This document shows, one piece after another, positions 1-64,000 of a DNA stretch of 64,000 bases (the first letter of the stretch is position 1; each line of letters starts with the position of its first letter). The notes below the pieces were generated by a model. It was not told where the DNA came from. It saw only the letters and a list, made by a program, of their open reading frames with translations, and made no database searches. The position numbers were made by a program, and so were the translations under genes. Source of the DNA: Streptomyces rishiriensis (lineage in GTDB: Bacteria > Actinomycetota > Actinomycetes > Streptomycetales > Streptomycetaceae); the NCBI RefSeq assembly GCF_030815485.1, contig NZ_JAUSWV010000002.1, positions 372,001 through 436,000 on the forward strand, in the 5' to 3' direction.

Positions 1-929
1 TCCGCTGCCCGCCCGACGAATTGGCTCCCCGTCCGGGCGCGCCGCGGTGTCGGCGGGCCGGGCAGGTCGGCGCCGTCCCGTGGGGTTCCCACCGGCGGGG
101 GCGTGGGCGACGGACCCGGCCCGAGAGCGGGTGCGGATCCCGGAGCACGCCCGGCAGCGGGGCCGGCGGCGGGGACGTTGTTCAATGCGGGGTCGGTGGT
201 GAGGATCTGCTGGTGCAGTCGCCTCAGCGGGAGGCCAGGGTCACAGCCGAGCTCTTCGGCCAGCAGCAGCCGGATCTGCTGGTAGTGGTTGAGGGCATCG
301 GCCGGGCGACCGCAGCGGTACAGGGTGAGGATGAACTGGCCGGCCAGTCGTTCGTCGAGTGGGTGCATCTCGACCCGGGCCGACAACTCGGACAACAGTC
401 CGCCGTGGTGACCGCAGCGGAGCAGGACGTCGGTGTGGTCCAGTTCGACCGCGACCCGTTCTTGGCCGACCGCGTCGCGGAGGGCGTTGACCCAAGGGGT
501 GTCCAGACCCGCGAAGGCATCTCCCCGCCAGAGGCCGAGTGCCTGCCCGAACAGGGTTGCAGCCCGCTCGTCCTGTTCGTTCCGCGCGGCCGCGCGAGCC
601 CGTGCGGCAACGTCACGGAAACGGTGCAGATCCACTGCCACCGCCTCGACGTCGAGGACATACCCACCGGAACGGCGGACGATCTCCGCCCCCTGGGCGA
701 CGGCCAAGGCCCGCCGCAGACGGGAGACATAGCCGTAGACCGTGTTCCGGGCCCGCTGCGGGGGACGGTCGGCCCAGACGCGCTCGACGAGCTGGTCCAC
801 CGAAACCACCTGGTTGGCGTCCACCAGCAGCACTGCGAGCACACACCGCTGACGGGCATGGCCCAGATCGACGATTCGGCCGTCCACCCGCGCCTCGACG
901 CTGCCGAGCACACCGAACTCAACCGTCAC
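1..929 (-). CDS. AfsR/SARP-family transcriptional regulator, N-terminal part (cut by window edge)
   Basis: A DNA-binding activator of the Streptomyces antibiotic regulatory protein type, which usually switches on secondary-metabolite genes. The visible 309 residues begin at a GTG (927-929) with VTVEFGVLGSVEARVDG and the winged-helix region typical of OmpR-like SARPs (VDQLVERVWADRPP, then VYGYVSRLRRAL). A BTAD helical domain follows, with the hallmark stretch LDERLAGQFILTLYRCGRP. A Pro/Ala-rich linker leads to SQFVGRAA at the window edge, which looks like the start of an NB-ARC ATPase, so the full protein is probably a long AfsR-like regulator. It is transcribed out of the window. The family call is secure; target genes are unknown. 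Confidence 0.88.
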   Translation of the reverse strand, partial: MTVEFGVLGSVEARVDGRIVDLGHARQRCVLAVLLVDANQVVSVDQLVERVWADRPPQRARNTVYGYVSRLRRALAVAQGAEIVRRSGGYVLDVEAVAVDLHRFRDVAARARAAARNEQDERAATLFGQALGLWRGDAFAGLDTPWVNALRDAVGQERVAVELDHTDVLLRCGHHGGLLSELSARVEMHPLDERLAGQFILTLYRCGRPADALNHYQQIRLLLAEELGCDPGLPLRRLHQQILTTDPALNNVPAAGPAAGRAPGSAPALGPGPSPTPPPVGTPRDGADLPGPPTPRRARTGSQFVGRAA

Positions 930-1326
930 AGCACGCCCCCGACTCTCGGATCCCACCTTGGCATAACACCTTCGACCAGCCAATTCAACGTTTGCTCAAG
1001 GTTCGCCGACGGTCGGCCGAGCATCTTGGTCCAGGACAGGAGACAGCGGCACGAAGAACCCGGAGGGCCAGCTCGGCAAGCGTTCAGCGCACACAGCGAC
1101 ACGCCGCACCCGACGGGCGGGCGGTCTGCGACCCGGGGACGCGGAGTGGCGCCTCCGCACCAATTCCCCGGATACGCACGCATGTAGCGGCAGAACGCAG
1201 GCTGTCCCACTGAACGCACAGCGACCTCGCCCCGGGGTGCGAGCAGCACAGCCCTTGGGCCTCTGTCCCGTCGTCCACCCAGTGGATCCGTTCACCGTCA
1301 CACCATCGACATCCAGGAGGACCGCC
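930..1326. other. Intergenic region between divergent SARP gene and secreted-protein gene
   Basis: About 400 bases with no supported gene. It must carry both divergent promoters. Open frames here have no recognisable domain. I could not identify a clear SARP heptamer repeat. Confidence 0.5.
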
Positions 1327-1752
1327 ATGGTCAATGGCATCACGCTCAAGAGCGTTCAGAAGAAGCTCGCGGTCGCGGCCGCCGCCGCAGGCCTGGTCAT
1401 GGCCTTCTCCGGCCAGGCTCAGGCCGCGAGCTACTACCAGAGCACGTCCGACGGCTGCGCCTCCGTCAACGGCTCCTACAACTACTGGCAGGTCACGACG
1501 GGCTACGACACCAACTGGGACTTCACGATCTGGGACAACTGCGCGGACGGCAAGGGCGCGGGGCTCTACACCACCTACCAGAAGTGGGAGAACGGAGGGT
1601 GGAACTACCACGGCTACACCAAGCTCGGTTCGGACAGCAACGGCGCCAACGGCACCCCCGGCTACGCGAACGGCAGCGGGCACAGCGTCCGCGACGTGAA
1701 GCTGTACGTCTGCTTCGTCGGTGACGGCAATTCCTGCGTGGCGCTGTTCTGA
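1327..1752 (+). CDS. Small secreted protein, unknown function
   Basis: A 141-residue predicted exported protein. The ATG at 1327 is preceded by a strong AGGAGG at 1315-1320, which decides this start over a longer frame. The N-terminus has two lysines, a long hydrophobic Ala-rich core and an AQA-type signal peptidase I site near residue 33. The mature part is about 108 residues, rich in Tyr, Trp, Gly and Asn, with four cysteines that could form two disulfides (CAS, CADG, CFV, CVA). No enzyme motif is visible. It lies divergently from the SARP gene. I do not recognise the family; a small extracellular or spore-surface protein is possible. Confidence 0.8.
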   Translation: MVNGITLKSVQKKLAVAAAAAGLVMAFSGQAQAASYYQSTSDGCASVNGSYNYWQVTTGYDTNWDFTIWDNCADGKGAGLYTTYQKWENGGWNYHGYTKLGSDSNGANGTPGYANGSGHSVRDVKLYVCFVGDGNSCVALF

Positions 1753-2080
1753 CGTTCCCAGGAGTGGGTCCGGGTGAGCCCCCGGCCCTCGCCGGCGACA
1801 CCCCGTAGGGGCAGGGAGGGCGTGGTCGAAGTGCGCAGAGGCGCCCGGATCCTGGTGTACGGAGATGGCGTGGACGCCACGGCACCGGTGGAGGCGGCCT
1901 GTGTGCCAGCGGCAGCGGCTCAGTCTCCGCCACCGGATCCGGGCAGCACACGCGCCCCCCTCGTGGCGCCCGTTCTCCAGCCTGGTCGCTGATTCACGTT
2001 GGATTCCGGGCCGCCGAAGTCCGGGCTGGCCGTCACCCGGCCACAGGACACACCCAGCTTCCACCCGGGCCAGTTGCCGG
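1753..2080. other. Non-coding stretch before BTAD fragment
   Basis: No supported gene. It probably contains the end of the secreted-protein transcript and the broken junction where the BTAD gene lost its 5' part. Confidence 0.4.
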
Positions 2081-2644
2081 ATGCAGGGCCTGCGCAGCTC
2101 CCTGGGCAGCGACCCGTCCGGCAACGTCTACGTGCCGCGCCGCAAGGCGGGCGAGGACGCGTACCGGCTCACTGCCAGCGTGCGATGCGACTGGACCCGG
2201 TTCCTCCAGCTCGTCGAACGCGCACTGCCGCTGGGTCCGTCTGGCCTTCCCGACCTGGAGAAGGCGCTGACGCTGGTGCGGGGCAAGCCGTTCGGCGGTC
2301 GGCCACTGCCCTGGGCCAGGCCCTATCAGCAGGAAATGATCACGCTGATCGTCGACGTCGCGCACACCGTGGCCACCTACCGCATCCCCGCAGGCCCCCA
2401 CCACGATCTGAACGCCGCGCGCCGGGCCGTCTCGACCGGTCTCGATGTCGACGACACGGCCGAGCTCCTCTACCGGGATTGGATGCGTCTGGAAGCTGCG
2501 CGCGGGAACCGCTCCGGGCTGCACACCGCGATCACTCGCGTGCAGCAGGTCAACCGGGATTTGGTCTGCTCGCTCGAGATAGAGACCACGCAGCTCATCG
2601 ACGAACTCCTCAACGGCTCGGGCACCGTACGCAAGGCGCTGTAG
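2081..2644 (+). pseudogene. BTAD-domain regulator fragment (5' truncated)
   Basis: The frame encodes the C-terminal part of a bacterial transcriptional activator domain protein: LRSSLGSDPSGNVYVPRR, ALTLVRGKPFGGRP, a helical repeat stretch with GPHHDLNAARRAV, and LEAARGNRSGLHTAI. The type is known from long Streptomyces LysM/BTAD regulators. The preceding 200 bases of the same frame are low-complexity and unlike a protein N-terminus, and no upstream DNA-binding or LysM domain is present, so the gene has lost its 5' part. The ATG at 2081 is only the first start near the similarity. A short functional BTAD-only protein cannot be ruled out. Confidence 0.6.
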
Positions 2645-2694
2645 CCGATCGGTACGCGAGCGCCCTACCGGCCGGAAACGACGTCCCGGGCTGC

Positions 2695-2898
2695 CTACGC
2701 GAGCAGTTCACCGATGGCGGCCTCGGTGGAGGCGGGAGGGCGCGCACTCCACTGGCAGAAGGTGTCGCGGACGGCCTGCGCGACGGCCTGGACGTGCTGC
2801 GCCAGGTCGTCGTCGAGCGCCGTCACGTCTCCGGCCGTACACGTCGAGTTGTAGAGCAACCAAGGCCTGGCGCTCGCGCGGTGCCTCACCCATTTCAC
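2695..2898 (-). CDS. Small hypothetical ORF or gene relic
   Basis: A GTG-started frame of 67 codons whose product looks protein-like (VKWVRHRASARPWLLYN, then ALDDDLAQHVQAVAQAV, ending EAAIGELLA). It follows the PaaX-type gene on the same strand and its start overlaps that gene's end. It may be the remaining tail of a larger gene. I do not recognise the family. Low confidence that it is expressed. Confidence 0.3.
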   Translation of the reverse strand: MKWVRHRASARPWLLYNSTCTAGDVTALDDDLAQHVQAVAQAVRDTFCQWSARPPASTEAAIGELLA

Positions 2899-3770
2899 TG
2901 CGCGGCACCGTCTGCTACCTCTCGGGTGATGTCGGCGTAGAGGCGGAAGAGGACCGGGCGGGCTTCGCCGTGTTCTCGGTGGTGCAGGGCGGACCAGCAC
3001 CGGGCGATGAGGGCCCGGGTTTGGGTGCCGGGCCATGGCTGGGGCAGGAGTTGAGGCGGCAGGAGTGGGTCGGGTTCCATGGCGCGCGTGAGTTCGGCGG
3101 CTAGTTCGACCGCGATGGTGAGGAGTGCGGAGGGGGAGAGCCGGTCGGGGCCGGTGAGCGCGGCGAGGCGGGGGTGGGCGAGGCGGCTGAGGCGGTGGTA
3201 GCGCTCGGCGATCTCCTGCAGGGGCCACAGATGGCGGGCGAGTTCGGCAGGCTCCTGGGTGGCGCCCCTTCGCAGGTCCGTCGTGGTGAGAAGGGTGAGC
3301 GCTTCATGGGCGCCTAGGTGGCGGGCCGCTTCTTCAACGTACGGTTCCCAAGTGTTGGCGCAGACGTACAGTCCTCCCTGCAGCGGGGCACCGCCGAGGT
3401 GGACGAGGGTCTCGCGTAGGGAGTCCCGGGCCGTGCGCGCCGATTCGGGCACCGCGAAGGCGGCGAGGTGCCAGACACCGTCCCAGGGCGCGAGCCCGGC
3501 GTCCTGCTGGAACGCGTGGCGTAGGAAGTCGGCGTTGGGGGTGAGGGCACGCATGGTGTCCGCGGTGGCGTGCAGCTCGGCCTTGCGACCTCGGCCCTCG
3601 TGGGTGAACCGGCCTTCGGTCACGAGGCGTTTGACGCACAGCCGCACCTGCTGGTCACTCATGCCCAGGGTGTTGGCGACGGTGTAGAGCTCGTCCGCGC
3701 GGACGGTGCCGTCCTCGCGGATCAGCGCGTGGACGAGCATGCGGGTGGGGATCTCGATGTGTTCGGTCAT
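2895..3770 (-). CDS. PaaX-family transcriptional regulator
   Basis: A 291-residue protein. The N-terminal winged helix-turn-helix (residues about 8-60: RMLVHALIREDG, then MSDQQVRLCVKRLVTEGRF) is typical of PaaX-type repressors. The middle contains the PaaX-like W-D/W-H motif (APWDGVWHLAAFAVPES) and GLYVCANTWEP. The C-terminal helical part has LPQPWPGTQTRALIARCW, matching the PaaX C-terminal domain. Classical PaaX senses phenylacetyl-CoA, but nothing nearby belongs to that pathway, so the ligand is unknown. Its ATG overlaps the stop of the upstream GNAT gene (ATGA), so the two are translationally coupled. It probably binds the large palindrome at 4447-4488. Confidence 0.88.
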   Translation of the reverse strand: MTEHIEIPTRMLVHALIREDGTVRADELYTVANTLGMSDQQVRLCVKRLVTEGRFTHEGRGRKAELHATADTMRALTPNADFLRHAFQQDAGLAPWDGVWHLAAFAVPESARTARDSLRETLVHLGGAPLQGGLYVCANTWEPYVEEAARHLGAHEALTLLTTTDLRRGATQEPAELARHLWPLQEIAERYHRLSRLAHPRLAALTGPDRLSPSALLTIAVELAAELTRAMEPDPLLPPQLLPQPWPGTQTRALIARCWSALHHREHGEARPVLFRLYADITREVADGAAQ

Positions 3771-4411
3771 GGTGTGTTCAATCCTCTCGGCCCGTTCGCC
3801 CCGACAGGGCGGTGCATGGTGGTCACCGCGCCGAAGCCCATGAGTCCGCGAAGCCAGGGCGTGTGCTCGATCCGTACGGCCGTGAAGCCGCGCCGCTCGT
3901 ACAGAGCCCTGGCGCGCGGGTTGGTGTCGATCACGTCCAGTCGGATCTCCCGGCAGTCCTGCTCAGCCGCGACTGCGGCCACTTCTTCGATGAGCAGGCT
4001 TCCGACACCGCGGCCACGTATGTCCGGGTCCACGGCGATGCCGTCCATGACGAGCTGCCCGGGGGCCGGGTGGCGTTCGAACAGGGCGAGGAGCAGGAGT
4101 CGGTGCAGTCCCCGCAGGTGCCCGTATGCGCGCAGCACGGCCGCAGCCGAGCCCCCGGTGAGGGCCCGCCCGCCGAGCTGGTAGCCGGCGAGGCCGACGA
4201 GCTGCCCATCGAGGAACGCGCACACCGCGCGGTCGGCGTTCAGGTGGGCGGTGAGGAAGGACACCGCCTTGTCCGGCGGGTTCAGGGCGGGGCCGAGTTT
4301 GCGGCCGAAGGCGTCCCAATACAGCTCGGCCACCCGCCGCTCGGCTCCTTCCGGTATCCCCCGCCGGACTGTCACCGGCCCGGTGCCGGTATCCGGCGCG
4401 TCGAATCCCAT
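3767..4411 (-). CDS. GNAT-family N-acetyltransferase
   Basis: A 214-residue acyl-CoA transferase of the GCN5 fold. The acetyl-CoA P-loop motif is GIAVDPDIRGRGVGSLLI, followed by IRLDVIDTNPRARALYERRGF, the classic motif A/B arrangement. The acceptor is unknown. The frame is open to a GTG at 4456, but that start lies inside the palindrome at 4447-4488. I chose the ATG at 4411, preceded by AGAGGGG. First gene of a two-gene operon with the PaaX regulator. The pair faces an alpha/beta hydrolase gene, suggesting a small detoxification or catabolic unit. Confidence 0.88.
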   Translation of the reverse strand: MGFDAPDTGTGPVTVRRGIPEGAERRVAELYWDAFGRKLGPALNPPDKAVSFLTAHLNADRAVCAFLDGQLVGLAGYQLGGRALTGGSAAAVLRAYGHLRGLHRLLLLALFERHPAPGQLVMDGIAVDPDIRGRGVGSLLIEEVAAVAAEQDCREIRLDVIDTNPRARALYERRGFTAVRIEHTPWLRGLMGFGAVTTMHRPVGANGPRGLNTP

Positions 4412-4446
4412 GCGATGTCCCCTCTTGTGGCCGTAACCTCCCCTCG

Positions 4447-4488
4447 AAACTATCACTCACTGAACGATCGTTCCAGTAGTGATAGTTT
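4447..4488. promoter_or_regulatory. Large imperfect palindrome, putative PaaX operator
   Basis: Outer arms AAACTATCACT (4447-4457) and AGTGATAGTTT (4478-4488) are exact reverse complements. An inner perfect palindrome AACGATCGTT (4463-4472) sits at the centre, offset by one base within the arms. The element lies between the divergent GNAT-PaaX operon and the hydrolase gene, as expected for an operator controlling both. That PaaX is the binder is inference. Confidence 0.65.
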
Positions 4489-4524
4489 TATGTCGATTGA
4501 ATCGAACAGAGGCGGTCAGATCTC

Positions 4525-5589
4525 ATGTACGCAAAGATCCAGCCCCGACGGCGCGTGCTCCGCATCGCCGCGTGGTCCATCGTCGCGGTCCTGGTCGTGG
4601 CCGCTGGTCTCGTCGGCGTGGTGCTGTGGCAGAACACCTACGACATGGAGGAGGAACGGGTGTCGATACGCCACGGCGGCCACACCCTCAACGGAGTACT
4701 CGCCACTCCCAGGGACGCCCGCAAGCAGCACGGCCTGGTCGTGTACGTTCACGACGACGGCCCCGTCAGCGCCACCCACGACGACGGTTACAAGCCCATG
4801 TGGGAAGCGAATGCCAAGGCCGGGTACGCCTCCCTGTCCTGGGACAAGCCCGGAGTCGCAGGCGCACCCGGCGACTGGCTCGACCAGTCCATGGACGACC
4901 GAGCCGACGAGGCCGCCGCCGCCATCGCCTGGGCCCGCGCCCGCCCGGACATCGATGGCGACCGGATCGGGCTCTGGGGCGCCAGTCAGGCGGGCTGGGT
5001 CGTGCCGAAGATCGCCGCCAAGACGCCCGTGAGCTTCGTCATCGCCGTCTCGCCTGCGATCAACTGGCTCCAGCAGGGCCGCTACAACCTTCTCGCCGAG
5101 CTGCGCGCCGACGGCGCGTCGGCGGCCCGCACCGAGGCGGAGATCGCCAGGAGCGAGACGACCCGCCGGCTGCTGGAACGCGAGGCGACCTTCGAGGAGT
5201 ACGTCAGGGCGATGGGCGGCGACGCGGACGGCATGACCGCCGACCGCTGGGGCTTCATCTCCAAGAACTACACCGCGGACGCCACCCAGGATCTCCGCGC
5301 TCTGCGCGGTGTACCCGTATTGCTCACCCTCGCAGGCCACGACATCAACGTGGACACCGCCGACACGGAGCGCGGCTACCGCAGTGCGCTGGACCGAGGC
5401 GGTGCATTGACGGTCAAGCGATACCCGGACGCGGCCCATTCACTGCTCAAACGGTCCATCGAGCAGTCGGACCTCAAGACCACGCTCACCGCGCTCTTCT
5501 TCCCTCGTTCGCTCTTCGCGGACGGATACCTGGACGACCAACGGCAGTTTCTTGAGGATCTCGGCCACGGCGGCAACGCCACGCCATGA
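4525..5589 (+). CDS. Membrane-anchored alpha/beta hydrolase
   Basis: A 354-residue serine hydrolase. Residues about 10-33 form one transmembrane segment (IAAWSIVAVLVVAAGLVGVV), so the catalytic domain probably faces outward. The nucleophile elbow is GASQAGW (Ser in GxSxG), an acid candidate lies in AGHDINVDTADT, and the His in YPDAAHSLL completes a triad. The motif order matches dienelactone-hydrolase/BAAT-like peptidase S9-fold proteins. Substrate unknown. The ATG at 4525 is the first suitable start after the palindrome. Divergent from GNAT-PaaX and probably controlled by the same operator. Confidence 0.85.
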   Translation: MYAKIQPRRRVLRIAAWSIVAVLVVAAGLVGVVLWQNTYDMEEERVSIRHGGHTLNGVLATPRDARKQHGLVVYVHDDGPVSATHDDGYKPMWEANAKAGYASLSWDKPGVAGAPGDWLDQSMDDRADEAAAAIAWARARPDIDGDRIGLWGASQAGWVVPKIAAKTPVSFVIAVSPAINWLQQGRYNLLAELRADGASAARTEAEIARSETTRRLLEREATFEEYVRAMGGDADGMTADRWGFISKNYTADATQDLRALRGVPVLLTLAGHDINVDTADTERGYRSALDRGGALTVKRYPDAAHSLLKRSIEQSDLKTTLTALFFPRSLFADGYLDDQRQFLEDLGHGGNATP

Positions 5590-5598
5590 CACTCCCGC

Positions 5599-5792
5599 AA
5601 GGCCGGCACGTGGTCGTAAGGACACCAGAGAACCTGGCGCAGGTCGGCCTGTCCTGGCGGCCGCAGCAGGGGTATGTCGCGTAGATACAGCTGGGCCACG
5701 GGCAGCATGGGCAGTCTGCGGGCAACGGGCAACGGAGGGCCGAAGTCGAGTCGCTCCGCGAGCGTTGCGGCGTTCCGCTCCTTGATCGTCTC
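5599..5792 (-). pseudogene. Relic of a hypothetical (possibly DUF1963-like) protein
   Basis: The minus strand reads as a plausible protein fragment without a start: ETIKERNAATLAERLDFG, PVARRLPMLPVAQL and QVLWCPYDHVP. The LWCPYDH signature recalls a conserved Streptomyces hypothetical family related to YwqG/DUF1963. Similarity is lost before the end of the convergent hydrolase gene. Family assignment is tentative. Confidence 0.35.
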
Positions 5793-5907
5793 CGCCCTCG
5801 GGCGTTATCCCAGGACCACCGTGATCACCTTGGCCCCTGAGTGCTCTTCTTAGCCGGGTCGAGCATGGTGGTTGGCCCACGAAGTGGGCGTGCGGGCGGT
5901 GCCGGGT

Positions 5908-7191
5908 TCACGCTTCGGTGGCGGACGTCGCTGATGCCCGGTGGGACGGCGCCAAAGTTCCCGGCAGCTCTCGGAGGGCGCGGATGGGGGAGCAGAAGAC
6001 CGGGAGGAAGGCGCTGGCCAGGCACACGGCGCCTGCCCACACGGCGATGCGTACGTTCGCGGCCTCACCGATGAGGCCGCCCAGGGTGGAGCCGATGGCC
6101 AGGGCGCCGGTGAGCAGGAAGCGGAAGGTGGCGTTCATGCGGCCGAGTAGCGGATCCGGAGTCAGGTGCTGGCGCAAGGTGACGCCCAGGACGTTGTCGA
6201 TGCCCGTCTTGGTCATGGTAACCAGCCACGCAGCGCCGGCCACCCACAGCCACGTACCGGTGCCGACCAGTGCAACGGCCAGCGCGGCGGGTGCGAACCA
6301 CAGCCCGGCCAGGGCCAGGGTGCGGCCGTGGCCGAGGCTGGCGGCGAGGGGGCGGGCGAGGCGGGCACCGAACAGGATGCCCAGGCCGCCGGCTGCCCAG
6401 TACAGGCCGAGTGCTGCGGCGGGCAGGTGCAGTTCGCGGGTGAACAGCACTGGCAACATGGCGTTGATCATCTGTGCGCCGAGGTTGGTGAGGGTCGCGG
6501 TGAGCGCCAGGGACCGCAGCTCGCGGGTGCCCAGGACGTGGCGCAGCCCTTCCGCGATCTCGGTACGTAGCCGTCGCCTGGCGCTCGAGGGCTGCGTGCG
6601 AGCGGGGTTGCGGGCCATACCAGTGAGCCAGCCGGCGGAGGCGAGGTAGGCGAGGGCCCCGCCGAGAATCGCCAGGGGTGCCGTGAGGAGTTGGACCATC
6701 AAGCCGCCGGCGCCGCGGCCGGCGATGTTGGCGCCGGCCATCAGGCTGACGATGGCGGCGTTCGCCGGTACCAGGCGCTCGCGGCCGACCAGTTCGGGCA
6801 GGACGCTCTGCGAGCCGACGTCGAAGAACACGGTGGCACAACCGCTCAGCAGCACCACTGCGTACAGCTGCGGCAGCGAGAGCACGCCCAGCCACCAGGT
6901 GACCGGAATGGAGGCGAGCAACACCGCGCGAGCGGCGTCGGCGGCCACCAGCAGGCGGCGCCCGGGCAGGCGGTCCACCCACGCGCCCGCGGGCAGCCCG
7001 ATGAGCAGGAAGGCGGCGGTGGACAGCGCAGCCAGCGCACCGGCCTGGCCGGGGCCGGCGTCGAGCGTGGTGACGGCGAGCAGCGGAATCGCCACATAAC
7101 CGACGTTGCTGCCGAGGTGGCTGAGGGCGCTTGCGGCAAAGAGCGTGCGGAAGGCGCCCACGCGCCACGGAGAATCTGGGGCTTTGGTCAT
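5908..7191 (-). CDS. MFS transporter
   Basis: A 427-residue integral membrane protein with about 12 hydrophobic segments. The N-terminal half has the MFS motif A-like loop GAWVDRLPGRRLL between segments 2 and 3. The C-terminal half contains GILFGARLARPLAASLG and the helix ending LGGLIGEAANVRIAVWAG. It resembles the MFS_3/enterobactin-exporter-like drug exporters common in actinomycetes. The frame is open to a GTG at 7227; I chose the ATG at 7191 (MTKAPDSPWRVGAFR) because exporters of this type begin a few residues before the first helix. Divergent from the ArsR-type gene at 7248, which probably regulates it. Confidence 0.87.
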   Translation of the reverse strand: MTKAPDSPWRVGAFRTLFAASALSHLGSNVGYVAIPLLAVTTLDAGPGQAGALAALSTAAFLLIGLPAGAWVDRLPGRRLLVAADAARAVLLASIPVTWWLGVLSLPQLYAVVLLSGCATVFFDVGSQSVLPELVGRERLVPANAAIVSLMAGANIAGRGAGGLMVQLLTAPLAILGGALAYLASAGWLTGMARNPARTQPSSARRRLRTEIAEGLRHVLGTRELRSLALTATLTNLGAQMINAMLPVLFTRELHLPAAALGLYWAAGGLGILFGARLARPLAASLGHGRTLALAGLWFAPAALAVALVGTGTWLWVAGAAWLVTMTKTGIDNVLGVTLRQHLTPDPLLGRMNATFRFLLTGALAIGSTLGGLIGEAANVRIAVWAGAVCLASAFLPVFCSPIRALRELPGTLAPSHRASATSATEA

Positions 7192-7247
7192 GCGGCGTAC
7201 GGTGCGGGACGCTGCGCGGCTCCCCACAGAGATTTAGGCTCAGCTAA

Positions 7248-8333
7248 ATGATCGAGGTGGAATTCGCCATCGAGGACGTGGCACGCACCCGCTTCGCGAT
7301 CTCTCCGCTGTGGGAGGTCGTGGCAAGCGTCCGGGTGCTCAAGGGTGCGGACGAACACGGCCTGCACCGCACATGGGCAGACCGCGTACGCCCCCGGCTG
7401 GCGGCGGCAGGTCTCGACCTGAGCCCGCTGTTCGACCTCGTCCCGATGCCCGTCCGCTCGCCCTGGGCCGGCCGCATCCCGGGGTTCATCTGCCCGCCGC
7501 CCACGACGCCGCTGCCGTCGCTGGAGGTGGAGCTGGCCACGGTGCGGGCCATGCCGCCGGCGCTTCTGCACACCACGGCCGAAGTGCCGGAAGCGCGGAT
7601 GGCCGCACTGCGCGGCAATCCGGCCACCGAGCTCGCGCGGCTGGCCGATGCGATCGAGGCGTACTGGGAGCTGGCGCTGGCCCCGTACTGGTCACGCATC
7701 CTCACCCTTCTGGAGGACGACATCCGCTACCGCGCCGGCCGCCTGGTCGCCGGCGGCGCACAGCACCTGTTCACCGACCTCGACCCGCAGGTCACCTGGG
7801 CCCAAGGCACCCTGCACCTGGAACACCGCACCGCGCGCGGAGCGCGCCGGCTCGACGGCCAAGGCCTGCTGCTGGTGCCCTCCGTCTTCATCTGGCCACG
7901 CGTCTTCTCCGTGCTCAACGAACCCTGGCAGCCCTCGCTGCGCTATCCACCCCGCGCCGTCGGCACGCTCTGGCACACCCGGCCCGCGACCGCCCCCAAC
8001 GCCCTGGCGGGGGTGCTGGGGCGCTCCCGCGCGATGGTCCTGACCGAGCTGACCGCCCCCGCATCCACCACCGAACTCGCCCGCCGTACCGGCCTGACCC
8101 CCGGCGGCACCTCCCAGCACCTCACCGCCCTGCGGAACGCCGGTCTGGTCAGCGCCCACCGCGCAGGCAGGCAGGTCCTGTACGCGCGTACCCGAGCCGG
8201 CCAGACAGTGACAGAGGCTGCCCAGTCGGGCTCACCACCATCCGCTGCGGACGCACAAACCCAGCACCCACAGGCTGCCGACGAATTTCGAGGGGCCAAC
8301 CCCAATGCGAAGCCGGGCTTGAGCCCGGTGTGA
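7248..8333 (+). CDS. ArsR-type HTH regulator with long N-terminal domain (DUF5937-like)
   Basis: A 361-residue protein. The C-terminal third carries an ArsR-type winged helix (residues about 265-325: RSRAMVLTELTAPASTTELARRTGLTP, GTSQHLTALRNAGLV). The N-terminal 240 residues match the DUF5937-type sensor region of Streptomyces ArsR-like proteins (IPGFICPPPTTPLPSLEVEL; LVPSVFIWPRVF). The gene is divergent from an MFS exporter, a common arrangement for a repressor with a drug exporter. The last 35 residues look unrelated to the family and run into a sigma-factor relic, so the true C-terminus may have been altered by rearrangement at about 8220-8330. Confidence 0.82.
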   Translation: MIEVEFAIEDVARTRFAISPLWEVVASVRVLKGADEHGLHRTWADRVRPRLAAAGLDLSPLFDLVPMPVRSPWAGRIPGFICPPPTTPLPSLEVELATVRAMPPALLHTTAEVPEARMAALRGNPATELARLADAIEAYWELALAPYWSRILTLLEDDIRYRAGRLVAGGAQHLFTDLDPQVTWAQGTLHLEHRTARGARRLDGQGLLLVPSVFIWPRVFSVLNEPWQPSLRYPPRAVGTLWHTRPATAPNALAGVLGRSRAMVLTELTAPASTTELARRTGLTPGGTSQHLTALRNAGLVSAHRAGRQVLYARTRAGQTVTEAAQSGSPPSAADAQTQHPQAADEFRGANPNAKPGLSPV

Positions 8334-8581
8334 AACTCGGGGCCTATCTGCGCAGGACATCATCGCGTCTGGCAATCGACACGTTGCGCGCGCAGAAGCG
8401 GATCGATCTGATGGACGAGACCGCGCTTGTGGCGGCCAGCAACCCGGGCGGTGAGGACGCCGATCCGCTGAAGGAGCTGGTCCAGCCCGCGATCGAGGCC
8501 ATGCCGCTCAGCAGGCGCCGCACGGTTGTGCAGCTGCAGAGCCAGGGTCTCGCGACGCCAAAGTCGTGGGGGGCCCGATGA
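8330..8581 (+). pseudogene. Sigma-70-like factor fragment
   Basis: A frame overlapping the end of the ArsR-type gene encodes pieces of an ECF-like sigma factor: YLRRTSSRLAIDTLRAQKR (region 2.4-like) and LVQPAIEAMPLSRRRTVVQL (start of region 4), then stops at KSWGAR before the region 4.2 helix-turn-helix. Both ends are missing, so it cannot be functional. Confidence 0.6.
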
Positions 8582-8679
8582 AGCCGACGCGGAAACACGG
8601 TGGAGCCCGTTCCACCCCTACTACCGCTGCTGAGCCTGAGTACAGCCTGCTCACATTCCGAGCAACGGGGACTCTTCGT

Positions 8680-9246
8680 TCACCCCGGCGGTCCTGCCAG
8701 GGCTTTGATGGCCGGGCGGAGCAACGCGGCGATGTGATCCGCAGGGGCCTCACGCAGTGCGGCCAGGCCGAGGAGCTGGTGGCCGATGGTCACGCCCAGC
8801 AATGCGGTGACAACCAGTGCGGCGCGCAGTTCGGGATCCTCGGCAGCGGGCAGGGCTGCACCGACGCTGTCGATCTGCCGGCCGAGAGCGGCACGGACGT
8901 GATCGGCTGCTGCCTGGTCGGTGAGCATCGACCGCATCATCGCCAGCGTGCCCTCGGGAAGACCGCCGAGCTTGAGGCCGAGCGAGGCCAGCAACTGATC
9001 GACGAGCTCGTCGGCGCCGGTGACCGTCAGCGGGGTCGGCAACGCCTGCACGGCTTGGCTGAACAGCTCCCGTTTCGAGCCGAAGTACTGCATGACCAGA
9101 GCCGGATCGACGCTTGCCGCGGCCGCCACAGCGCGGATGGTGGTGCGCTCGAATCCCTTCTCAGCGAACAGCTCCCGGGCGCTGTCGAGGATGCGTACCT
9201 CGGTCGCTCGGCGGCGGTCGGCGCGGGACTGGCGAGGAGTGGACAC
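8680..9246 (-). CDS. TetR/AcrR-family transcriptional regulator
   Basis: A 188-residue repressor. N-terminal TetR helix-turn-helix at residues about 15-62 (ILDSARELFAEKGFERTTIRAVAAAASVDPALVMQYFGSK, the exact TetR spacing). The C-terminal ligand-binding part (MRSMLTDQAAADHVRAALGRQ) resembles the TetR_C_17-type domain. GTG start at 9246. Divergent from the NTF2-like gene at 9324; the 77-base gap should hold the shared operator. Confidence 0.9.
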   Translation of the reverse strand: MSTPRQSRADRRRATEVRILDSARELFAEKGFERTTIRAVAAAASVDPALVMQYFGSKRELFSQAVQALPTPLTVTGADELVDQLLASLGLKLGGLPEGTLAMMRSMLTDQAAADHVRAALGRQIDSVGAALPAAEDPELRAALVVTALLGVTIGHQLLGLAALREAPADHIAALLRPAIKALAGPPG

Positions 9247-9323
9247 CGATTCACTCTACAGCCGTTGACCGAACTTCCAGCCGACCATACCGTGAGTGGG
9301 TCAACAAGCGTTGAGCGAATGGA

Positions 9324-9758
9324 ATGACCCCCGTGTCACCTCTGGATACACCTGCCGTTCGCACCCCTCACGAGGTGCTGACCTGCTACTACCAAGCCAT
9401 GCTCGACAAGTCGCCAGACGATCTCGCCGATCTCTACGCCATCGATGCGGTGCACAAGTTCCCGTTCACCTCACCCGGCTTCCCCGCATGCTTCGAGGGT
9501 CGTGAGGCCGTGCGCGCCGGTTACCGAGCGGTCTGGGGCGCCAGCCCCGCCAAGGTGCAGGAGGTCAGGAGGATCGCGACCCACGAGACCGCCGATCCCG
9601 AAGTGATCATCGCCGAGCATGTCGTGGTGGGAACGCTGCCGCCCAAGGCCACCACGTTCACCGTCCCCGGCCTCCTGATACTCCACGTACGCAACGGACT
9701 GATCACACGGGTCCACGACTACATGGACGGCTCAGGAGTCGCCAGCGCCAGGGCCTGA
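9324..9758 (+). CDS. SnoaL/NTF2-like protein
   Basis: A 144-residue cone-shaped NTF2-fold protein. The typical order is seen: N-terminal helices (HEVLTCYYQAMLDKSPDDLADLY), a short PFTSPGFPACFEGREAVRAGYRAVW insertion, and C-terminal strands ending GLITRVHDYMDG. The His/Asp pair in VHDYMD is common in polyketide cyclase-like and isomerase-like members. The exact reaction is unknown. Divergently paired with a TetR gene, which probably represses it. Confidence 0.85.
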   Translation: MTPVSPLDTPAVRTPHEVLTCYYQAMLDKSPDDLADLYAIDAVHKFPFTSPGFPACFEGREAVRAGYRAVWGASPAKVQEVRRIATHETADPEVIIAEHVVVGTLPPKATTFTVPGLLILHVRNGLITRVHDYMDGSGVASARA

Positions 9759-9765
9759 CGGCCCG

Positions 9766-9863
9766 ACCAGAACGTCGAAGGCACCCGCGCCAAGCTGAAA
9801 CGCCTGGTCAAGCTCGGAATCCTCACCGAGGCGGACACCGGCAACTTCGCCAGGAGGCAATAG
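9766..9863 (+). pseudogene. C-terminal relic, mobile-element-associated type
   Basis: A short open end without a start encodes NVEGTRAKLKRLVKLGILTE and stops after FARRQ. The stretch looks like a helix-turn-helix tail found near transposon or plasmid genes. Family uncertain. Confidence 0.3.
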
Positions 9864-10142
9864 CCCACCGGCCCTCCAGCAGCAACCTTGCCTCAACCTC
9901 AGGCAGAAACAGACATCACGTTACGAACCGCCCACTCAGAACTCTCACAGATGGAGGTGCCCGAGGTGCGTCTTCGGCGGGCACCGGCGCCTCACCCTGA
10001 CCATGTCGCCTCGCCCGAATCGTGCCAGGTAGCTCTGAGACACATAGTGGTGAAGTTTCGGTGCAGACACATCGCACAGCGTAAGCGGCCTGGCGGTGAG
10101 CAACTACGGAGTTTCCCCGAGCTACGTGGAAGGTATGGCCGC

Positions 10143-10375
10143 ATGACGTGGTCCTTGCCCGAGCCGATGCTCACCGTGGCCGTGGACAGCCCTGTCCTAC
10201 CCGCTGGGTGTGCCGCGGAGCCTAAGTGGGACGGCTACCGTGCCCAGCTCGCCGTGTACGCGGGCGGGCGGGTGCTGCTGCGCTCACGGCGCGGCACGGA
10301 CATGACGGCCGCGTTCCCCGAGATCCGGGCGGCTGCCCTGGCGCAGCTGCCGGAGGACACCGGGTTGGACGGCGC
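10143..10375 (+). pseudogene. ATP-dependent DNA ligase, 5' part (interrupted gene)
   Basis: The N-terminal 77 residues of an ATP-dependent DNA ligase are intact from an ATG at 10143: MTWSLPEPMLTVAV, then EPKWDGYRAQL, which is motif I (KxDG) with the AMP-accepting lysine, and RSRRGTDMTAAFPEI. The frame breaks at LDG, just where a GELVVW motif should follow. That continuation is found at 12367 on the far side of a 2-kb cassette. The gene was therefore split by insertion. Confidence 0.8.
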
Positions 10376-10396
10376 TATGTGACCTGCACGGGTGTC

Positions 10397-11626
10397 TCAA
10401 GTGCTCGGTGTCTCAGGCGATGGGCGGTCGCCCCTGTTCGGGCGCCCATACAGGAGGACTACGCCCAGCGCGGCCCCAGCAACTTGGCAGGCGGCCACTG
10501 CTAGGACGAGGCTTCCCGGCCCGGCGGCCTGCCAGACGCCCGCGAGGGCAGCCCCGCCTGCGGCAAAGGTGCTCTTGATGCTTGCTCCCAGGGTGAAGAC
10601 CTGGGTACGGGCACCTTGGGGCGCGTAACGGTCGCGCCCGGCCAGCAGTGCGGCGAAGAGCGGACCGGTGCACCACCCGGCCAAGGCGAAGCCGCCGACT
10701 GCCGCGGTGGCACTGTCCATCCAGGGCACGGCGGCCAGCGGCACCCCGGTCGCGAAAAGCATGGTCACGACGGTCCGTTCGGGGCGCAGGGTGCCCCACG
10801 GCCGCCAGGCGTACGCCAGAGAACCGGTCAGCGAGCCGAGTGCCATCGCGGTCATCAGACCGCCTGCGGCCCAGGGTGTCCGGTAGTGGGTGGCGAGCAG
10901 CACGCAGACCACGGGCAGAGCACCGATCCCGAGCTGGCCCACCCCGCTGGCCCAGGTGAGCGACCGCAGCGGCGGATCGCGGACCAGCAGCGCGATGGCG
11001 GCACCCAGACCGGCGGGGCGCGGTCCAGCGCCCCGTCCGGGGCGGCGCCGCAGCGGCAGGGCGAAGACCAGTAGGCCTCCTGCGGCGGCTCCTGCCCCCA
11101 GGGCCACGACGGCGGGGGCGGGACCGGTAGCCGCCGCGAGGGCGGAGGCGAGGGCAGGCCCGGTGATTCCTGCCAGGTTGTAGGAGACGGCGTCCAGGCT
11201 GAAGGCGCGGGGCAACTCCGTGGACGGCAGCAGGTCGCTCAGCAGGCTGGTCAGGCCACCGGTCAGCAGCGGGGTACAGCAGCCCGCCGCGGCGGCCATT
11301 GTTAGGACGACCGGAGCGGGTGCCCGCCCAATCAGCCCCGCGACCACGGTCAGGCCTGCCCCGTAGTAGACCAGGCAACCGGCGTGGAACAGCCGCCGGC
11401 GCCGGACCCGGTCCGCGAGGGCACCGGCCAACGGGGCGGCGACGACGCTGGGAAACAGCAGGGCAGCGACGAGTGCGCCCCCGAAGCCGGCACTGCCGGT
11501 GCGTTCTACGGCGAGCACTACTACACCGATCCGCGCCCCTTCGGAGGCGAGGCGGACCAACACGGCCACCAGCATGTACCGGGCGAGCACCCATTTGTGC
11601 GTGCCTGAGCGCGTTCCCGTATGCAT
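10397..11626 (-). CDS. MFS transporter (cassette cargo)
   Basis: A membrane protein of about 409 residues with 10-12 hydrophobic segments. The loop after helix 2 is APLAGALADRVRRRRLF, an MFS motif A variant. SLDAVSYNLAGITGPALASAL resembles the motif C region of drug/proton antiporters. Its function is probably export of a small toxic compound. The start is uncertain: candidates are GTG 11695, ATG 11650 (GGAGG only one base upstream) and ATG 11626, chosen because the palindrome TGCGTACGCA (11634-11643) then lies just upstream. Divergent from the CGNR regulator gene. Confidence 0.83.
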   Translation of the reverse strand: MHTGTRSGTHKWVLARYMLVAVLVRLASEGARIGVVVLAVERTGSAGFGGALVAALLFPSVVAAPLAGALADRVRRRRLFHAGCLVYYGAGLTVVAGLIGRAPAPVVLTMAAAAGCCTPLLTGGLTSLLSDLLPSTELPRAFSLDAVSYNLAGITGPALASALAAATGPAPAVVALGAGAAAGGLLVFALPLRRRPGRGAGPRPAGLGAAIALLVRDPPLRSLTWASGVGQLGIGALPVVCVLLATHYRTPWAAGGLMTAMALGSLTGSLAYAWRPWGTLRPERTVVTMLFATGVPLAAVPWMDSATAAVGGFALAGWCTGPLFAALLAGRDRYAPQGARTQVFTLGASIKSTFAAGGAALAGVWQAAGPGSLVLAVAACQVAGAALGVVLLYGRPNRGDRPSPETPST

Positions 11627-11633
11627 GGGTGTC

Positions 11634-11643
11634 TGCGTACGCA
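11634..11643. promoter_or_regulatory. Perfect 10-bp palindrome upstream of MFS gene
   Basis: TGCGTACGCA, flanked by GCATG-like sequences on both sides. It lies between the divergent exporter and CGNR regulator genes if the exporter starts at 11626. Candidate operator only. Confidence 0.35.
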
Positions 11644-11702
11644 AGTGCATGCCTCCGACCGGATTCCGCGCCTCGCCGCCCCATGTGCGGCCCACCTTCT
11701 CT

Positions 11703-11725
11703 CGTCATACCCTGAAGGTATGACG
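11703..11725. promoter_or_regulatory. Inverted repeat over the start codon of the CGNR gene
   Basis: CGTCATACC (11703-11711) and GGTATGACG (11717-11725) are perfect reverse complements with a 5-base spacer. The right arm includes the ATG at 11720-11722, and the spacer plus arm supply the GAAGG ribosome binding site. A bound repressor, or an RNA hairpin, would block expression of the gene. Confidence 0.5.
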
Positions 11726-12319
11726 ACATGTGCGTTCGAGATCCCCGCTCATACTCGAGGGGTGAGATTCACCTTCGTCAGTGATCACGTTGCCCTCGAC
11801 TTCGCCGCTACGGTGGCCTGGCGCACCACCCGTCACACGGAACTGCTCGCTGAGCCAGAGGACTTCGCCCGATGGGCGACCGCAGCCGAGGTGGTCGACC
11901 GACTGGAGGCGGTGAGCCAGGGCGACCTGGTTGCGGCCCGCACGTTGCGCGAGGCGATCTACCGCTTGGCACTCGCCGCCGCCGCAGGAGAGCCGGGTGA
12001 CCCGCAGGACGCCGCCGTGATCCGGCGGGCCGCCGCACACACACCGGTCCGCCCCGCGCTCCAGGCCCTGGGCGAGGTGGAACGCCGCGGCGGAGTCAAT
12101 GAGGTGCTGGCCACTGTCGCGGCGAGTGCCAGCGACCTGCTCGGCGGTCCCGGCCGACTCCTCATCCGGCACTGCACCGGTGAGCCATGCACACGTCTTT
12201 TCCTCGACCGCTCCAGGGCAGGTACCCGACGCTGGTGCTCGAAGCGTAGCTGTGGCAGCAGGATCAACGCCGCCGCCTACCGCCGCCGGGTCCGCCAGGA
12301 CGGGCAGACCACGAAGTGA
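11720..12319 (+). CDS. ABATE/CGNR zinc-finger transcriptional regulator (cassette cargo)
   Basis: A 199-residue protein. The N-terminal part matches the ABATE stress-sensor domain (FTFVSDHVALDFAATVAWR; AARTLREAIYRLALA). The C-terminal CGNR zinc finger reads CTGEPCTRLFLD followed by WCSKRSCGSR, giving the four cysteines; the signature CGNR is CGSR here. Such proteins are putative regulators linked to exporters. The ATG at 11720 has GAAGG upstream. Divergent from the exporter inside the cassette, so it is probably its regulator. Confidence 0.82.
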   Translation: MTTCAFEIPAHTRGVRFTFVSDHVALDFAATVAWRTTRHTELLAEPEDFARWATAAEVVDRLEAVSQGDLVAARTLREAIYRLALAAAAGEPGDPQDAAVIRRAAAHTPVRPALQALGEVERRGGVNEVLATVAASASDLLGGPGRLLIRHCTGEPCTRLFLDRSRAGTRRWCSKRSCGSRINAAAYRRRVRQDGQTTK

Positions 12320-12363
12320 CGAGGACAAGTACCCCGCGATGAGACAGGCTGGCAGCTCACATA

Positions 12364-12928
12364 AATGGCGAGTTGGTCGTATGGGACGCCGCGGGCCGCC
12401 TCGCATTCGAGCGGTTGCAGAACCAGCTTGCCCGGCGTGGTGCCGGGGCGGCTCGGGCGGCGGAGGAGTGGCCGGCTCACTTCGTCGCGTTCGATCTGCT
12501 GCGGCTGTCTGGGACGTGCACCACCTCTTGGCCGTATCGGCGGCGCAGGGCCGCGCTGGAGTCCGTGTTCGTCGGCTGTCGGCGCCGTGGGCCCTTTGCC
12601 CGTCGACCACCGAGGCCGACGTCGTACGCGAGTGGCTGACGTGGGCGTCGGTCGGGATGGAGGGTGTGGTCTTCAAGAGGCTCAATGACGCCTACCGCCC
12701 GTCGGTGAGGGGCTGACAGAAATACAAGATCCGCGAGACGAGCGAGGCCATCGCGGCGATCACGGGCTCTCTGGCCGCTCCCCGCACGCTGCTGCTCGGC
12801 AGATACGACACCGAAGGGCGCTTTCAGTACGTCGGCCGCACTACCACCCTGGCCCAGGCGGCAGGTGCGGCGGTCGCCGGTCTGCTCGCTGCGGGGCAGC
12901 GCGGTCATCCGTGGACAGGCTGGTCGAC
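12364..12928 (+). pseudogene. ATP-dependent DNA ligase, 3' part (degenerate)
   Basis: Continuation of the ligase at 10143-10375. GELVVWDAAGRLAFERLQ and HFVAFDLLRLSG lie in one frame (12367 to about 12560). A frameshift follows, then VGMEGVVFKRLNDAYRPS (motif IV-like) in the next frame. An in-frame TGA follows near 12714, then KYKIRETSEAI (motif V-like) and RYDTEGRFQYVGRT. Similarity ends at HPWTGW, where an IS630 relic begins. The gene carries an insertion, a frameshift, a nonsense codon and a 3' truncation. Confidence 0.78.
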
Positions 12929-13167
12929 GTGCCCTTCACCCCCACCAGCAGCTCCTGGCTCCACCAGGTCGAGCGGTGGTTCGGCCTGCTCACCGACAAG
13001 CAGATACGGCGAGGCGTCCACAAGAACGTCCAGGCCCTGGAGAAGGACATCCCTGGATCAGGACCTGGAACGAGGACCCGAAACCCTTCGTTTGGACGAA
13101 GACCGCAGACGAGATTCTCGAACGCCTCGCCGGATATTTGAACCGAATTCCCGACTCAGGACATTAG
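12929..13167 (+). pseudogene. IS630-family transposase, C-terminal relic
   Basis: The characteristic IS630 C-terminus is present in pieces: FTPTSSSWLHQVERWFGLL with the motif around the third catalytic acid (QVERWFG), DKQIRRGVHKNVQALEKDI, then after a frameshift NEDPKPFVWTKTADEILERL. The N-terminal domain and the first catalytic residues are absent. It directly abuts the truncated ligase. Confidence 0.75.
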
Positions 13168-13227
13168 CGAGGCGGTGCAGAAACTCCGCGACCAGCTCAC
13201 CCCCGTTGGGTAGGCGTCCGCCCCCGT

Positions 13228-14634
13228 CTAGTACTGCAACGGTTCTTGCCGTGACTAGTGGCCAGGTCGGTCGCTGGTGTGGTTATGGGTGGGGACCTTG
13301 CTGATGTCAGGTTGTGGGCGGGTGAACTGACCGCTCTGCATGGGCGGTTTGTGCACCGTTTCAGTAGGTCGGAGCCGCGTGAGTCGGCTCTGGCCTGTAT
13401 GCGGGGGCTGGTTGCTCCGCTGCAGCGGAAGAACGGCTGGACGCCGGCCGAGGAGGCCGGGCATGACGGGCCCGACCGTATCCAGCGGATGCTGAACCGG
13501 ATCGAGTGGGACGCCGACGAGGTCCTGGACGACGTACGCGCCTATGTCGTGGAACACCTCGGTGAGAGGGATGCCGTGTTGATCGTCGACGACACCGGCT
13601 TCCTGAAGAAGGGAGTGCGGTCGGCCGGCGTGCAACGCCAGTACTCCGGAACTGCCGGCCGCACCGAGAACTGCCAGGTCGGCGTCTTCCTGGCTTACGC
13701 CACCGGCCGCGCACGCACCCTGATCGACCGGCGCCTGTATCTGCCCACGTCCTGGACGGACGACCGGGAACGCTGCCGCCGCGCCGGCATCGGTGACGAG
13801 GTCGTGTTCGAGACCAAGGTGGCCATGGCCAAGGCGATGGTCCGCAAGGCGATCGCCGGGAAGATCCCGTTCGCCTGGGTGACCGCGGATGCCGCCTACG
13901 GCTTCAGCAAGGGCTGGCGACACGAACTCGAGCAGGCCGACGTCTTCCACGTCATGGCCACAACGAGACACGACACCGTCGTCACCCGCTGGGCCCTCGA
14001 CCACCCCGTCCACGAACTGTTTCCCGGCCTGCCCCGGCAGAAATGGAAGCGCCGTTCCTGCGGCGAGGGAGCCCACGGCCGGCGGATCTTCGACCGGGCC
14101 CACGTCGAGGTGCGGCCCTGGCACCGCGAGGACCGCCGGCACTGGGTTCTCGCCCGCCGCAGCGTCAGCAGGCCCGAGGAGATCTCCTACTACATCGCCT
14201 ACTGTCCCGCCGACACGACGCTGGACGAACTGATCCGTGTTGCGGGCAGCCGATGGGCCGTCGAGGAATGCTTCCAGACCGCGAAGCAGGAATGCGGCCT
14301 GGACGACTACCAGGTCCGCCGCTACCCCGGCTGGCACCGCCACATGACCCTGGCCATGGCCGACCACGCCTGCCTGACCGTCCTGCGGGCCCGACAGCTG
14401 GACACGGACAAAGCAGAAACGGATCCTCCCAGCTCGTCCACCTCAGCCTCGCCGAAATCCGACGCCTGATCACCCGCCTCACCAACCGCCGACCCACCCC
14501 GGTCGACCACATCCTGCACTGGTCGACCTGGCGCAGAAGACGCCAACACCAAGCCCGCGTCAGTACTACAAACGACGAGGCCGCAGTCCCTGAAAACTGA
14601 CCAGCAATCAGAACAGACACCGTTGCAGTACTAG
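13228..14634 (+). mobile_element. IS701-type insertion sequence, probably inactive
   Basis: Perfect 15-bp terminal inverted repeats, TAGTACTGCAACGGT at 13229-13243 and its reverse complement at 14619-14633. CTAG is present at both ends (13228-13231 and 14631-14634), consistent with IS701-type insertion at CTAG. Contains one DDE transposase gene with a late frameshift. Confidence 0.8.
13258..14600 (+). pseudogene. IS701-type DDE transposase, frameshifted near the C-terminus
   Basis: The main frame runs to 14469. It contains the catalytic acids in IVDDTGFLKKG, VTADAAYG and WAVEECFQTAKQE, in the order of IS701/IS4-superfamily enzymes. About 40 residues before the normal end the frame shifts at about 14428: the read-through product ends SSSTSASPKSDA, while the expected tail (LVHLSLAEIRRLITRL, then TPVDHILHWSTW) lies in the -1 frame and stops at 14600. 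This fits a one-base deletion. The core catalytic domain is intact, so residual activity is possible. Confidence 0.75.
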
Positions 14635-15574
14635 GGCCTGTTGCGAAAGTGGATCTTGTTCGTCGATGATCAGCTGTCGTGGGACGTGGGGATCTGACGA
14701 ACGGCCAGTGGGCCCGGCTTGAGCCGCTGCTGCCGCAGGGCATTAAGCCAGGTCGTCCGCAGGTGTGGACGCGGCGGCAGCTGATAGACGGCATACGGTG
14801 GCGGACCCGGACAGGTGCCCCCTGGCGTGACGTGCCGAAGCGTTACGGGCCGTGGGACCGGGTCTACGACCTGTTCCGGCACTGGCAGCGGGACGGCACC
14901 TGGGCGAGGATCCTCGCCCAACTCCAGGCCGAGACCGATGCGAAAGGCCTGATCACCTGGGACGTCAACGTCGACTCCACCGTCTGCCGGGCCCATCAGC
15001 ACGCCGCCGGAGCGGCGAAAAGGGGGACCTGCGGAAGGAACCGCCCGGCGGCGTCTTCGTCGAGCCGGCCGACCACGGCCTCGGACGCTCCCGCGGCGGA
15101 CTGACCAGCAAGATCCACCTCGCGGTCGAGCAAGGTCAGAAGCCCTTGTCCGTCGTGATCACGGCCGGGCAGCGGGGCGATTCCCGCAGTTCGAAGCGGT
15201 CCTGGAAGCCATCCGGGTGCCGAGGCTGGGCCTTGGCAGGCCGCACAGACGCCCGGAACGGGTGCGCGCCGACAAGGCGTACGACTCTCACAGGAACCGC
15301 TCCTACCTGCGCAGACGCGGGATCAAGGCCACGATCCCAGTCCCGGCAGACCGTGTCCGCAACCGGCTCAAGCGCGGATCGCGTGGCGGGCGACCGCCGA
15401 CGTTCGACAAGGACGACTACAAGCAGCGGCACGCGGTCGAGTGCGGGATCAATCGCCTCAAGCGCCACCGGGCCGTCGCCACGCGGTACGACAAACTTGC
15501 CGTCCGCTACGAGGCAACCGTGCTGGTCGCAGCCATCAACGAGTGGCTGTGACCAGCACTTTCACGACACGCCC
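14634..15574 (+). mobile_element. IS5-type insertion sequence (copy 1), degenerate
   Basis: Imperfect terminal inverted repeats: GGGCCTGTTGCGAAAGTG (14634-14651) against GGGCGTGTCGTGAAAGTG read inward from 15574, with three mismatches. CTAG again flanks both ends (14631-14634 and 15574-15577), giving a TA duplication. It abuts the IS701 copy and the TetR gene stop codon without spacing. Confidence 0.75.
14679..15552 (+). pseudogene. IS5-type transposase (orfA/orfB), extra frameshift
   Basis: orfA (14679-15104) starts GTG and encodes the DUF4096-like N-terminus (LTNGQWARLEPLLPQG; WRTRTGAPWRDVPKRYGPW) and [16 protein letters not shown] with the first catalytic Asp. An AAAAGGGGG run at 15018-15026 is the expected -1 slip site into orfB ([11 protein letters not shown]). 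A second shift near 15182 is not expected and fits a one-base deletion, separating orfB from [19 protein letters not shown] and [18 protein letters not shown]. The element is therefore probably inactive. Confidence 0.72.
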
Positions 15575-16233
15575 TAGGTCAGCTCGCCCTTGAGTTCCTG
15601 CGCTACGCACCGGGTCGTAGGCGCGGTCTGGCTGCTGTTGAAGATCCTGTCGAGGTGGTATTGGAGCGCCGCGGTGGCAGCCTCCGGCGTCCGCTGCCCG
15701 ACGAGGATGCTGGTACCCATGGTTGCCGTCATGGCAAGCAGGCTGATCGCCTCAGTGCGAGCGTCGGCTCCAGCATCGGCCCGGCCCGTCTCCTGTGCCT
15801 GTTGGATCAGTCCGGTAAGGGCATTCTCGGCGGCGTCAGGGTTGTCGATGAACGGCTGGGCGGCGAGGGCCTCGTCGGTCACGGACAGGATCGAGTAGGA
15901 GCTGTAGAGAAGGTGGAAGGTTCGGCCTTCCTCGTCGGTCGGCAGCGAGGCCAGCAGCAGTGCCTCGATTGTCGCGCGGGGGCCCGGGTCACGGCCAGCA
16001 GCGGCGAGGCGGGCGCCAACGCGTGCGGTGAAGCGGTCGGTCAGGTGTTGGAGGCCATGGAAAAGCAGCTTCTCCTTGGTCTGGAAGTAGTACTGCACCA
16101 GGCGCAGTGAGACGCCCGCCTCGGCGGCGACGTCGCGCATGCCGACCGCGTGCAGGCCCTGCCGCCCGGCGACCTGGATGAGTGCTTCAGCGATCTGGGT
16201 GCGGCGTTCATCGTGGTCCACTCGCTTGGGCAT
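15574..16233 (-). CDS. TetR/AcrR-family transcriptional regulator
   Basis: A 219-residue repressor. TetR helix-turn-helix at residues about 12-58 (IAEALIQVAGRQGLHAVGMRDVAAEAGVSLRLVQYYFQTKE), followed by a BetI-like ligand domain (LLLASLPTDEEGRTFHLLYSSY). Its TAG stop codon lies exactly in the CTAG at the right end of the IS5-type element, so the last codons are at the insertion boundary. Divergent from the alpha/beta hydrolase gene at 16377, with two operator-like repeats between. Confidence 0.9.
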   Translation of the reverse strand: MPKRVDHDERRTQIAEALIQVAGRQGLHAVGMRDVAAEAGVSLRLVQYYFQTKEKLLFHGLQHLTDRFTARVGARLAAAGRDPGPRATIEALLLASLPTDEEGRTFHLLYSSYSILSVTDEALAAQPFIDNPDAAENALTGLIQQAQETGRADAGADARTEAISLLAMTATMGTSILVGQRTPEAATAALQYHLDRIFNSSQTAPTTRCVAQELKGELT

Positions 16234-16310
16234 CCGTGGCGTCTCCGGCCGTGGTTGGGGTTGGTGGGGTTGCCTGTTCGCCGTCCGGTCCGGCTCGACG
16301 GCACCTTTTC

Positions 16311-16350
16311 ATGGTACCGCCGTATCACCCATATGGTACGGTCGTATCAC
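16311..16350. promoter_or_regulatory. Two direct copies of an 18-bp operator-like site
   Basis: ATGGTACCGCCGTATCAC (16311-16328) and ATGGTACGGTCGTATCAC (16333-16350) differ at two positions and are 22 bp apart, about two helical turns. Each is itself an imperfect palindrome with GGTAC/GTATC half-sites. They lie between the divergent TetR and hydrolase genes, so TetR binding is the likely role. Confidence 0.6.
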
Positions 16351-16376
16351 AAAGAGTGGATCTCACGGAGGTGCCC

Positions 16377-17327
16377 ATGCCCGAGAACACGCCCCGACCG
16401 CGCCGCGACATAGGCCGCTACGTCAACGACCAGCTGCGCGACCGCTACTTCGCCGCCTGCGACGTGCTCTACGCGAAGGGCGCACCGATCCGCTCCGAGA
16501 CCGACGTGGAGACAAGCTTCGGGACCACTCACGTCTACCGGTACAGCCCCGCGGACCCGGCAGCCGGGTCCCGCACGCCGGTCGTCCTGATCCACGGATC
16601 GGGCGGCTGCTCCGCGATGTGGTACCCCAACACGGCCGCGCTCAGCGCCGACCGCCCCGTCTACGCCCTTGACACCCCCGGCGACCCGGGCCGCAGCATC
16701 CACCGCGAGCCGATGTGGCAACCCGAGCGGGCCGCCCAGTGGATGGACGAGGCCCTCGACGCCCTCGGCCTCGACAAGGTCCACCTCGTCGGCTCCTCCT
16801 ACGGCGGCTGGCTCGTCATCAACCAGGTCCACCGCCGGCCCGAACGGCTCGCCTCAGTCACCGCCCTCGACCCGGGCGGACTGGAGAAGGTGGGGCTCCG
16901 CTTCTTCGTCTGGATCTTCGCCAGCCTCTTCGCCACCTTCGCTCCTAAGCGGCTGCGCCCGGCTCTGGCCAAGTGGCTGGAGCAGCCGGTCATATCCGAT
17001 CCGGATCTGCGCGCCTGGATCCAGGCCGGCGTGAAGGCCTTCCGGATACGCCGTCCCGCTCCACTGCCGCTGTCCGAAGCCGAGCTGGGCTCCATCCGGA
17101 CGCCGTTCTACCTGATCATGGGTAAGCGCAGCCTGCTGGTGCACCCGAAGGTCCAGCTCGAACGCGTTCCTCGGGTGATTCCCGGCGCCCGCGCCGAGAT
17201 CGTCGCCGCGACCGGACACGGGCCGCAGATCGACCACCCCGACCTCGTCAACGCCCGGATGTTGAGCTTCATGGAGGACATCGACTCCCTTCACCGGGCG
17301 ACGACCCGGGACGTCACCGACGTGTAG
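16377..17327 (+). CDS. Alpha/beta hydrolase
   Basis: A 316-residue hydrolase. Oxyanion-hole region VVLIHGSGGCSAMW, nucleophile elbow VGSSYGGW (Ser in GxSxG) and catalytic His in ATGHGPQIDHP; the acid is probably in the strand before IMGKRSLLVHPK. The ATG at 16377 has GGAGG at 16367-16371. Probably cytoplasmic, with no signal peptide. Substrate unknown. Faces a TetR repressor gene, so induction by its substrate or a related compound is likely. Confidence 0.88.
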   Translation: MPENTPRPRRDIGRYVNDQLRDRYFAACDVLYAKGAPIRSETDVETSFGTTHVYRYSPADPAAGSRTPVVLIHGSGGCSAMWYPNTAALSADRPVYALDTPGDPGRSIHREPMWQPERAAQWMDEALDALGLDKVHLVGSSYGGWLVINQVHRRPERLASVTALDPGGLEKVGLRFFVWIFASLFATFAPKRLRPALAKWLEQPVISDPDLRAWIQAGVKAFRIRRPAPLPLSEAELGSIRTPFYLIMGKRSLLVHPKVQLERVPRVIPGARAEIVAATGHGPQIDHPDLVNARMLSFMEDIDSLHRATTRDVTDV

Positions 17328-17668
17328 CCAGTGAGACATCCGGTACCACTCGCGGGGCGTCACAGGGGGATAGCAGAAGCGTGACGGACACCAGGCGCTG
17401 CTGGAGATGGGCGAGCAGCAGAACATTGGACTCGGCACGCCCGCGCTGGGCGGCTGTGTTGTCGGCGATCCGCAGCAGCGTACTGGAGGCATCCCGCACG
17501 CCATCGAGCCTCTCGTCCGCGCCGTGCAGGGCGCTGCCCTCGGACACCCCGGACCGCCGGCGTTTCACTGCCCGCAGTGCAAGCGGGCGGCACCCGCCGG
17601 GCTTACGGTCTGCGGCTCGTGCGGCTTCCACTTGGTCGAGGAGGGCGGCTGAAGGCTTGCCGAAAGCC
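17328..17668. other. Stretch without a supported gene
   Basis: A plus-strand frame ends in a CxxC-CxxC pattern (CPQCKRAAPAGLTVCGSCG), and a minus-strand frame has a helical stretch (ERLDGVRDASSTLLRIAD). Neither has a convincing start with a ribosome binding site or a recognisable family. Probably degenerate sequence. Confidence 0.35.
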
Positions 17669-17812
17669 TCACTTGGTCAGTCGGCGGTGGCAGGTGAGGG
17701 CTACGGCGATGCCGACGAAGGCGAGGAAGTGCTCGGCCTTGCGTTCGTAGCGGCGGTGCAGACGCCGACATCCGGCGAGCCAGGACACTGTCCTCTCCAC
17801 AACTCTCGGGGA
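17669..17812 (-). pseudogene. Transposase C-terminal relic (IS5/IS1182-like)
   Basis: The minus strand reads PRVVERTVSWLAGCRRLHRR, then YERKAEHFLAFVGIAVALTC and HRRLTK, ending at a TGA (17669-17671). The VERT.SWL...RR...RYER pattern is the C-terminal catalytic Glu region of IS5-type DDE transposases. Only this tail is left. Confidence 0.65.
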
Positions 17813-17833
17813 TGCGTATGACACGCCTGCTTG

Positions 17834-18740
17834 TCACAACGGCGGGACGCGGCGTGTCAGCTTCCGTCCCCATGCCTGGCCCGGCACTTCGATGTAACGG
17901 TAAGTCAGCACGCACAGCGGCAGCAGCACGGCGTAGAAAGCCACTTCGAGAACGACATTGTCCCGCTCCCCCCGGCCGGTCGTGCCGTCGGTCACCGCCA
18001 GCAGCACGGGATGCACCAGGTAGACCGAGTAGCTGATCGTTCCCAGTCCGGTCAGCCAGCGCGGTATCCGCAGGCGGCGCACCGCCAGGCCAGCACCGAA
18101 GGTGACCACGGCCAGCAGGAAAGAAACCATCCAGGCGCGCCGTCGCCGTCCCAGTACGCGCTCCCCACGGCGCAGGCGACGACCACGAGGCCTGTGCACA
18201 CCGCGTGCCGCCAGGTGCTCTGAGCATGCTCGGCCCGATAGATCGCGGTACCGAGGAACATCACGGCCAGGATGACCAAGCCCTCCCACATGGGGACTGT
18301 GCCTTTCAAGACGACCAGAGCGAGGGCCAACACTCCTCCCAGCGCGCCCCCGAACAGCCGAAGGGCGGGCGCCCCAGCGCTGGCACAGCAGATGGCGACC
18401 ACCATCGCGATCGAAGCGAGCGCCATCAGCCAGCCGGCACCGCCCTGTCCGAGAGGGCCGAGGGCGGCAGCGTGACCCCTGCCATCACACTCACAGCTGC
18501 CAGCCCGGCCAGGATTTTGACGCGCCCCTCCGCGCAGTCGCTCGCCGGAGTCGGCAGGATGCCCCTCGGGCAGATGGCCTCCTGGAGCAAGGTGACATGG
18601 GCTACGGCCACTGCGGCCACACTGTGCTGACCGAAGTCACGGACCTCCGCGATGCCCACCAGGCTGAACGCAAGGACCGCGGCCACAACCGCTGCCCACA
18701 GCGGGTACATACGAAATACCGACGGCTGCTGCCGCTGCGA
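17834..18740 (-). pseudogene. Membrane acyltransferase (acyltransferase_3 type), degraded
   Basis: Pieces of one polytopic acyltransferase occur in successive minus-strand frames. MYPLWAAVVAAVLAFSLVG and HVTLLQEA come from the N-terminal half. A gap with an internal deletion follows, then FGGALGGVLALALVVLKG and LGTAIYRAEHAQSTW in a second frame, and LGTISYSVYLVHPVLLAV with TYRYIEVPGQAWGRKL in a third. YSVYLVHP and RYIEVPGQ are typical of the OafA/exopolysaccharide O-acyltransferase C-terminus. At least two frameshifts and the lost catalytic region make it non-functional. Confidence 0.65.
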
Positions 18741-18787
18741 GCTGAGGGGGACCACCTTTCCCATGCCAGCGGGTCGACGACGGTCAC

Positions 18788-19063
18788 GTGACGGCCGTAC
18801 GGTCCGGCGACGCCGCGTTTCAGGCAGAGACCGATCACCTCTGCCACTACCAAGCGTTCCGCGAGGGAGAACACGTCTGTCTCGCCCCGAGCCAGGACCG
18901 CCCCGACGACACGAGTACCGCATGGTGGGTAACTTGGCCCGCCCCCGGCAACACCCCATACCGCATCGCTGTCCTACCCGAATGCCCCGTGACAGCTGCC
19001 GACCTCAACGACGACAGCCTGTGCCTCCACCCCGAAGGCCACCCCCACGACCACAGTTGGTAG
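18788..19063 (+). CDS. Hypothetical protein
   Basis: A 91-residue acidic protein from a GTG at 18788. The central part is well structured (HYQAFREGEHVCLAPSQDRP, then TAWWVTWPAPGNTPYRIAVL) and the end is LCLHPEGHPHDHSW, a Cys/His-rich tail seen in Streptomyces hypothetical proteins. The first 15 residues are less convincing and the true start could be slightly downstream. No function can be assigned. Confidence 0.55.
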   Translation: MTAVRSGDAAFQAETDHLCHYQAFREGEHVCLAPSQDRPDDTSTAWWVTWPAPGNTPYRIAVLPECPVTAADLNDDSLCLHPEGHPHDHSW

Positions 19064-19185
19064 GCAGTACCCCACCAGCTACATGCGAATGGCGTGGGTA
19101 GCAGACCCGAGGCTCAGGTGCCAGGTACGTCCCGGCCCTTCGGGAGGGGCGGCCGTGCTCCGTCGACGCGGGCTCGCCAGACGGG

Positions 19186-20232
19186 TCAGCACCAACGGGT
19201 GCGGGGGCAGTTCCAGCCGTCTCCATCACCCCCGCCGCCTCCGCCGGACGAGTTTCCGGAGCTGTCCGGGAAGCCGTTGGGGAACGTGCTGTTGCGACTG
19301 CGGTCGCCTGGGAACGGATCACGGTAGTCGGGGTCGCCGTCGTCGTCTCGATCGGGCAGGTCCGCCCTGCCTTCCTTGCTTTCGCCAGGCTCTGGGCAGC
19401 CGTTGTCCGGGTGCGTCAGCCCAAGGGTCACCCACGTGTCGATGGTGACGTCCGCGCCCTCGACCGGGTCAGTCGCGCATACCCGCCAGTTGTCGTACTT
19501 CCCTTCGTCGGGCAGCGTGTCGTTGAGGTAGGCCGTGGCGGCCCGCACATGATCCGCGGGGACGACGCCAAGTGCCACGACTTCCTTTCGTGCCGTCTTC
19601 CACGTCTTCCAGGTCAGCTCCGGCATTGTCGGCCATGGGATGGCACCGCCGTCCGTGCCGGGACATGGAGCGCCGGTCTGCACGGCTCCGAAGTCGATCG
19701 TTTTCGTCTCTGACATGGTCCAGCCGGTCTTCTGGAAGCAGACCGTCCAGTTGGATCGCATCCAGATGCTCTTGTCATCGTCGGACGCATTGTGGTCACT
19801 CGCGCCGAACCCTGCGGCTTCGGCCTTGTCCCGAGCCTCGTCCAGGCGCATGCCGCGGTAGTCCGCGGCTTCCGGCCGCAACTTCGGGGTCGGTGACGGA
19901 ACGTCTGGAGTTGCGGAGGGCGGGGCCAGCGTGCGGGCCGCCGCGCCCTTTCCGTCTTCCCGGGCCACGGCGGCGCCTTCCTCGGGCGGGTCAGGGAGTA
20001 CCGCACCGAGCAGCGCCATGGCGGCGATGGTGGCGGCCACCTTCGCGCCTTTCTGCCAGAGGCTGTCCTTCCACACCAGGACGATCGCTGCGATCATCGC
20101 GAGGAAACCCAGGTACTGGTTGATCAGACCGAGCAGGGGGACGGCGAGTACGAAGCCGATGCGGGCCGGCGTGGTCAACCACCAGCGGGTGGCGGGGGAC
20201 GGAGGTGACGGGAAAGCAGGCGGGTGGTTCAA
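19186..20232 (-). CDS. Membrane protein with PASTA-like extracytoplasmic domain
   Basis: A 348-residue protein. Two hydrophobic segments near the N-terminus (IGFVLAVPLLGLINQYLGFL, followed by AMIAAIVLVW, and VAATIAAMALLGAVL) are followed by a Pro/Thr-rich linker. A PASTA-like unit comes next (YRGMRLDEARDKAEAAGFG), then a mostly polar region and an acidic repeat (DLPDRDDDGDPDYRDP) that could bind calcium. A Gly/Ser-rich tail ends in RTRWC. PASTA domains often bind peptidoglycan or related ligands. The start is a TTG at 20232 because both membrane segments precede the next Met; this start is uncertain. Confidence 0.7.
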   Translation of the reverse strand: MNHPPAFPSPPSPATRWWLTTPARIGFVLAVPLLGLINQYLGFLAMIAAIVLVWKDSLWQKGAKVAATIAAMALLGAVLPDPPEEGAAVAREDGKGAAARTLAPPSATPDVPSPTPKLRPEAADYRGMRLDEARDKAEAAGFGASDHNASDDDKSIWMRSNWTVCFQKTGWTMSETKTIDFGAVQTGAPCPGTDGGAIPWPTMPELTWKTWKTARKEVVALGVVPADHVRAATAYLNDTLPDEGKYDNWRVCATDPVEGADVTIDTWVTLGLTHPDNGCPEPGESKEGRADLPDRDDDGDPDYRDPFPGDRSRNSTFPNGFPDSSGNSSGGGGGGDGDGWNCPRTRWC

Positions 20233-20985
20233 GGGTGGTGTCTTCTCTGGATTCGGAGCAGGTGAGTGACGGGCCGCAGAGGCCGTTTACCGGACATCTG
20301 CCGAGCATCGGCATCGTACAGACCACGAGATATACCTACACGTCGGGCGGAGACCATCCTGCTCCGTCTAGCGGCCCCACTCAGTGATCAATCCCCCGAT
20401 CGGCAGCGGCAGATGGACCGGTTCAGAAAAGGAACCGAGAGCAGACGCCTGGCTGAGGGACAGTGTCTCGTCACTACCAGGGAGCTGCGTACTGACTGTC
20501 CAGGTCACAACTGTAGGGATGCTACTCACCGCCGGCCATTCCCACGTGAGGGACGTGGACTCCTCGCGGCTGCGCGCAGTGCTGGACTCCGGGGCCTACT
20601 CCGCGACCGCCGACGCTGCCGCGCTGACCGACTCCGACATGACGTCCGAAACGACAGCCTGACTCACAAGTGCCCGCCCGGCCGGCACTGGGGGGGCGCT
20701 CGCGCGTCCCGGCCATGTCCACCCCAGGCTTATCCCTGCGCTGATCGTCGGTCACGACCGGGGGAAACGCCATAACGCAACAAGCGACGTACGTCCACAC
20801 CGCGTACCTGTCTCCCGACGAGCTGAGCAAGCTCCCGGAAACGCGAAGATCGCAGTCAGACGGTGCGACTGAGCGCTCCAGCTAGCCAGACGGCGGGTGA
20901 GCTTCCAGTGCCGAGGACGCCGCAAGTGTCGGGGGTGACGCGTACGGTGGCTGGACGCGACGTGAGGCGGAAGGAAACAGCTTCT
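20233..20985. other. Long stretch without a supported gene
   Basis: About 750 bases. A plus-strand frame at 20384-20662 has a locally protein-like part (GMLLTAGHSHVRDVDSSRL), and a second at about 20775-20850 reads THTAYLSPDELSKLPET-like, but neither shows a family or a good ribosome binding site. It should contain the promoter of the gene at 20986. Confidence 0.35.
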
Positions 20986-22554
20986 GTGGGGACAACGCGG
21001 ATCACGGATGCGAACCGGCTATCGATAGTGAAACCGGGGTTGGCCGAAACGCTGAACGTCGATAAGTCCGCGGTCACCGCAGACTCGCTGACGGTCGCGT
21101 CCAACCGAAAGGTCTGGTGGAACTGCCCCGACTTTCCCGAGCATGAGCCGTGGAAAGCCGTGGTGAACAACCGCACGGGAGGGTTCCGCAAACGCTACGG
21201 CACCGGATGCCCCACCTGCCGGCTGCGCCAGACATCGGTGCAAGAACTGCGGTTGAAGGCCGAGCTCAGCACGGTCCTTGCGATCGACGTCGATCGCGAT
21301 GCCGTTCACACCGCGCGTGTCGAGCGGGTCGACATGGTGGTCGACGCCGACGAACTGCGCCTGGTCCTCGAGTTCGATGGTTCCTACTTCCACGGGACCG
21401 AGCAGTCGGCCAGGAGGGACAGTGCGAAGTCCCAACGGCTGCGCGAGGATGGTTGGACCGTGGTGCGTATCAGGGAGGTCCCGCTCGACCTTCTCGACCA
21501 GACCTACGACGTGCGGGTCAGTTTCCTCGCAGAGCCGGAGGCAGCCGCGGCCGACGTCCTCGATCATTTGGTGGTGCTCCGTCTGCTGGACCCAGCAGCG
21601 GCCGAACGTTACCGGGCCTTGGACGCTCCGCAGGCGGAGGAAACGGCGCGCCAGTGGCTCCGCGAGCGCATCGGCGAGCGCGCGGCACGGAGGCTGGAGT
21701 ACTCGGCGCAGAACGACGCGTGGGACTTCATGTTCGAGGAGCTGGTGGCCTATGAGGCCAACGCCGGCGACTGCTACCCCACGGACGAGGCCTGCGTCGA
21801 CGGGCGAAGTCTGGGGCGTTGGTGCCGCAAGCAGCGAGGGCTGCAGCGCACCGGTCGCCTGCGGGCCGACCGGGCCGAGCGCCTGGCCACGATCGCCACC
21901 TGGTCCTCCCAGACCGCATATGAGGCCGGCTTCTGGGCCAGCTACGACCAGTACCTGCGGCGGGCCAATTTGCCGGATCCGGGCGAGCGGGAGAAGTCGC
22001 CGTCGCGCCGCGACGCGACCGTGTGGGCGACCAACCTCCGGAGGCGGCGGGCGGAGCTGATCACCCGCGGCGACGATCTGCCGGGCGGTCAGCTCGAGGC
22101 CATGGAGAAGGTGGCCGGTTGGTCCTGGGACCCATATCAGGACGCCCAAGACGCAAAAGTCGAGGTGATGCAGCAGTTTTGCGCCGTCACCGGCCGGCCT
22201 GTCTCGTCGATCAAGCAGCGCGAGGAGTGGAACAGTCACCCCGTGGGAGTGTGGCTCAACTCCTGGCGCGCCCGTCGCAATGTGCTGTCGGCCTCGCAGG
22301 AGGCCGAGCTCGAGGCGCTGCCGGGATGGACCTGGGACCAGCGAGGAGACCAGTGGACCTCGATGCTTCAGCAACTTGAGGACTTCGCGGCCACACGGGG
22401 CCACATACAGCCGAGCCTGACTCTCGGCGACGAGCAGGAGAAGGCGCTCGCCCGGTGGAAGCGCAACAACAAGAACCGACTACGGGGCCGCCGAGACGAC
22501 AAGGCTCTCCGGCTGCGGGCGCTGCTGGTTCAGTACGGCGAGACCCTGCCCTGA
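20986..22554 (+). CDS. Zinc-ribbon (DUF4379-like), PD-(D/E)XK-like nuclease and helicase-associated repeat protein
   Basis: About 522 residues. Residues 10-80 fit a DUF4379-type zinc ribbon (LSIVKPGLAETLN, SNRKVWWNCPDF, NNRTGG, GCPTC), with C47, C75 and C78 as metal ligands and H53 as a likely fourth. Residues 115-165 resemble a Vsr/DUF559-type endonuclease core (RVDMVVDADEL, VLEFDGSYFHG, AKSQRLREDGWTVVRIRE), with E129/D131 in the ExD-like position. The remaining 290 residues contain three or four helicase-associated (HA) repeats (WDFMFEELVAYEANAGDCYP, LGRWCRKQR; VWLNSWRARR; WTSMLQQLEDFAATRGHIQP, LARWKRNN). No helicase motor is present. The GTG at 20986 follows GGAAGGAAA. A DNA-targeting or defence role is inference. 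Confidence 0.75.
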   Translation: MGTTRITDANRLSIVKPGLAETLNVDKSAVTADSLTVASNRKVWWNCPDFPEHEPWKAVVNNRTGGFRKRYGTGCPTCRLRQTSVQELRLKAELSTVLAIDVDRDAVHTARVERVDMVVDADELRLVLEFDGSYFHGTEQSARRDSAKSQRLREDGWTVVRIREVPLDLLDQTYDVRVSFLAEPEAAAADVLDHLVVLRLLDPAAAERYRALDAPQAEETARQWLRERIGERAARRLEYSAQNDAWDFMFEELVAYEANAGDCYPTDEACVDGRSLGRWCRKQRGLQRTGRLRADRAERLATIATWSSQTAYEAGFWASYDQYLRRANLPDPGEREKSPSRRDATVWATNLRRRRAELITRGDDLPGGQLEAMEKVAGWSWDPYQDAQDAKVEVMQQFCAVTGRPVSSIKQREEWNSHPVGVWLNSWRARRNVLSASQEAELEALPGWTWDQRGDQWTSMLQQLEDFAATRGHIQPSLTLGDEQEKALARWKRNNKNRLRGRRDDKALRLRALLVQYGETLP

Positions 22555-22604
22555 CCGCCGTGAGCCCTGGCCAAACTTACCTGGGCCGCGCGGGTTGTTC
22601 ACTC

Positions 22605-22633
22605 CGGAGCACTCCCGCGTCGGCGGGAAGGAC
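22605..22633. repeat. Single sequence resembling a type I-E CRISPR repeat
   Basis: A 29-base segment beginning CGGAGCACTCCCGCG and ending GGCGGGAAGGAC. It has the length, the short dyad (CCCGC/GCGGG) and the ends of the repeats commonly seen in Streptomyces type I-E arrays. No second copy follows at spacer distance, so this is not an array. Confidence 0.25.
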
Positions 22634-22753
22634 CCGTCAGACCGGCACCACCCACTACGGCCACATCTCCGGACTCCTCGCCGCGCCCGCCCACACAACA
22701 GCAGCCCTCGCGCCGTTCGCCGACGCCGCCCTGGCCGTGTCCCTCGGGAGCTA

Positions 22754-23684
22754 GGTCCTGTCTGATAATTGATCTTGTGGTGGGTCGTGGTGAGCTGACG
22801 GATGCGGCGTGGGAGCGGATGGCGCCGCTGTTGCCGGGTGTTGACGGGCGGGGTCGTCCGTGGCGGAATCACCGGCAGGTGATCAACGGGGTGTTGTGGC
22901 GGTTGCGGACGGGTGCTCCGTGGCGTGACCTGCCGGAACGCTTTGGGCCGTGGCAGACGGTCTATGAGCGGTTCGCCCGGTGGGAGGCGGACGGGACCTG
23001 GGCCCGCCTGCTTGAGGAGGTCCAGGTCCGCGACGACTCGGTCGGGGCGGTGGAGTGGACCGTGTCGGTCGACTCCACGATCAACCGTGCCCACCAGCAC
23101 GCCGCTGGCGCCCGCAAAAAGGGGCGGCGTCGAGGGACGAACTGGAAGATCCGGAACGCGCGGCGGATCGTCAGGCGCTCGGCCGGTCCCGCGGCGGGCT
23201 GACCACGAAGGTCCACCTCGCCTGTGACGGCCGGGGCCTGCCCCTGGCCCCCCTCTTCACGCCGGGCAACGTCAACGACTCCACCGCCTTCGACGCGGTC
23301 CTGGACGCGGTGAGAGTGCCCCGGACCGGCGTCGGTCGGCCGCGCCGCAGGCCCGACGCGGTCATCGCCGACAAAGCGTATTCGTCACGGGCGATCCGCC
23401 AGACGCTGCGGCGCCGCGGCATCCGGGCGGTGATCCCGGAGAGAGCGGACCAGAAGGCCAACCGGATACGGCGCGGCCGGGCCGGCGGCAGACCACCGGC
23501 CTTCGACCGCGATCTCTACAAGGCCCGCAACGTCGTCGAACGCTGCTTCAACCGGCTCAAGCAGTTCCGCGCCATCGCGACCCGCTTCGACAAACTCGCC
23601 GCCCGCTACCGGACCGGACTCCACCTCGCGGCACTCATCCTCTGGCTCCGCGAAACCCAACAAGATCATTTGTCAGGCAGGTCC
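22754..23684 (+). mobile_element. IS5-type insertion sequence (copy 2), apparently intact
   Basis: A 24-bp imperfect terminal inverted repeat: the left end begins GGTCCTGTCTGATAATTGAT and the right end, read inward, GGACCTGCCTGACAAATGAT, both continuing CTTG. The flanks are CTA and TAG, so CTAG is present at both edges (22751-22754 and 23684-23687), consistent with a TA duplication. About 931 bp. It carries a two-frame transposase with a slip site. Confidence 0.82.
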
Positions 23685-23687
23685 TAG
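22777..23687 (+). CDS. IS5-type transposase, orfA and orfB joined by -1 frameshift
   Basis: orfA (22777-23202) starts GTG and encodes ELTDAAWERMAPLLPGV, WRLRTGAPWRDLPERFGPW and [16 protein letters not shown] with the first catalytic Asp. An AAAAAGGGG run at 23116-23124 is a typical slip site. orfB continues in the -1 frame (SRGGLTTKVHLACDGRGLPL; VIADKAYSSRAIRQTLRRRG with the second Asp; ARNVVERCFNRLKQFRAIAT with the Glu). The TAG stop at 23685-23687 is supplied by the target sequence. No other lesion is seen, so the element may be active. Confidence 0.8.
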
Positions 23688-24094
23688 CGGACCTGGGTGT
23701 TGGTACTCGAGAAGCGGGCGCTGCCGTTTCCCGATTCGGATTCCTCAGTGAGGAGCTGATCGCGTCCAGGCTGCCGCTGAAGGAACAACTCCGGTCGACG
23801 CCGGTTGGGGAGAAACCCGATCACGCTCCATGTTCCCTTTCTCCGTTCGCCACCTCCCAGGTGCCCATCGGCTGCTGACCAATGGGCGGCTGTGCGCGTA
23901 TGCCGCCGGGTGAGAGACCTGCCGTCCTGATCCTCATGGTGGACGGGCGCACCGGGCTGCTCGGCCAGCGGGAGGGGCCTCTCGTGCGCGCCCAGCGGCA
24001 GACCGCGCACCCGCGCGGCGGACTGGACCTCGGCGCCACCCACACCCGGCCCCGCCGTCCGTGCGCGGGGCCGGGCCGGCCGACGGCGATCAGT
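23688..24094. other. Intergenic region after IS element
   Basis: About 400 bases with no recognisable gene on either strand apart from the hairpin at 24046-24074. Confidence 0.4.
24046..24074 (-). terminator. Hairpin downstream of esterase operon
   Basis: CCGGCCCCGC (24046-24055) and GCGGGGCCGG (24065-24074) form a perfect 10-bp stem with a 9-base loop, 20 bases after the stop of the tannase-like gene. There is no U-tract, as is common in Streptomyces terminators. Confidence 0.6.
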
Positions 24095-25855
24095 TCACGC
24101 CTTGCCCTTGCTGACCACCCACTTGCCGTGGATCCAGTTGCCGACCGTCTCGTAGCCGGAGCGGAACGAGCTGAGCCAGTTCAAGGTCAGGTTCGCCTCC
24201 GCCGTGGACCGCACGGGGGTGTAGCTGCTCGCCTCGTCCGCCGGTCCCCCCGTGGTGTTCCCGGCGATGTACGGAAAGGGGTACGCGGGTCGCGTCGCAG
24301 TGGTCTTCCCGCTGGTGTCGACCGCCGTGGTGAGCAGGCTGTCCGGTGCCTCGCCCTTGGTGACCCAGGCGACGACGGCGGTCAGCGCGTCCAGCTTGTC
24401 CGGGCCCTGGCCGCCGCCGCAGTGGGCGACGCCCGGGAGCAGGAACAGCCGGGCGAAACTGCTGGTGGCCGCCGCTCCTCCCATGACGTTCTGCACTGCC
24501 TTGTAGTACGCCATGGTGCCCACAGCCGGGATGTGCTGGTCGCGCAGGCCGTGCCAGAGGATCAGCTTGCCGCCGGCCTTCTTGAACGCGGTCAGGTCGG
24601 GGTCGGTGGCGTCATACGTGCCCTCGTTCGGCTGCATGATCTTCTTGAAGTAGGCCGCCGTGAACTTGACGTCCCTGTACGTCAGTTCCGGGTGCGGCTC
24701 GTCGAAGACCTGGTAACGGATGGTCTCCCGGACGAAGCTCATGTCGCCGGTGGTGCCGGTCGCCGTCGTGGGCACGATGATCCCGGCCCAGTTCAGTTCC
24801 GATCCGCGCAGCTGGTAGCCCGGGTAGAGGAGTGCACCGTGCTCGTCGGTCGGGCCGGCGTAGATGCGGCGCAAGGTGGTGACCTGGTCGGAGGTGAGGC
24901 AGAAGTCGGAGGCTGTGGAGGTCTGTCCTGCCTTGCACGTGATGCTCGCCGGGTCCCAGCCGCAGGCCAGCGGGTCGGTGACGATCCCGTCGGCGGGGGC
25001 GTCACAGCCCTTGAGGACCGCCGCGTGCAGGGGCGCGAGGTCGGCTGTGGTGATGGTCGCCGGGCCGCCGTTCAGGAAGACGGACTGGGCGGTCCAGGCG
25101 TGCGAGAAGGTGTTCAGCGCGGTGAAATTGTTGGCGGGTGCGCCGGCGACGATGCCGTCGAAGTCGGTCGGGTAGCGCTGGGCCTCGGTCAGGGCCTGGT
25201 GGCCGCCCTGGGAGCAGCCGTCGAAGTAGGAGTGGGTGGCCGACTGACCGTAGTACTGCTTGACGAGGACCTTGGCGACCTGGGCCAGCCAGTGGTCGGA
25301 CTTGTAGCCGAAGTCGGCGCGCAGGGCGGCGTCGGTGGAGAACAGGCCGCCGCCCTGGTAATGGCCCTCGTCGCTGGAGCCGACCGCGAAGGCGCCGCTG
25401 GTCAGCGGGACACAGCCGTACGACGCGGCGGCGTTGCCCGTGCTGACGTTGCCGCACAGGCCCCCGCAACCGAGCTGCAAATAGTCGGCCTGCCAGCCGG
25501 TCTGCGGGAGGCGCAGCTGGAAGTGGATCTGCGGGGCGATCACGCCCTGCACATTGCAGTACGCCCAGTTACCGAGCGTGTTGTCTGCGGCGGGCACCTC
25601 GGCGGCGGAGGTGATCTCGAACGGCACGTCCGGTACGGCGGCCGCGAGGTCCAGGGAGGCCACCTGGGAGCAGGCCATGGCCGGGGCGATGCCGGAGTCG
25701 GTCGCGGCGGCGCTGACCCCGGTGACCGTCCGCGCACTGTCGGGGGAGCCGGCGGCGAGTGCCGCACCGCCCCCGGTGACCAGCGCGATCCCGGCGGCCA
25801 GGACGGTGAACCGGGCGACCTTTCTCCTACGGAACCAGGTGCTCAGTACGGTCAT
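24095..25855 (-). CDS. Tannase/feruloyl esterase-family secreted protein
   Basis: A 586-residue predicted exported esterase, likely acting on plant phenolic esters. It starts at ATG 25855 (MTVLSTWFRRRKVARFTV) with a signal peptide ending near AALAAG. The family signature is present: YFDGCSQGGHQALTEAQRYP, where Cys-Ser forms the CS half of the CS-D-HC motif; LILWHGLRDQHIPAVGT with the catalytic Asp; and LLPGVAHCGGGQGPD with the His-Cys pair. The Cys before Ser and the Cys after His are expected to form a disulfide. Its start lies one base after the stop of the upstream carboxylesterase gene, so the two form an operon. Confidence 0.9.
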   Translation of the reverse strand: MTVLSTWFRRRKVARFTVLAAGIALVTGGGAALAAGSPDSARTVTGVSAAATDSGIAPAMACSQVASLDLAAAVPDVPFEITSAAEVPAADNTLGNWAYCNVQGVIAPQIHFQLRLPQTGWQADYLQLGCGGLCGNVSTGNAAASYGCVPLTSGAFAVGSSDEGHYQGGGLFSTDAALRADFGYKSDHWLAQVAKVLVKQYYGQSATHSYFDGCSQGGHQALTEAQRYPTDFDGIVAGAPANNFTALNTFSHAWTAQSVFLNGGPATITTADLAPLHAAVLKGCDAPADGIVTDPLACGWDPASITCKAGQTSTASDFCLTSDQVTTLRRIYAGPTDEHGALLYPGYQLRGSELNWAGIIVPTTATGTTGDMSFVRETIRYQVFDEPHPELTYRDVKFTAAYFKKIMQPNEGTYDATDPDLTAFKKAGGKLILWHGLRDQHIPAVGTMAYYKAVQNVMGGAAATSSFARLFLLPGVAHCGGGQGPDKLDALTAVVAWVTKGEAPDSLLTTAVDTSGKTTATRPAYPFPYIAGNTTGGPADEASSYTPVRSTAEANLTLNWLSSFRSGYETVGNWIHGKWVVSKGKA

Positions 25856-25856
25856 G

Positions 25857-27545
25857 TCAGTACTCCGTGGGCTGGGAGAGCAGGTAGGCCTTGAGGAAGG
25901 CGAACTTGGCGTCGCTGTCGGCCGCGGGGAGGGTCGCGAAGGCGTCGCCGAGTTCCATGGCGAGGGGTTTGGTGGCGCGCATGGCGGGCCACGGCGGCAG
26001 GGCGGGGCCGTTGGGGTTTCCGGTGGCGGCAAAACGGGCCACGTACGAGGACGTCGTATCGGCGATCGCGTAATCCTCGGCGGTCCAGGGCCGGTCGGTG
26101 CCGTACAGGTTCCCGAAGAGGTAGTACTTCTCCGCGCCGTGGTAGGCACCCGCGCCGTCCGCCGGCTCGATCGCGTTGGTGGTGTCCGTGCCCGGGGGCG
26201 CGTGCGTCCACCAGTAGTTGTAGAGGGGGCTGCGGTTGCCGGCGGTGTCCCGGAACTGCGTGCCCCACAGGAAGGTGGAGACGCGTTCCTCGTCGCGTGC
26301 GTAGTTGTTGTACTGGGCGGCCGCCTCCGCGTCGGCGGTGGCCGGATAGAGCTTCAGGAAGCCGGCTGCCCGGTCGCCGAAGGTGGTGGCCGCGTACTCC
26401 CGGAACTGCGCCACCGTCATCGCGAGCGTCGGTGAAGCGCCGTTCTCGTCCCTGTTGTTGCCGGTGAGGACCGGGATGTCGTACTCGGTGCCGGACTCCA
26501 TGGCGTCGGTGTACGTGGTCGGCAGCACGTACCCGTCCAGGACGTTGCCGAAGTCGGTGCCGGTGCTCGGGGCGCCGGGCGCGTACACCTTGGAGACGAT
26601 CTCGTCGGCGCTCAGCGCGCGCAGGTCGGCCAGGGACGAGGCGCCCATGTAGGCGGCGAACGCGCTGCCGTTCGCTTCGGCGGCGGCCAACGAGTCGTAA
26701 CCGCCCGCCACATGACCGAGTGCCGGGTCCTTGGTGTACTGCACCCCGGCCGCGAGCAGCCCCCGGTGGAACAGACCCCGGGCGAGCTTCGAGATCATCA
26801 GGATGTTCACGAACGACGAGCCGTGCGACCAGCCGGCCAGGGTGACGCGTTCCGGGTCCCCTCCGAACGCGGCGATGTTGCGCCGGATCCACCGCAGCGC
26901 GGCCACCGTGTCCAGGACGCCCCAGTTGCCGGAGCCGCCGTGGCCGGTCTCGGCGCTCAGCTCGGGGTGGACGAGGCCGCCGAAGGCACCGACGCGGTGG
27001 TTGAAGGTGACCACGACCACGCCCTTGGCGGCGAGCGCCGCACCGTCGTAGACCGGCTGGGAGGCCCACATGGCGCTGTTGCGGCCGCCGTAGATCCAGA
27101 CGAGGACCGGGCGCCGGGCCTTCGCATCCGCCTCCGGTGTCCAGACGTTGAGGTTCAGGCAGTCTTCGCTGAGCGGCGGCACCTTGCCCGCGTCGATGCC
27201 CGTAACGGGCTGGGGACAGGCGGCACCCCACGTGTCCGCCTTGCGTATCCCTGTCCAGGACGGTGCCGGTCGCGGTGCGCGCCAGCGGTTCTGACCGGCG
27301 GTGGAGGCCGCGTAGCGGATGCCCTTGTAAACGGTGACGCCGTCGAGGGCCGCAGGGACACCGGTGACGAGGCCGGACCGGGTCCGCACGGGCCGTTCGG
27401 CGGCGGCCCGGACGGCGGCCGAGGCGGGAGCGGCGTCCAGGGTGCCGATCAGTGAGGCACCGGTCGTCGCTCCGACGGCACCGAGGAAGCCGCGGCGGCC
27501 CAGCGGCGTGGAGTGATGGGGCGGCGGAACATCTCGCCAGTTCAA
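25857..27545 (-). CDS. Carboxylesterase type B, Tat-exported
   Basis: A 562-residue esterase. The N-terminus has a twin-arginine signal (LGRRGFLGAVGATTG, cleavage near APASA). Family motifs: EDCLNLNVWTP, VLVWIYGGRNSAMW (oxyanion hole), GNWGVLDTVAALRWIRRNI, and nucleophile elbow AGWSHGSS, where Glu-Ser-Ala of the usual GESAG is replaced by Trp-Ser-His. The Glu is in NNRDENGASP and the His in YHGAEKYYLFG. I chose a TTG at 27545 because AGGGAG lies 5 bases upstream; an ATG at 27584 without such a site is the alternative. Coupled to the downstream tannase-like gene. Confidence 0.88.
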   Translation of the reverse strand: MNWRDVPPPHHSTPLGRRGFLGAVGATTGASLIGTLDAAPASAAVRAAAERPVRTRSGLVTGVPAALDGVTVYKGIRYAASTAGQNRWRAPRPAPSWTGIRKADTWGAACPQPVTGIDAGKVPPLSEDCLNLNVWTPEADAKARRPVLVWIYGGRNSAMWASQPVYDGAALAAKGVVVVTFNHRVGAFGGLVHPELSAETGHGGSGNWGVLDTVAALRWIRRNIAAFGGDPERVTLAGWSHGSSFVNILMISKLARGLFHRGLLAAGVQYTKDPALGHVAGGYDSLAAAEANGSAFAAYMGASSLADLRALSADEIVSKVYAPGAPSTGTDFGNVLDGYVLPTTYTDAMESGTEYDIPVLTGNNRDENGASPTLAMTVAQFREYAATTFGDRAAGFLKLYPATADAEAAAQYNNYARDEERVSTFLWGTQFRDTAGNRSPLYNYWWTHAPPGTDTTNAIEPADGAGAYHGAEKYYLFGNLYGTDRPWTAEDYAIADTTSSYVARFAATGNPNGPALPPWPAMRATKPLAMELGDAFATLPAADSDAKFAFLKAYLLSQPTEY

Positions 27546-27949
27546 GAATTCTCCCTGGTGAAAGGGGAAGGCGCCTTCGTGCATGACTCGGCGCCCGTCC
27601 CCGGGTCTGATTCGTCTCCAGCCGGCCGGGCTCGGGAAGGCTGCCTCATGCTGTGCCCCGTGTCCCGGGCGTCACAACCGGCCGGGTACGCACTCACAGG
27701 TCCCGCCCTGCACGATGAGATTGCGTTCCGCGCAGGTTGACAGTGCCAGGGGGCCTACATCCTGGTAACTCCAGAACACGATCAGCCGCGGTCGGTCGAC
27801 ATGGGCGGCCCACCGAACGGGAGCTTCCGCGCGCGGTCATGCTCCGCTGCTGAGGTGACCGCACACCTTCGCCGTGGTGGGGCGGGGCCATGGATGCCAA
27901 CTGTCCGGCCGGTGATCCCCCGCGCGGGCCCCGCTGCACACGACGTGGA
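27546..27949. other. Intergenic region between esterase operon and FGE gene
   Basis: About 400 bases. It probably holds the esterase promoter. A minus-strand piece reads RLIVFWSYQDVGPLALSTC and may be a relic of an unknown gene. No other support for genes. Confidence 0.35.
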
Positions 27950-28624
27950 TCAACGCGCGACGGAACGCGCGACGCGAAACCCCACGTCGTCGACCTGGAA
28001 AGTCGGGTGGCTGCGGCGTCGCGCGGAAGCCCGGCAACTCCAGTGCTCATCGAACCAACCACCGCCACGGAGCACCCGGTAGGCGCCATAGACCTCGGCG
28101 TCGTAGACGTCCCAGCACCAGTCCCAGACGTTGCCGAGCATGTCGTAAAGCCCCCAGGAGTTGGGGCGCTTGCCGCCCACCTCGTGGATGCGCTCGTGTG
28201 AGTTTCCGCGGTACCAGGCGATCTCGTCGAGCTCCCCGTAGCGCGGCCCGGTCGCCCCGGCACGGCAGGCGTGCTCCCACTCAGCTTCGGTCGGCAATCG
28301 ATACCCGTCGGCGGACGCGTCCCACTCGATGACTTCGGCCTCGGCACGGATGCGGTACGCGGGCGTGAGGCCGGCGCACTGCGACAGGGCGTTGCAGAAC
28401 CGCGTCGCGTCCCACCAGGAGACGCACTCGACCGGCAACTGGTCGCCAACGCTGGTACTCGGCCGCTGGCCTGTGATCTGTGCATACAACGCCTGGGTGA
28501 CCGGCCATGCCGTGAGCTGGTAGGGCGCAATCTCAATTGACCAACTGCGCTGTGTCCGCCGGTCCGACAGCGTCACCTGCCCCGGCGGGATGGCGACCAT
28601 CTCGTTCCCCATCATCAGGTCCAT
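27950..28624 (-). CDS. Formylglycine-generating-enzyme (FGE/SUMF1) domain protein
   Basis: A 224-residue protein consisting almost only of the FGE-sulfatase fold. Order of motifs: MVAIPPGQVTLSDRR, PYQLTAWPVTQALYA, LPVECVSWWDATRFCNAL, GYRLPTEAEWEHACRAG, GLYDMLGNVWDWCWDVY, RVLRGGGWFDE and DDVGFRVARS. True FGEs use a pair of C-terminal cysteines for copper binding; here they are not clearly placed, so it may modify another substrate or be non-enzymatic. No sulfatase gene is seen nearby. The ATG at 28624 is chosen; a TTG at 28630 overlaps the stop of the preceding mini-ORF. Confidence 0.85.
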   Translation of the reverse strand: MDLMMGNEMVAIPPGQVTLSDRRTQRSWSIEIAPYQLTAWPVTQALYAQITGQRPSTSVGDQLPVECVSWWDATRFCNALSQCAGLTPAYRIRAEAEVIEWDASADGYRLPTEAEWEHACRAGATGPRYGELDEIAWYRGNSHERIHEVGGKRPNSWGLYDMLGNVWDWCWDVYDAEVYGAYRVLRGGGWFDEHWSCRASARRRSHPTFQVDDVGFRVARSVAR

Positions 28625-28626
28625 GA

Positions 28627-28725
28627 TCAAGAGATCCTAACGAGACCTGTCAGAGCGAGCAGCTCGGCCAGGTCCTCGAGTCGCTGTGGGGTGAGGCGTC
28701 GCTTCAGGTCTGTGGCCAGGGCCAC
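28627..28725 (-). CDS. 32-residue mini-ORF upstream of FGE gene
   Basis: A GTG at 28725, preceded by GGAAGAGGA, opens a 33-codon frame encoding an amphipathic peptide (DLKRRLTPQRLEDLAELLAL). Its TGA overlaps a TTG at the start of the FGE frame (TTGA), suggesting translational coupling. The same frame is open about 50 codons upstream without a start, so it could be the tail of a lost gene. Confidence 0.35.
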   Translation of the reverse strand: MALATDLKRRLTPQRLEDLAELLALTGLVRIS

Positions 28726-28871
28726 CGGGTCCTCTTCCGGGGCAGTGGCGTCGGAACGGCTGGCAGCCTGGCGTTGGGAAGCAATGGCTGCGGATCCCGC
28801 AGGGGTGCTTACCGGATCAGCATTCTTCGATTTCCGTGCGGACTCGCTTCTCTGTTCGCCCGCGGCGCCGG

Positions 28872-30311
28872 CTACTTCACGGGCACGAGCGGTAAAGCGG
28901 TGAACCGGTCAGAGGGTGGGATGGGCGGGAGGCTGAACGTCGGGATGGTCAGCGGCGACTGCGACGCCTCCGGCCATACGCCCGGCTCACCGGGCACCGT
29001 CGGCAACGGTGGCAGATCGCTGCGCGATGGTGAGACGACGGCGTGGACGAGAACGCTCGCCAACAGGATCAGAAACACCCCGATCAGTGTCGTCTTGATC
29101 TTGAAGCGCAGGAACGCCTTGGTGAGTCGAGGCGGTTCCACCGACACGGCCCGCTCGGGGGCCGCGCCGTGGACCGCGCGCATGGCCTCCTGCAAGGTTT
29201 CGGCCAGTTCGGGGAGGTTGCGCAGAAGACCTGCGGCCGGGGCCCGTTCGCTCACAGCCGGCCGGTGGACGCTGTCCGGATCGACGTCGCAGCCCAGGGC
29301 CGCCAGCCGAACCCGCAGAGGCGGGTGACTGCCGAGCCCGCCGTCCTCCCAAGCTGTATCCGGTTCCCAGGCGCCCTGGCCGTCCTCGAAGGGCACACCC
29401 ACCGGCTCGGTGATCCGGTCCGCGAAATCCCGGAAGACACCGTCGGGAAGCATCAGCCGGCGAAGGGCCCCGGAGCCGTTCTTGCCAGCCTTCGATGCTG
29501 TCGGATCCGTCGGCCGGGACCGGCCCCCGGTGAACTCGTCCCACAGCGGAGCGAGTGCATGCACGGTCCGCAGCGCCTGCGCGAGCGTGTGTGCCCCGGC
29601 GATCGCGGCCGCCGCGGCGTCCGCCTCGAGTTCCTGGCTGCGCCGAACGGCCAGGGTGTGGCGCAGGTACATTCCGTTGTATGCCGAGACAAGCTTCAGG
29701 AGAAGTCGCACCGGCGGTTTGAGGCTGGTCTGATCCGTCTCCAGGACCTCCAGGTAGCGGACCGTGCGTGCCAAAGCGACGCTGCCGCGATGGCTGACGG
29801 CGGCAAGGCGGGTGTGCCGGCGCGCGTAGTGCCCCAGTTCGTGGCACAGAACGGCCCGCAGCTCGTCACTGGTGAGCCCGAGGAGCAGGGGTAGGCCCAG
29901 ATCGAGGGTTCGAGCGCCTCCGACCAGGCCCAGGAGCCTGCTGCGCTCGCCTGCGTGGGCATTGACGGTGTCGGCCAGGCGCAGCGTCGTGGGTGCGGGG
30001 GTGTTCAGCTCGTCTGCGAGTCGCAGCGTGAGCGCCCAGAGTTCGGGCTGCTGTCGCGGGGTCAACGCGATGCGGATGCCTTCCGCCCCGACGGCTGACG
30101 TCCTGGCGAGCAGCCCGTAGGCCAGGGTGGAGACGGAGATCACGGTGAGCGATCCCAGCAGGGCGACCTGCCAGGTCCTCGTGGTCAGGACGACGATGAT
30201 CAGCAGGAGTTGGGCGCTCAGCACGGCGAGTGCAAGCAGCTGGACTCCGGCCAGCAGGGCACAGCCGAGCAGTGCGCGTGACAAGGTCGCCCCCGGCATC
30301 TGCTCTCTCAC
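28872..30311 (-). CDS. M48-family zinc metalloprotease, membrane-bound
   Basis: A 479-residue protein. Two or three N-terminal hydrophobic segments (LLGCALLAGVQLLALAVL; LLIIVVLTTR; VALLGSLTVISVS) precede the protease domain. The zinc site is LCHELGHYARRH (HExxH) with the third ligand in SQELEADAAAAAIAG. A late transmembrane helix (TLIGVFLILLASVLVHAVV) precedes a Pro-rich tail. It resembles HtpX/Ste24-like integral membrane proteases. The GTG start overlaps the stop of the sigma gene (GTGA). Membrane quality control, or cleavage of a regulator of the neighbouring sigma factor, are possible roles; the latter is inference. Confidence 0.88.
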   Translation of the reverse strand: MREQMPGATLSRALLGCALLAGVQLLALAVLSAQLLLIIVVLTTRTWQVALLGSLTVISVSTLAYGLLARTSAVGAEGIRIALTPRQQPELWALTLRLADELNTPAPTTLRLADTVNAHAGERSRLLGLVGGARTLDLGLPLLLGLTSDELRAVLCHELGHYARRHTRLAAVSHRGSVALARTVRYLEVLETDQTSLKPPVRLLLKLVSAYNGMYLRHTLAVRRSQELEADAAAAAIAGAHTLAQALRTVHALAPLWDEFTGGRSRPTDPTASKAGKNGSGALRRLMLPDGVFRDFADRITEPVGVPFEDGQGAWEPDTAWEDGGLGSHPPLRVRLAALGCDVDPDSVHRPAVSERAPAAGLLRNLPELAETLQEAMRAVHGAAPERAVSVEPPRLTKAFLRFKIKTTLIGVFLILLASVLVHAVVSPSRSDLPPLPTVPGEPGVWPEASQSPLTIPTFSLPPIPPSDRFTALPLVPVK

Positions 30312-31054
30312 TTGCGCCTCGCGCCTTCTGGTCCACGGTCGGCAAGAGCTGTCCGAGCCTGCTCCAGTGCGTTCTCGTCCTGCCGGAGGGCGGAGCCGAG
30401 CCAGGATTCGGTGGCGTTCAGAACCCCGGTGAACAGGTCCTCACGCGCGGAGGCGCCGGTTCCGACGAGCGGCACCTCGCTCAGCGGCTCGGCGTCCGCG
30501 TCGAGGCCGAGCATGCGCCGAAGGTTTTCGCGTCCCTTGCGCAAGTTCCCTCGCGCCGTGGAGGCCGCGATGTTCAGATCGTCGGCGATTTCCTCGTGCG
30601 TCATCGCGTAGAGGCTGTACATGACCAGCACCATCCGCTGGCGTGGCGGCAGGGCGGCCATCGCGGTGAGCACCCGTCGGGCCTGCGCCGTCTCATGGGG
30701 TTGCGCCTGGCAGGGCACGGGCACGTCCAAGGCCGCGCGCTTGGCCCTGAGGCGCAGACGCAGCGTGCGCCACAGTTTTCTCCGCATCACCAGACTTACC
30801 CACGCGGTTGGCTGCTCGTAGCCGCTGACCCGGTTCCAGTTTTCCAGCGCCGCGAGGAAGGCGTCCTGGATGGCGTCTTCCGCGTCCTGATAGTTGCCGC
30901 ACAACATCAACGCCCGAGCCAGCAGGGCCGGATAGTGAGCCGCGAAGAAGGCCTCGAAGTCGACGGGAAAGACTTCGTTGGCCGGTGCCCCGTCGTCGGC
31001 CCGCCGTGCGGGTTCGGGCACACCGGTCCGGGCGCTGTCCGTCCCGCCGCTCAT
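30308..31054 (-). CDS. ECF-type RNA polymerase sigma factor
   Basis: A 248-residue sigma factor. Region 2 at residues about 30-95 (FFAAHYPALLARALMLCGNYQDAEDAIQDAFLAAL, then AWVSLVMRRKLWRTLRLR), region 4 at about 120-180 (AALPPRQRMVLVMYSLYAMTHEEIADDLNIAASTARGNLRKGRENL). This is the SigE-like ECF pattern of actinomycetes. A C-terminal extension of about 55 residues follows. The ATG at 31054 has GGAAGGGA upstream and overlaps the stop of the small membrane protein (ATGA). No anti-sigma gene with a zinc motif is seen; the flanking coupled membrane proteins may fill that role. Confidence 0.88.
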   Translation of the reverse strand: MSGGTDSARTGVPEPARRADDGAPANEVFPVDFEAFFAAHYPALLARALMLCGNYQDAEDAIQDAFLAALENWNRVSGYEQPTAWVSLVMRRKLWRTLRLRLRAKRAALDVPVPCQAQPHETAQARRVLTAMAALPPRQRMVLVMYSLYAMTHEEIADDLNIAASTARGNLRKGRENLRRMLGLDADAEPLSEVPLVGTGASAREDLFTGVLNATESWLGSALRQDENALEQARTALADRGPEGARRK

Positions 31055-31287
31055 GGTGCCTTCCCTTCCTGATCGTTGTACGCGGTCCGGCCATCGCCCT
31101 GCACACTCAGGACGCCTCCGTCCGGGCGGCGTTCCTCCAAGCGGACGTCGTGTCCCGCCAGGCACAGCGCAGCGAGCAGCAGCCGCCCCCGCTGGCGTTC
31201 ACGGGTCACCTCCCGGCGCCAGGCGACCACCTGAAGGGCGATTTTGACCGTAGCGGCCAGCGCCGCGAGCACTACCGATTCCCACAT
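31051..31287 (-). CDS. Small membrane protein upstream of ECF sigma factor
   Basis: A 78-residue protein from ATG 31287 (GGGAG upstream). One N-terminal transmembrane helix (WESVVLAALAATVKIALQVV) followed by a basic cytoplasmic part (WRREVTRERQRGRLLLAAL) and an acidic end. Its TGA overlaps the ATG of the sigma gene, the first of two successive overlaps in a three-gene operon. No family recognised. It could tether or inhibit the sigma factor; this is inference from position only. Confidence 0.7.
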   Translation of the reverse strand: MWESVVLAALAATVKIALQVVAWRREVTRERQRGRLLLAALCLAGHDVRLEERRPDGGVLSVQGDGRTAYNDQEGKAP

Positions 31288-31633
31288 ATCCGACCATCTC
31301 CCTTGGCGGCCACGTAACGTCAGCAGATGCCCTGCCGACCGCATCACCTCTCAACACCCGTGGCAGCGGACCGCGTTTACCCGTCGACCGAATTTCTTTC
31401 AGTCAGTCGGCGACGCTTCATCGGGTGGCCGGCGGTGTGGGGCCGGGGGTGGCCGGTGCCGTTGACGGGCTGATCAGGGCCCGCAAGGGACGGACGTGGA
31501 AGTGCTCGACTCAGGTGTCGTGGCCTCGACCGCACAGTCCACGGGCAAGGATCTCGTTGAAGCAGCTTGCCCTCTTCCGGACAAATGGCCGGCATCGAGG
31601 GGCCGTAGCGACGGAGCCGGATGTACCCGCCGA
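31288..31633. other. Intergenic region upstream of the ECF operon
   Basis: Holds the promoter region of the small-protein/sigma/protease operon. No supported gene. Confidence 0.4.
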
Positions 31634-31960
31634 GCGCTGACACCGATACATGCGCTGGACGGCAGGCAGATCGGAACGCTGGAAGATTTCTGGCGTGTCA
31701 TCGGCGAGGTCATCAACGGTCCCGGGGGCTGCCTCGGTCGGAACCTCGAAGCCTTCGCCGACTGCCTCACCGGCGGCCTGGGAGCGCCCGACGATGAGGA
31801 TCGCGTGGGTGAGTGGCGCGAGCACCAGGTGTTGCGTCAGCGTCTCGGCCATTCGGAGACAGCTCGCCAGCTGGAGATCCGGGCTGTCACGCTGTCCTCC
31901 CACAGATCGCCCTTCTGTGGGCGCCGATCTTGCCGCCGCACGAGGGCGCGGCCGCCGCGC
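31634..31960 (+). pseudogene. Barstar-family relic
   Basis: The plus strand reads HALDGRQIGTLEDFWRVIGE, VINGPGGCLGRNLEAFADCL and RLGHSETARQL, matching barstar-like RNase inhibitors. A frameshift then moves the end (RCPPTDRPSVGADLAAARG) to another frame, and no clear start or ribosome binding site is present. Not functional as it stands. No ribonuclease partner is seen. Confidence 0.55.
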
Positions 31961-32080
31961 CACTCGATCCATCGGTCGTCGTCCAGAATGCTGTCGGGAT
32001 CCCGGATGCCCGCGCCCTTGAGGACCACCATTACATCGTGATCGCTGTAGGCGGTGCCGAGAGTCTCATCCCGGCCCAGG
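31943..32080 (-). pseudogene. Relic of a conserved Streptomyces hypothetical protein
   Basis: The minus strand contains LGTAYSDHDVMVVLKGAG and DDDRWIEWRGGRA, typical of a small Streptomyces hypothetical family. Both flanks are degenerate. It overlaps the end of the barstar relic in opposite orientation. Confidence 0.35.
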
Positions 32081-32166
32081 GAGTGCACGGCGCCCCTCCG
32101 GCCGTGCCTTGCCGGAGAGTGGACGGGCATCCACCTCCGGCCCTGACGACAGGTCAGCAGCGCCGG

Positions 32167-32643
32167 TTACCAGGTGGCGCCGGCGGGCTCCTCGATGGTG
32201 GTGTTGATGCGGTTGAAGAAGTTGGTGAGGCTGATCATCAGGATGATCGCGGAGAGCTGCTCCTCATTGAAGTGGTCTGCGGCCTCGTTCCACACCTCGT
32301 CCGGGACGGCCTTGCCGGAGCGGTCGGCGATCCGGGTGGCGGCCTCGGTCAGGGCCAGGGCCGCGCGCTCCTCGTCCGTGAAGAACGGCGCCTCGCGCCA
32401 GGCGGCCACGGCATGCAGGCGTTCGTCGCTCTCGCCGTGCTTCTTCGCGCCCGCCACACCGGCGAACACGCAGGCGCTGCAGCCGTTGATCTGGCTGGCC
32501 CGCAGGTGGACCAGCTCCAGGGTCTGCGGGGAGACGCCGCCCTGGTACATGGCCTTGTAGATGTTCTGGATGCCCTTCATGGCGTCCGGCAGGACCAGGG
32601 CGGGGTTCTTCATCCGGGCAGTGGGGGTGATCGCGGCGTTCAT
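32167..32643 (-). CDS. Carboxymuconolactone decarboxylase/AhpD-family protein
   Basis: A 158-residue helical protein of the AhpD-like fold. The redox motif is ASQINGCSACVFAGVAGAKK (CxxC with the following His-like region), followed by ERLHAVAAWREAPFFTDEERAALALTEAAT, the canonical CMD family sequence. It probably acts as a peroxidatic or alkylhydroperoxidase-like enzyme. The ATG at 32643 follows GAGGAGAG. Its promoter region contains an exact ECF41-type recognition sequence, and the sigma factor gene is divergent and adjacent. Confidence 0.9.
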   Translation of the reverse strand: MNAAITPTARMKNPALVLPDAMKGIQNIYKAMYQGGVSPQTLELVHLRASQINGCSACVFAGVAGAKKHGESDERLHAVAAWREAPFFTDEERAALALTEAATRIADRSGKAVPDEVWNEAADHFNEEQLSAIILMISLTNFFNRINTTIEEPAGATW

Positions 32644-32685
32644 CCGATGCTCTCCTCGTGATCCGTTAGCGTCTGTCACTGGATC

Positions 32686-32712
32686 GACGGATACGGACAC
32701 GGGGGTGTGACA
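32686..32712 (-). promoter_or_regulatory. ECF41-type promoter for the CMD gene
   Basis: On the minus strand TGTCACA (32712-32706) and CGTC (32689-32686) are separated by 16 bases, the consensus published for ECF41 promoters. It points to the carboxymuconolactone decarboxylase gene 43 bases downstream. The -35 element overlaps the start codon region of the sigma gene itself. Confidence 0.75.
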
Positions 32713-33597
32713 GTGAGCGAGAACTTTCTTCTGGCCGACCAGTTCGAGGCGGAGCGGCCCGCGCTGCGGGCGGTGGCCTACCGGATGCTGGGGTCGCTCG
32801 CCGAGGCGGAGGACGCCGTCCAGGAGGCGTGGTTCAAGCTCAGTCGCACCGATGTGAGTGACGTGAACAACCTGGGGGCCTGGCTCACCACGGTGGTGGG
32901 CCGGATATGCCTGGACATGCTGCGCTCGCGTACCTCGCGACGCGAGGATCCGCTGCCCGAGCAGGACGGGTCAATCCGGCTGCCGGACCCGGTGGTGACC
33001 GCGCTGGCCCGCGTCGACCCCGAGCGGGAGATCCTGATCGCGGATTCGGTGGGTATCGCACTCATGATCGTGCTGCAGACCCTCGCCCCGGCCGAGCGAC
33101 TCGCCTTCGTCCTGCACGACATGTTCGACCTGCCCTTCGACGACATCGCCCCCATCCTCGGCCGGACGACGGTCTCCACCCGGCAGCTCGCCAGCCGCGC
33201 CCGCCGCCGGGTCCAGGGTGCCGCCCCTGCGGCCGACACGGACCTCGCCCGCAAGCGCGATGTCGTGGACGCCTTCCTGACCGCCTCTCGCGGCGGCGAC
33301 TTCGAAGCGCTCCTGGCGGTCCTCGACCCCGAGGTTGTCGCGCGCTCCGACGGCGGCACGCGCGTCCCGAGCATCCTGCGACGCGGCGCGTCCGACGTGG
33401 CGTCCCAGGCAATCACCTTCGCTCGCTTCGCGGCGGACGCACGCCTCGTCCTGATCAACGGCACGCCCGGGGTTGTCTCGTTCGCCGAGGGCCGACTGCT
33501 GTCCGTCATGTCGTTCACCATCCGGGACGGCCGCATCACCGGACTCGACATCCTCAGCGATCCTGACCGTCTGGCCACTCTCCGCCTGACCATCTGA
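32707..33597 (+). CDS. ECF41-type sigma factor with C-terminal SnoaL-like domain
   Basis: A 296-residue sigma factor. Region 2 (FEAERPALRAVAYRMLGSLAEAEDAVQEAWFKL), linker with GAWLTTVVGRICLDMLRSR, region 4 (TLAPAERLAFVLHDMFDLPFDDIAPILGRT) and a C-terminal NTF2/SnoaL-like domain (VDAFLTASRGGDFEALLAVLDPEV; DGRITGLDILSDPDRL). The C-terminal NPDRL-like motif (here SDPDRL) is known in ECF41 and tunes activity without an anti-sigma factor. The adjacent carboxymuconolactone decarboxylase gene is the usual ECF41 target. GTG start at 32707; a second GTG at 32713 is possible. Confidence 0.9.
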   Translation: MTVSENFLLADQFEAERPALRAVAYRMLGSLAEAEDAVQEAWFKLSRTDVSDVNNLGAWLTTVVGRICLDMLRSRTSRREDPLPEQDGSIRLPDPVVTALARVDPEREILIADSVGIALMIVLQTLAPAERLAFVLHDMFDLPFDDIAPILGRTTVSTRQLASRARRRVQGAAPAADTDLARKRDVVDAFLTASRGGDFEALLAVLDPEVVARSDGGTRVPSILRRGASDVASQAITFARFAADARLVLINGTPGVVSFAEGRLLSVMSFTIRDGRITGLDILSDPDRLATLRLTI

Positions 33598-33615
33598 CCA
33601 TCTGACCATCTGACC
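33586..33615. repeat. 9-bp tandem repeat across the ECF41 stop codon
   Basis: The unit CTGACCATC is repeated about 3.3 times from 33586 to 33615; the TGA stop (33595-33597) lies in the second unit. Confidence 0.6.
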
Positions 33616-33757
33616 CCGTGACCGATGCCGGCTACCCCGGGCGGGTGGTGTCCTTGGCGGTGAGGTCGCCGGTGACGCGGTACTCGGTGTCGGAGCGGGG
33701 CTCGACCGCGGTCGTGCGGAAGGTGTTGTCGGGGCGGTGGCCGACCCTCCAGCGCCC

Positions 33758-33900
33758 GACCTGGCGCTCCCGACATCCGCGCCGCCGTCATCTCCAAAGC
33801 CCGCATCAACATGCACCGCAAACTCACCGACATGGCCAGGATGACCGGCCCGTACCCGCTCGCCGTACTCTCCGACTGCCTCGTCTACCCCTCTCCCCCC
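33758..33900 (+). pseudogene. Relic of a plasmid/telomere-associated type protein
   Basis: The plus strand reads PDIRAAVISKARINMHRKL and MARMTGPYPLAVLSDCLVYP, a sequence type I associate with long C-terminal regions of actinobacterial mobile-element proteins (Tap-like). No other part is present. Family assignment is tentative. Confidence 0.35.
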
Positions 33901-34110
33901 GATCACGCCCCGACAGCCACGAGCCGCGCCCAAGGCCGCCCTTCTCGAAGGCGCGCCACCATGGAACACCGGCCACTTCCGCGACGACGGTGCCCTGCGA
34001 CCGCAGCGGGGCGACTGCCACTGTCAGACCCAGGTGGCAGCATCACCCAAGTGAACGCCCCTGAGGCGTCCTCAACTCACCTCCGCAGCAAACGAAGAGG
34101 AGCATTCCCC

Positions 34111-34551
34111 TTGCGACTGCATCGCGTAGCGCCCGGCATCGCCGCGGGCATCCTTGCCCCGGCCCTCCTGCTCGCCACCCCGTCCTTCGCCGCCACGGCT
34201 GCACCGACCGCGGTGACGGTGCCCGCGGTGTCCCCGTCCGCGGACGAGCCGGACGCCGACGACCTGAGGGTGGCCATAGTCCGGATCCTCGCCGACCCGG
34301 ACAGCGGCCGACGTGTCACACGAGAAGCCAACGCCCTCCTGGACGCCAACGACCCCGAGGCGATGCGCGCCTGGCTGGAGACCGGCTACCGCATCGCCCA
34401 GGCCGAGGACGACCGCGTCGCCATCGCCCGTATCCTCGCCGATTCGTCCATCAGCCCGGCCCTGCGCGCGGCAGCCAACGCCGCCCTGGACGACAACACA
34501 CCCGAAGCACTGCGCCACTTCCTGGAAGTCGGCAGGTACCAGGTCGCCTGA
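34111..34551 (+). CDS. Secreted ALF-repeat protein
   Basis: A 146-residue exported protein. The TTG at 34111 is chosen because GAGGAG ends 8 bases upstream and the frame then begins directly with a signal peptide (LHRVAPGIAAGILAPALLLA, cleavage near SFAATAA). The mature part has two ALF-type short repeats (RVAIVRILADPDSGRRVTREANALLDANDPEAM-like unit, then RVAIARILADSSISPALRAAANAALD), a family with no known function found in extracellular actinobacterial proteins. Upstream frames to 34051 are less likely coding. Confidence 0.75.
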   Translation: MRLHRVAPGIAAGILAPALLLATPSFAATAAPTAVTVPAVSPSADEPDADDLRVAIVRILADPDSGRRVTREANALLDANDPEAMRAWLETGYRIAQAEDDRVAIARILADSSISPALRAAANAALDDNTPEALRHFLEVGRYQVA

Positions 34552-34630
34552 CCGGCACGGCGCCGCACCACAGCGCGTCGCCCGGGTGGCACCCCCTGCC
34601 GCACGCCCGGTCGCCGGAACGCCGAGAATC

Positions 34631-34674
34631 CGGGCGGGGCCGCCTGTACCTCTGTGTGCCGGCGGCCCCGCCCG
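34631..34674. terminator. Strong hairpin between ALF-repeat gene and histone-fold gene
   Basis: A perfect 14-bp stem, CGGGCGGGGCCGCC (34631-34644) and its complement (34661-34674), with a 16-base loop. It lies 80 bases after the ALF-repeat stop. It separates the two genes transcriptionally. Confidence 0.7.
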
Positions 34675-34778
34675 GCAGTCCCTGTGCCGGCTCGGCGCCC
34701 TCCGCAGAGCTCTGTGGTCTCGCCGCCCGGTGCGGCATGGGCCACTGACACCTCCGACAGCAGAAAGCACCTTCTTCG

Positions 34779-35555
34779 ATGACCACACAACCCCTACGCA
34801 CCGAGCGCAGCGGTCAGCAGACCGCCTCCGTCGTGACCGACCTGCCGTTCAAGCCTCAGCTCGTCAAAGCGGTGTTCAGGGACGTGACCTCGTTGCACGT
34901 CTCCCGGCCGGCCGCGTGGGCCGCCGCGTCGGTGACGCGGACCGTGCTGACGGAGATCATCGAGGGCGCGAGAAGCGCGGCGGCCGAGGAGGTCAGGAAG
35001 AGGCTGATTCCCAAGGACCTCATCTCGGCGATCGACCGGAACATCGAGGTGGAGGTGGGATCGGCGTGGTACCTGCACAGCCCGACCTTCCACGGCCTGA
35101 TGGGCGAGGTGCGCAACGCCGATGGTGCGCTCGTGTCTCTTCGTGAGCGCCGCGGGGCGCGTACACCGAGTGGTGTGGCCGGCGCCCACCGGTTCGAGGC
35201 CGGGGTGAGAAGGCTGCTGGGGAGCCGGGGGGTGAGGGCGGTCCCGGCGATGGTCCGCGACCTGGACGGAATCGCGAGCGTGTTCCTGACGGCCCTGGCC
35301 CGGGACGCGGCCAAGGTCGTCCGCGAGGGCGGGGTCAAGCGGTTCGGGACGGTCAGTCTGGTGGTGCCGGGCGAGCCGACCCCGGCCCCGCTGCTCAAGG
35401 ACCCCCTCCTCGCCCTGTCCACCCGTCGCGGGGACGGGCGCACTGTTGGCGGGGACGACGTCCTGGCCGCCGTCACGATGCAACTGTTCGGCGATCTCAG
35501 ACAACGCGCCCTCACCGAGGCAGCCGAGATGACACGGAACACGTCGGCCAACTGA
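34779..35555 (+). CDS. Predicted histone-fold doublet (H2A-like then H2B/H4-like half)
   Basis: A 258-residue protein. Residues 21-92 read like a histone fold of H2A type: LPFKPQLVKAVFRDV (alpha-1 region), SRPAAWAAASVTRTVLTEI, continuing IEGARSAA (long alpha-2), then KRLIPKDLISAIDRN, where H2A has TRIIPRHLQLAIRN (loop 2 and alpha-3). Residues 137-250 look like a second fold: FEAGVRRLLGSRGVRAVP, GIASVFLTALARDAAKV (alpha-2), an inserted loop, then GRTVGGDDVLAAV (TVxxxDVxxA as in histones) and a C-terminal helix FGDLRQRALTEAAE recalling the H2B alpha-C helix. No signal or membrane segment. Likely DNA-binding; this is inference from sequence only. Confidence 0.65.
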   Translation: MTTQPLRTERSGQQTASVVTDLPFKPQLVKAVFRDVTSLHVSRPAAWAAASVTRTVLTEIIEGARSAAAEEVRKRLIPKDLISAIDRNIEVEVGSAWYLHSPTFHGLMGEVRNADGALVSLRERRGARTPSGVAGAHRFEAGVRRLLGSRGVRAVPAMVRDLDGIASVFLTALARDAAKVVREGGVKRFGTVSLVVPGEPTPAPLLKDPLLALSTRRGDGRTVGGDDVLAAVTMQLFGDLRQRALTEAAEMTRNTSAN

Positions 35556-35840
35556 TCCGGCCCGCCCCTGCGCTCTGCCCACTGCGCACGGTTCCCCCGT
35601 GTGCGCGGCTCCCGGAATCTGCCGCCCTCATTCGGCGCCGCGCGGTCACATGGGATCTGCGGGCCTGAACCGACGTCCGCGACCCCGCGCTCCCGGTGGA
35701 GGAGATCCGGGAGGCGTTCGGCCGACTCTGCTGGATTCAGTACATGCCACACGCCGGGGCGATAGGTCCGTGACATCGGATGGGCGGGCTGATCAGGTGC
35801 GGCCACCATCTCCGACGGCGGTTCTGCCCGTCAGTGCCTG
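35556..35840. other. Intergenic region after histone-fold gene
   Basis: Ends in a short plus-strand relic (PVEEIREAFGRLCWIQYMPH followed by a stop near 35775) without a start. Nothing else recognised. Confidence 0.35.
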
Positions 35841-37241
35841 TCACAACCTCGTCGCTCCGTGTCGCTCTTCACGCCTGGGAGGTGGGGCTGCCGGGGACTC
35901 GGCCGGGTCCGGCTGCGCTTGCCGGCGGGTGAACAGGGTCCAGGCGGTGGAGGCGAGTGCGGTCACCGTGAGGGCCGCCAGCATCGGCGTGGTGTGGGAC
36001 CCGGCGCTGTCGGCGGCCCGGGCGACGGGGTTGGGCATGCCGAGACGGTCTGCCAGCCAGCCGAGGGCCGCGGTGCCTGTGAGCACTGCTCCGGTCAGGC
36101 GCAGCGCAGGCTGCGCCCGCAGGCGTGCGAGTACCAGCAGCGAGGGTAGAGCAAGGCATACCAGCAGGAGCTGGATCAGTTCTATGCCGAGGTTGAAGCC
36201 GAGGAGGCTGGTCACAAGCTGTCCGGTGGACAGGTGCATCTCCGACAGGACGAAGGAGAAGGCCATGCCGTGACCGAGCCCGAAGATCCCGGCCACGAGC
36301 GCTTCCTTGCCCGGGAAGAGGGGGCGGATCGCGTGGATCGCGCCGACCAGGATGCTCGCGGCGATGAACGCCTCAACCGGCCAGCCGGGAATGTCCAGGC
36401 GGCCGAGTGCGGTGATGGCCAGCGCGGCTGAGTGCCCGGCGGTGAAGGCGAGCGTGATGCGGCTGATGCGCCCGAGGGCGGGCCGGGCGCCGACGAGGCC
36501 GTGCCAGCGTCGTCCAGCTGCTGCGAGCGGCGCGGGCAGGAGCAGGATCAGCAGGAAGAGCAGGTGGTCGGTGCCGGTGAGGATGTGGTTGCCGCCCAGC
36601 TTCACCATGGCGAGGAATCCATGCCAGGCGCTGCCGTGGCCGAGGTCGACCGTCAGGGCGGGGACGGTCATGGTCCGGGTGTCGATGCCGATGGTGCCGA
36701 CCTGGGTGGTGCCGGCGCCGTCGACGTGACCGGCAGCCCAGTCCTGACGGACGGTCACCAGTGCGGTGTGCGTGATGACTTGGTGGACGATGACGTCGTA
36801 GCCGAAGGTGAAGCGGCGTACGTCGGTGTTGACCGGCGGGGTGAGCACGGCCTCGGCGACCAGCTCGCGGTAGGGGCCGGTAGAGGTCTGCTCGGTGCTG
36901 CTGAGGCTCAGGGCGCCGACGCTGACCTGCCAGGCCTTGCCACGGGTGGTGGCCGGGTGGATGTGTTCGGCGAGGTAGGTGCGGAGGGCCTCGGCCTTCA
37001 GGGACAGCGTGGCGCGGGTGGTGTCGCTCAGATCGATCCCGCTGGCTCGGGAGAGGTCATCCACCGGCAGTTCGAGCCGGGCGGTGACCGAGGTCTGGTA
37101 CACGTCGAGCTGGACCACCGAGTGCGGCATCGGATGCGCGGCGGCCGGCGACGCCCCGAGCAGGAGCGTCGCCGGTACCGCGAACGCGATCCCGGCAACC
37201 CAGCGGAGCGCTATGGTCAGCCAGTTTCGCGGTCCGGTCAT
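35841..37241 (-). CDS. HupE/UreJ_2-family membrane protein
   Basis: A 466-residue protein. A signal sequence (ALRWVAGIAFAVPATLLLG, ending AAAHPMPHS) leads to an extracytoplasmic beta-rich domain of about 180 residues. A C-terminal membrane domain of about 7 helices follows, with the HupE/UreJ_2 signature GGNHILTGTDHLLFLLILL and later LAFTAGHSAALAI and GLGHGMAFSF. Histidine-rich motifs in these helices suggest metal (Ni/Co-like) handling. Its ATG overlaps the stop of the upstream DUF3500 gene (ATGA). No hydrogenase or urease genes are in the window. Confidence 0.88.
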   Translation of the reverse strand: MTGPRNWLTIALRWVAGIAFAVPATLLLGASPAAAHPMPHSVVQLDVYQTSVTARLELPVDDLSRASGIDLSDTTRATLSLKAEALRTYLAEHIHPATTRGKAWQVSVGALSLSSTEQTSTGPYRELVAEAVLTPPVNTDVRRFTFGYDVIVHQVITHTALVTVRQDWAAGHVDGAGTTQVGTIGIDTRTMTVPALTVDLGHGSAWHGFLAMVKLGGNHILTGTDHLLFLLILLLPAPLAAAGRRWHGLVGARPALGRISRITLAFTAGHSAALAITALGRLDIPGWPVEAFIAASILVGAIHAIRPLFPGKEALVAGIFGLGHGMAFSFVLSEMHLSTGQLVTSLLGFNLGIELIQLLLVCLALPSLLVLARLRAQPALRLTGAVLTGTAALGWLADRLGMPNPVARAADSAGSHTTPMLAALTVTALASTAWTLFTRRQAQPDPAESPAAPPPRREERHGATRL

Positions 37242-38518
37242 GAGAAGGAGAACTCGTTGCCGTAGTCGCGGGTACGGTCGCGGTACACGGTGTGGTAGTG
37301 GATCTGGTCCCGGTAGACCACGCCGTCCTGGCAGACGAACTCGATCCAGACGCTGGGGCCGTCGATCCGGACGTAGTCGCCCTGGGTGTCCAGGCCGGTG
37401 CCGCCGGAATAGGCGAGGTAGGTCTGGTTCAGCTCACGCTCGTACGTCTTCAGGAGCTGCTTCGCGGTGGCGTCGTCCACATCGGCGACCCATGGGTGGA
37501 TGGCCTCCAGGACCAGCTTCTTCTGTTTGGCCGACAGAGAGCTGACCGGAATGCCTTCCTTGGTCGCCGGGAACTTGCCGTCCTGGTCCGGGCCGAGCAG
37601 GACGTCGCTGAAGGACGTCGACAGCTTGGCGGTGGCCAGCTGCGTGTCGCTCAGGCTGCCGGTGAGCTTGAGCAGGCCGTCGCGGAATTTCGCCATCGGC
37701 GCATAGGTGGTGCCGTCGTCGGCGGTCCAGCTGGTCGGCTCGACGCCGGTGAAGAACGGGCTGGCGCCCGCCACTTTGCCGTCCCTGTACGTGATGTTCA
37801 CGGCGAGGTGGTGACCGCCGAAGTGCAGCTGCCAGGTGCCGGTCGCCGACGGGGTGCCCAGGAACGCCAGGAAGTAGACGCCGCTGCCGTAGCCGCCACC
37901 GCCGGGGCCACCACCGGCGCCACCGCCGGGGCCGCCGGAGGGCGGGGCGCCGGTCGGGACGTCGGTCGGGAGATCCGAGGCAGTGGAACTGGCGGTCGGG
38001 TCGGCCGAGGGCGCGCCGGACGTGCTGTCCGTCGGTGCGGCGGACGCGGAGCTGCCGCTACCCGCCGAGGCGAGCACCTCGTCGGCCAGGAGGGTCTGCA
38101 TGACGTGGTCGTAGCCCGTGTCTTTGCCGGAACCCAGGGCGACCTTCAGCATATTCTCGAGAGCGGTCAGTTGGGTGTCGGTCAGCGAGCCGGTCTGTAT
38201 GCCGGGGCGGCAGGAGGAGCCGCAGGGCAGGTTCGACCACGCCGTGGCGTTCTCCTCGGTGAAGTCCAGAAGCGTGTCTGTCTGCTGGTCCGAGTCGAGG
38301 GTGTTGAGGAACGCGTTGGCGGCGCTGACCACGGCCGCGACGCCGGCGGCCTTCTTGTTGACCGGGTAGTGGACGCCGGCCTTCTTCGCATCGCTGTCGG
38401 TTGTCGCGGCGTTGGCCGCCACGAAACCGCCGCCGACGAGGACGACACCAGCGGCCACGCCGGCGATGCCCCGCCAAGTCCGGCGGCTACGAGCCTGACG
38501 TGTTCTCTCTTTACTCAC
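37238..38518 (-). CDS. DUF3500-domain secreted protein
   Basis: A 426-residue exported protein. GTG at 38518 with GGGAG 5 bases upstream. The signal segment is GIAGVAAGVVLVGGGFVAAN. The DUF3500 region begins around AANAFLNTLDSDQQTDTLLD and continues past a Ser/Thr/Gly-rich spacer (residues about 155-215) with YFLAFLGTPSATGTWQLHFG, GHHLAVNITYRDG and SLSAKQKKLVLEAIHPWV. The end is IHYHTVYRDRTRDYG. Histidines in GGHHLAVN and HYHTVYRD could bind metal. Coupled to the HupE-like gene, suggesting joint metal or cofactor handling. Function unproven. Confidence 0.82.
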   Translation of the reverse strand: MSKERTRQARSRRTWRGIAGVAAGVVLVGGGFVAANAATTDSDAKKAGVHYPVNKKAAGVAAVVSAANAFLNTLDSDQQTDTLLDFTEENATAWSNLPCGSSCRPGIQTGSLTDTQLTALENMLKVALGSGKDTGYDHVMQTLLADEVLASAGSGSSASAAPTDSTSGAPSADPTASSTASDLPTDVPTGAPPSGGPGGGAGGGPGGGGYGSGVYFLAFLGTPSATGTWQLHFGGHHLAVNITYRDGKVAGASPFFTGVEPTSWTADDGTTYAPMAKFRDGLLKLTGSLSDTQLATAKLSTSFSDVLLGPDQDGKFPATKEGIPVSSLSAKQKKLVLEAIHPWVADVDDATAKQLLKTYERELNQTYLAYSGGTGLDTQGDYVRIDGPSVWIEFVCQDGVVYRDQIHYHTVYRDRTRDYGNEFSFS

Positions 38519-38984
38519 GAACACTCCCTGGAGAAAGGTGGGGACGGTGCGCCGACTCTGCGGACGGCGGCGTCCGGGACACGCGCGCGCTGGATGAGAG
38601 AACTATCAGCAATATTGTTGACAACTCAATGCCCGAGCCGCCAGGCCAGTCCCATTTGGACAGCGGCACCGCATATTGAGCAAATATGCTGGGCTCATTG
38701 ACAGGTTGCTCTTATCGCGGCTTCAGCAGCCGAAGCGGACGCGCGTCACGTGACGATCGCCGTCTCGGCGCCTGCTCCACTGTGTGCGGGCCACACTTCG
38801 GCGTGATGAACAGCGTCAGAGGTGTGATCGCGGCGACGATGTCCCTGCCCCGACCCGGCGACCCTGTACTCGTGACCGGGGTCGTCGTTGTGGGGCCCGA
38901 GGACTGAGTTCGATCTGACGGCTGCCCCTCTGCTGTCGGCGAATCGGTCTGGCCGGGCGGTGATCCCGGTGCTTGTGTGTCGAT
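38519..38984. other. Intergenic region between divergent DUF3500 and reductase genes
   Basis: Contains an unusually AT-rich patch near 38605-38700 (ATATTGTTGACA; CATATTGAGCAAATATG) that may hold the DUF3500 promoter and operators. A plus-strand tail ending DPVLVTGVVVVGPED (stop about 38907) may be a relic. No supported gene. Confidence 0.4.
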
Positions 38985-39971
38985 ATGGAGATCCTGGTTC
39001 TGGGCGGAACGGCATGGGTGGCTCGTGAGTTGTCGCGCCAGGCGATCGAACGCGGCCATCGGGTGACCTGCCTCGCGCGTGGCGAGAGTGGAGAAGTCGC
39101 GGACGGAGCGACACTGGTCGCCGCCGACCGCCGCGGTCCGTCGCCGTACGAGCCCCTGCTCGACCGGGTATGGGACGCGGTCGTCGAGGTGTCATGGCAG
39201 CCGGGCTTCGTTCGTGGAGCGCTCGACGTGCTGGGCAGCAAGGCCGGGCACTGGGCGTACGTCTCGTCCGGCAGCGCCTACGCCTCCCACGCCACGCCGG
39301 GGGCGGACGAGTCCGCGGCCCTACTCGCCCCGACCGACCGGAGCGAGGTCGGCCTCGAGTTGTACGGCGAGGCGAAGGTCGCCTGTGAGCAGGCGTCGAC
39401 GGCCGCTGTGGGAGACCGCCTCCTCATCGCACGAGCCGGGCTCATAGGCGGCCCGGGCGATCACAGCGGGCGTTCCGGCTACTGGGTCGCCCGCGCCGCA
39501 CTCGATCCGCGTGGGCCGATGCTGGTCCCCGGCACACCGGCCATACCGACCCAGGTAGTCGATGTGCGGGACCTCAGCTCCTGGCTGCTCGACTCCGCGG
39601 AGACGGGGACCACGGGCACGTACAACGCTGTCGGTCCGGTCGTTCCGTTCGGAGAGTGGATCGAGCTGTGCCGCGCCATCGGCGGGCACACCGGTCCGGT
39701 GGTCACCGCGGAATCGGCGTGGCTGCTCGCCAACGGCGTGACCCAGTACATGGGGTCCGAGTCGCTGGCGATGTGGCTGGTCGAGCCGGGCTGGGAGGGG
39801 TGGTCGGCCCGGGACGGGTCCTCGGCGCGCGCCGCGGGGCTGCGTCACCGGCCCCGGGCGGAGATGCTGGCCGACACGCTGCGCTGGGAACGCGAGCAGG
39901 GGCTGGACCGGGAAAGGCGCGCGGGCCTCAGCGCGCAGCGCGAGCGCGCGTTGCTCGACGCCCTCGGCTGA
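38985..39971 (+). CDS. NAD-dependent epimerase/dehydratase-like reductase
   Basis: A 328-residue extended SDR. The Rossmann motif is [17 protein letters not shown] (GxxGxxG variant), followed by [10 protein letters not shown] (active-site Ser region) and [10 protein letters not shown] (YxxxK variant, Tyr-Gly-Glu-Ala-Lys). The C-terminal substrate domain has [17 protein letters not shown] and GTYNAVGP, typical of isoflavone-reductase/NmrA-like nucleotide-sugar enzymes. Substrate unknown. ATG at 38985 chosen over an upstream GTG at 38973 because the fold begins directly after it. Convergent with the recQ-like gene. Confidence 0.85.
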
Positions 39972-40058
39972 CGGCGCTGGACCGGTCGCGCGCACCCGAT
40001 TGTGCGGGACCGTCAACTCTGCGGCTTGATGCGGCACGGCCCGGTCGCCGGGCGCGCA

Positions 40059-41720
40059 TCAGGTGCCGGTCAGTAGGTCGCCCTCCTGTACTGCTGTCAG
40101 GGAGAGCGTCTTGTAGCCGACCTGCTCGAACAGCACGACGAGGCGGTCTTCCTCCGTGCGCATCACGGTGCCCGCACCCCACTCCGCGTGGCGCACCCGG
40201 TCGTTCGTCTCATAGGGCACATGCCCGGGCGGGGCAGCGACGTGCCGGTGCCCGGTTCCGGTGGCGGGGTGCTCGTCGTCGCGGTCGCACACGTCGCACC
40301 GCCCGCACGGTTGGTCGAGCTGCTCGCCGAAGTAGCCCAGAAGGTACTGGCGGCGGCAGGTGGGCGTCTCGGCGTAGCCGCGCATCATCTCGATGCGCGA
40401 GCGGTCGACGCGACGCCGCCGCTCGAACACCTGTGCCGCCTCTTCGATGGCCTCGTCTCCCGTGCGGCCGGGCAGAGCCCGGACGGTGCGGCGCCTGCCC
40501 TCGACGGTCACCGCTCCCGCCTCTTCCAGCAGGTTCAGCAGATCGCTGGTCTTGCGGCGCGACAGGCCGCACAGCTGCGCTGTCCTGCTACGGCTCTGCG
40601 GGGCGTCCTGGCCGAGCAGCGTGGTCATGATCCGGCACAGTGCGTCGGCGTCCAGGGCTCGGGCCGTGAGGAACTTCTGCAGTCCCAGGTCCTCGGGGCG
40701 GTAGAACAGCACCGCGCGGGCTGGCTCCCCATCCCGGCCAGCGCGCCCGATCTCCTGGTAGTAGGAGTCCAGCGACTCCGGGACGGACGCATGGGCGACG
40801 AACCGTACGTCCGGTTTGTCGATGCCCATCCCGAACGCGGAGGTGGCTACCACCACGGCGGGAGCGCCTGCCATGAAGCCGTCGTGGATCCGGCGGCGGT
40901 CGCCCGCCTTCATGCCGGCGTGGTACGCCTCGGCGTCCACGCCGTCCCGCCGAAGTCGCCCTGCGTACGCCTCGGCGTCTTTGCGGGTTGCGGTGTAGAG
41001 GATGCCCGGGGCGCACGCTCGGGCCGTCCAGCGTGCGACGGCCTCGCGTTTGGCGGAGTCGTCGGTGAAGGTGCGCACCGCCAGATGGATGGTGGGCCGG
41101 TCGGTCCCGGTCGTCACGACGTGGGCCTCGCGCATGTTCAGGTGCTCGACGATGTCCGCCCTGACCGGGGCTGCGGCCGTCGCCGTCAGAGCGAGTACCG
41201 GCGGACGGCCCAGCCGTTCGGCGGCCTCGCCCAGGTTCAGGTAGTCGGGGCGGAAGCTGTGTCCCCAGGCGGAGACGCAGTGGGCCTCGTCCACGACGAA
41301 CAGCGAAGGGCCCAGTTCCCGCAGCTCTTCCACAACACTGTCTTTGGTCAGCTGCTCGGGGGACAAGAACAGGTATTCGGCGTCACCGTTCCGGATCGCC
41401 CGCCAGCCCCGGTCGGTAGCCGACCGGGGCTGTGCGGAGTTCACGGCCACGGCGTCCGGTGCCTCGCTCTGCCGCAAGCCGACGACCTGGTCGCGCTGCA
41501 GGGCGATCAGCGGCGATACCACGACGGTGGGGCCACCGAGCATGACGGTCGGCACCTGGTAGATCGCCGACTTGCCGGATCCGGTGGGCATGACGACCAG
41601 CACGTCGTGGCCGTCGAGGAGTGCCTCCATCGCCTCGGTCTGCTCGGCGGCCAGGTCGCTCCACCCGAACCGTTCTCGGGCGATGCGGCGCAGCTCGGCG
41701 ATCCGGTCTTGCACACTCAT
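40059..41720 (-). CDS. recQ: RecQ-family ATP-dependent DNA helicase
   Basis: A 553-residue 3'-5' DNA helicase. Motifs in order: FGWSDLAAEQTEAMEALL (motif 0), MPTGSGKSAIYQVP (Walker A), VVDEAHCVSAWGHSFRPDY (DEAH box and RecQ aromatic loop), LALTATAAAPVRADI (motif III), AYHAGMKAGDRRRIHDGFM (IV-V), TSAFGMGIDKPDVRFVAH and YYQEIGRAGRDGEPARAVLFY (VI). The zinc-binding part is CRRQYLLGYFGEQLDQPC plus CDVC. The C-terminus replaces the usual HRDC domain with a short domain (RVRHAEWGAGTVMRTEEDRL). Probably DNA repair. Confidence 0.93.
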   Translation of the reverse strand: MSVQDRIAELRRIARERFGWSDLAAEQTEAMEALLDGHDVLVVMPTGSGKSAIYQVPTVMLGGPTVVVSPLIALQRDQVVGLRQSEAPDAVAVNSAQPRSATDRGWRAIRNGDAEYLFLSPEQLTKDSVVEELRELGPSLFVVDEAHCVSAWGHSFRPDYLNLGEAAERLGRPPVLALTATAAAPVRADIVEHLNMREAHVVTTGTDRPTIHLAVRTFTDDSAKREAVARWTARACAPGILYTATRKDAEAYAGRLRRDGVDAEAYHAGMKAGDRRRIHDGFMAGAPAVVVATSAFGMGIDKPDVRFVAHASVPESLDSYYQEIGRAGRDGEPARAVLFYRPEDLGLQKFLTARALDADALCRIMTTLLGQDAPQSRSRTAQLCGLSRRKTSDLLNLLEEAGAVTVEGRRRTVRALPGRTGDEAIEEAAQVFERRRRVDRSRIEMMRGYAETPTCRRQYLLGYFGEQLDQPCGRCDVCDRDDEHPATGTGHRHVAAPPGHVPYETNDRVRHAEWGAGTVMRTEEDRLVVLFEQVGYKTLSLTAVQEGDLLTGT

Positions 41721-42301
41721 CGCGACGCCCCTTCACAAGCCGGCACTCCTGAACCCGGCCCGGGTACCCCCGTGGCCGCGCCGCGATGCGGAGCGGCGCG
41801 CGGGCAGTCGTGCGAGGGCGAGATGCCGGCTGCCGCCCGGGTGATCACCTGCGCGCTCTTCGGCCCCGCGCGGTCGCGGCCACCCGTCACCAGGGAGAAC
41901 CCGGACGAAGCCGCTGTCTGCGGGCCGACGCCGCTTCGGGACTGCACCCCAAGGGAGCTGGCATCGGATCGGGACGGTGGACCAGTTCCCGGCCGGTCAG
42001 CTAGTGCGGCGCAGCGTGGACGACGTGCCGGTCCTGGTGGTACGCGAACTCACCCTCGCCGGAGCAGACGCCCTGCAACTGGCGTACGGCGCGCTGCTGA
42101 ACCTCGGGCGGCACGCCCGGCCCGCCGCTCTGCCCGGCGGTACGCAGGCACGCTGTGCGGACACGCGGACGGGGGTTCTGCAGCCACTGGTAGCGCAGGC
42201 GTGGCAGACGCACACCATGGCAACTCGACCCACGACACGACGACCCTGGGTACCCGTACGGGTACGGGTACGTCGAACTGATGATCGCGAGGAGGGCGCC
42301 T
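41721..42301. other. Long stretch without a supported gene
   Basis: About 580 bases. A plus-strand frame from 41977 reads VDQFPAGQLVRRSVDDVPVL and may be a relic of an N-terminal protein part, but the rest is not protein-like. The palindrome at 42250-42265 lies at its end. Confidence 0.35.
42250..42265. promoter_or_regulatory. Perfect 16-bp palindrome upstream of small gene
   Basis: GTACCCGTACGGGTAC, immediately followed by a further GGGTAC copy (42266-42271). It is located 36 bases before the GTG at 42302, where an operator would be expected. Confidence 0.5.
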
Positions 42302-42571
42302 GTGCAGCAGCGTGATGAGGAACTGCTGAACTTCGACACCAGCACCCTCGAAGACTGGGACCCGGCGCGCGTTCGAACCGCACTCGACGGCAAAGACGGC
42401 GCCCTGTACCGCAACCACCTGCATATCGCCCTGCTCCTGGACCAGTGGGCGACGGCCGAGAGCCGGCGTACTGACACCGATGCGCGCTACAAGGCCGGCT
42501 ATGTGCAGGCACTCGCGGACATGGCCGCCTTCTTGCGGCAGACCTACTACCTGCCCGAGGGCAGGGAGTGA
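42302..42571 (+). CDS. Hypothetical protein
   Basis: An 89-residue protein. The GTG at 42302 follows GAGGAGGG at 42288-42295. The sequence is mostly helical and acidic (RDEELLNFDTSTLEDWDPAR, then NHLHIALLLDQWATAESRR, ending ALADMAAFLRQTYYLPEGRE). No domain recognised and no signal peptide. The adjacent palindrome suggests regulated expression. Possibly a small cytoplasmic partner protein. Confidence 0.65.
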   Translation: MQQRDEELLNFDTSTLEDWDPARVRTALDGKDGALYRNHLHIALLLDQWATAESRRTDTDARYKAGYVQALADMAAFLRQTYYLPEGRE

Positions 42572-43084
42572 CGTGTGCGGTGAACCGCGCAAGCACGTTG
42601 TCGTCCTGAGCGAGCACGCCCCGACCGGTGTGACGGGCCGCGTCGGGGTACCCGGCCCTCGGCCCGGTCTGCGGACCCCGGTGCACTGAGACGCTTGCTG
42701 AGCTCGGCGCCGGTTCGTTCACAGCGCAGGAAGTGCTGCGACAGCTCGGCACGGCGTGGGAGACCGGGGCGCAAGAGCGCACCCACGCATCCGCACCGGC
42801 CGTCCCACGGCGTCCGCCCGGCAACGCGGTCCTGGGCGTACCGCTGAGTCTCTACGACCGGATGCGTGACGCGCTCGGCGTCGGTAATTCCGCGAAAGGG
42901 GTGAAGAAGGTACCGATCGCGCTGGCCGGCGTCCTCATGACCGCCGCCGCTGCGGCCTCGTGCTGCCGCGCAAGCGGCGCTGAGGCGGCGCGATCGCGCG
43001 CACTGCTGTGATGAACGTCCTTCGTCGCCCACGGACCGGTCCGCCGGGCAGGACGTCGAGCCCCCGTCGACACAGGAGGACCCC
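42572..43084. other. Stretch without a supported gene
   Basis: A plus-strand frame (42733-43011) has one protein-like part (VPLSLYDRMRDALGVGNSAK, then a hydrophobic Ala/Cys-rich end) that might be a small membrane peptide, but no good start is visible. A 37-codon frame starting GTG near 42576 is also open. Neither is supported. Confidence 0.35.
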
Positions 43085-43366
43085 ATGACCGACCGTGATG
43101 ATCGCAAGGCCACCCCCGCGTCCGGCATGCGGGCGGATCACGACGACCACCGCACTCGGTCTGACGCCGGCTGGCCGAAGCACACCGAGGCGGAAGGCGA
43201 CGCGGCGCTGGAAGCGACCGCCGACGCCATGGAGGAGGAGGCGCCCGTCCGCAAGGCCGTCGACGACGACACGAGCGCCGCCGCCTTCACCGGAGAGGAC
43301 CCCGAGGACCGCGGCCCGCTCGCGCCCGAATTCCACGAGCCCACGGACAGCGACGGCACCGAGTGA
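43085..43366 (+). CDS. Small acidic hypothetical protein
   Basis: A 93-residue, very acidic and hydrophilic protein, probably disordered (EGDAALEATADAMEEEAPVR, EDPEDRGPLAPEFHEPTD). The ATG at 43085 has a strong AGGAGG upstream. No cysteine and no hydrophobic core. Function unknown; stress-associated Streptomyces proteins of this kind are common. The two neighbouring stretches are non-coding. Confidence 0.7.
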   Translation: MTDRDDRKATPASGMRADHDDHRTRSDAGWPKHTEAEGDAALEATADAMEEEAPVRKAVDDDTSAAAFTGEDPEDRGPLAPEFHEPTDSDGTE

Positions 43367-43931
43367 CGGTCCCGGCCCGCCGCGGTCCCCTCCGGTGGCC
43401 AGGGTGATCCTGTGCCGGCAGGCTGCGGTGGGTCGGTGAGCAGGTCTGTGTGATCCTTCGGCAGGCGCACAGCCCAGGTCCGCGGCCAGCGAGGCGGCTC
43501 GGCTTGTCCGGGTGGGCCGTCAGCCGGAGGCGCAGTTGCGGGCAGCTGTTCAGCATCCCGAGGCGTGGGTCAGCCGAGCGTGGGTGCCAGCTGTCGTCCT
43601 GGTGCCCCCACGCCATGGCACTGCAAGCTCAGGCGGGCGTGATGTTCTCCGCCTGACCTCCCTCCGGCCTTGGGTGACGTCGAATACGCACGGGTGGCGA
43701 AGAGACCGCTTTGCGGGGAAGGACCAGGCCGCCGCGACGCAGGAAGCAGAGGTGTTCTGAGGCGGTCGACGGTTTCAGTGCGCACCGCTCGGCTGTCTCG
43801 CCGACGGTCAGTTCCACGCCGCCGCGGGCAGGAGCTGGTAAGGCCGGGTTCGGGAGAAGACGTTTGTACGGGCGCGATCGGTGCAGACGATGAGCTGACA
43901 CAGCCTTTATACGACGAAGCGGAGAGGCACC
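43367..43931. other. Stretch without intact genes
   Basis: Apart from the ArsR relic at 43653-43829 this region shows no coding support. It must contain the promoter of the gene at 43932. Confidence 0.4.
43653..43829 (-). pseudogene. ArsR-type HTH relic
   Basis: The minus strand contains GGVELTVGETAERCALKPST, then ASEHLCFLRRGGLVLPRK, an ArsR-family winged helix. Similarity stops where the wing should follow, and no start or dimerisation part is recognisable. Confidence 0.5.
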
Positions 43932-44216
43932 ATGGGCATCATCGCGTGGATCATCATCGGCCTGCTCGCCGGCGCCATCGCCAAGGCCCTGATGCCGGGC
44001 AAGGACCCCGGCGGCATCATCATCACCATGCTCATCGGCATCGTCGGCGGTCTGCTCGGCGGCTGGCTCGGCAAGGTCATCTTCGGCGTCGACTCCATCG
44101 ACGGGTTCTTCGACCTCTCCACCTGGATCGCCGCGATCGCCGGCTCCGTCATCCTGCTCGCCCTCTACCGCCTCGTCACCGGCAACCGGCATTCGCACCG
44201 TCACGCGACCCGCTGA
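43932..44216 (+). CDS. GlsB/YeaQ/YmgE-family small membrane protein
   Basis: A 94-residue protein with three hydrophobic segments (IIAWIIIGLLAGAIAKALM; GGIIITMLIGIVGGLLGGWL; STWIAAIAGSVILLALYRLV) and the family features AKxLMPGKDPGG and GGLLGGWLG. The family is also called transglycosylase-associated and is linked to envelope and acid stress; its molecular role is unknown. The ATG at 43932 has GGAGAGG upstream. It is followed by a strong terminator. Confidence 0.9.
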   Translation: MGIIAWIIIGLLAGAIAKALMPGKDPGGIIITMLIGIVGGLLGGWLGKVIFGVDSIDGFFDLSTWIAAIAGSVILLALYRLVTGNRHSHRHATR

Positions 44217-44563
44217 CGGCACAACGCCCCGGCCCACCCGGACGGCTCCCTTCCCTGTTCGCAGGAAGGGAGCCGTCAGCATGTACGGCCGGGCCCAGCA
44301 CCCCACCAGCGAAGGCATCGCCCCGCACTTGCCTGAGGAAACGCTCGCCCGCGGGTCCCCTCACCCCGTGACACTTACACCTGGGGCCCGTTGCGGCCGA
44401 CGTCAGCGTCCGGTCCCCTCTGAACGTTGCTGGTTCCCATCGACATCTGCGGGCTCCGCGATCCCCGAGTTCCGCCAACCCTGCGTTCGGCACGGACACA
44501 CGCATGAGAGAAGTGCTCCGCCCCCGCGGCTGCCACACCAACTCTCAGGGGTGCCCACCGCAT
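44217..44563. other. Intergenic region between GlsB-type gene and TetR gene
   Basis: Convergent intergenic space holding the terminator at 44241-44277. No gene supported in the rest. Confidence 0.4.
44241..44277 (+). terminator. Terminator hairpin after GlsB-type gene
   Basis: GACGGCTCCCTTCC (44241-44254) and GGAAGGGAGCCGTC (44264-44277) form a perfect 14-bp stem with a 9-base loop, 25 bases after the stop codon. Confidence 0.8.
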
Positions 44564-45187
44564 TCATGCCACTCCCTCCTCCTGGTCTGTGAAGCTCAAG
44601 TCGTCGGTCGAGGCGACATGCTCGGGTGGCGTGGTGAGGTGCCTGGCGGTGTCCAGGGCTTCCCGAATGTGCTGGGCCAGGGCGTGCCCGTCGGGGTCGT
44701 TGACCCAGCGTTCGAAGGCGACTTTGAACGCGGCGATCCCGATTTCGGCCGCGAGTGCCGCGGTAGTGGTCTCCAGGCCACGTTCGCGCAGTGCGTGGGC
44801 GAGTGTGGAGGCGAGTGCGGCGAGTTTGGCCAGTTCGCGTTCCTGGAGTTCAGGGTTGGCGGCAATGACGGTCTGGCGCTGGCGTACCAGGTCTTTGCGT
44901 TCTTCGAAGACGGGAGCGGCTTCGGTCAGGGCGCGGGTGATCACCTCCAGCGGCATGAGCGGGGCGGGGGCGCAGGCCGTGGCGTTGACGAGGGTGTCGG
45001 TGAGGGGGTTGTCGGCGGGGAAGAGCACTTCTCGTTTGTCGGCGAAGTGCCGGTAGAAGGTCCTCTCGGTGACTTCGGCGCGGGTGGCGATCTCCGCGAC
45101 GGTGGTGGCGTCGAAGCCCTGGCGGTTGTAGAGCTCCAGCGCCGCCTTCTCCAGGCGGCCTCGTGCGTCGGGTTTCCATCGGCTCAT
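44564..45187 (-). CDS. TetR/AcrR-family transcriptional regulator
   Basis: A 207-residue repressor. Helix-turn-helix at residues about 10-55 (RLEKAALELYNRQGFDATTVAEIATRAEVTERTFYRHFADKREVLF, the canonical TetR motif). The C-terminal part (ANPELQERELAKLAALASTL; VNDPDGHALAQHIREALD) fits a MftR-like C-terminal domain. Divergent from the SDR gene at 45322; the gap contains three related operator-like sites. Confidence 0.92.
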   Translation of the reverse strand: MSRWKPDARGRLEKAALELYNRQGFDATTVAEIATRAEVTERTFYRHFADKREVLFPADNPLTDTLVNATACAPAPLMPLEVITRALTEAAPVFEERKDLVRQRQTVIAANPELQERELAKLAALASTLAHALRERGLETTTAALAAEIGIAAFKVAFERWVNDPDGHALAQHIREALDTARHLTTPPEHVASTDDLSFTDQEEGVA

Positions 45188-45204
45188 GCTCCGATGCTAC
45201 CCCC

Positions 45205-45277
45205 GATGACAGACTGTGACATCAGGTGATGACAGGCTCTGACGTCGATGCTACGGTGATGTCACAAACTGACATCA
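45205..45277. promoter_or_regulatory. Three related operator-like sites (TetR/SDR region)
   Basis: Site A 45205-45223 (GATGACAGACTGTGACATC), site B 45228-45246 (GATGACAGGCTCTGACGTC) and site C 45257-45277, which has perfect arms TGATGTCA and TGACATCA around CAAAC. All share a GATGWCA-N-TGWCATC-like dyad. They fill the space between the divergent genes, and site C is closest to the SDR start. Confidence 0.65.
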
Positions 45278-45321
45278 GGGTCCCGCCCCCGGTGGGGACC
45301 CGCAGCAGGAAGGCACGCACC

Positions 45322-46245
45322 ATGCGCGTATTCGTCACCGGAGCCTCCGGACACGTCGGCTCCGCCGTCGTTCCCGAACTTCTCGAAGCGGGACACCAGG
45401 TCGTCGGCCTGGCCCGCTCGGACAAGTCCGCCGCCGCGTTGACGGCTGCCGGTGCCCAGGTGCACCGAGGGGACCTCGACGATCTCGACGGCCTCGCCGC
45501 GGCCGCTGCCGCGGCCGACGGCGTCATCCACCTGGCCTTCAAGCACGACGCCATGTTCGCCGGCGACTTCGACAGCGCGGTCACGGCGGATCTGCGCGCC
45601 ATCGAGACGCTCGCAAACGCGCTCGCCGGCACCGGCAAGCCTCTGGTGACCACGTCGGGAACGGTGCTGCTCGCCTTCGCGGGGCTCGAGGACGCCGCCA
45701 CCGAAGCCGACGTGATCGACGCAGGGCCGCGGGTCGACGCCGAGAACGCGGTGGTCGCACTCGCGGAACGCGGCATCCGGTCGTCCGTCGTCCGGCTTTC
45801 TCCGACGGTGCACAGCACGCTGGACCACAACGGCTTCATTCCGACCCTGATCTCCTTCGCCCGGTCCCAGGGCGTCTCCGCCTACATCGGCGACGGGGCC
45901 AACCGCTGGCCCGCCGTGCACACGCTCGACGCGGCACGCCTGTACCGGCTGGCGCTGGAATCCGCGCCGGCCGGGTCACGGCTGCACGGCGTCGACGACC
46001 AGGGCATCCCCTTCCGGGAGATCGCCGAGACGATCGGCCGTGGCCTGGACCTGCCCGTGGTCAGCATCCCGGCGACCGAGGCCGACGCCCACTTCGGCTT
46101 CCTCAGCGGCCACGTCACGGCCGACAACCCGTCCTCGAACATGCTGACCCAGGGTCTCCTCGGCTGGAAGCCCGTTCAGCCCGGCCTCATCGAGGACCTC
46201 AGCCAAGGCCACTACTTCGACGTCCCGGCGAGCGCCACAAACTGA
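45322..46245 (+). CDS. Atypical SDR/NAD(P)-binding epimerase-like protein
   Basis: A 307-residue Rossmann-fold protein. MRVFVTGASGHVGSAVVPEL carries the GxxGxxG motif; DGVIHLAFKHD and PLVTTSGTVLL follow, with no clear YxxxK, so it belongs to the atypical SDR group. The C-terminal half has GDGANRWPAVHTLDAARLYRL and IPFREIAETIGRGL. It resembles nucleoside-sugar epimerase-like stress proteins. The ATG at 45322 follows CAGGAAGG. Divergent from a TetR gene that probably represses it. Confidence 0.88.
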   Translation: MRVFVTGASGHVGSAVVPELLEAGHQVVGLARSDKSAAALTAAGAQVHRGDLDDLDGLAAAAAAADGVIHLAFKHDAMFAGDFDSAVTADLRAIETLANALAGTGKPLVTTSGTVLLAFAGLEDAATEADVIDAGPRVDAENAVVALAERGIRSSVVRLSPTVHSTLDHNGFIPTLISFARSQGVSAYIGDGANRWPAVHTLDAARLYRLALESAPAGSRLHGVDDQGIPFREIAETIGRGLDLPVVSIPATEADAHFGFLSGHVTADNPSSNMLTQGLLGWKPVQPGLIEDLSQGHYFDVPASATN

Positions 46246-46418
46246 GCCGGCCCCCGCTCCATCCCACTCGGTCCCCGCGCCGCCTCCGAGCCCTGCTCGG
46301 CGTGTCACAGCCACCCGGGCCTGCCCGAAGACCGTCGGTGCGGCGACTATCTCGCGGCACCGACGGTTTGACCACCCTCCCGCGCCTTGACGCAGACCCC
46401 ACCCAGGAAGGCAGAACC

Positions 46419-47405
46419 ATGCCCCGCTCCCGTCCCGCGATCGACAGCGAACTGGCCGCAGCACTCCAGGCCATGCCGATCGGCCCGAACGGCGTCTTCG
46501 ACCTGACCGACGTCCCCGCCACACGCGAGGCCGTCCGCGCGCTCGCCGAAGTCATCGCCGGCACCATCCCCGACGAGCCCACCGTCACCGCCCACGAGAT
46601 CCACGTGCCGCGCGCCGAAGCCCCTGACGTCCTCCTGCTGCGTCCGCAGAACGCGCCCGGACCGCTGCCGGTCCTCATGTGGTTCCACGGCGGTGGGCAG
46701 GTGCTCGGCTTCGCCGCCCAGGACGCACCCTGGCTCAAGCAGCTGTCCGCGGCACTCGGCTGCGCCGTCGTCGCCGTTGACTACCGCCTGGCCCCGGAAA
46801 CCCCCGCGCCCGGCGCCGCCGAGGACGGATACACCGCCTACCGGTGGATCAGCGACAACGCCACCGATCTCGGTCTCGACCCCACCCGGGTCGGCCTGGC
46901 CGGCCAGAGCGGAGGCGGAGGCATCGCCGCCGCCACCGCCCTTCTGATCCGCGACCGCGGCGCAGCGGCCCCCCTGTTCCAGATGCTGCAGTACCCGATG
47001 CTCGACGACCGCAACGCGACCGACTCGAGTCGGGAGATCACCGACATCGGCATCTGGGACCGCTCGACCAACCTCCTCGCCTGGCAGGCGATCCTCGGCA
47101 ACCGCGTTGGCACCGAGGACGTCACGCCCTACGCCGCTCCTTCCCGGGCGACCGACCTCGCTGGCCTGCCCCCGACCTTCATAGGCGTCGGTGAACTCGA
47201 CGTCTTCCGCGACGAGAGCCTCGACTACGCCGCGCGCCTGCGCGCCCACGGCGTGCCCGTCGAGCTGCACCTCTACCCTGGCGCCTACCACGCCTTCGAC
47301 CTGTTCGCCCCGCGGTCCCAGCTCGCGGAGAGCTTCCGCCACACCTGGAACCGCTACCTCGCCCGGCACCTCACGAAGGCCCCGGCAACGTCGGCTGCTT
47401 CGTAA
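46419..47405 (+). CDS. Alpha/beta hydrolase fold-3 (HSL-type) esterase
   Basis: A 328-residue esterase of the hormone-sensitive lipase group. VLMWFHGGGQVLGF is the HGGG oxyanion motif, VAVDYRLAPETPAPGA the downstream family motif, GLAGQSGGGGIAA the nucleophile elbow, VGELDVFRDESL the Asp and LYPGAYHAFDLF the His. The ATG at 46419 follows AGGAAGG. It lies downstream of and codirectional with the SDR gene, 170 bases away, so they may be coregulated. Substrate unknown, probably short-chain esters. Confidence 0.92.
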   Translation: MPRSRPAIDSELAAALQAMPIGPNGVFDLTDVPATREAVRALAEVIAGTIPDEPTVTAHEIHVPRAEAPDVLLLRPQNAPGPLPVLMWFHGGGQVLGFAAQDAPWLKQLSAALGCAVVAVDYRLAPETPAPGAAEDGYTAYRWISDNATDLGLDPTRVGLAGQSGGGGIAAATALLIRDRGAAAPLFQMLQYPMLDDRNATDSSREITDIGIWDRSTNLLAWQAILGNRVGTEDVTPYAAPSRATDLAGLPPTFIGVGELDVFRDESLDYAARLRAHGVPVELHLYPGAYHAFDLFAPRSQLAESFRHTWNRYLARHLTKAPATSAAS

Positions 47406-47637
47406 CACGCGGGTCTGACGGCGTGCCGTCCTCTCCGTAATCCCACCGGCGCCTCCGAGCCGATTGCCACCACGCGAGTGTCCTTGCCCCTTGGCTCATG
47501 GATCTCCTCATATCAGTCCGAGGCGCTCTTTTTGAACTGCGAATGACCGCTGCACGCGTCCGGTCTCCCACCACGCAGACCATGCCCGACGATCGGGGTC
47601 CGACGTGCCACCGCCAACCCTGCTTCGGACTCGTAAG
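47406..47637. other. Intergenic region
   Basis: About 230 bases between convergent genes. No hairpin or gene I can support. Confidence 0.35.
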
Positions 47638-48402
47638 TCAGGCGGAGGCGCCGCCGTCGACGACGAGGTCGCTGCCGACCACGGAGGCGGCGTCCGGCGA
47701 GGCCAGATACAGCACTGCCGCTGCGATTTCGGCGGTAGATGAGACACGCCCCAGCGGGGAGACCCTCTTCATCCGGTCGGCGCGGTCGGCGTCGGTCTCA
47801 CCGGAGCGCAGTGACATGGGTGTGGCGGAGGGGCCGGGACTTACAGCGTTGATGCGGATCCCCTCGGCTATGTGATCCAGAGCGGCTGCCCGGGTCAGCG
47901 CGGAGACAGCCGCTTTGGTGGCGATGTAGCCGGCCAAGCCCGGAGTGCGGCGGTGGGCGCCGAGGTTCGCGGCGATGTTGACGATCGCGCCGCCGGTGGG
48001 CTGGTTACGCATCTGGGCGATTTCGGCCTGGAGACTGAACAGGACACCGGTGACGTTGATGTCGAGCAGGCTGCGCCAGTCCTCCTCCTGGAGGTCGGCT
48101 ATGGGTGCGCCGCCCCGGAAGACTCCAGCATTGTTGACGGCGACATCGAGGTTGCCGAAGTGTTTGACGGTGCGGCCGACCAGAGCTTTGACGTCCTCGG
48201 AGCGGGTTACGTCGGCGGTGACCGCGGCCGCTGTGCCGCCCTCCTTCTCGATCAGAGCGACTGTCTCGTCAAGCACTGGCGCCGTGCGTCCGGCCGCGAC
48301 CACCGAGGCCCCTTCGGCGGCAAAGGCGAGAGCGATGGCCCGGCCGATGCCGGAGCCTGCACCCGTGACGAGGACGGTCTTACCGGTGAAACGTGCGGTC
48401 AT
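47638..48402 (-). CDS. Short-chain dehydrogenase/reductase
   Basis: A 254-residue classical SDR. VLVTGAGSGIGRAIALAF (TGxxxGIG cofactor motif), DVAVNNAGVFRGG (NNAG) and YIATKAAVSAL (YxxxK). The catalytic Ser position, normally in NISS or NVAS, reads NIAANLGA, so Ser is replaced by Ala. The end is SVVGSDLVVDGG, typical of the family. The Ala for Ser change may reduce or alter activity. Its ATG overlaps the stop of an upstream MFS remnant (ATGA), so it was once part of an operon with a transporter under the TetR at 49654. Confidence 0.9.
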   Translation of the reverse strand: MTARFTGKTVLVTGAGSGIGRAIALAFAAEGASVVAAGRTAPVLDETVALIEKEGGTAAAVTADVTRSEDVKALVGRTVKHFGNLDVAVNNAGVFRGGAPIADLQEEDWRSLLDINVTGVLFSLQAEIAQMRNQPTGGAIVNIAANLGAHRRTPGLAGYIATKAAVSALTRAAALDHIAEGIRINAVSPGPSATPMSLRSGETDADRADRMKRVSPLGRVSSTAEIAAAVLYLASPDAASVVGSDLVVDGGASA

Positions 48403-49010
48403 GGTGATGACTTTCTTGATCGATGCTCGGTTATTTGGCGGGCATTGAGGAAAGCAGCAGCGGCGAAGGCAACCGTCGTTGCGGCGAGCGAGGTGGCATC
48501 GGAGACGAGCGTCAGAGCGGCCGTGAAGATGACGGTGGCGCCCAGTTCCATCGCGGTGTTCATGACGCCGCCCGCGAGTCCGGTCTGCTGCGGTTCCACC
48601 CCGTGTGTCGCGAGGACAGCAGCCCCCGCGGAACTGGCGGCTCCGCCCGCTGGCAGCGTGAGCAGGCCAGGGAGAAGTCCGTACACATACGGGGTGTGCG
48701 GTGCCGGACCGGTGAGTGCGAGCAGCGCAAGACCTGTCGCGGAGAGAGCGAGCCCGCAGGTGGTGACGGCTGATGCTCCGTATCCGGCAATCAGCAGGCC
48801 TGCCATACGGCCCGTTACGGGCAGTGCCACCGCGAAGGGAACGAAGGCGGCGGAAGTCTGCGCCTGCGACCAGCCGCGGTTCTGCTGGAGGTGAAAATCA
48901 GTGACATCCGTACGGTGGCGAGCAGCGCGAAGGCTGAGCCGGACGCAGCCTCGGTCGAGGTGCCTGCGGTCGCGTTCCACCACCGCGTCACGGCCATCTC
49001 TCCCCCAAAT
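48399..49010 (-). pseudogene. MFS transporter remnant, 5' truncated and frameshifted
   Basis: The intact part (48399 to about 48880) encodes FHLQQNRGWSQAQTSAAFVP, FAVALPVTGRMAGLLIAGYG, PYVYGLLPGLLTLPAGGA and AMELGATVIFTAALTLVSDA, the last five or six helices of a DHA2-like exporter. A frameshift near 48890 separates FALLATVRMSLIF, and the first eight helices are missing. Only a start-like region (ATG near 48994) is left upstream. It cannot transport. Confidence 0.7.
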
Positions 49011-49069
49011 ATTTGACTGCCCATTCCATAATTTGCCTATGGAGGCATCCGCAACAGGCGGTGCGCTGT

Positions 49070-49654
49070 TCAGTCCAGCAGCCTCAGCGCCTGCTCGGCC
49101 GCGTCCCGTACCCGGCCCGGGTCATCCGACGCCTTGCCGACCACCCGCAAACCTTGCATGAGCACCAGCAGCATCCGTGCGAGGGCCCGCGGATCGCGAT
49201 CAGCGGACAGTTCGCCCTGTGCGCGGGCCCGTTCCAGCGCCGAGTGCAGCAGAGTCTCGATGTGGGCCCAGCTCGCCTCGACCCGGCGGGCCGCCGCCGG
49301 ATCCTGCGCACCCAGCTCGGCGGCAGCGTTGGTGACGAAGCACCCTTTGCCACGCTGATCATCGGAGCTCGCCTCGGCCGCGAAACGCCGTACCACCGCC
49401 CGCACCACCGGCAGTGCAGGGCCCGGCTGGGACAGTTCGCGCAGAAGGCCCGCGTCTTGGCTCTCGTTATACCGGTCCAGCGCCTTCAGAAACAGCTCGT
49501 GCTTGTTGCCGAAGGTGGCGTAGATGCTGGCGCGCCCGATGCCGAGGCGTTCGACGAGGTCCGCCATCGAGGTCGCCTCGTAGCCACGCTGCCAGAACAG
49601 TTCCAGGGCTGACTGCAGTGCGGCGTCCGGGTCGAATTCCTTGGTTCTGGCCAC
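49070..49654 (-). CDS. TetR/AcrR-family transcriptional regulator
   Basis: A 194-residue repressor. Helix-turn-helix at residues about 10-58 (ALQSALELFWQRGYEATSMADLVERLGIGRASIYATFGNKHELF), a form common in the YxaF/AcrR subgroup, and a C-terminal domain with GKGCFVTNAAAELGAQDP and RMLLVLMQGLRVVGK. GTG start at 49654. It lies upstream of the MFS remnant and SDR on the same strand and probably controlled them. The sequence just upstream (ACGATCGGTCA-like) could be an operator. Confidence 0.9.
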   Translation of the reverse strand: MARTKEFDPDAALQSALELFWQRGYEATSMADLVERLGIGRASIYATFGNKHELFLKALDRYNESQDAGLLRELSQPGPALPVVRAVVRRFAAEASSDDQRGKGCFVTNAAAELGAQDPAAARRVEASWAHIETLLHSALERARAQGELSADRDPRALARMLLVLMQGLRVVGKASDDPGRVRDAAEQALRLLD

Positions 49655-49922
49655 GCTCGAACCCTAGGGATATTGAAACGATCGGTCAAGTTTTCTCTGA
49701 CTCCGGCGGCTTGGGCCGGCAGCGCCGCCCGTGCTCGACTTCTGCCTCCCGCCGGTACCGACCGCCCCGTTCACCAGCACCGTCACGACGGGGCCCCGGC
49801 CGCTGGGTTGATCGGCTGAGGCCCGGTCGTTGACCCGTGGACACAGTGTTGGTGGTTGGAGAGTAGGTTGCGCTGGGTGTCTCTGTGCGCGGCACCGCGC
49901 GACCCCCTCGAAACCGCATCGA
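49655..49922. other. Intergenic region upstream of TetR gene
   Basis: Holds the TetR promoter; the segment GATATTGAAACGATCGGTCA near 49670 may be its operator. No gene supported. Confidence 0.35.
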
Positions 49923-50186
49923 TCAAGGTTCTTGCGGCTCGTCCGAGCCAGCGTCATCTGCAAAACCCCTGCGGCATAGCCTGGTTGCTCGAATTCGGTC
50001 GATGACGAGTCCCGCAAGTGCGGCCAGGAAACCGATCGCCGCTGCGCCGAAACCCACCCGCAGTAGTGGCGGTCGTCCGTTACCCAACGCGCGGGCGCCG
50101 GCCCAGACCGCTGCGGCCGTGAGCCCGAGACCCTGTATCCACCATCGTTCACCCTTGGCGCTTGTCATGTACTTAATCAGTGCCAT
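49923..50186 (-). CDS. Small membrane protein, unknown function
   Basis: An 87-residue protein from ATG 50186. Two hydrophobic helices (WIQGLGLTAAAVWAGARAL and VGFGAAAIGFLAALAGLVI) and a polar C-terminus ending SDEPQEP. The ribosome binding site is weak. The frame is open further upstream, but that part is low-complexity. No family recognised. Confidence 0.6.
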   Translation of the reverse strand: MALIKYMTSAKGERWWIQGLGLTAAAVWAGARALGNGRPPLLRVGFGAAAIGFLAALAGLVIDRIRATRLCRRGFADDAGSDEPQEP

Positions 50187-50561
50187 ACGTGATGATCCCA
50201 CTCGCGCCCACCCACCACTCACCTCAACTCCCATCCCGTCTGCCGTCGACCCCCTTCCGGCAGGAATCAACCGACCCGGTCCGCCTGCTGTGGACGAGGG
50301 GCCGTGAACCGCCGAAGACCCCCGACCGCGATGGGCCGGGGGTCTTCGAACCGGTGACGCCACCTCGGCGCCGCACAAGGCACCCCCACCGACGCGGGGG
50401 TGCTCCTACGACCGAGGATCTGCACGGCCTGCGACTCTTGTCCTGCCCGCCGAGGCTGTTCGGGGAACGCGCCATCCACTACGCCCATGAACGTATGCCA
50501 GGCTGCACACGGCGGGCGCAGTCCAGCGTCGTCCGGGCGGTCTCCGGCCTGGTCACGGGTT
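50187..50561. other. Intergenic region with two hairpins
   Basis: No gene supported. Contains the perfect hairpin at 50314-50347 and a shorter one at about 50380-50403 (GCACCCCC and GGGGGTGC), both downstream of the secreted-protein gene at 50562. Confidence 0.5.
50314..50347 (-). terminator. Terminator hairpin downstream of the propeller/Ig gene
   Basis: GAAGACCCCC (50314-50323) and GGGGGTCTTC (50338-50347) form a perfect 10-bp stem with a 14-base loop, about 215 bases after the stop at 50562. Confidence 0.55.
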
Positions 50562-53108
50562 TCAGGTGCGCACGACCAAGTAGAGCCACCCGCCCCACGT
50601 GCTCACGTTGCTGAGGTCCTTCGTGGAGCGCTCGTACTTGGAGCGGATGCGGAACTTCTGGTTGAGCGCGTTGGTGAGGCTGAGCTGCGCCTTCGCGCTG
50701 CCCGTCGACGACAGTGCGTAGCAGCCCGACGTGGTGAGCGTGTGCCAGGCGCCGCTGTAGTACCGCTGGACCTCGAAGCGCTCGCACTGGCCGGCTTTGT
50801 TGGGCGTGACGGTCGCGGTCACCGTGGGCTTCACCGTCTTGTGGAAGACGCGGTAGGTGATCCCGCTGTACGTGGTGCTCGTGTAGTAGCCGCCGAGCGC
50901 CGTCGCGATCTTCACGTAGCCGTTGACGGCGCGGGTGGCCGTCGCGGGGGCGTAGCGGTAGTCGCCCGCGAAGGACGCGGTGAAAGTGGTGTTGCGGGTG
51001 ACCTTGTAGGTGGTCTTCAGGTTGCCGTAGGCGTCCACGGTGCCCGTTGTGAGCAGGGTCTTCGCCCCGCCGTAGGGCGTGGCGTGGATCGACACCGTGC
51101 GGCCGTTGTATGTGGTGCCCAGGTGCGCGGTGAGGGTGGCCGTCGCGCCGTACGCGTATGAGGGTGCGCTGCTGGTGACGGTCAGGGCGGTCGCCGCGCG
51201 GGACACCTGGACGGTGGCGACCGCGGTGGCCGCCTTGTGGGAGGCGTCACCCGGGTAGGTGACCGTGTAGGTGTTGGCGCCGCCGATGTCGGGGGTGTCC
51301 TTCACCGTGATGGTGCCGTCGGCGGCCACCGGAGCGGTCCAGGTCACCGGGGTGCTGTGGGCGGCGTCCTTGCGGGAGACGGTGACCGTCCGGCCGGCGG
51401 CGTACGGGCCGTCACCGAGCTTGCCGCCGAAGGACAGGGCCGCCCCTCGGACTGCGGTCGCCGGGGCGCTCAGCGTCAGCGCCGGGGCGTACGGGGCGAC
51501 CACGAGGCTCATGCCGCTCTCGGACGGCTGGTGGGTGGCGTCCCCGGCGTACGTGAAGACGTACATGAACGAGCCGGCGACGCCCGGGGCATCGGCGACG
51601 GTGAACCCGAGGGTGGCCGGGTCCACGGGTACGGATCCCAGCGGCACGGTCTGCTGGGTGGTCTCGTCGCGCCGGGCCACCTGGACGGTGGTGCCCTGCG
51701 GGAAGGTGCCCAGCCCCAGTTGGGCCATGAGGCGGCCGGTGAGGACGACCGAGCCCGGGTTCGCCGAGGTGATGTCGGTGCCCACGACGTCGGTCGGCAG
51801 CTTCGCCACGTGCACGACCAGTGAGGCCGCCGCGGGGCGGTGGGTGGCGTCACCGGCGTACGCCACCTGGTAGGTGTATGCGCCCTCGTCCGGCCGGAGG
51901 TCGGTGAACGTGAACGTGCCGTCCGCGCCGAGTGTCGTGTCGGGCAGGGCGGTGCCGTCGCGGGTGACCTTCAGCGCGGCGCCGGCCGGCAGGAGGCCGC
52001 GGGAGCTCAGCGAGCCACTGACCGTGTACCGCTCGGTCGGCACCGCGTACTGCGGGTGGCGCAGGGCGAGTTCGCTGTCCGTCAGCTTCGCGGCGCCCAG
52101 CACGTTCAGGCTGTAGGCGCCCGAGGAGTCCTTGGTGACGGCGTAGAGGGTCGTGCCGTCGGCGCCCCACTCCAGGCCGTCCGGGACGACCGTGCCGGAG
52201 GGCAAGGTGAAGTGGTTCTCGGCGAGGGTGTTCGTGCCGGCGTAGAGGTAGAGGCCGGAGGCGCCAGCGACGGCGACCGTGCCGTCGGTGTCGACGACCA
52301 CTGAGCCAGGCGCGGAACCGGAGCCGCCGGTGAAGTACGCGGCGGGGTCTGCGGACGCGAGGTCCGTGCTGCGGTACGCCCTCAGGGCGAGCTGCTGCGG
52401 GGCGGCCAGCAGCACCCGCGTGCCGTCGCCGGTGACGGCGAGCCCGGTTGCCGTGCCGCCGTGGACCAGGGTGTCCGCCTTGACCGACGCCGTGCCCGAA
52501 GCGACGCCGAAGGTCGCCACGTGACTGAGGTTGCCCTGCGGTTCCTCGGCCGCTATCACCTCGCCGCCCGTGGCGAGCAGTGGTGCGGTCGTCCACTGCG
52601 ACAGGGCAGGCTGGGGGATCGCTGCCGGCGCGGGCGCGGACGGGTCGACCGAGCCGATGCCGCCCTTGCCGTCGGCTGTGTAGCCGTACCAGACGCGGCC
52701 GCCCGCCACCGCGACGGAGACCGGGGAGCTGCCCGCGCCGGTGGACCAGCGGGCGGTCTCGGTGAGTGTCGCGGTGTCGATCGCCGCGATCGCGCCGCCG
52801 TCCGCCAGCGCCGCGTACAGCGTGCCGCCGTCGGGCGACAGCGCCAGACCGGTGGCGCCCTGCTCCCCCGCGACGGTGGTGATCGGGGTGCCGGACAGAT
52901 CGGTCACCACGATGCCGGTCGAGCCGGCGCCCTGGCTGACGAAGACGTGCTGGTGGGCGGGGTCGACCACCAGGTGCGCGTAACCGGACAACGGCAGTGC
53001 GGCCGTGTCGTCGGCGTATACCGCGGAGCCGGCCAGTCCGACGCTGGCGGTGGTCAGGCCGGCCACGAGCGTGAGGGTCGCGACCAGGGAGACCTGTTTG
53101 AGGCGCAT
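50562..53108 (-). CDS. Secreted beta-propeller protein with Ig-like repeats
   Basis: An 848-residue exported protein. The ATG at 53108 follows CAGGAG, with a signal peptide (VSLVATLTLVAGLTTASVGL, cleavage near YA/DDTA). Residues about 40-360 look like YncE/lactonase-type propeller repeats (GAGSTGIVVTDLSGTPITTV; ATGLALSPDGGTLYAALADG; TATLTETARWSTGAG). Residues about 375-760 are four Ig-like units sharing a YAGDATHRPA-type motif (YAGDATHRPAAAS, YAGDATHQPSESG, YPGDASHKAATAV, FAGDYRYAPATAT). A C-terminal domain with two Cys (GQCERFEV; SGCYALS) completes it. Probably binds or adheres outside the cell; no enzyme motif seen. Confidence 0.85.
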   Translation of the reverse strand: MRLKQVSLVATLTLVAGLTTASVGLAGSAVYADDTAALPLSGYAHLVVDPAHQHVFVSQGAGSTGIVVTDLSGTPITTVAGEQGATGLALSPDGGTLYAALADGGAIAAIDTATLTETARWSTGAGSSPVSVAVAGGRVWYGYTADGKGGIGSVDPSAPAPAAIPQPALSQWTTAPLLATGGEVIAAEEPQGNLSHVATFGVASGTASVKADTLVHGGTATGLAVTGDGTRVLLAAPQQLALRAYRSTDLASADPAAYFTGGSGSAPGSVVVDTDGTVAVAGASGLYLYAGTNTLAENHFTLPSGTVVPDGLEWGADGTTLYAVTKDSSGAYSLNVLGAAKLTDSELALRHPQYAVPTERYTVSGSLSSRGLLPAGAALKVTRDGTALPDTTLGADGTFTFTDLRPDEGAYTYQVAYAGDATHRPAAASLVVHVAKLPTDVVGTDITSANPGSVVLTGRLMAQLGLGTFPQGTTVQVARRDETTQQTVPLGSVPVDPATLGFTVADAPGVAGSFMYVFTYAGDATHQPSESGMSLVVAPYAPALTLSAPATAVRGAALSFGGKLGDGPYAAGRTVTVSRKDAAHSTPVTWTAPVAADGTITVKDTPDIGGANTYTVTYPGDASHKAATAVATVQVSRAATALTVTSSAPSYAYGATATLTAHLGTTYNGRTVSIHATPYGGAKTLLTTGTVDAYGNLKTTYKVTRNTTFTASFAGDYRYAPATATRAVNGYVKIATALGGYYTSTTYSGITYRVFHKTVKPTVTATVTPNKAGQCERFEVQRYYSGAWHTLTTSGCYALSSTGSAKAQLSLTNALNQKFRIRSKYERSTKDLSNVSTWGGWLYLVVRT

Positions 53109-53515
53109 GAGGCTCCTGTGAGAAAAAGGGAACAAGCAGCGGGACGATATCCCGCCGACCCGACACACCCGGAAGCAGGGGCCCACTGCGGGCGGGCAGT
53201 CCGCGGCGACTTCCGCCGGGGCGCCGGTGCCGCGGTGGCTTCCGCCGAGCGTCGACCCGCCGGCGCCGCCCTCTGCCGGGCTCACCAACGGCCGTCGGGA
53301 CAGGCGGCCCGCTTCGTGCGCTCCCCCTCGTTCGGCCCGAGCCCTGGCCGAACCCGGATGCACCCTGGCCTAACCTTGGCGAATCGGCCCTGGCCTGGGG
53401 CGGTGTGCCGTTCGGGGCCGGGAGCTGCTCTGGCCTTCTCCGCCACCACAAATCAGTCAGGTGAACCCTGGGAAGAACCCTTTGACATCGGGCCCCGGAT
53501 CGCTCCCCCGCCCTC
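53109..53515. other. Intergenic region between two minus-strand genes
   Basis: About 400 bases without a supported gene. Must contain the promoter of the propeller/Ig gene. Confidence 0.4.
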
Positions 53516-54673
53516 TCAAGGGTTTCGGTGATAAGCCTTGTTGGCAATGCGCCAGCGGCCGTCGTCGTGGACCAGCAGGAAGATGTCGGTGAAGGTGTCC
53601 GCGCCGTGCCAGAGCGTCATGGTTGCGGTCGCGATCGTGCCGTGGACGTCTATGGCGTCGATTCGGCGGGAGCGGGTCGGTTCGTCCGGGGCCGGCTGGC
53701 CGTGGAAGAGAGCGCAGTATTCGTCCAGGCACCACGAGACGAATGCGCCGTCCCGTATTCCCTCGATATGGGCAGTGGGCAGGAACGCGTCGCGGAAGTG
53801 GGAGGCGTCGCCAGTGGCGTGTCCGCGGATATAGGCACGAAGTGGTTCGAGCACGATGTCTTCCACGGCGGGGACCCTGGCGGCAACGGCGATGTCTGCC
53901 TCGGGGTCCGAAGGGGCGTCGGCCAGGCCGGCTGCGCTGCGCAGGGGCGTGTTTGAGGCGGCGGCCAGCAGCGCCATGTCCTTGGCCAGCGCACCGATCG
54001 TGAACTCGGCCGTGACAGCGCCCGGTTCGTCGTCGAGGAAGGTTCGCTTGCGGGCGACGAACCCGCCGAGCTGGCCCAGTTCGAGGACGTCCAGCACCTG
54101 GCCACGGGGCAGGCCCAGGGCGTCGGCCTGCCGCAGTGAGTCGCGCAGCGCGAGGACGGCGCCGACGAGGCTGTTGTTGGCGATCAGCTTGAGCGCGGCG
54201 GCCGTGGCGGCGTCGTTGATGCGCCGCACGGTGCCAAGCGTTTCCAGAACCGGCCGTGCTCGGTCGAGCGCGTCTTGGTCGGCGGCGGCGAGGATCTGCA
54301 GGGTGCCGGCGGCGGCAGCCGGCACGGATCCGAGCAGGGGCGCGTGGACGTAGGACTGGCCGAGTTGCCGGGCCAGCTCCGACGCTTCGGCGGGGGCGAT
54401 GGTGCTGACGTTCAGCACCATCGCGTCCGTTCGCAGCGAGTCACGGACCTGGTCGACGACCTGTTGGCAGGCCGGGCCGTCGAACAACGCAAGAAGTACG
54501 AGGTCGGCCCTCGCCACGGCGTCGTTCGGGTCGCCGGTCGTCTCGACAGCGCTTGCAGTGTGCCCGGAGCGTGTCCAACCGACGACATCCCAATGATGGC
54601 CGGCGAGTCGTGTCGCGATTGCGGCGCCCATGCGACCCAAGCCGAGGACGGCGATCGTGTGCGGTGCGGTCAT
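53516..54673 (-). CDS. NAD(P)-dependent dehydrogenase (6PGDH-like) fused to NTF2-like domain
   Basis: A 385-residue two-domain protein. Residues 1-265 form a 6-phosphogluconate/beta-hydroxyacid dehydrogenase-like enzyme: HTIAVLGLGRMGAAIATRLA (GxGxMG), VLNVSTIAPAEASELARQL (substrate site Ser/Thr), and AALKLIANNSLVGAVLALRD, where the usual catalytic Lys-N-N motif is K(L/I)xxN. Residues about 275-385 form a lumazine-binding/NTF2-like domain (VEDIVLEPLRAYIRGHATGD; DGRWRIANKAYHRNP). The fusion is unusual. Divergent from a LysR gene that probably regulates it. Confidence 0.85.
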   Translation of the reverse strand: MTAPHTIAVLGLGRMGAAIATRLAGHHWDVVGWTRSGHTASAVETTGDPNDAVARADLVLLALFDGPACQQVVDQVRDSLRTDAMVLNVSTIAPAEASELARQLGQSYVHAPLLGSVPAAAAGTLQILAAADQDALDRARPVLETLGTVRRINDAATAAALKLIANNSLVGAVLALRDSLRQADALGLPRGQVLDVLELGQLGGFVARKRTFLDDEPGAVTAEFTIGALAKDMALLAAASNTPLRSAAGLADAPSDPEADIAVAARVPAVEDIVLEPLRAYIRGHATGDASHFRDAFLPTAHIEGIRDGAFVSWCLDEYCALFHGQPAPDEPTRSRRIDAIDVHGTIATATMTLWHGADTFTDIFLLVHDDGRWRIANKAYHRNP

Positions 54674-54769
54674 GCATCCCAGCGTGGAGGCATCGCGATG
54701 CCTGCGACAAGCGCAGATCCAGCAGGACAGCGATGCGGGATGCGCATATCAACTAGGCATACTTCTCCC

Positions 54770-55723
54770 ATGGAGTTGACCGTGTGGCGGACGTTCGTGA
54801 CGGTGTGCCGGCTCGGGTCGCTGTCGGCGGCGGCCACCGAACTCGGTTACACGCAGTCGGCCGTGTCCCGGCAGATCGCCGGGCTCGAGCGCCAGCTCGG
54901 GGTGCCGCTGGTGCAGCGGCATGCGCGCGGCGTGCGTCCGACGCCTGTCGGCGAGGTGTTCCGGCACCACGCCCTGGTCACGCTCAACGACGCCGACCGC
55001 GCCCTGCGTGCCGTGCGGGACGCTCGTGACGGGTCGCCCAGCCGGCCTCTGGCCGTCGGCGCGACGCCGTCCCTGGCCGCCGGGATCATGCCCGCGGCAA
55101 TCCGCCGCCTGCTGGACGAGGACGCCTCCCTCCGGTGGAGCCTGGTGCCCGGGCTGAGCTCACACCTGCACGACCGCGTGATCGCCGGCGATCTCGACAT
55201 CGCGGTCGTCACCGACGCGCCACCGGGACTGCCCCATGACCCGCGTGTCGAACGGCGGTTCCTGGGGATGGACGACATGGTCGTTGTGCTGCCCATCGAC
55301 CATTCGCGAGCCGGACACGGCCCGGTGCACATCCGGACGCTGGCCGACCAGACCTGGGTCGAGGACAACGACGGCTCGGCAGCCCTGCTGCGCCAGCACG
55401 CCGCCCGCGCCGGAGTCACCGCCCACATCGACCTCACCGCAGCCGATCTCCCCGGCAAGATGGCCCTGGTCGCAACGGGCCACGCCATCGCGCTCATTCC
55501 CGGTGTGCTGACGTGTTCGCTGCGGACCGACCTCACCACTCTGGCTCTCATCGATCCCCCGACCCGGGGCATCTACACGATCACACCGCGTCGCGACCCA
55601 CACCCATCCTCAGCGGCCCTGCTCGACCAGCTCAGGACAGCCTTTGGTCAGGACCGCTTCCAACTCGGGGACACACGGCTCGCCCAGGACGTGCGCGTAG
55701 TTCGCCACCGCCTGCTGGAGTGA
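54770..55723 (+). CDS. LysR-family transcriptional regulator
   Basis: A 317-residue LTTR. N-terminal winged helix at residues 1-60 (MELTVWRTFVTVCRLGSLSAAATELGYTQSAVSRQIAGLERQLGVPLVQR, a textbook LysR motif) and effector domain with RPLAVGATPSLAAGIMPAAI and DLDIAVVTDAPPGLP. The ATG at 54770 is chosen because the motif begins there. The 96-base gap to the divergent dehydrogenase fusion includes an AT-rich segment (CATATCAACTAGGCATAC) that may be the binding site. Confidence 0.92.
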   Translation: MELTVWRTFVTVCRLGSLSAAATELGYTQSAVSRQIAGLERQLGVPLVQRHARGVRPTPVGEVFRHHALVTLNDADRALRAVRDARDGSPSRPLAVGATPSLAAGIMPAAIRRLLDEDASLRWSLVPGLSSHLHDRVIAGDLDIAVVTDAPPGLPHDPRVERRFLGMDDMVVVLPIDHSRAGHGPVHIRTLADQTWVEDNDGSAALLRQHAARAGVTAHIDLTAADLPGKMALVATGHAIALIPGVLTCSLRTDLTTLALIDPPTRGIYTITPRRDPHPSSAALLDQLRTAFGQDRFQLGDTRLAQDVRVVRHRLLE

Positions 55724-55732
55724 GTTCGGCGA

Positions 55733-56731
55733 TCACGAGACCACCGTCAGCACGATCTTGCCTTGGATGTGGCCCTGCGCGGCTCGCGTGTGTGCGCTGC
55801 CCGCCTCGGACAGCGGGTAGGTGCTGTCCACCCCGACCTGGAGCTTGCCCTCGTTGAAGAGGCGCCCGATCTCGGCGAGCTGGGAGCCGTTTGAACGGAC
55901 CTGGATGTTCGAGACTGTGACGCCCAGACTCGCCGTCTCTTGCGGGTCGTACTGCGCGAAGAACACCGGAAGCATGGTGCCGCCGTGCTTGAGCACGCTC
56001 AGGAAGCGTGAACTGTCCGGGCCACCGACGGTGTCGATCACCAGGTCGACACCGCTGACCACGTCCGCGGCCTGCGTCCTGGTGTAGTCGATGAACTCAT
56101 CGGCACCGAGCTCGCGCAGGAACTGCTCGTGCCGTCCCGAGGCCACCGCGATCACGTGTGCCCCCTTCCATTTCGCCAACTGCACCGCGAAGTGGCCCAC
56201 TCCACCGGCGGCCCCGTTGACCAGCACGGTCATCCCGGGCGTGATCGGCACCGGCTGGTGCACCTGGCCGGTGAAAGGAGACGGCACAACGTGGCCGAGA
56301 TCAACCAGGTACTGCCAGGCCGTAAGCACGGCCATCGGCGCCCCAGCCGCCTGCACGTGGTCGATACCGGCCGGCTTGTGAGCCAGGTCCGAAGCCGGCG
56401 CGGCCACGTACTCGGCGTAGGTCCGGCCGTCGAATCCGGGGAACCGCAGCATGCCGAAGACCTCGTCACCGAAGGCGAACCCCAGCACGTCCGGAGCGAC
56501 CGCTTGGACCACACCCGACATGTCCGTGCCGGGAATCAGGGGGAACTCCAACGTCGGCCTCATCTCGGCCGGCATGACCTTCATCCCCTCACGCAGGTAC
56601 CAGTCCGGCGGGTTGATGCCCGCCGCGTGCACCCGGACGAGCACCTCGCCCGGGCCGATCTCGGGAACCGGCACCTCGTCATACTGCAAAACTTCCGGCC
56701 CGCCCGCTTCGTGGAACTGGATCGCCTTCAT
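55733..56731 (-). CDS. Medium-chain dehydrogenase, quinone-oxidoreductase type
   Basis: A 332-residue NADPH-dependent oxidoreductase. N-terminal GroES-like part (MKAIQFHEAGGPEVLQYDEV, PEIGPGEVLVRVHAAGINPP), no structural zinc cysteines, and a Rossmann domain with VLVNGAAGGVGHFAVQLAKW and DLVIDTVGGPDS, which identifies the QOR/zeta-crystallin group. The end is AQGHIQGKIVLTVV, typical of the family. The ATG at 56731 is chosen although the frame is open to 56821. Divergent from a LysR gene, its probable regulator. Confidence 0.92.
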   Translation of the reverse strand: MKAIQFHEAGGPEVLQYDEVPVPEIGPGEVLVRVHAAGINPPDWYLREGMKVMPAEMRPTLEFPLIPGTDMSGVVQAVAPDVLGFAFGDEVFGMLRFPGFDGRTYAEYVAAPASDLAHKPAGIDHVQAAGAPMAVLTAWQYLVDLGHVVPSPFTGQVHQPVPITPGMTVLVNGAAGGVGHFAVQLAKWKGAHVIAVASGRHEQFLRELGADEFIDYTRTQAADVVSGVDLVIDTVGGPDSSRFLSVLKHGGTMLPVFFAQYDPQETASLGVTVSNIQVRSNGSQLAEIGRLFNEGKLQVGVDSTYPLSEAGSAHTRAAQGHIQGKIVLTVVS

Positions 56732-56852
56732 CGCACCTGTCGCTTTCTTGGGGAAGGTTGCTCCTCCAGTCAAGGCCCAGGACCGGTTGGCCGTCCAAGA
56801 CCGGTTCGGCAACCTGATCATTCCGAAACGGCATGACGCGTACGCTGGAAAG

Positions 56853-57728
56853 GTGAACGATCGCGGACAGGACTTGGAACTGCGGCTGGTGCGCTACTTC
56901 ACCGTGGTGGCAATGCACCAGCACTTCGGCCGGGCCGCCGCCGACTTGCACGTGGCCCAGCCGGCGCTGAGCCGCCAGATCCAACGGCTCGAGAAGCATC
57001 TCGGTGCACGACTGCTGGACCGCGTGCCCCAGGGCACCCGGCTCACTCCGGCCGGCCAGAGGTTCCTCCCCCGGGCCCAAGCCCTGCTGCGGGCCGCCCG
57101 CCAGGCCGAGCTGGTCGTGCGTGACCAAGCCGAGACCGAACGAATCGCCATCGGCCACGTCGAAGACCTGGTGATCACCGCCGCCGTACGGGAACTGCGC
57201 CGCCGTTACCCGGACGCCGAGATCGCCACCCGGTACCTGAGCTGCCGCGACGTCGGGGCGCTGTCCGACAAGCGCGTCGACGCCCTGATCGCGCGGGCCC
57301 CGCTGCCGCTCGCCGCCGACGACGTGTTCACCACCCCGCTGTACGAGGAGCCCCGGATGCTCGCGGTCCCGCGCGGCCATCCCTTGGCCGACCGCACGTC
57401 GGTGACCGCGGAAGAACTGGCCGGCGAAGAAGCGGCGCCGTGCGCGTTCGAGACCGCCGACTGGACTTCCTACCGGATCCTCGGGGCCGGCGTACCACCG
57501 ATCGAGAGCTACGAGGACAAGCTCGAACTCGTCGCGAGTGGCAGGGCGATCGCCGTGCTACCGGTCGGCGATCGGCGCAGCTCACTGCGTCCCGACCTCG
57601 TCACCGTCCCGATCGAGGGCGCTCCCCCCAGCCAGGTCGTCCTGGTCAGCCGCAAGGGCGACCCGAATCCGATGATCAGGAATCTCCGGCTGGCGGCCAA
57701 GGCCGTCCTGACCGCCCAGGCAGCCTGA
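56853..57728 (+). CDS. LysR-family transcriptional regulator
   Basis: A 291-residue LTTR. Winged helix near the N-terminus (VRYFTVVAMHQHFGRAAADLHVAQPALSRQIQRLEKHLGARLLDR) and effector domain with LPLAADDVFTTPLYEEPRML and GAGVPPIESYEDKLELVASG. GTG at 56853 with GGAAAG upstream. Divergent from the quinone-oxidoreductase-like gene, with about 120 bases between. Effector unknown. Confidence 0.92.
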   Translation: MNDRGQDLELRLVRYFTVVAMHQHFGRAAADLHVAQPALSRQIQRLEKHLGARLLDRVPQGTRLTPAGQRFLPRAQALLRAARQAELVVRDQAETERIAIGHVEDLVITAAVRELRRRYPDAEIATRYLSCRDVGALSDKRVDALIARAPLPLAADDVFTTPLYEEPRMLAVPRGHPLADRTSVTAEELAGEEAAPCAFETADWTSYRILGAGVPPIESYEDKLELVASGRAIAVLPVGDRRSSLRPDLVTVPIEGAPPSQVVLVSRKGDPNPMIRNLRLAAKAVLTAQAA

Positions 57729-57834
57729 CCGGGCGCCCTCGACCCGCATGACTGCCGGCAAGCCGTGCAGCACTGTGCACTTTCGTCGATGAGACGACGG
57801 AGGTATTCGCCTCGCTGGACTGCGGGAGCTGATC

Positions 57835-58095
57835 ATGACCGAGCGGGACATCCTCCTCAACGAACTCGCGCAGGGCCTGCGCCCGATGTCGGAGGGCATC
57901 GAATGGTTCGACACCCACGGCCCGAAGGAGGCGGCCGAGGTTCTGTTGTTCCTGCGCCATCACTGCGTGCAGCCTCGCGCCGTCACCGAAGACGGGCCTG
58001 AGAGCATCCGACGTGCCGGGCTGCGCCCGACGCACACCCGGCCTGCCCTCGGCGGCGCACGCCGTGCACTCCCCCATCCGCCATGGACGCCCTGA
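57835..58095 (+). pseudogene. DUF5958-type protein, frameshifted
   Basis: Starts normally from ATG 57835 with GGGAGC upstream. MTERDILLNELAQGLRPMSE, GIEWFDTHGPKEAAEVLLFL and ESIRRAGLRPTHT match the N-terminal half of DUF5958. After THT the frame becomes Arg/Pro-rich and stops, and no DUF5958 C-terminus is found downstream. A nearby frame (58084 on) reads LAQWCHVWQTGRQRRKARR and may be another relic. Confidence 0.5.
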
Positions 58096-58443
58096 TGGGC
58101 GAACCCCCCGACGACGCCACCGTCCTGCTGGCCCAGTGGTGCCACGTCTGGCAGACGGGACGGCAGCGGCGCAAGGCCCGGCGAGCTGTACCGGTCGGGT
58201 GCGCAGCACCCGCTTCGCCATGTCGTGTGGGAGGGTGGAAGTGATGGACCAGCCTGGTTCCGTCGCTTTGAGGCTTCGTTGAGCCCTCGTCCCCGCTCCG
58301 AGCGGGCCGGGGCACGCGGATCGTGCCTGCGCGGCTTTGAACGCCGGACTCATGCACGGCCTCCCGGCCGTGTTTCCGGACCTCCTGGCTGCCTGCCAGG
58401 GCTTCCAGGGCTGTCGTCGCCCGCCCCACCACGGGGAGGCCCG

Positions 58444-58860
58444 ATGAAGCCACACGCCGTTCACCTCCAGCTCCACGGCAAGCTCGCCGTCGTGACCCTC
58501 TGCGCCACAAGGCCCGGCGCGGTACGGCGCGACGCAGCTGAACTCGCCGATGCGCTCGCGGCGCTTCCGGAGCGGACTGTCTTTCTCATTCTCGATCTCG
58601 ACCACGCCGACGGACTCGCGGCCGACGGGCTGGTGGCGGTTCTGGAATGGGCCCGTGCACACGCTGTCTTCGTCGCCGTTCTGGACGGGCCGGCCGGGCC
58701 GGGCGCCTTCTCGGCCTGTGGCGTGGCGGCGACAACGGACAGCGGACCGCAGGCCGCCCCCCGGGCATTCCGGCGCGGCATGCAAGAGCGGGACGTCGTC
58801 CACTTGGCCCTGGGCATACGACATGCCCGCCGCGATGCCCATCCCTGCGCGGGCCTGTGA
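58444..58860 (+). CDS. STAS-like/anti-sigma antagonist-type protein
   Basis: A 138-residue protein from ATG 58444 with GGGGAGG upstream. LQLHGKLAVVTLCATRPGAV, VFLILDLDHADGLAADGLVA and FVAVLDGPAGPGAFSACGV match the alternating strand-helix pattern of STAS domains, but the phosphorylatable Ser of the DxSG motif is replaced (DHADG). It is followed by two GAF-ANTAR genes in the same direction. The call is moderate; the fold is inferred from the pattern only. Confidence 0.55.
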   Translation: MKPHAVHLQLHGKLAVVTLCATRPGAVRRDAAELADALAALPERTVFLILDLDHADGLAADGLVAVLEWARAHAVFVAVLDGPAGPGAFSACGVAATTDSGPQAAPRAFRRGMQERDVVHLALGIRHARRDAHPCAGL

Positions 58861-58951
58861 CCTGCCGGGCATCGTGTCCGATGTGTGCGGCGTGGCCAGG
58901 ACGGTGTGGTGAGATGATGGGGAGATGAGCCCTCTCGGGAGGTGAAGCGCC

Positions 58952-59704
58952 GTGGACCCCGTCCCTCCTGACGACGACCGGCCCTGGCCCGGCGCGGCGG
59001 AGGACCAGGGCACTCCGGAGGCGCTCTCGGGTGCGGTGTCGGGTGTGGAGCGCCGGGAAGTGCCGGCTGTGCTGGGCCGAGCCTGCATCGACGCGCTGGA
59101 CATCACCGGCGCTTCCGTCTCCCTCGCCGGGTCGGGTGACGCCCGGGCGCTGTGGTGGTCCTCCGACGAACGGGCCGGCCAGCTGGCCGAGGCCCAGTAC
59201 ACGCTGGGTGACGGACCGTGCCGCACCGCGTTCGAGCAGGCGGCACCGGCGCTGGCCGCGGACCTCACCGGCGGTGAGGATGCCTCGCGATGGCCGGTCT
59301 TTGCCCAACAGGCCGTCGCGCTCGGAGTGAAGGCCGTGTTCTGCCTGCCCCTGGGCGCAAACGGACTCGCCATCGGAACCCTGGACCTCTACCGCGACAC
59401 CCCGGGCCCTCTGTCACAACGGGAGCTGTCCTTCGCGTTCCCCGCAGCGGAAGCGATCACTACGGCGCTGCTCGCGTTGCACGCCCAGGCCGGCACGCAC
59501 CACGGCTGGTCCGCTGAGTGGCTGGACACCATGGAGACCGACCACGAAGAGGTCCACCACGCAACCGGAATGGTCATGGTGCATCTCGGGAGTAGTCCAG
59601 AGGATGCGCTGGCCCGCCTGAGGGCCCACGCCTTCGGACACGGACAGACCGTGACCGAGACTGCTCGCGACGTCATCGCCGGAAGGATCAGGTTCCATGA
59701 TTAG
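58952..59704 (+). CDS. GAF-ANTAR protein
   Basis: A 250-residue protein. Residues about 40-170 form a GAF-type sensor (VLGRACIDALDITGASVSLA; YTLGDGPCRTAFEQAAPALA; FCLPLGANGLAIGTLDLYRD). The C-terminal 55 residues match an ANTAR RNA-binding domain (HHATGMVMVHLGSSPEDALARLRAHAF). ANTAR domains bind paired hairpins in nascent RNA and cause antitermination. GTG at 58952 with GGGAGG upstream. It overlaps the next gene's start by a few bases, so the two are cotranscribed. Confidence 0.88.
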   Translation: MDPVPPDDDRPWPGAAEDQGTPEALSGAVSGVERREVPAVLGRACIDALDITGASVSLAGSGDARALWWSSDERAGQLAEAQYTLGDGPCRTAFEQAAPALAADLTGGEDASRWPVFAQQAVALGVKAVFCLPLGANGLAIGTLDLYRDTPGPLSQRELSFAFPAAEAITTALLALHAQAGTHHGWSAEWLDTMETDHEEVHHATGMVMVHLGSSPEDALARLRAHAFGHGQTVTETARDVIAGRIRFHD

Positions 59705-60482
59705 GCCCCGCCGGACGGCAGGACCGGAGCTGGGAAAGGTTGACACCGGCATGAACCGCGAACAGCAACTGAGCGAGGCGTTCGTGAGTCTCACCGACCT
59801 CACCGCCGACGATGTCGATCCCCTGGTCCTGCTCCGCCGCCTGGTGGACCACAGCGTCCGGCTCACCAGCATCGACGCGGCAGGCGTGATGCTTTCCAAC
59901 GCGCACGGCCGGCTCCGCCCCTTCTGCGCGACCTCGGACCTGGTAGAGGTCACCGAGATGTTCCAGGGCCAGATCGCACAAGGACCGTGCGTCGACTCCT
60001 ACACCACGGGCGCACCGGTCCACGCCGACGATCTTGCCGACTACACGCAACGTTGGCCGGCCTTCATCCCCCTGGCCACGGCCGCCGGGTTCCACGGCGC
60101 CCACGCGCTGCCCCTGCGCGTCCGCGACCAGCAGGTCGGAGCCCTCAATCTCCTCACCCATACCCCCACTTCACTCTCCGACTCCGACAGCCGGCTGCTG
60201 CAGGCCCTTGCGGACGTCGCCGTCACCGCAGTGATCACCTGGACCGCCGGCCCCTTGCGCCCCCTCGACATCGTCACCCGCACCCAAATCGCCCTCTCCC
60301 AAAAGGCCGCCCTGGACATCGCCTCAGGCATGCTCGCCGCCACCGCCGACATCACCCCGGTCCAAGCGGTCACGCACCTGATCCGGTACGCGTCCGTCCG
60401 CGGCGAACGCCCCACCGAGATCGCCGAACAGCTCGTCCGGCGCGCCATCACCCCGCAAACCGTCCTGCAGAACGCTTCCTGA
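59697..60482 (+). CDS. GAF-ANTAR protein (second copy)
   Basis: A 261-residue protein. GAF domain at residues about 35-175 (LVDHSVRLTSIDAAGVMLSN; MFQGQIAQGPCVDSYTTGAP; ALPLRVRDQQVGALNLLTHT) and ANTAR at the C-terminus (ALDIASGMLAATADITPVQA; GERPTEIAEQLVRRAI). The ATG at 59697 overlaps the previous gene's stop; an ATG at 59751 (MNREQQLSEAFVSL) with GGAAAGG upstream is the start most homologues use. Tandem GAF-ANTAR genes suggest a duplicated sensor/antiterminator. Confidence 0.88.
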   Translation: MIRPRRTAGPELGKVDTGMNREQQLSEAFVSLTDLTADDVDPLVLLRRLVDHSVRLTSIDAAGVMLSNAHGRLRPFCATSDLVEVTEMFQGQIAQGPCVDSYTTGAPVHADDLADYTQRWPAFIPLATAAGFHGAHALPLRVRDQQVGALNLLTHTPTSLSDSDSRLLQALADVAVTAVITWTAGPLRPLDIVTRTQIALSQKAALDIASGMLAATADITPVQAVTHLIRYASVRGERPTEIAEQLVRRAITPQTVLQNAS

Positions 60483-60529
60483 AGCGCCTGCCTGCGAGGC
60501 TCGGCAGCCGATGCGGGTGCCGTAGCGGT

Positions 60530-60597
60530 TGCAGGTGCGGGAGCGGCGCAGGTGCAGGAGCGGCGCAGGTGCGGGAGCGGCGCAGGTGCAGGAGCGG
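60530..60597. repeat. 17-bp tandem repeat, four copies
   Basis: The unit CGCAGGTGCAGGAGCGG occurs four times from 60530 to 60597; copies alternate between GCAGG and GCGGG versions. It lies just after the second GAF-ANTAR gene, in non-coding DNA. Confidence 0.8.
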
Positions 60598-60762
60598 TGC
60601 CAGGCGGGGGGCGCTTTTGCGGCCCGGCCGTTCAGCCGCCGCCGGTACTCGGCTCCCTGAGCGAGTCCCGAGACATCATCTGCTCATAGGCCTGCGGGAC
60701 AGCCCACCTCCACTGTCTGCCGATCTCGGGAAGCTACACCAGAGGGCACGGCCTGATGGGGG

Positions 60763-61479
60763 TCAGCGTGCGCGCTCCTCGACGAGGACGGCCAAGCCGT
60801 CCAGGATGCGCTGCAGGCCGAACTCCCATGCCTGGTCCTGACCGCCGGATCGAGCTGCTGATGTGAGGGCCGCGGTGAGGGCGGGAAAGCGCTCGCCGTG
60901 TGCCTCCATCAGGTCGCCGAGGATGGCGCCCAACTGGGCTTCGGGGTTGCCCGCCGGACCTGTTGCACGGGCCTGCTGGGTGATAGCGCGCACGTGACCT
61001 ACCAGCAGGACAGCCGCGTCCATCCGTTCGGCGCCGCTCAGTCCCGTGCCGTCCAGGGCGGAGACCGCACGTTCCATCCAGGACAGCTCCGCGGGCCCGA
61101 TGATCCGCGGCCCTACGGTGGTGTCCAGCACCCAGGGGTGCCGGCCGAAGACATCAATCAGCTCGCGGGCCCATTCCTGCAGTTGCTCCCGCCAGCCACT
61201 GTGCCGCGCCCCCACCGACGGGTACGGGCCGATCGCGGAGTCCACCATCAGCGCGACCAGCTCAGCCTTGCCCGGCACGTACCGGTACAGGGCCATCTTG
61301 GTCACGCCCAGCTGCGCGGCGACCCGCTGCATGGACACATCGGCCAACCCCTCCGAGTCGGCGATCTCGACTCCGGCCCGCGCGATGCGGTCCAGGTCGA
61401 GTGTCGGCCTGGGTCCCCGTGCGGGTCTGGAGTGCGGACCCCAGAGCAGCCGCACCGCCTCGGCGTGTTCGTCACCCAT
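60763..61479 (-). CDS. TetR/AcrR-family transcriptional regulator
   Basis: A 238-residue repressor. Helix-turn-helix in the N-terminal part (RIARAGVEIADSEGLADVSMQRVAAQLGVTKMALYRYVPGKAEL) and a TetR_C-type C-terminal domain (SALDGTGLSGAERMDAAVLL; EARGERFPALTAAL-like). The ATG at 61479 has AGGAGG upstream. Divergent from a FAD monooxygenase gene, as in classic TetR/flavin monooxygenase resistance pairs. Confidence 0.92.
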   Translation of the reverse strand: MGDEHAEAVRLLWGPHSRPARGPRPTLDLDRIARAGVEIADSEGLADVSMQRVAAQLGVTKMALYRYVPGKAELVALMVDSAIGPYPSVGARHSGWREQLQEWARELIDVFGRHPWVLDTTVGPRIIGPAELSWMERAVSALDGTGLSGAERMDAAVLLVGHVRAITQQARATGPAGNPEAQLGAILGDLMEAHGERFPALTAALTSAARSGGQDQAWEFGLQRILDGLAVLVEERAR

Positions 61480-61544
61480 GTCCGCCGCTCCTCCTGACCT
61501 GCCTTGCCCAATCAACTGCGTCTACGGTACACAGTAATCAACAG

Positions 61545-61559
61545 TGTCCGCAGGACACA
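61545..61559. promoter_or_regulatory. Inverted repeat between TetR and FAD monooxygenase genes
   Basis: GTGTCC (61545-61550) and GGACAC (61554-61559) form a dyad with a 3-base spacer, 22 bases before the monooxygenase GTG. A second related half-site (ACACAGT) lies about 15 bases upstream. Candidate TetR operator. Confidence 0.5.
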
Positions 61560-61580
61560 GTTTTCAGAGTGGAGGAATCC

Positions 61581-62774
61581 GTGAACAGGAACGTCCTCAT
61601 CTCCGGCGCGAGCGTCGCCGGTCCCGCGCTGGCCTACTGGCTGGGACGGCACGGCTTCGAGCCCACCGTCGTCGAACTGGCGCCCGCCCTGCGCGGCGGC
61701 GGTCAGGCGGTCGACTTCCGCGGCGAAACGCACCTGACGGTGCTGGAACGGATGGGGCTGCTTCCCGAGCTGCGCCACATCCAGACCGGCGGCAGCCCGA
61801 TGCGCTTCGTCGACGCACGCGGCCGCACACTGCTGCATCTGCCGGCCGAGTTCGCCGGCGGCGAGATAGAGGTGCTCCGCGGGGACCTGGCCCGAGTGCT
61901 GTACGAGCGCAGCCGCCCACGCACCGAGTACATCTTCGGCGACTCGATCAGCCGCCTCACCGAGACCTCCACCGGCGTGCGGGTCGACTTCCAGCGGGGG
62001 GTCTCACGGGACTTCGATCTGGTCATCGGCGCGGACGGATTGCACTCCAACGTCCGTCGGCTCGCCTTCGGCCCGGAGGAGGACTATGTGAGCCACCTCG
62101 GCTACTACGCCGCCACCTGGATGATGCCCAACGACTCCGGCCTGGGAAGCGGCTCGGTCGGCTACAACGCGCCGGGGCGCCTGGCCTCGGTCGGCGCCGA
62201 CCACCGCGACCCGGCACAGGCAGGGGCGTTCGTCGTCTTCGCCGCGCCTGAACTGCCGTACGACCGCCATGACCGCGAACAGCACAAGCAACTGATCGGC
62301 AGCGCGTTCGCCGGTCTCGGCTGGGAGGTGCCCCGACTGCTCGCCTCACTGCAGCAGGCCCCTGACCTGTACTTCGACTCGATCAGCCGCGTGGACGTGG
62401 AAACCTGGTCCGCAGGGCGAGTGTGCCTCGTCGGCGACGCCGCCTGCGGGGCCACCATCGGCGGCATGGGGACAGGAACCGCGGTGGTCGCCGCCTACGT
62501 GCTCGCCGGTGAACTCGCGCGAGCCCGGGGCGACTACCGGGCGGCCTTCACCCAGTACGAGGCCAGGCTCCGAAAGTACGCCCAGGGCTGCCAGGCAGGT
62601 GGCAACCGCACCGGGAAATTCCTCGCCCCCCGCACCGCCACCGGCATACGTCTTCGCAACACCGCGCTGTCCCGCCCCATGGTCCTGAACGGAATGCTCA
62701 AGCTGGGAGAGAAGGTCAGCAGCACCGTAGACCTGCCCGACTATCCAGTAGACCCCGACCGCGTCATGCGATGA
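61581..62774 (+). CDS. FAD-dependent monooxygenase (PHBH/TetX type)
   Basis: A 397-residue flavoprotein. VLISGASVAGPALAYWLGRH is the GxGxxG-type FAD motif, LVIGADGLHSNVRRLAFGPE the DG motif, and RVCLVGDAACGATIGGMGTG the GD motif, all in PHBH order. These proteins hydroxylate aromatic or drug substrates such as tetracyclines and rifamycins; the substrate here is unknown. GTG at 61581 with GGAGG at 61571-61575. Divergent from a TetR gene, so a resistance or catabolic role is plausible. Confidence 0.92.
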   Translation: MNRNVLISGASVAGPALAYWLGRHGFEPTVVELAPALRGGGQAVDFRGETHLTVLERMGLLPELRHIQTGGSPMRFVDARGRTLLHLPAEFAGGEIEVLRGDLARVLYERSRPRTEYIFGDSISRLTETSTGVRVDFQRGVSRDFDLVIGADGLHSNVRRLAFGPEEDYVSHLGYYAATWMMPNDSGLGSGSVGYNAPGRLASVGADHRDPAQAGAFVVFAAPELPYDRHDREQHKQLIGSAFAGLGWEVPRLLASLQQAPDLYFDSISRVDVETWSAGRVCLVGDAACGATIGGMGTGTAVVAAYVLAGELARARGDYRAAFTQYEARLRKYAQGCQAGGNRTGKFLAPRTATGIRLRNTALSRPMVLNGMLKLGEKVSSTVDLPDYPVDPDRVMR

Positions 62775-62991
62775 CCTGATCACGCCCGAAGCTTCCTCCG
62801 CCGAGTCGCTGGAGCAGTCGGTGTCCCCCGTGGCGGAGGCGACGACCCGCAGGCACGGTCGGATCCTCACTTGCGCGGGCCGTCTGTGCGCACCGGACCA
62901 TCGACGCGTTGGGGTGCCGGCGGTAGTACGTGTACGCCCTGCCTGCGGCGCGCGCCTCCGGCTCCCTGCGCCGGCACCGGTCGCCGACGCC

Positions 62992-64000
62992 TCACGTCCT
63001 GGCCGAGCCTGACAGTGCGCCCAGGCGTTCACGGAGGTGGTGCAGGATCGAGCGTGCGGTGTCCGGGCCGTGATAGGCCGTCTCGTGGCGCAGTGCCCCC
63101 GACAGGCGGGCGTCCTGCGTCATGGTGAGACTGAGCGCGAGCGTGGCCGCCGCCGCATCGGACGCCTGGCGGGTGGCGTAGGTCAAACGGGAGAAGTCCT
63201 GGTATATAGGCATGATTTCGGTGCGCATCGCGTGCATCGGGGTGGCGTCGTCGCGCTGCCGGTCCAGGGCCCAGCCGGTCACCCCGTGCAGGCGCAGCGC
63301 GGCGTGTCCGAGGCCGTACCGAAAGAAGCCGGCGTCGCCGCTGCGGCCCAGCACGGTCTCGGCGAGCAGCCCGAACGGCAGGTCGACGGTGGCCGAGGCC
63401 TCGCGGACGGCCTCGTGCGCCTGCCGCAGCAGCCGGTGTCCGCCGTCCTGCGACACGTCCACCGGGATCTGCACCATGTTGGCGAACTCACCGACGGCGG
63501 TGCGATGTTCGGGCCGCAGCCGGCCGTGGGACGGCGTGGAGAAAATCATCCTTTCCCGGCCGAAGTGATGGCCGAGGGCGCCGGCGAACGCCGCGATCAG
63601 CAACGAGTACAGGGAGACCCTGGCGGCCCGGGCGGCGTGCAGAAGTCGCCGTGTCTGCTCGGTGGAGAAGTCGAGGGGTTCCTCGTCGTAGCAGTGGCGC
63701 AGCGCCGGGGGCCCGGCGGTGCGGCCTGGCAGCAGGTCCCCGGCGCCGTACGCTCGTAACAACGCGGCCCGGGCGGCCAGGCGGGCCGCACGGTCGTCCA
63801 GGGCCGGGCGGGTGGACTCGGCGCGGATGAGGTCGAGGTAGGAGAAGGCGGGCCGCAGCGGTGCCCCGGCGGCCACCCTCCGGTTGTACGCGTGGGCCAG
63901 GTCGCTGAGGAAGAGGCGGTGGCTGGCCGCGTCGAACACCAGGTGGTGGAAGCTGGTGAGCAGGACGTGGTGGTCGGGGGCCGCGCGCAGCAGGTAGGCG
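62992..64000 (-). CDS. NRPS condensation-type domain protein, C-terminal part (cut by window edge)
   Basis: The last 336 residues of a protein ending in a condensation-like domain. The active-site motif is SFHHLVFDAAS (HHxxxD; the final Gly of HHxxxDG is Ala). Further family motifs are SLYSLLIAAFAGALGHHFGR, MIFSTPSHGRLRPEHRTAVG and EFANMVQIPVD, matching C3-C5 regions. The protein ends with the domain (LHHLRERLGALSG), so it could be a free-standing condensation enzyme or the last domain of an NRPS whose rest lies outside the window. TTG at 63939 is not the true start, as the frame continues to the edge. Confidence 0.85.
   Translation of the reverse strand, partial: AYLLRAAPDHHVLLTSFHHLVFDAASHRLFLSDLAHAYNRRVAAGAPLRPAFSYLDLIRAESTRPALDDRAARLAARAALLRAYGAGDLLPGRTAGPPALRHCYDEEPLDFSTEQTRRLLHAARAARVSLYSLLIAAFAGALGHHFGRERMIFSTPSHGRLRPEHRTAVGEFANMVQIPVDVSQDGGHRLLRQAHEAVREASATVDLPFGLLAETVLGRSGDAGFFRYGLGHAALRLHGVTGWALDRQRDDATPMHAMRTEIMPIYQDFSRLTYATRQASDAAAATLALSLTMTQDARLSGALRHETAYHGPDTARSILHHLRERLGALSGSART

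What the first reader, a model, noticed from the sequence alone, without database searches (positions are those of the whole stretch)
34779..35555. A Streptomyces protein that reads as two fused histone folds, the first H2A-like
Seen: the N-terminal half shows alpha-1, a long alpha-2 and the loop-2/alpha-3 signature KRLIPKDLISAIDRN, where eukaryotic H2A has TRIIPRHLQLAIRN. The C-terminal half has another helix pattern with GRTVGGDDVLAAV (histone TVxxxDVxxA) and a terminal helix like H2B alpha-C. Known: histone doublets are described in some archaea, in Marseilleviridae and as pseudodimers (DUF1931) in bacteria, but eukaryote-like H2A-H2B order in Streptomyces is not something I know of. Inference: this is a fused histone dimer that may bend or wrap DNA, or a regulator using the same fold.
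Basis: partly seen in the sequence, partly recalled or inferred. Interest (0 to 1): 0.93.

Follow-up and report, generated by a model that had tools for sequence, protein, structure and literature searches.

The report
Two-in-one histone of Streptomyces
A scattered Streptomyces gene encodes a basic protein predicted to fold as two histones joined in one chain; it would likely bind and bend DNA, so some of these bacteria may carry a histone-type chromatin protein of their own.

The parts
34779..35555 (+). ORF of the double-histone protein, 258 aa
   Evidence: one copy in the own genome
34779..34841 (+). N-terminal tail, residues 1-21, mostly disordered, nearly neutral (dN/dS 0.95)
34842..35048 (+). 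histone fold 1, residues 22-90: α1 26-36, α2 43-70, α3 78-88; nearest H2A in profile search
34989..35021 (+). L2 of fold 1 and start of α3 (residues 71-81): R73 (79/81), K/R75 (80/81), D80 (80/81), the RD-clamp-like positions
   Evidence: motif as described in PMC10627809; the match of positions is my own alignment
35049..35192 (+). inter-fold linker, residues 91-138, with invariant W97, S101, F104, H137, R138 and a basic stretch (RERRGAR here, RKRSRSRKPS in some relatives)
   Evidence: model confidence low
35193..35546 (+). histone fold 2 plus αC, residues 139-256: α1 140-149, α2 156-182, α3 225-235, αC 238-256
35337..35435 (+). 33-residue insert (187-219) between α2 and L2 of fold 2; low confidence, absent in P0121, P0122, P0145, P0154
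35436..35459 (+). L2 of fold 2 and start of α3 (residues 220-227): R221 (78/81), T222 (81/81), D227 (81/81)
34736..34778 (+). leader of about 40 nt just upstream of the ATG, similar in both subfamilies although sequence beyond it is not conserved in subfamily B
   Evidence: consensus of 22 and 49 copies
34111..34551 (+). ALF-repeat protein gene with a likely signal peptide (by eye); neighbour of 23 of 29 subfamily A copies, of none of 62 subfamily B copies

Best explanation
The gene encodes a basic 258-residue protein predicted to form two histone folds paired within one chain, a single-chain histone dimer, which would likely bind duplex DNA through its two L2 loops and α1 helices and bend it. 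Shown: the conserved ORF, the basic composition, and conserved basic positions in the L2 stretches of both halves. Predicted: the pairing of the two folds as in H2A-H2B, followed by an αC helix. Inferred: binding of a short DNA segment across the α1 face, with bending rather than wrapping, because the L1 'sprocket' arginine is missing in both folds and a probably disordered insert sits beside one L2. Inferred too: a role as an accessory nucleoid protein carried on variable DNA, in a genome that also has HU and Lsr2 genes.
Confidence: 0.55

Rival explanations
1. It is a non-DNA-binding scaffold or regulator that uses the double histone fold for protein contacts, as Spt3 or TAF11/TAF13 and SOS do and as DUF1931 may.
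Against: On fold 1 alone Pfam Histone matches slightly more members (44 against 42 of 46) and with a better best E (1e-5 against 1.7e-4); basic L2 positions and pI near 10.7 are kept across the family, whereas the own genome's DUF1931 protein has pI 5.5 and charge -5; no conserved partner gene in 63 neighbourhoods apart from the ALF gene beside one subfamily.
Confidence: 0.3
2. It is a true eukaryote- or giant-virus-derived histone doublet that oligomerises and wraps DNA in nucleosome-like particles.
For: Fold 1 profile hits H2A, Melbournevirus miniH2B-H2A best (E 0.0018); the αC region resembles H2B in sequence and overlays at 1.2-1.9 Å in 13 of 14 listed rows; nine giant-virus models at E <= 1e-3 in BFVD, eight of them named histone.
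Against: Fold 2 α1-L2 resembles H4 and archaeal histone rather than H2B; identity to H2A-H2B chains is only 11-17%; the sprocket Arg is absent; an αC could sit near a tetramer interface (inference); oligomers were not modelled.
Confidence: 0.1
3. It is a functionless passenger of chromosome arms and plasmids.
For: Patchy (39 of 295), broken copies, position often near contig ends.
Against: dN/dS 0.43 with 0.27-0.48 in the folds of subfamily A and 21 invariant columns in 81 sequences; the four insert-less relatives stay open and in frame.
Confidence: 0.05

Closest known systems
Methanopyrus kandleri histone doublet (PDB 1f1e)
   Different: 151 residues against 258, so no room for the αC, long linker and insert (inferred from length); archaeal
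Eukaryotic H2A-H2B pair and Marseilleviridae H2B-H2A doublets (7n8n, 9cvt)
   Same: pair geometry, H2A-like fold 1, H2B-like α3-αC
   Different: H2A-like fold is first, the reverse of the viral H2B-H2A doublet; fold 2 α1-L2 nearer H4; 11-17% identity to H2A-H2B chains; linker and insert without counterpart
Bacterial DUF1931 double histones (1wwi, 1r4v; the link of these entries to DUF1931 is recalled)
   Different: own-genome member 149 aa, acidic (pI 5.5), no BLAST similarity to the window protein; described as lacking DNA-binding residues
Bacterial dimer α3 histones such as Bdellovibrio HBb
   Same: bacterial histone with an RKTxxxD-type L2
   Different: single fold, α3 of 3-4 residues and shortened α2; here α3 is 11 and α2 27-28 residues
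Spt3 / TAF11-TAF13 / SOS histone domains
   Same: double or paired histone fold; Pfam TAFII28 similarity

Membership tests
Histone fold (each half) | α1-L1-long α2-L2-α3 with short β bridges in the loops | tested here: met
   predicted in both halves, DSSP bridges at 40-41, 75-76, 153-154, 222-223
Double histone fold (intramolecular pseudodimer) | two histone folds of one chain paired as in a histone dimer | tested here: met
Pfam PF00125 Histone | score above the curated cut-off 26.4 bits | tested here: not met
   window protein 20.4 bits, fold 1 alone 21.8; relative P0145 27.1. The window protein is filed by predicted fold and family, not by this model
Eukaryotic H2A-H2B type | fold 1 is H2A and fold 2 is H2B rather than H3, H4 or archaeal | tested here: inconclusive
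   fold 1 H2A with H3 also ranked by single sequence; fold 2 H2B for α3-αC, H4 and archaeal for α1-L2
DNA-binding histones (nucleosomal type) | RKTxxxD in L2 with the RD clamp | tested here: inconclusive
   fold 1 R73-K74-R75...D80 without T; fold 2 R221-T222...D227 but G at the first R in 51 of 81; positions matched by my own alignment
DNA-binding histones (nucleosomal type) | sprocket arginine in L1 | tested here: not met
   H40 in 73 of 81; A154 in 81 of 81 in fold 2, with T (57) or R (20) one residue before it
DNA-binding histones (nucleosomal type) | binds or bends DNA | not testable with these tools
   no binding data and no modelling with DNA here
DUF1931 bacterial doublets | match to PF09123 above 21.8 bits | tested here: not met
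   13.1 bits on fold 1
α3-truncated bacterial histones | α3 of 3-4 residues | tested here: not met
   α3 of 11 residues in both predicted folds (definition)
Marseilleviridae H2B-H2A doublets | H2B first, H2A second | tested here: not met
   H2A-like fold is first

The most novel reading that the evidence does not exclude
Streptomyces acquired a core-histone pair from a eukaryote or a giant virus, fused it H2A-first into one chain, and spread it through chromosome arms and plasmids as an accessory chromatin protein that wraps or caps DNA, giving linear bacterial replicons a nucleosome-like particle.
Probability: 0.12. Interest if true: 0.9.

Novelty: new variant of a known kind. Interest (0 to 1): 0.62.

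Why it matters
The bacterial double histones named in the review passages read here are said to lack DNA-binding residues. A basic doublet with long α3 helices, an αC and conserved L2 residues in culturable Streptomyces would be a tractable bacterial single-chain histone. It would let one test whether bacteria use histone-type DNA bending beside HU and Lsr2, and whether such genes came from archaea, viruses or eukaryotes. Curated cut-offs hide most of the family (4 of the 174 homologues listed carry a precomputed PF00125 tag), which may be why surveys built on them did not name it in their main text.

Tried and rejected
Defence or phage protein: no PADLOC or PHROG match at E <= 0.1 for the window protein and P0145, no phage record at E <= 1, no viral contig confirmed among 37 pattern matches. 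DUF1931 membership: rejected. Association with DUF1931 carriage: 4 genomes share both, about 3 expected, P 0.35 (it assumes that the 199 genomes are handles G000-G198). Conserved operon: none in 63 neighbourhoods, two of which (L001 and the window) are the same place, apart from the ALF-repeat gene beside one subfamily; 18 of the 81 sources gave no histone gene in that gene-calling script and were not counted. Recent duplication of one fold: profile comparison finds no similarity between the folds. Relatives in other genera by whole-genome search: 7 of 296 class genomes match, all Streptomyces; of 396 phylum genomes four Streptomyces match strongly and nine others at E 0.002-0.09 over short stretches. 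PF00125 in 296 class genomes: one match, a Streptomyces. Sigma-70 promoter or terminator scan: nothing found. Fold 2 with its insert as a profile found no histone, and insert-free fold-2 sequences alone barely match Pfam Histone (1 of 18, E 0.15). A paper listed with 'histone-fold' and 'Streptomyces' 20 times each (PMC7219639) has neither word in its main text.

Full report
The ORF at 34779-35555 (+) encodes 258 residues. It has Streptomyces-like codon-position GC (0.70/0.53/0.88) and 439 homologues at E <= 1e-3; among the 120 listed, the names given are Streptomyces or Actinacidiphila. A second search from an insert-less relative found 437, again 120 listed, with Embleya added (only the 7998 candidates sharing most words were scored). 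NCBI names them hypothetical protein; some JGI and UniRef entries carry the automatic names 'histone H3/H4' or 'Histone H2A/H2B/H3'. The family is under purifying selection: NG86 dN/dS is 0.43 over 276 pairs of the window's subfamily, 0.27-0.48 in the fold segments, 0.36 in the insert and 0.95 in the N-terminal tail; over 628 pairs from the wider set it is 0.50 overall, 0.33-0.60 in the folds and 0.85 in the insert.

Sequence. Fold 1 matches Pfam Histone (E 2.3e-4, below the curated cut-off) and TAFII28 (1e-3); 44 and 42 of 46 members do so at E <= 10. Among 29 whole proteins TAFII28 matches 26 and Histone 23 at E <= 1. The fold-1 profile finds 176 PDB sequences at E <= 10; the 60 listed are H2A over the matched part, best E 0.0018. 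The single-sequence search ranks one H2A (E 0.013) and then mostly H3. Fold 2 of the window protein matches nothing in Pfam, and its profile with the insert finds no histone. Cutting out residues 187-219 changes this: of the 60 PDB matches listed (124 found at E <= 10), 59 are H4 or H2B. The best H2B value, E 0.0013, sums two H2B copies in one chain; a chain listed with one matched H2B stretch gives 0.014 and H4 gives 0.0043. The natural test is stronger: P0121, P0122, P0145 and P0154 (225 aa) lack the insert. Their profile finds H4 and an archaeal histone (E 0.0017 and 0.0043; 97 found at E <= 1, 60 listed). P0145 exceeds the Pfam Histone cut-off (27.1 against 26.4) with two matched stretches, and its fold 2 matches CBFD_NFYB_HMF (E 4e-4, residues 142-197); the other three stay below the Histone cut-off at 17.8-25.6 bits. 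In a FastTree topology P0121 and P0122 (support 0.70) lie apart from P0145 and P0154, which sit among insert-bearing proteins (support 0.93), so the insert was probably lost at least twice.

DNA-binding potential. Net charge is +9 and pI 10.7; the family mean is +10.1 and median pI 10.7. Hocher et al. (PMC10627809, one results section and passages read) describe the L2 RKTV motif, the RD clamp and the L1 sprocket arginine. Here R73 (79/81), K/R75 (80/81) and D80 (80/81) in fold 1, and R221 (78/81), T222 (81/81) and D227 (81/81) in fold 2, fit the L2 positions by my own ungapped alignment. The sprocket arginine is not kept (H40 in 73/81; A154 in fold 2). Binding and bending are therefore inference; the choice of bending over wrapping rests on the missing sprocket arginines, the αC and the insert beside L2.

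Distribution and context. The family is present in 39 of 295 Streptomyces genomes (two of the 39 weak and partial), in 5 of 41 near relatives, in 7 of 296 genomes of the class, all Streptomyces, in one Embleya plasmid, and in loci titled Kitasatospora, Actinacidiphila and Yinghuangia. Five plasmid records carry it, three over most of the length. In the 17 genomes with at most three contigs, 6 copies lie within 300 kb of a contig end (1.2 expected) and 9 within 600 kb (2.4 expected), simulated P 7e-4 and 2e-4 (cut-offs chosen after seeing the data, broken copies included, record ends assumed to be chromosome ends). Some copies carry stops or are truncated. Neighbours vary, except for an ALF-repeat gene beside 23 of 29 copies of the window's subfamily and 0 of 62 of the other (a few loci are the same genome twice, four of the ALF matches are clearly partial and one is only 41% identical). 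About 40 nt of leader are shared by both subfamilies. The own genome also has three HU-type and four Lsr2-type genes and a DUF1931 doublet at C2:46357-46770.

Literature. Searches combining histone fold, histone doublet, bacterial histone or COG2036 with Streptomyces, actinobacteria or Actinomycetota gave 52, 793, 179, 0, 3, 0 and 5 papers, of which 25, 20, 15, 0, 3, 0 and 5 were listed; no listed title or abstract start describes a Streptomyces double histone. 'actino' occurs 0 times in the main texts of PMC13088155, PMC11390915 and PMC10627809 and 'Streptomyces' 0 times in each. I read passages and one section of PMC13088155, passages, outline and two sections of PMC11390915, passages and one section of PMC10627809, and one passage of PMC11318664. 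The 2023 survey used curated Pfam cut-offs plus a further list; the 2024 one used InterPro and AlphaFold and defines 17 categories. Their supplements could not be opened, so listing of some members there is not excluded. Roles of TAF11 and Spt3, chain naming in nucleosome entries and the link of 1wwi and 1r4v to DUF1931 are recalled.

Verdict. A real, conserved double-histone family of Streptomyces by prediction and sequence; paralogue identity of the halves is mixed. The most likely function is DNA binding and bending as an accessory nucleoid protein (0.55), the main rival a protein-contact scaffold (0.3).

Noticed in passing
L122 1477-1926 (+), from G000:C2:46357-46770: The same genome has a second double-histone gene of another family (DUF1931, acidic) about 46 kb from the contig end; 22 of 199 Streptomyces genomes have one. 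In L123 an ORF reading like an Hsp20-type protein lies nearby (judged by eye).
   Followed up: partly
window 34736-34778: A leader of about 40 nt upstream of the ATG is similar in both subfamilies although sequence beyond it is not conserved in subfamily B; possibly a regulatory or mobility boundary.
   Followed up: partly
window 34111-34551: ALF-repeat gene with a likely signal peptide and a TTG start travels with subfamily A copies, also (as a short remnant) on the S. fungicidicus plasmid.
   Followed up: partly
P0158, P0155, P0163, P0148: A subgroup of 283-294 aa carries a C-terminal extension ending ...PPPVREIDRxG.
   Followed up: no
window 35841-37241 (-) and 37238-38524 (-): HupE/UreJ-like membrane protein next to a DUF3500 protein, convergent with the histone gene.
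   Followed up: no
L005/L029 and L004/L071: S. griseomycini and S. viridosporus each carry two copies, one about 96% and one about 73-74% identical to the window protein.
   Followed up: no
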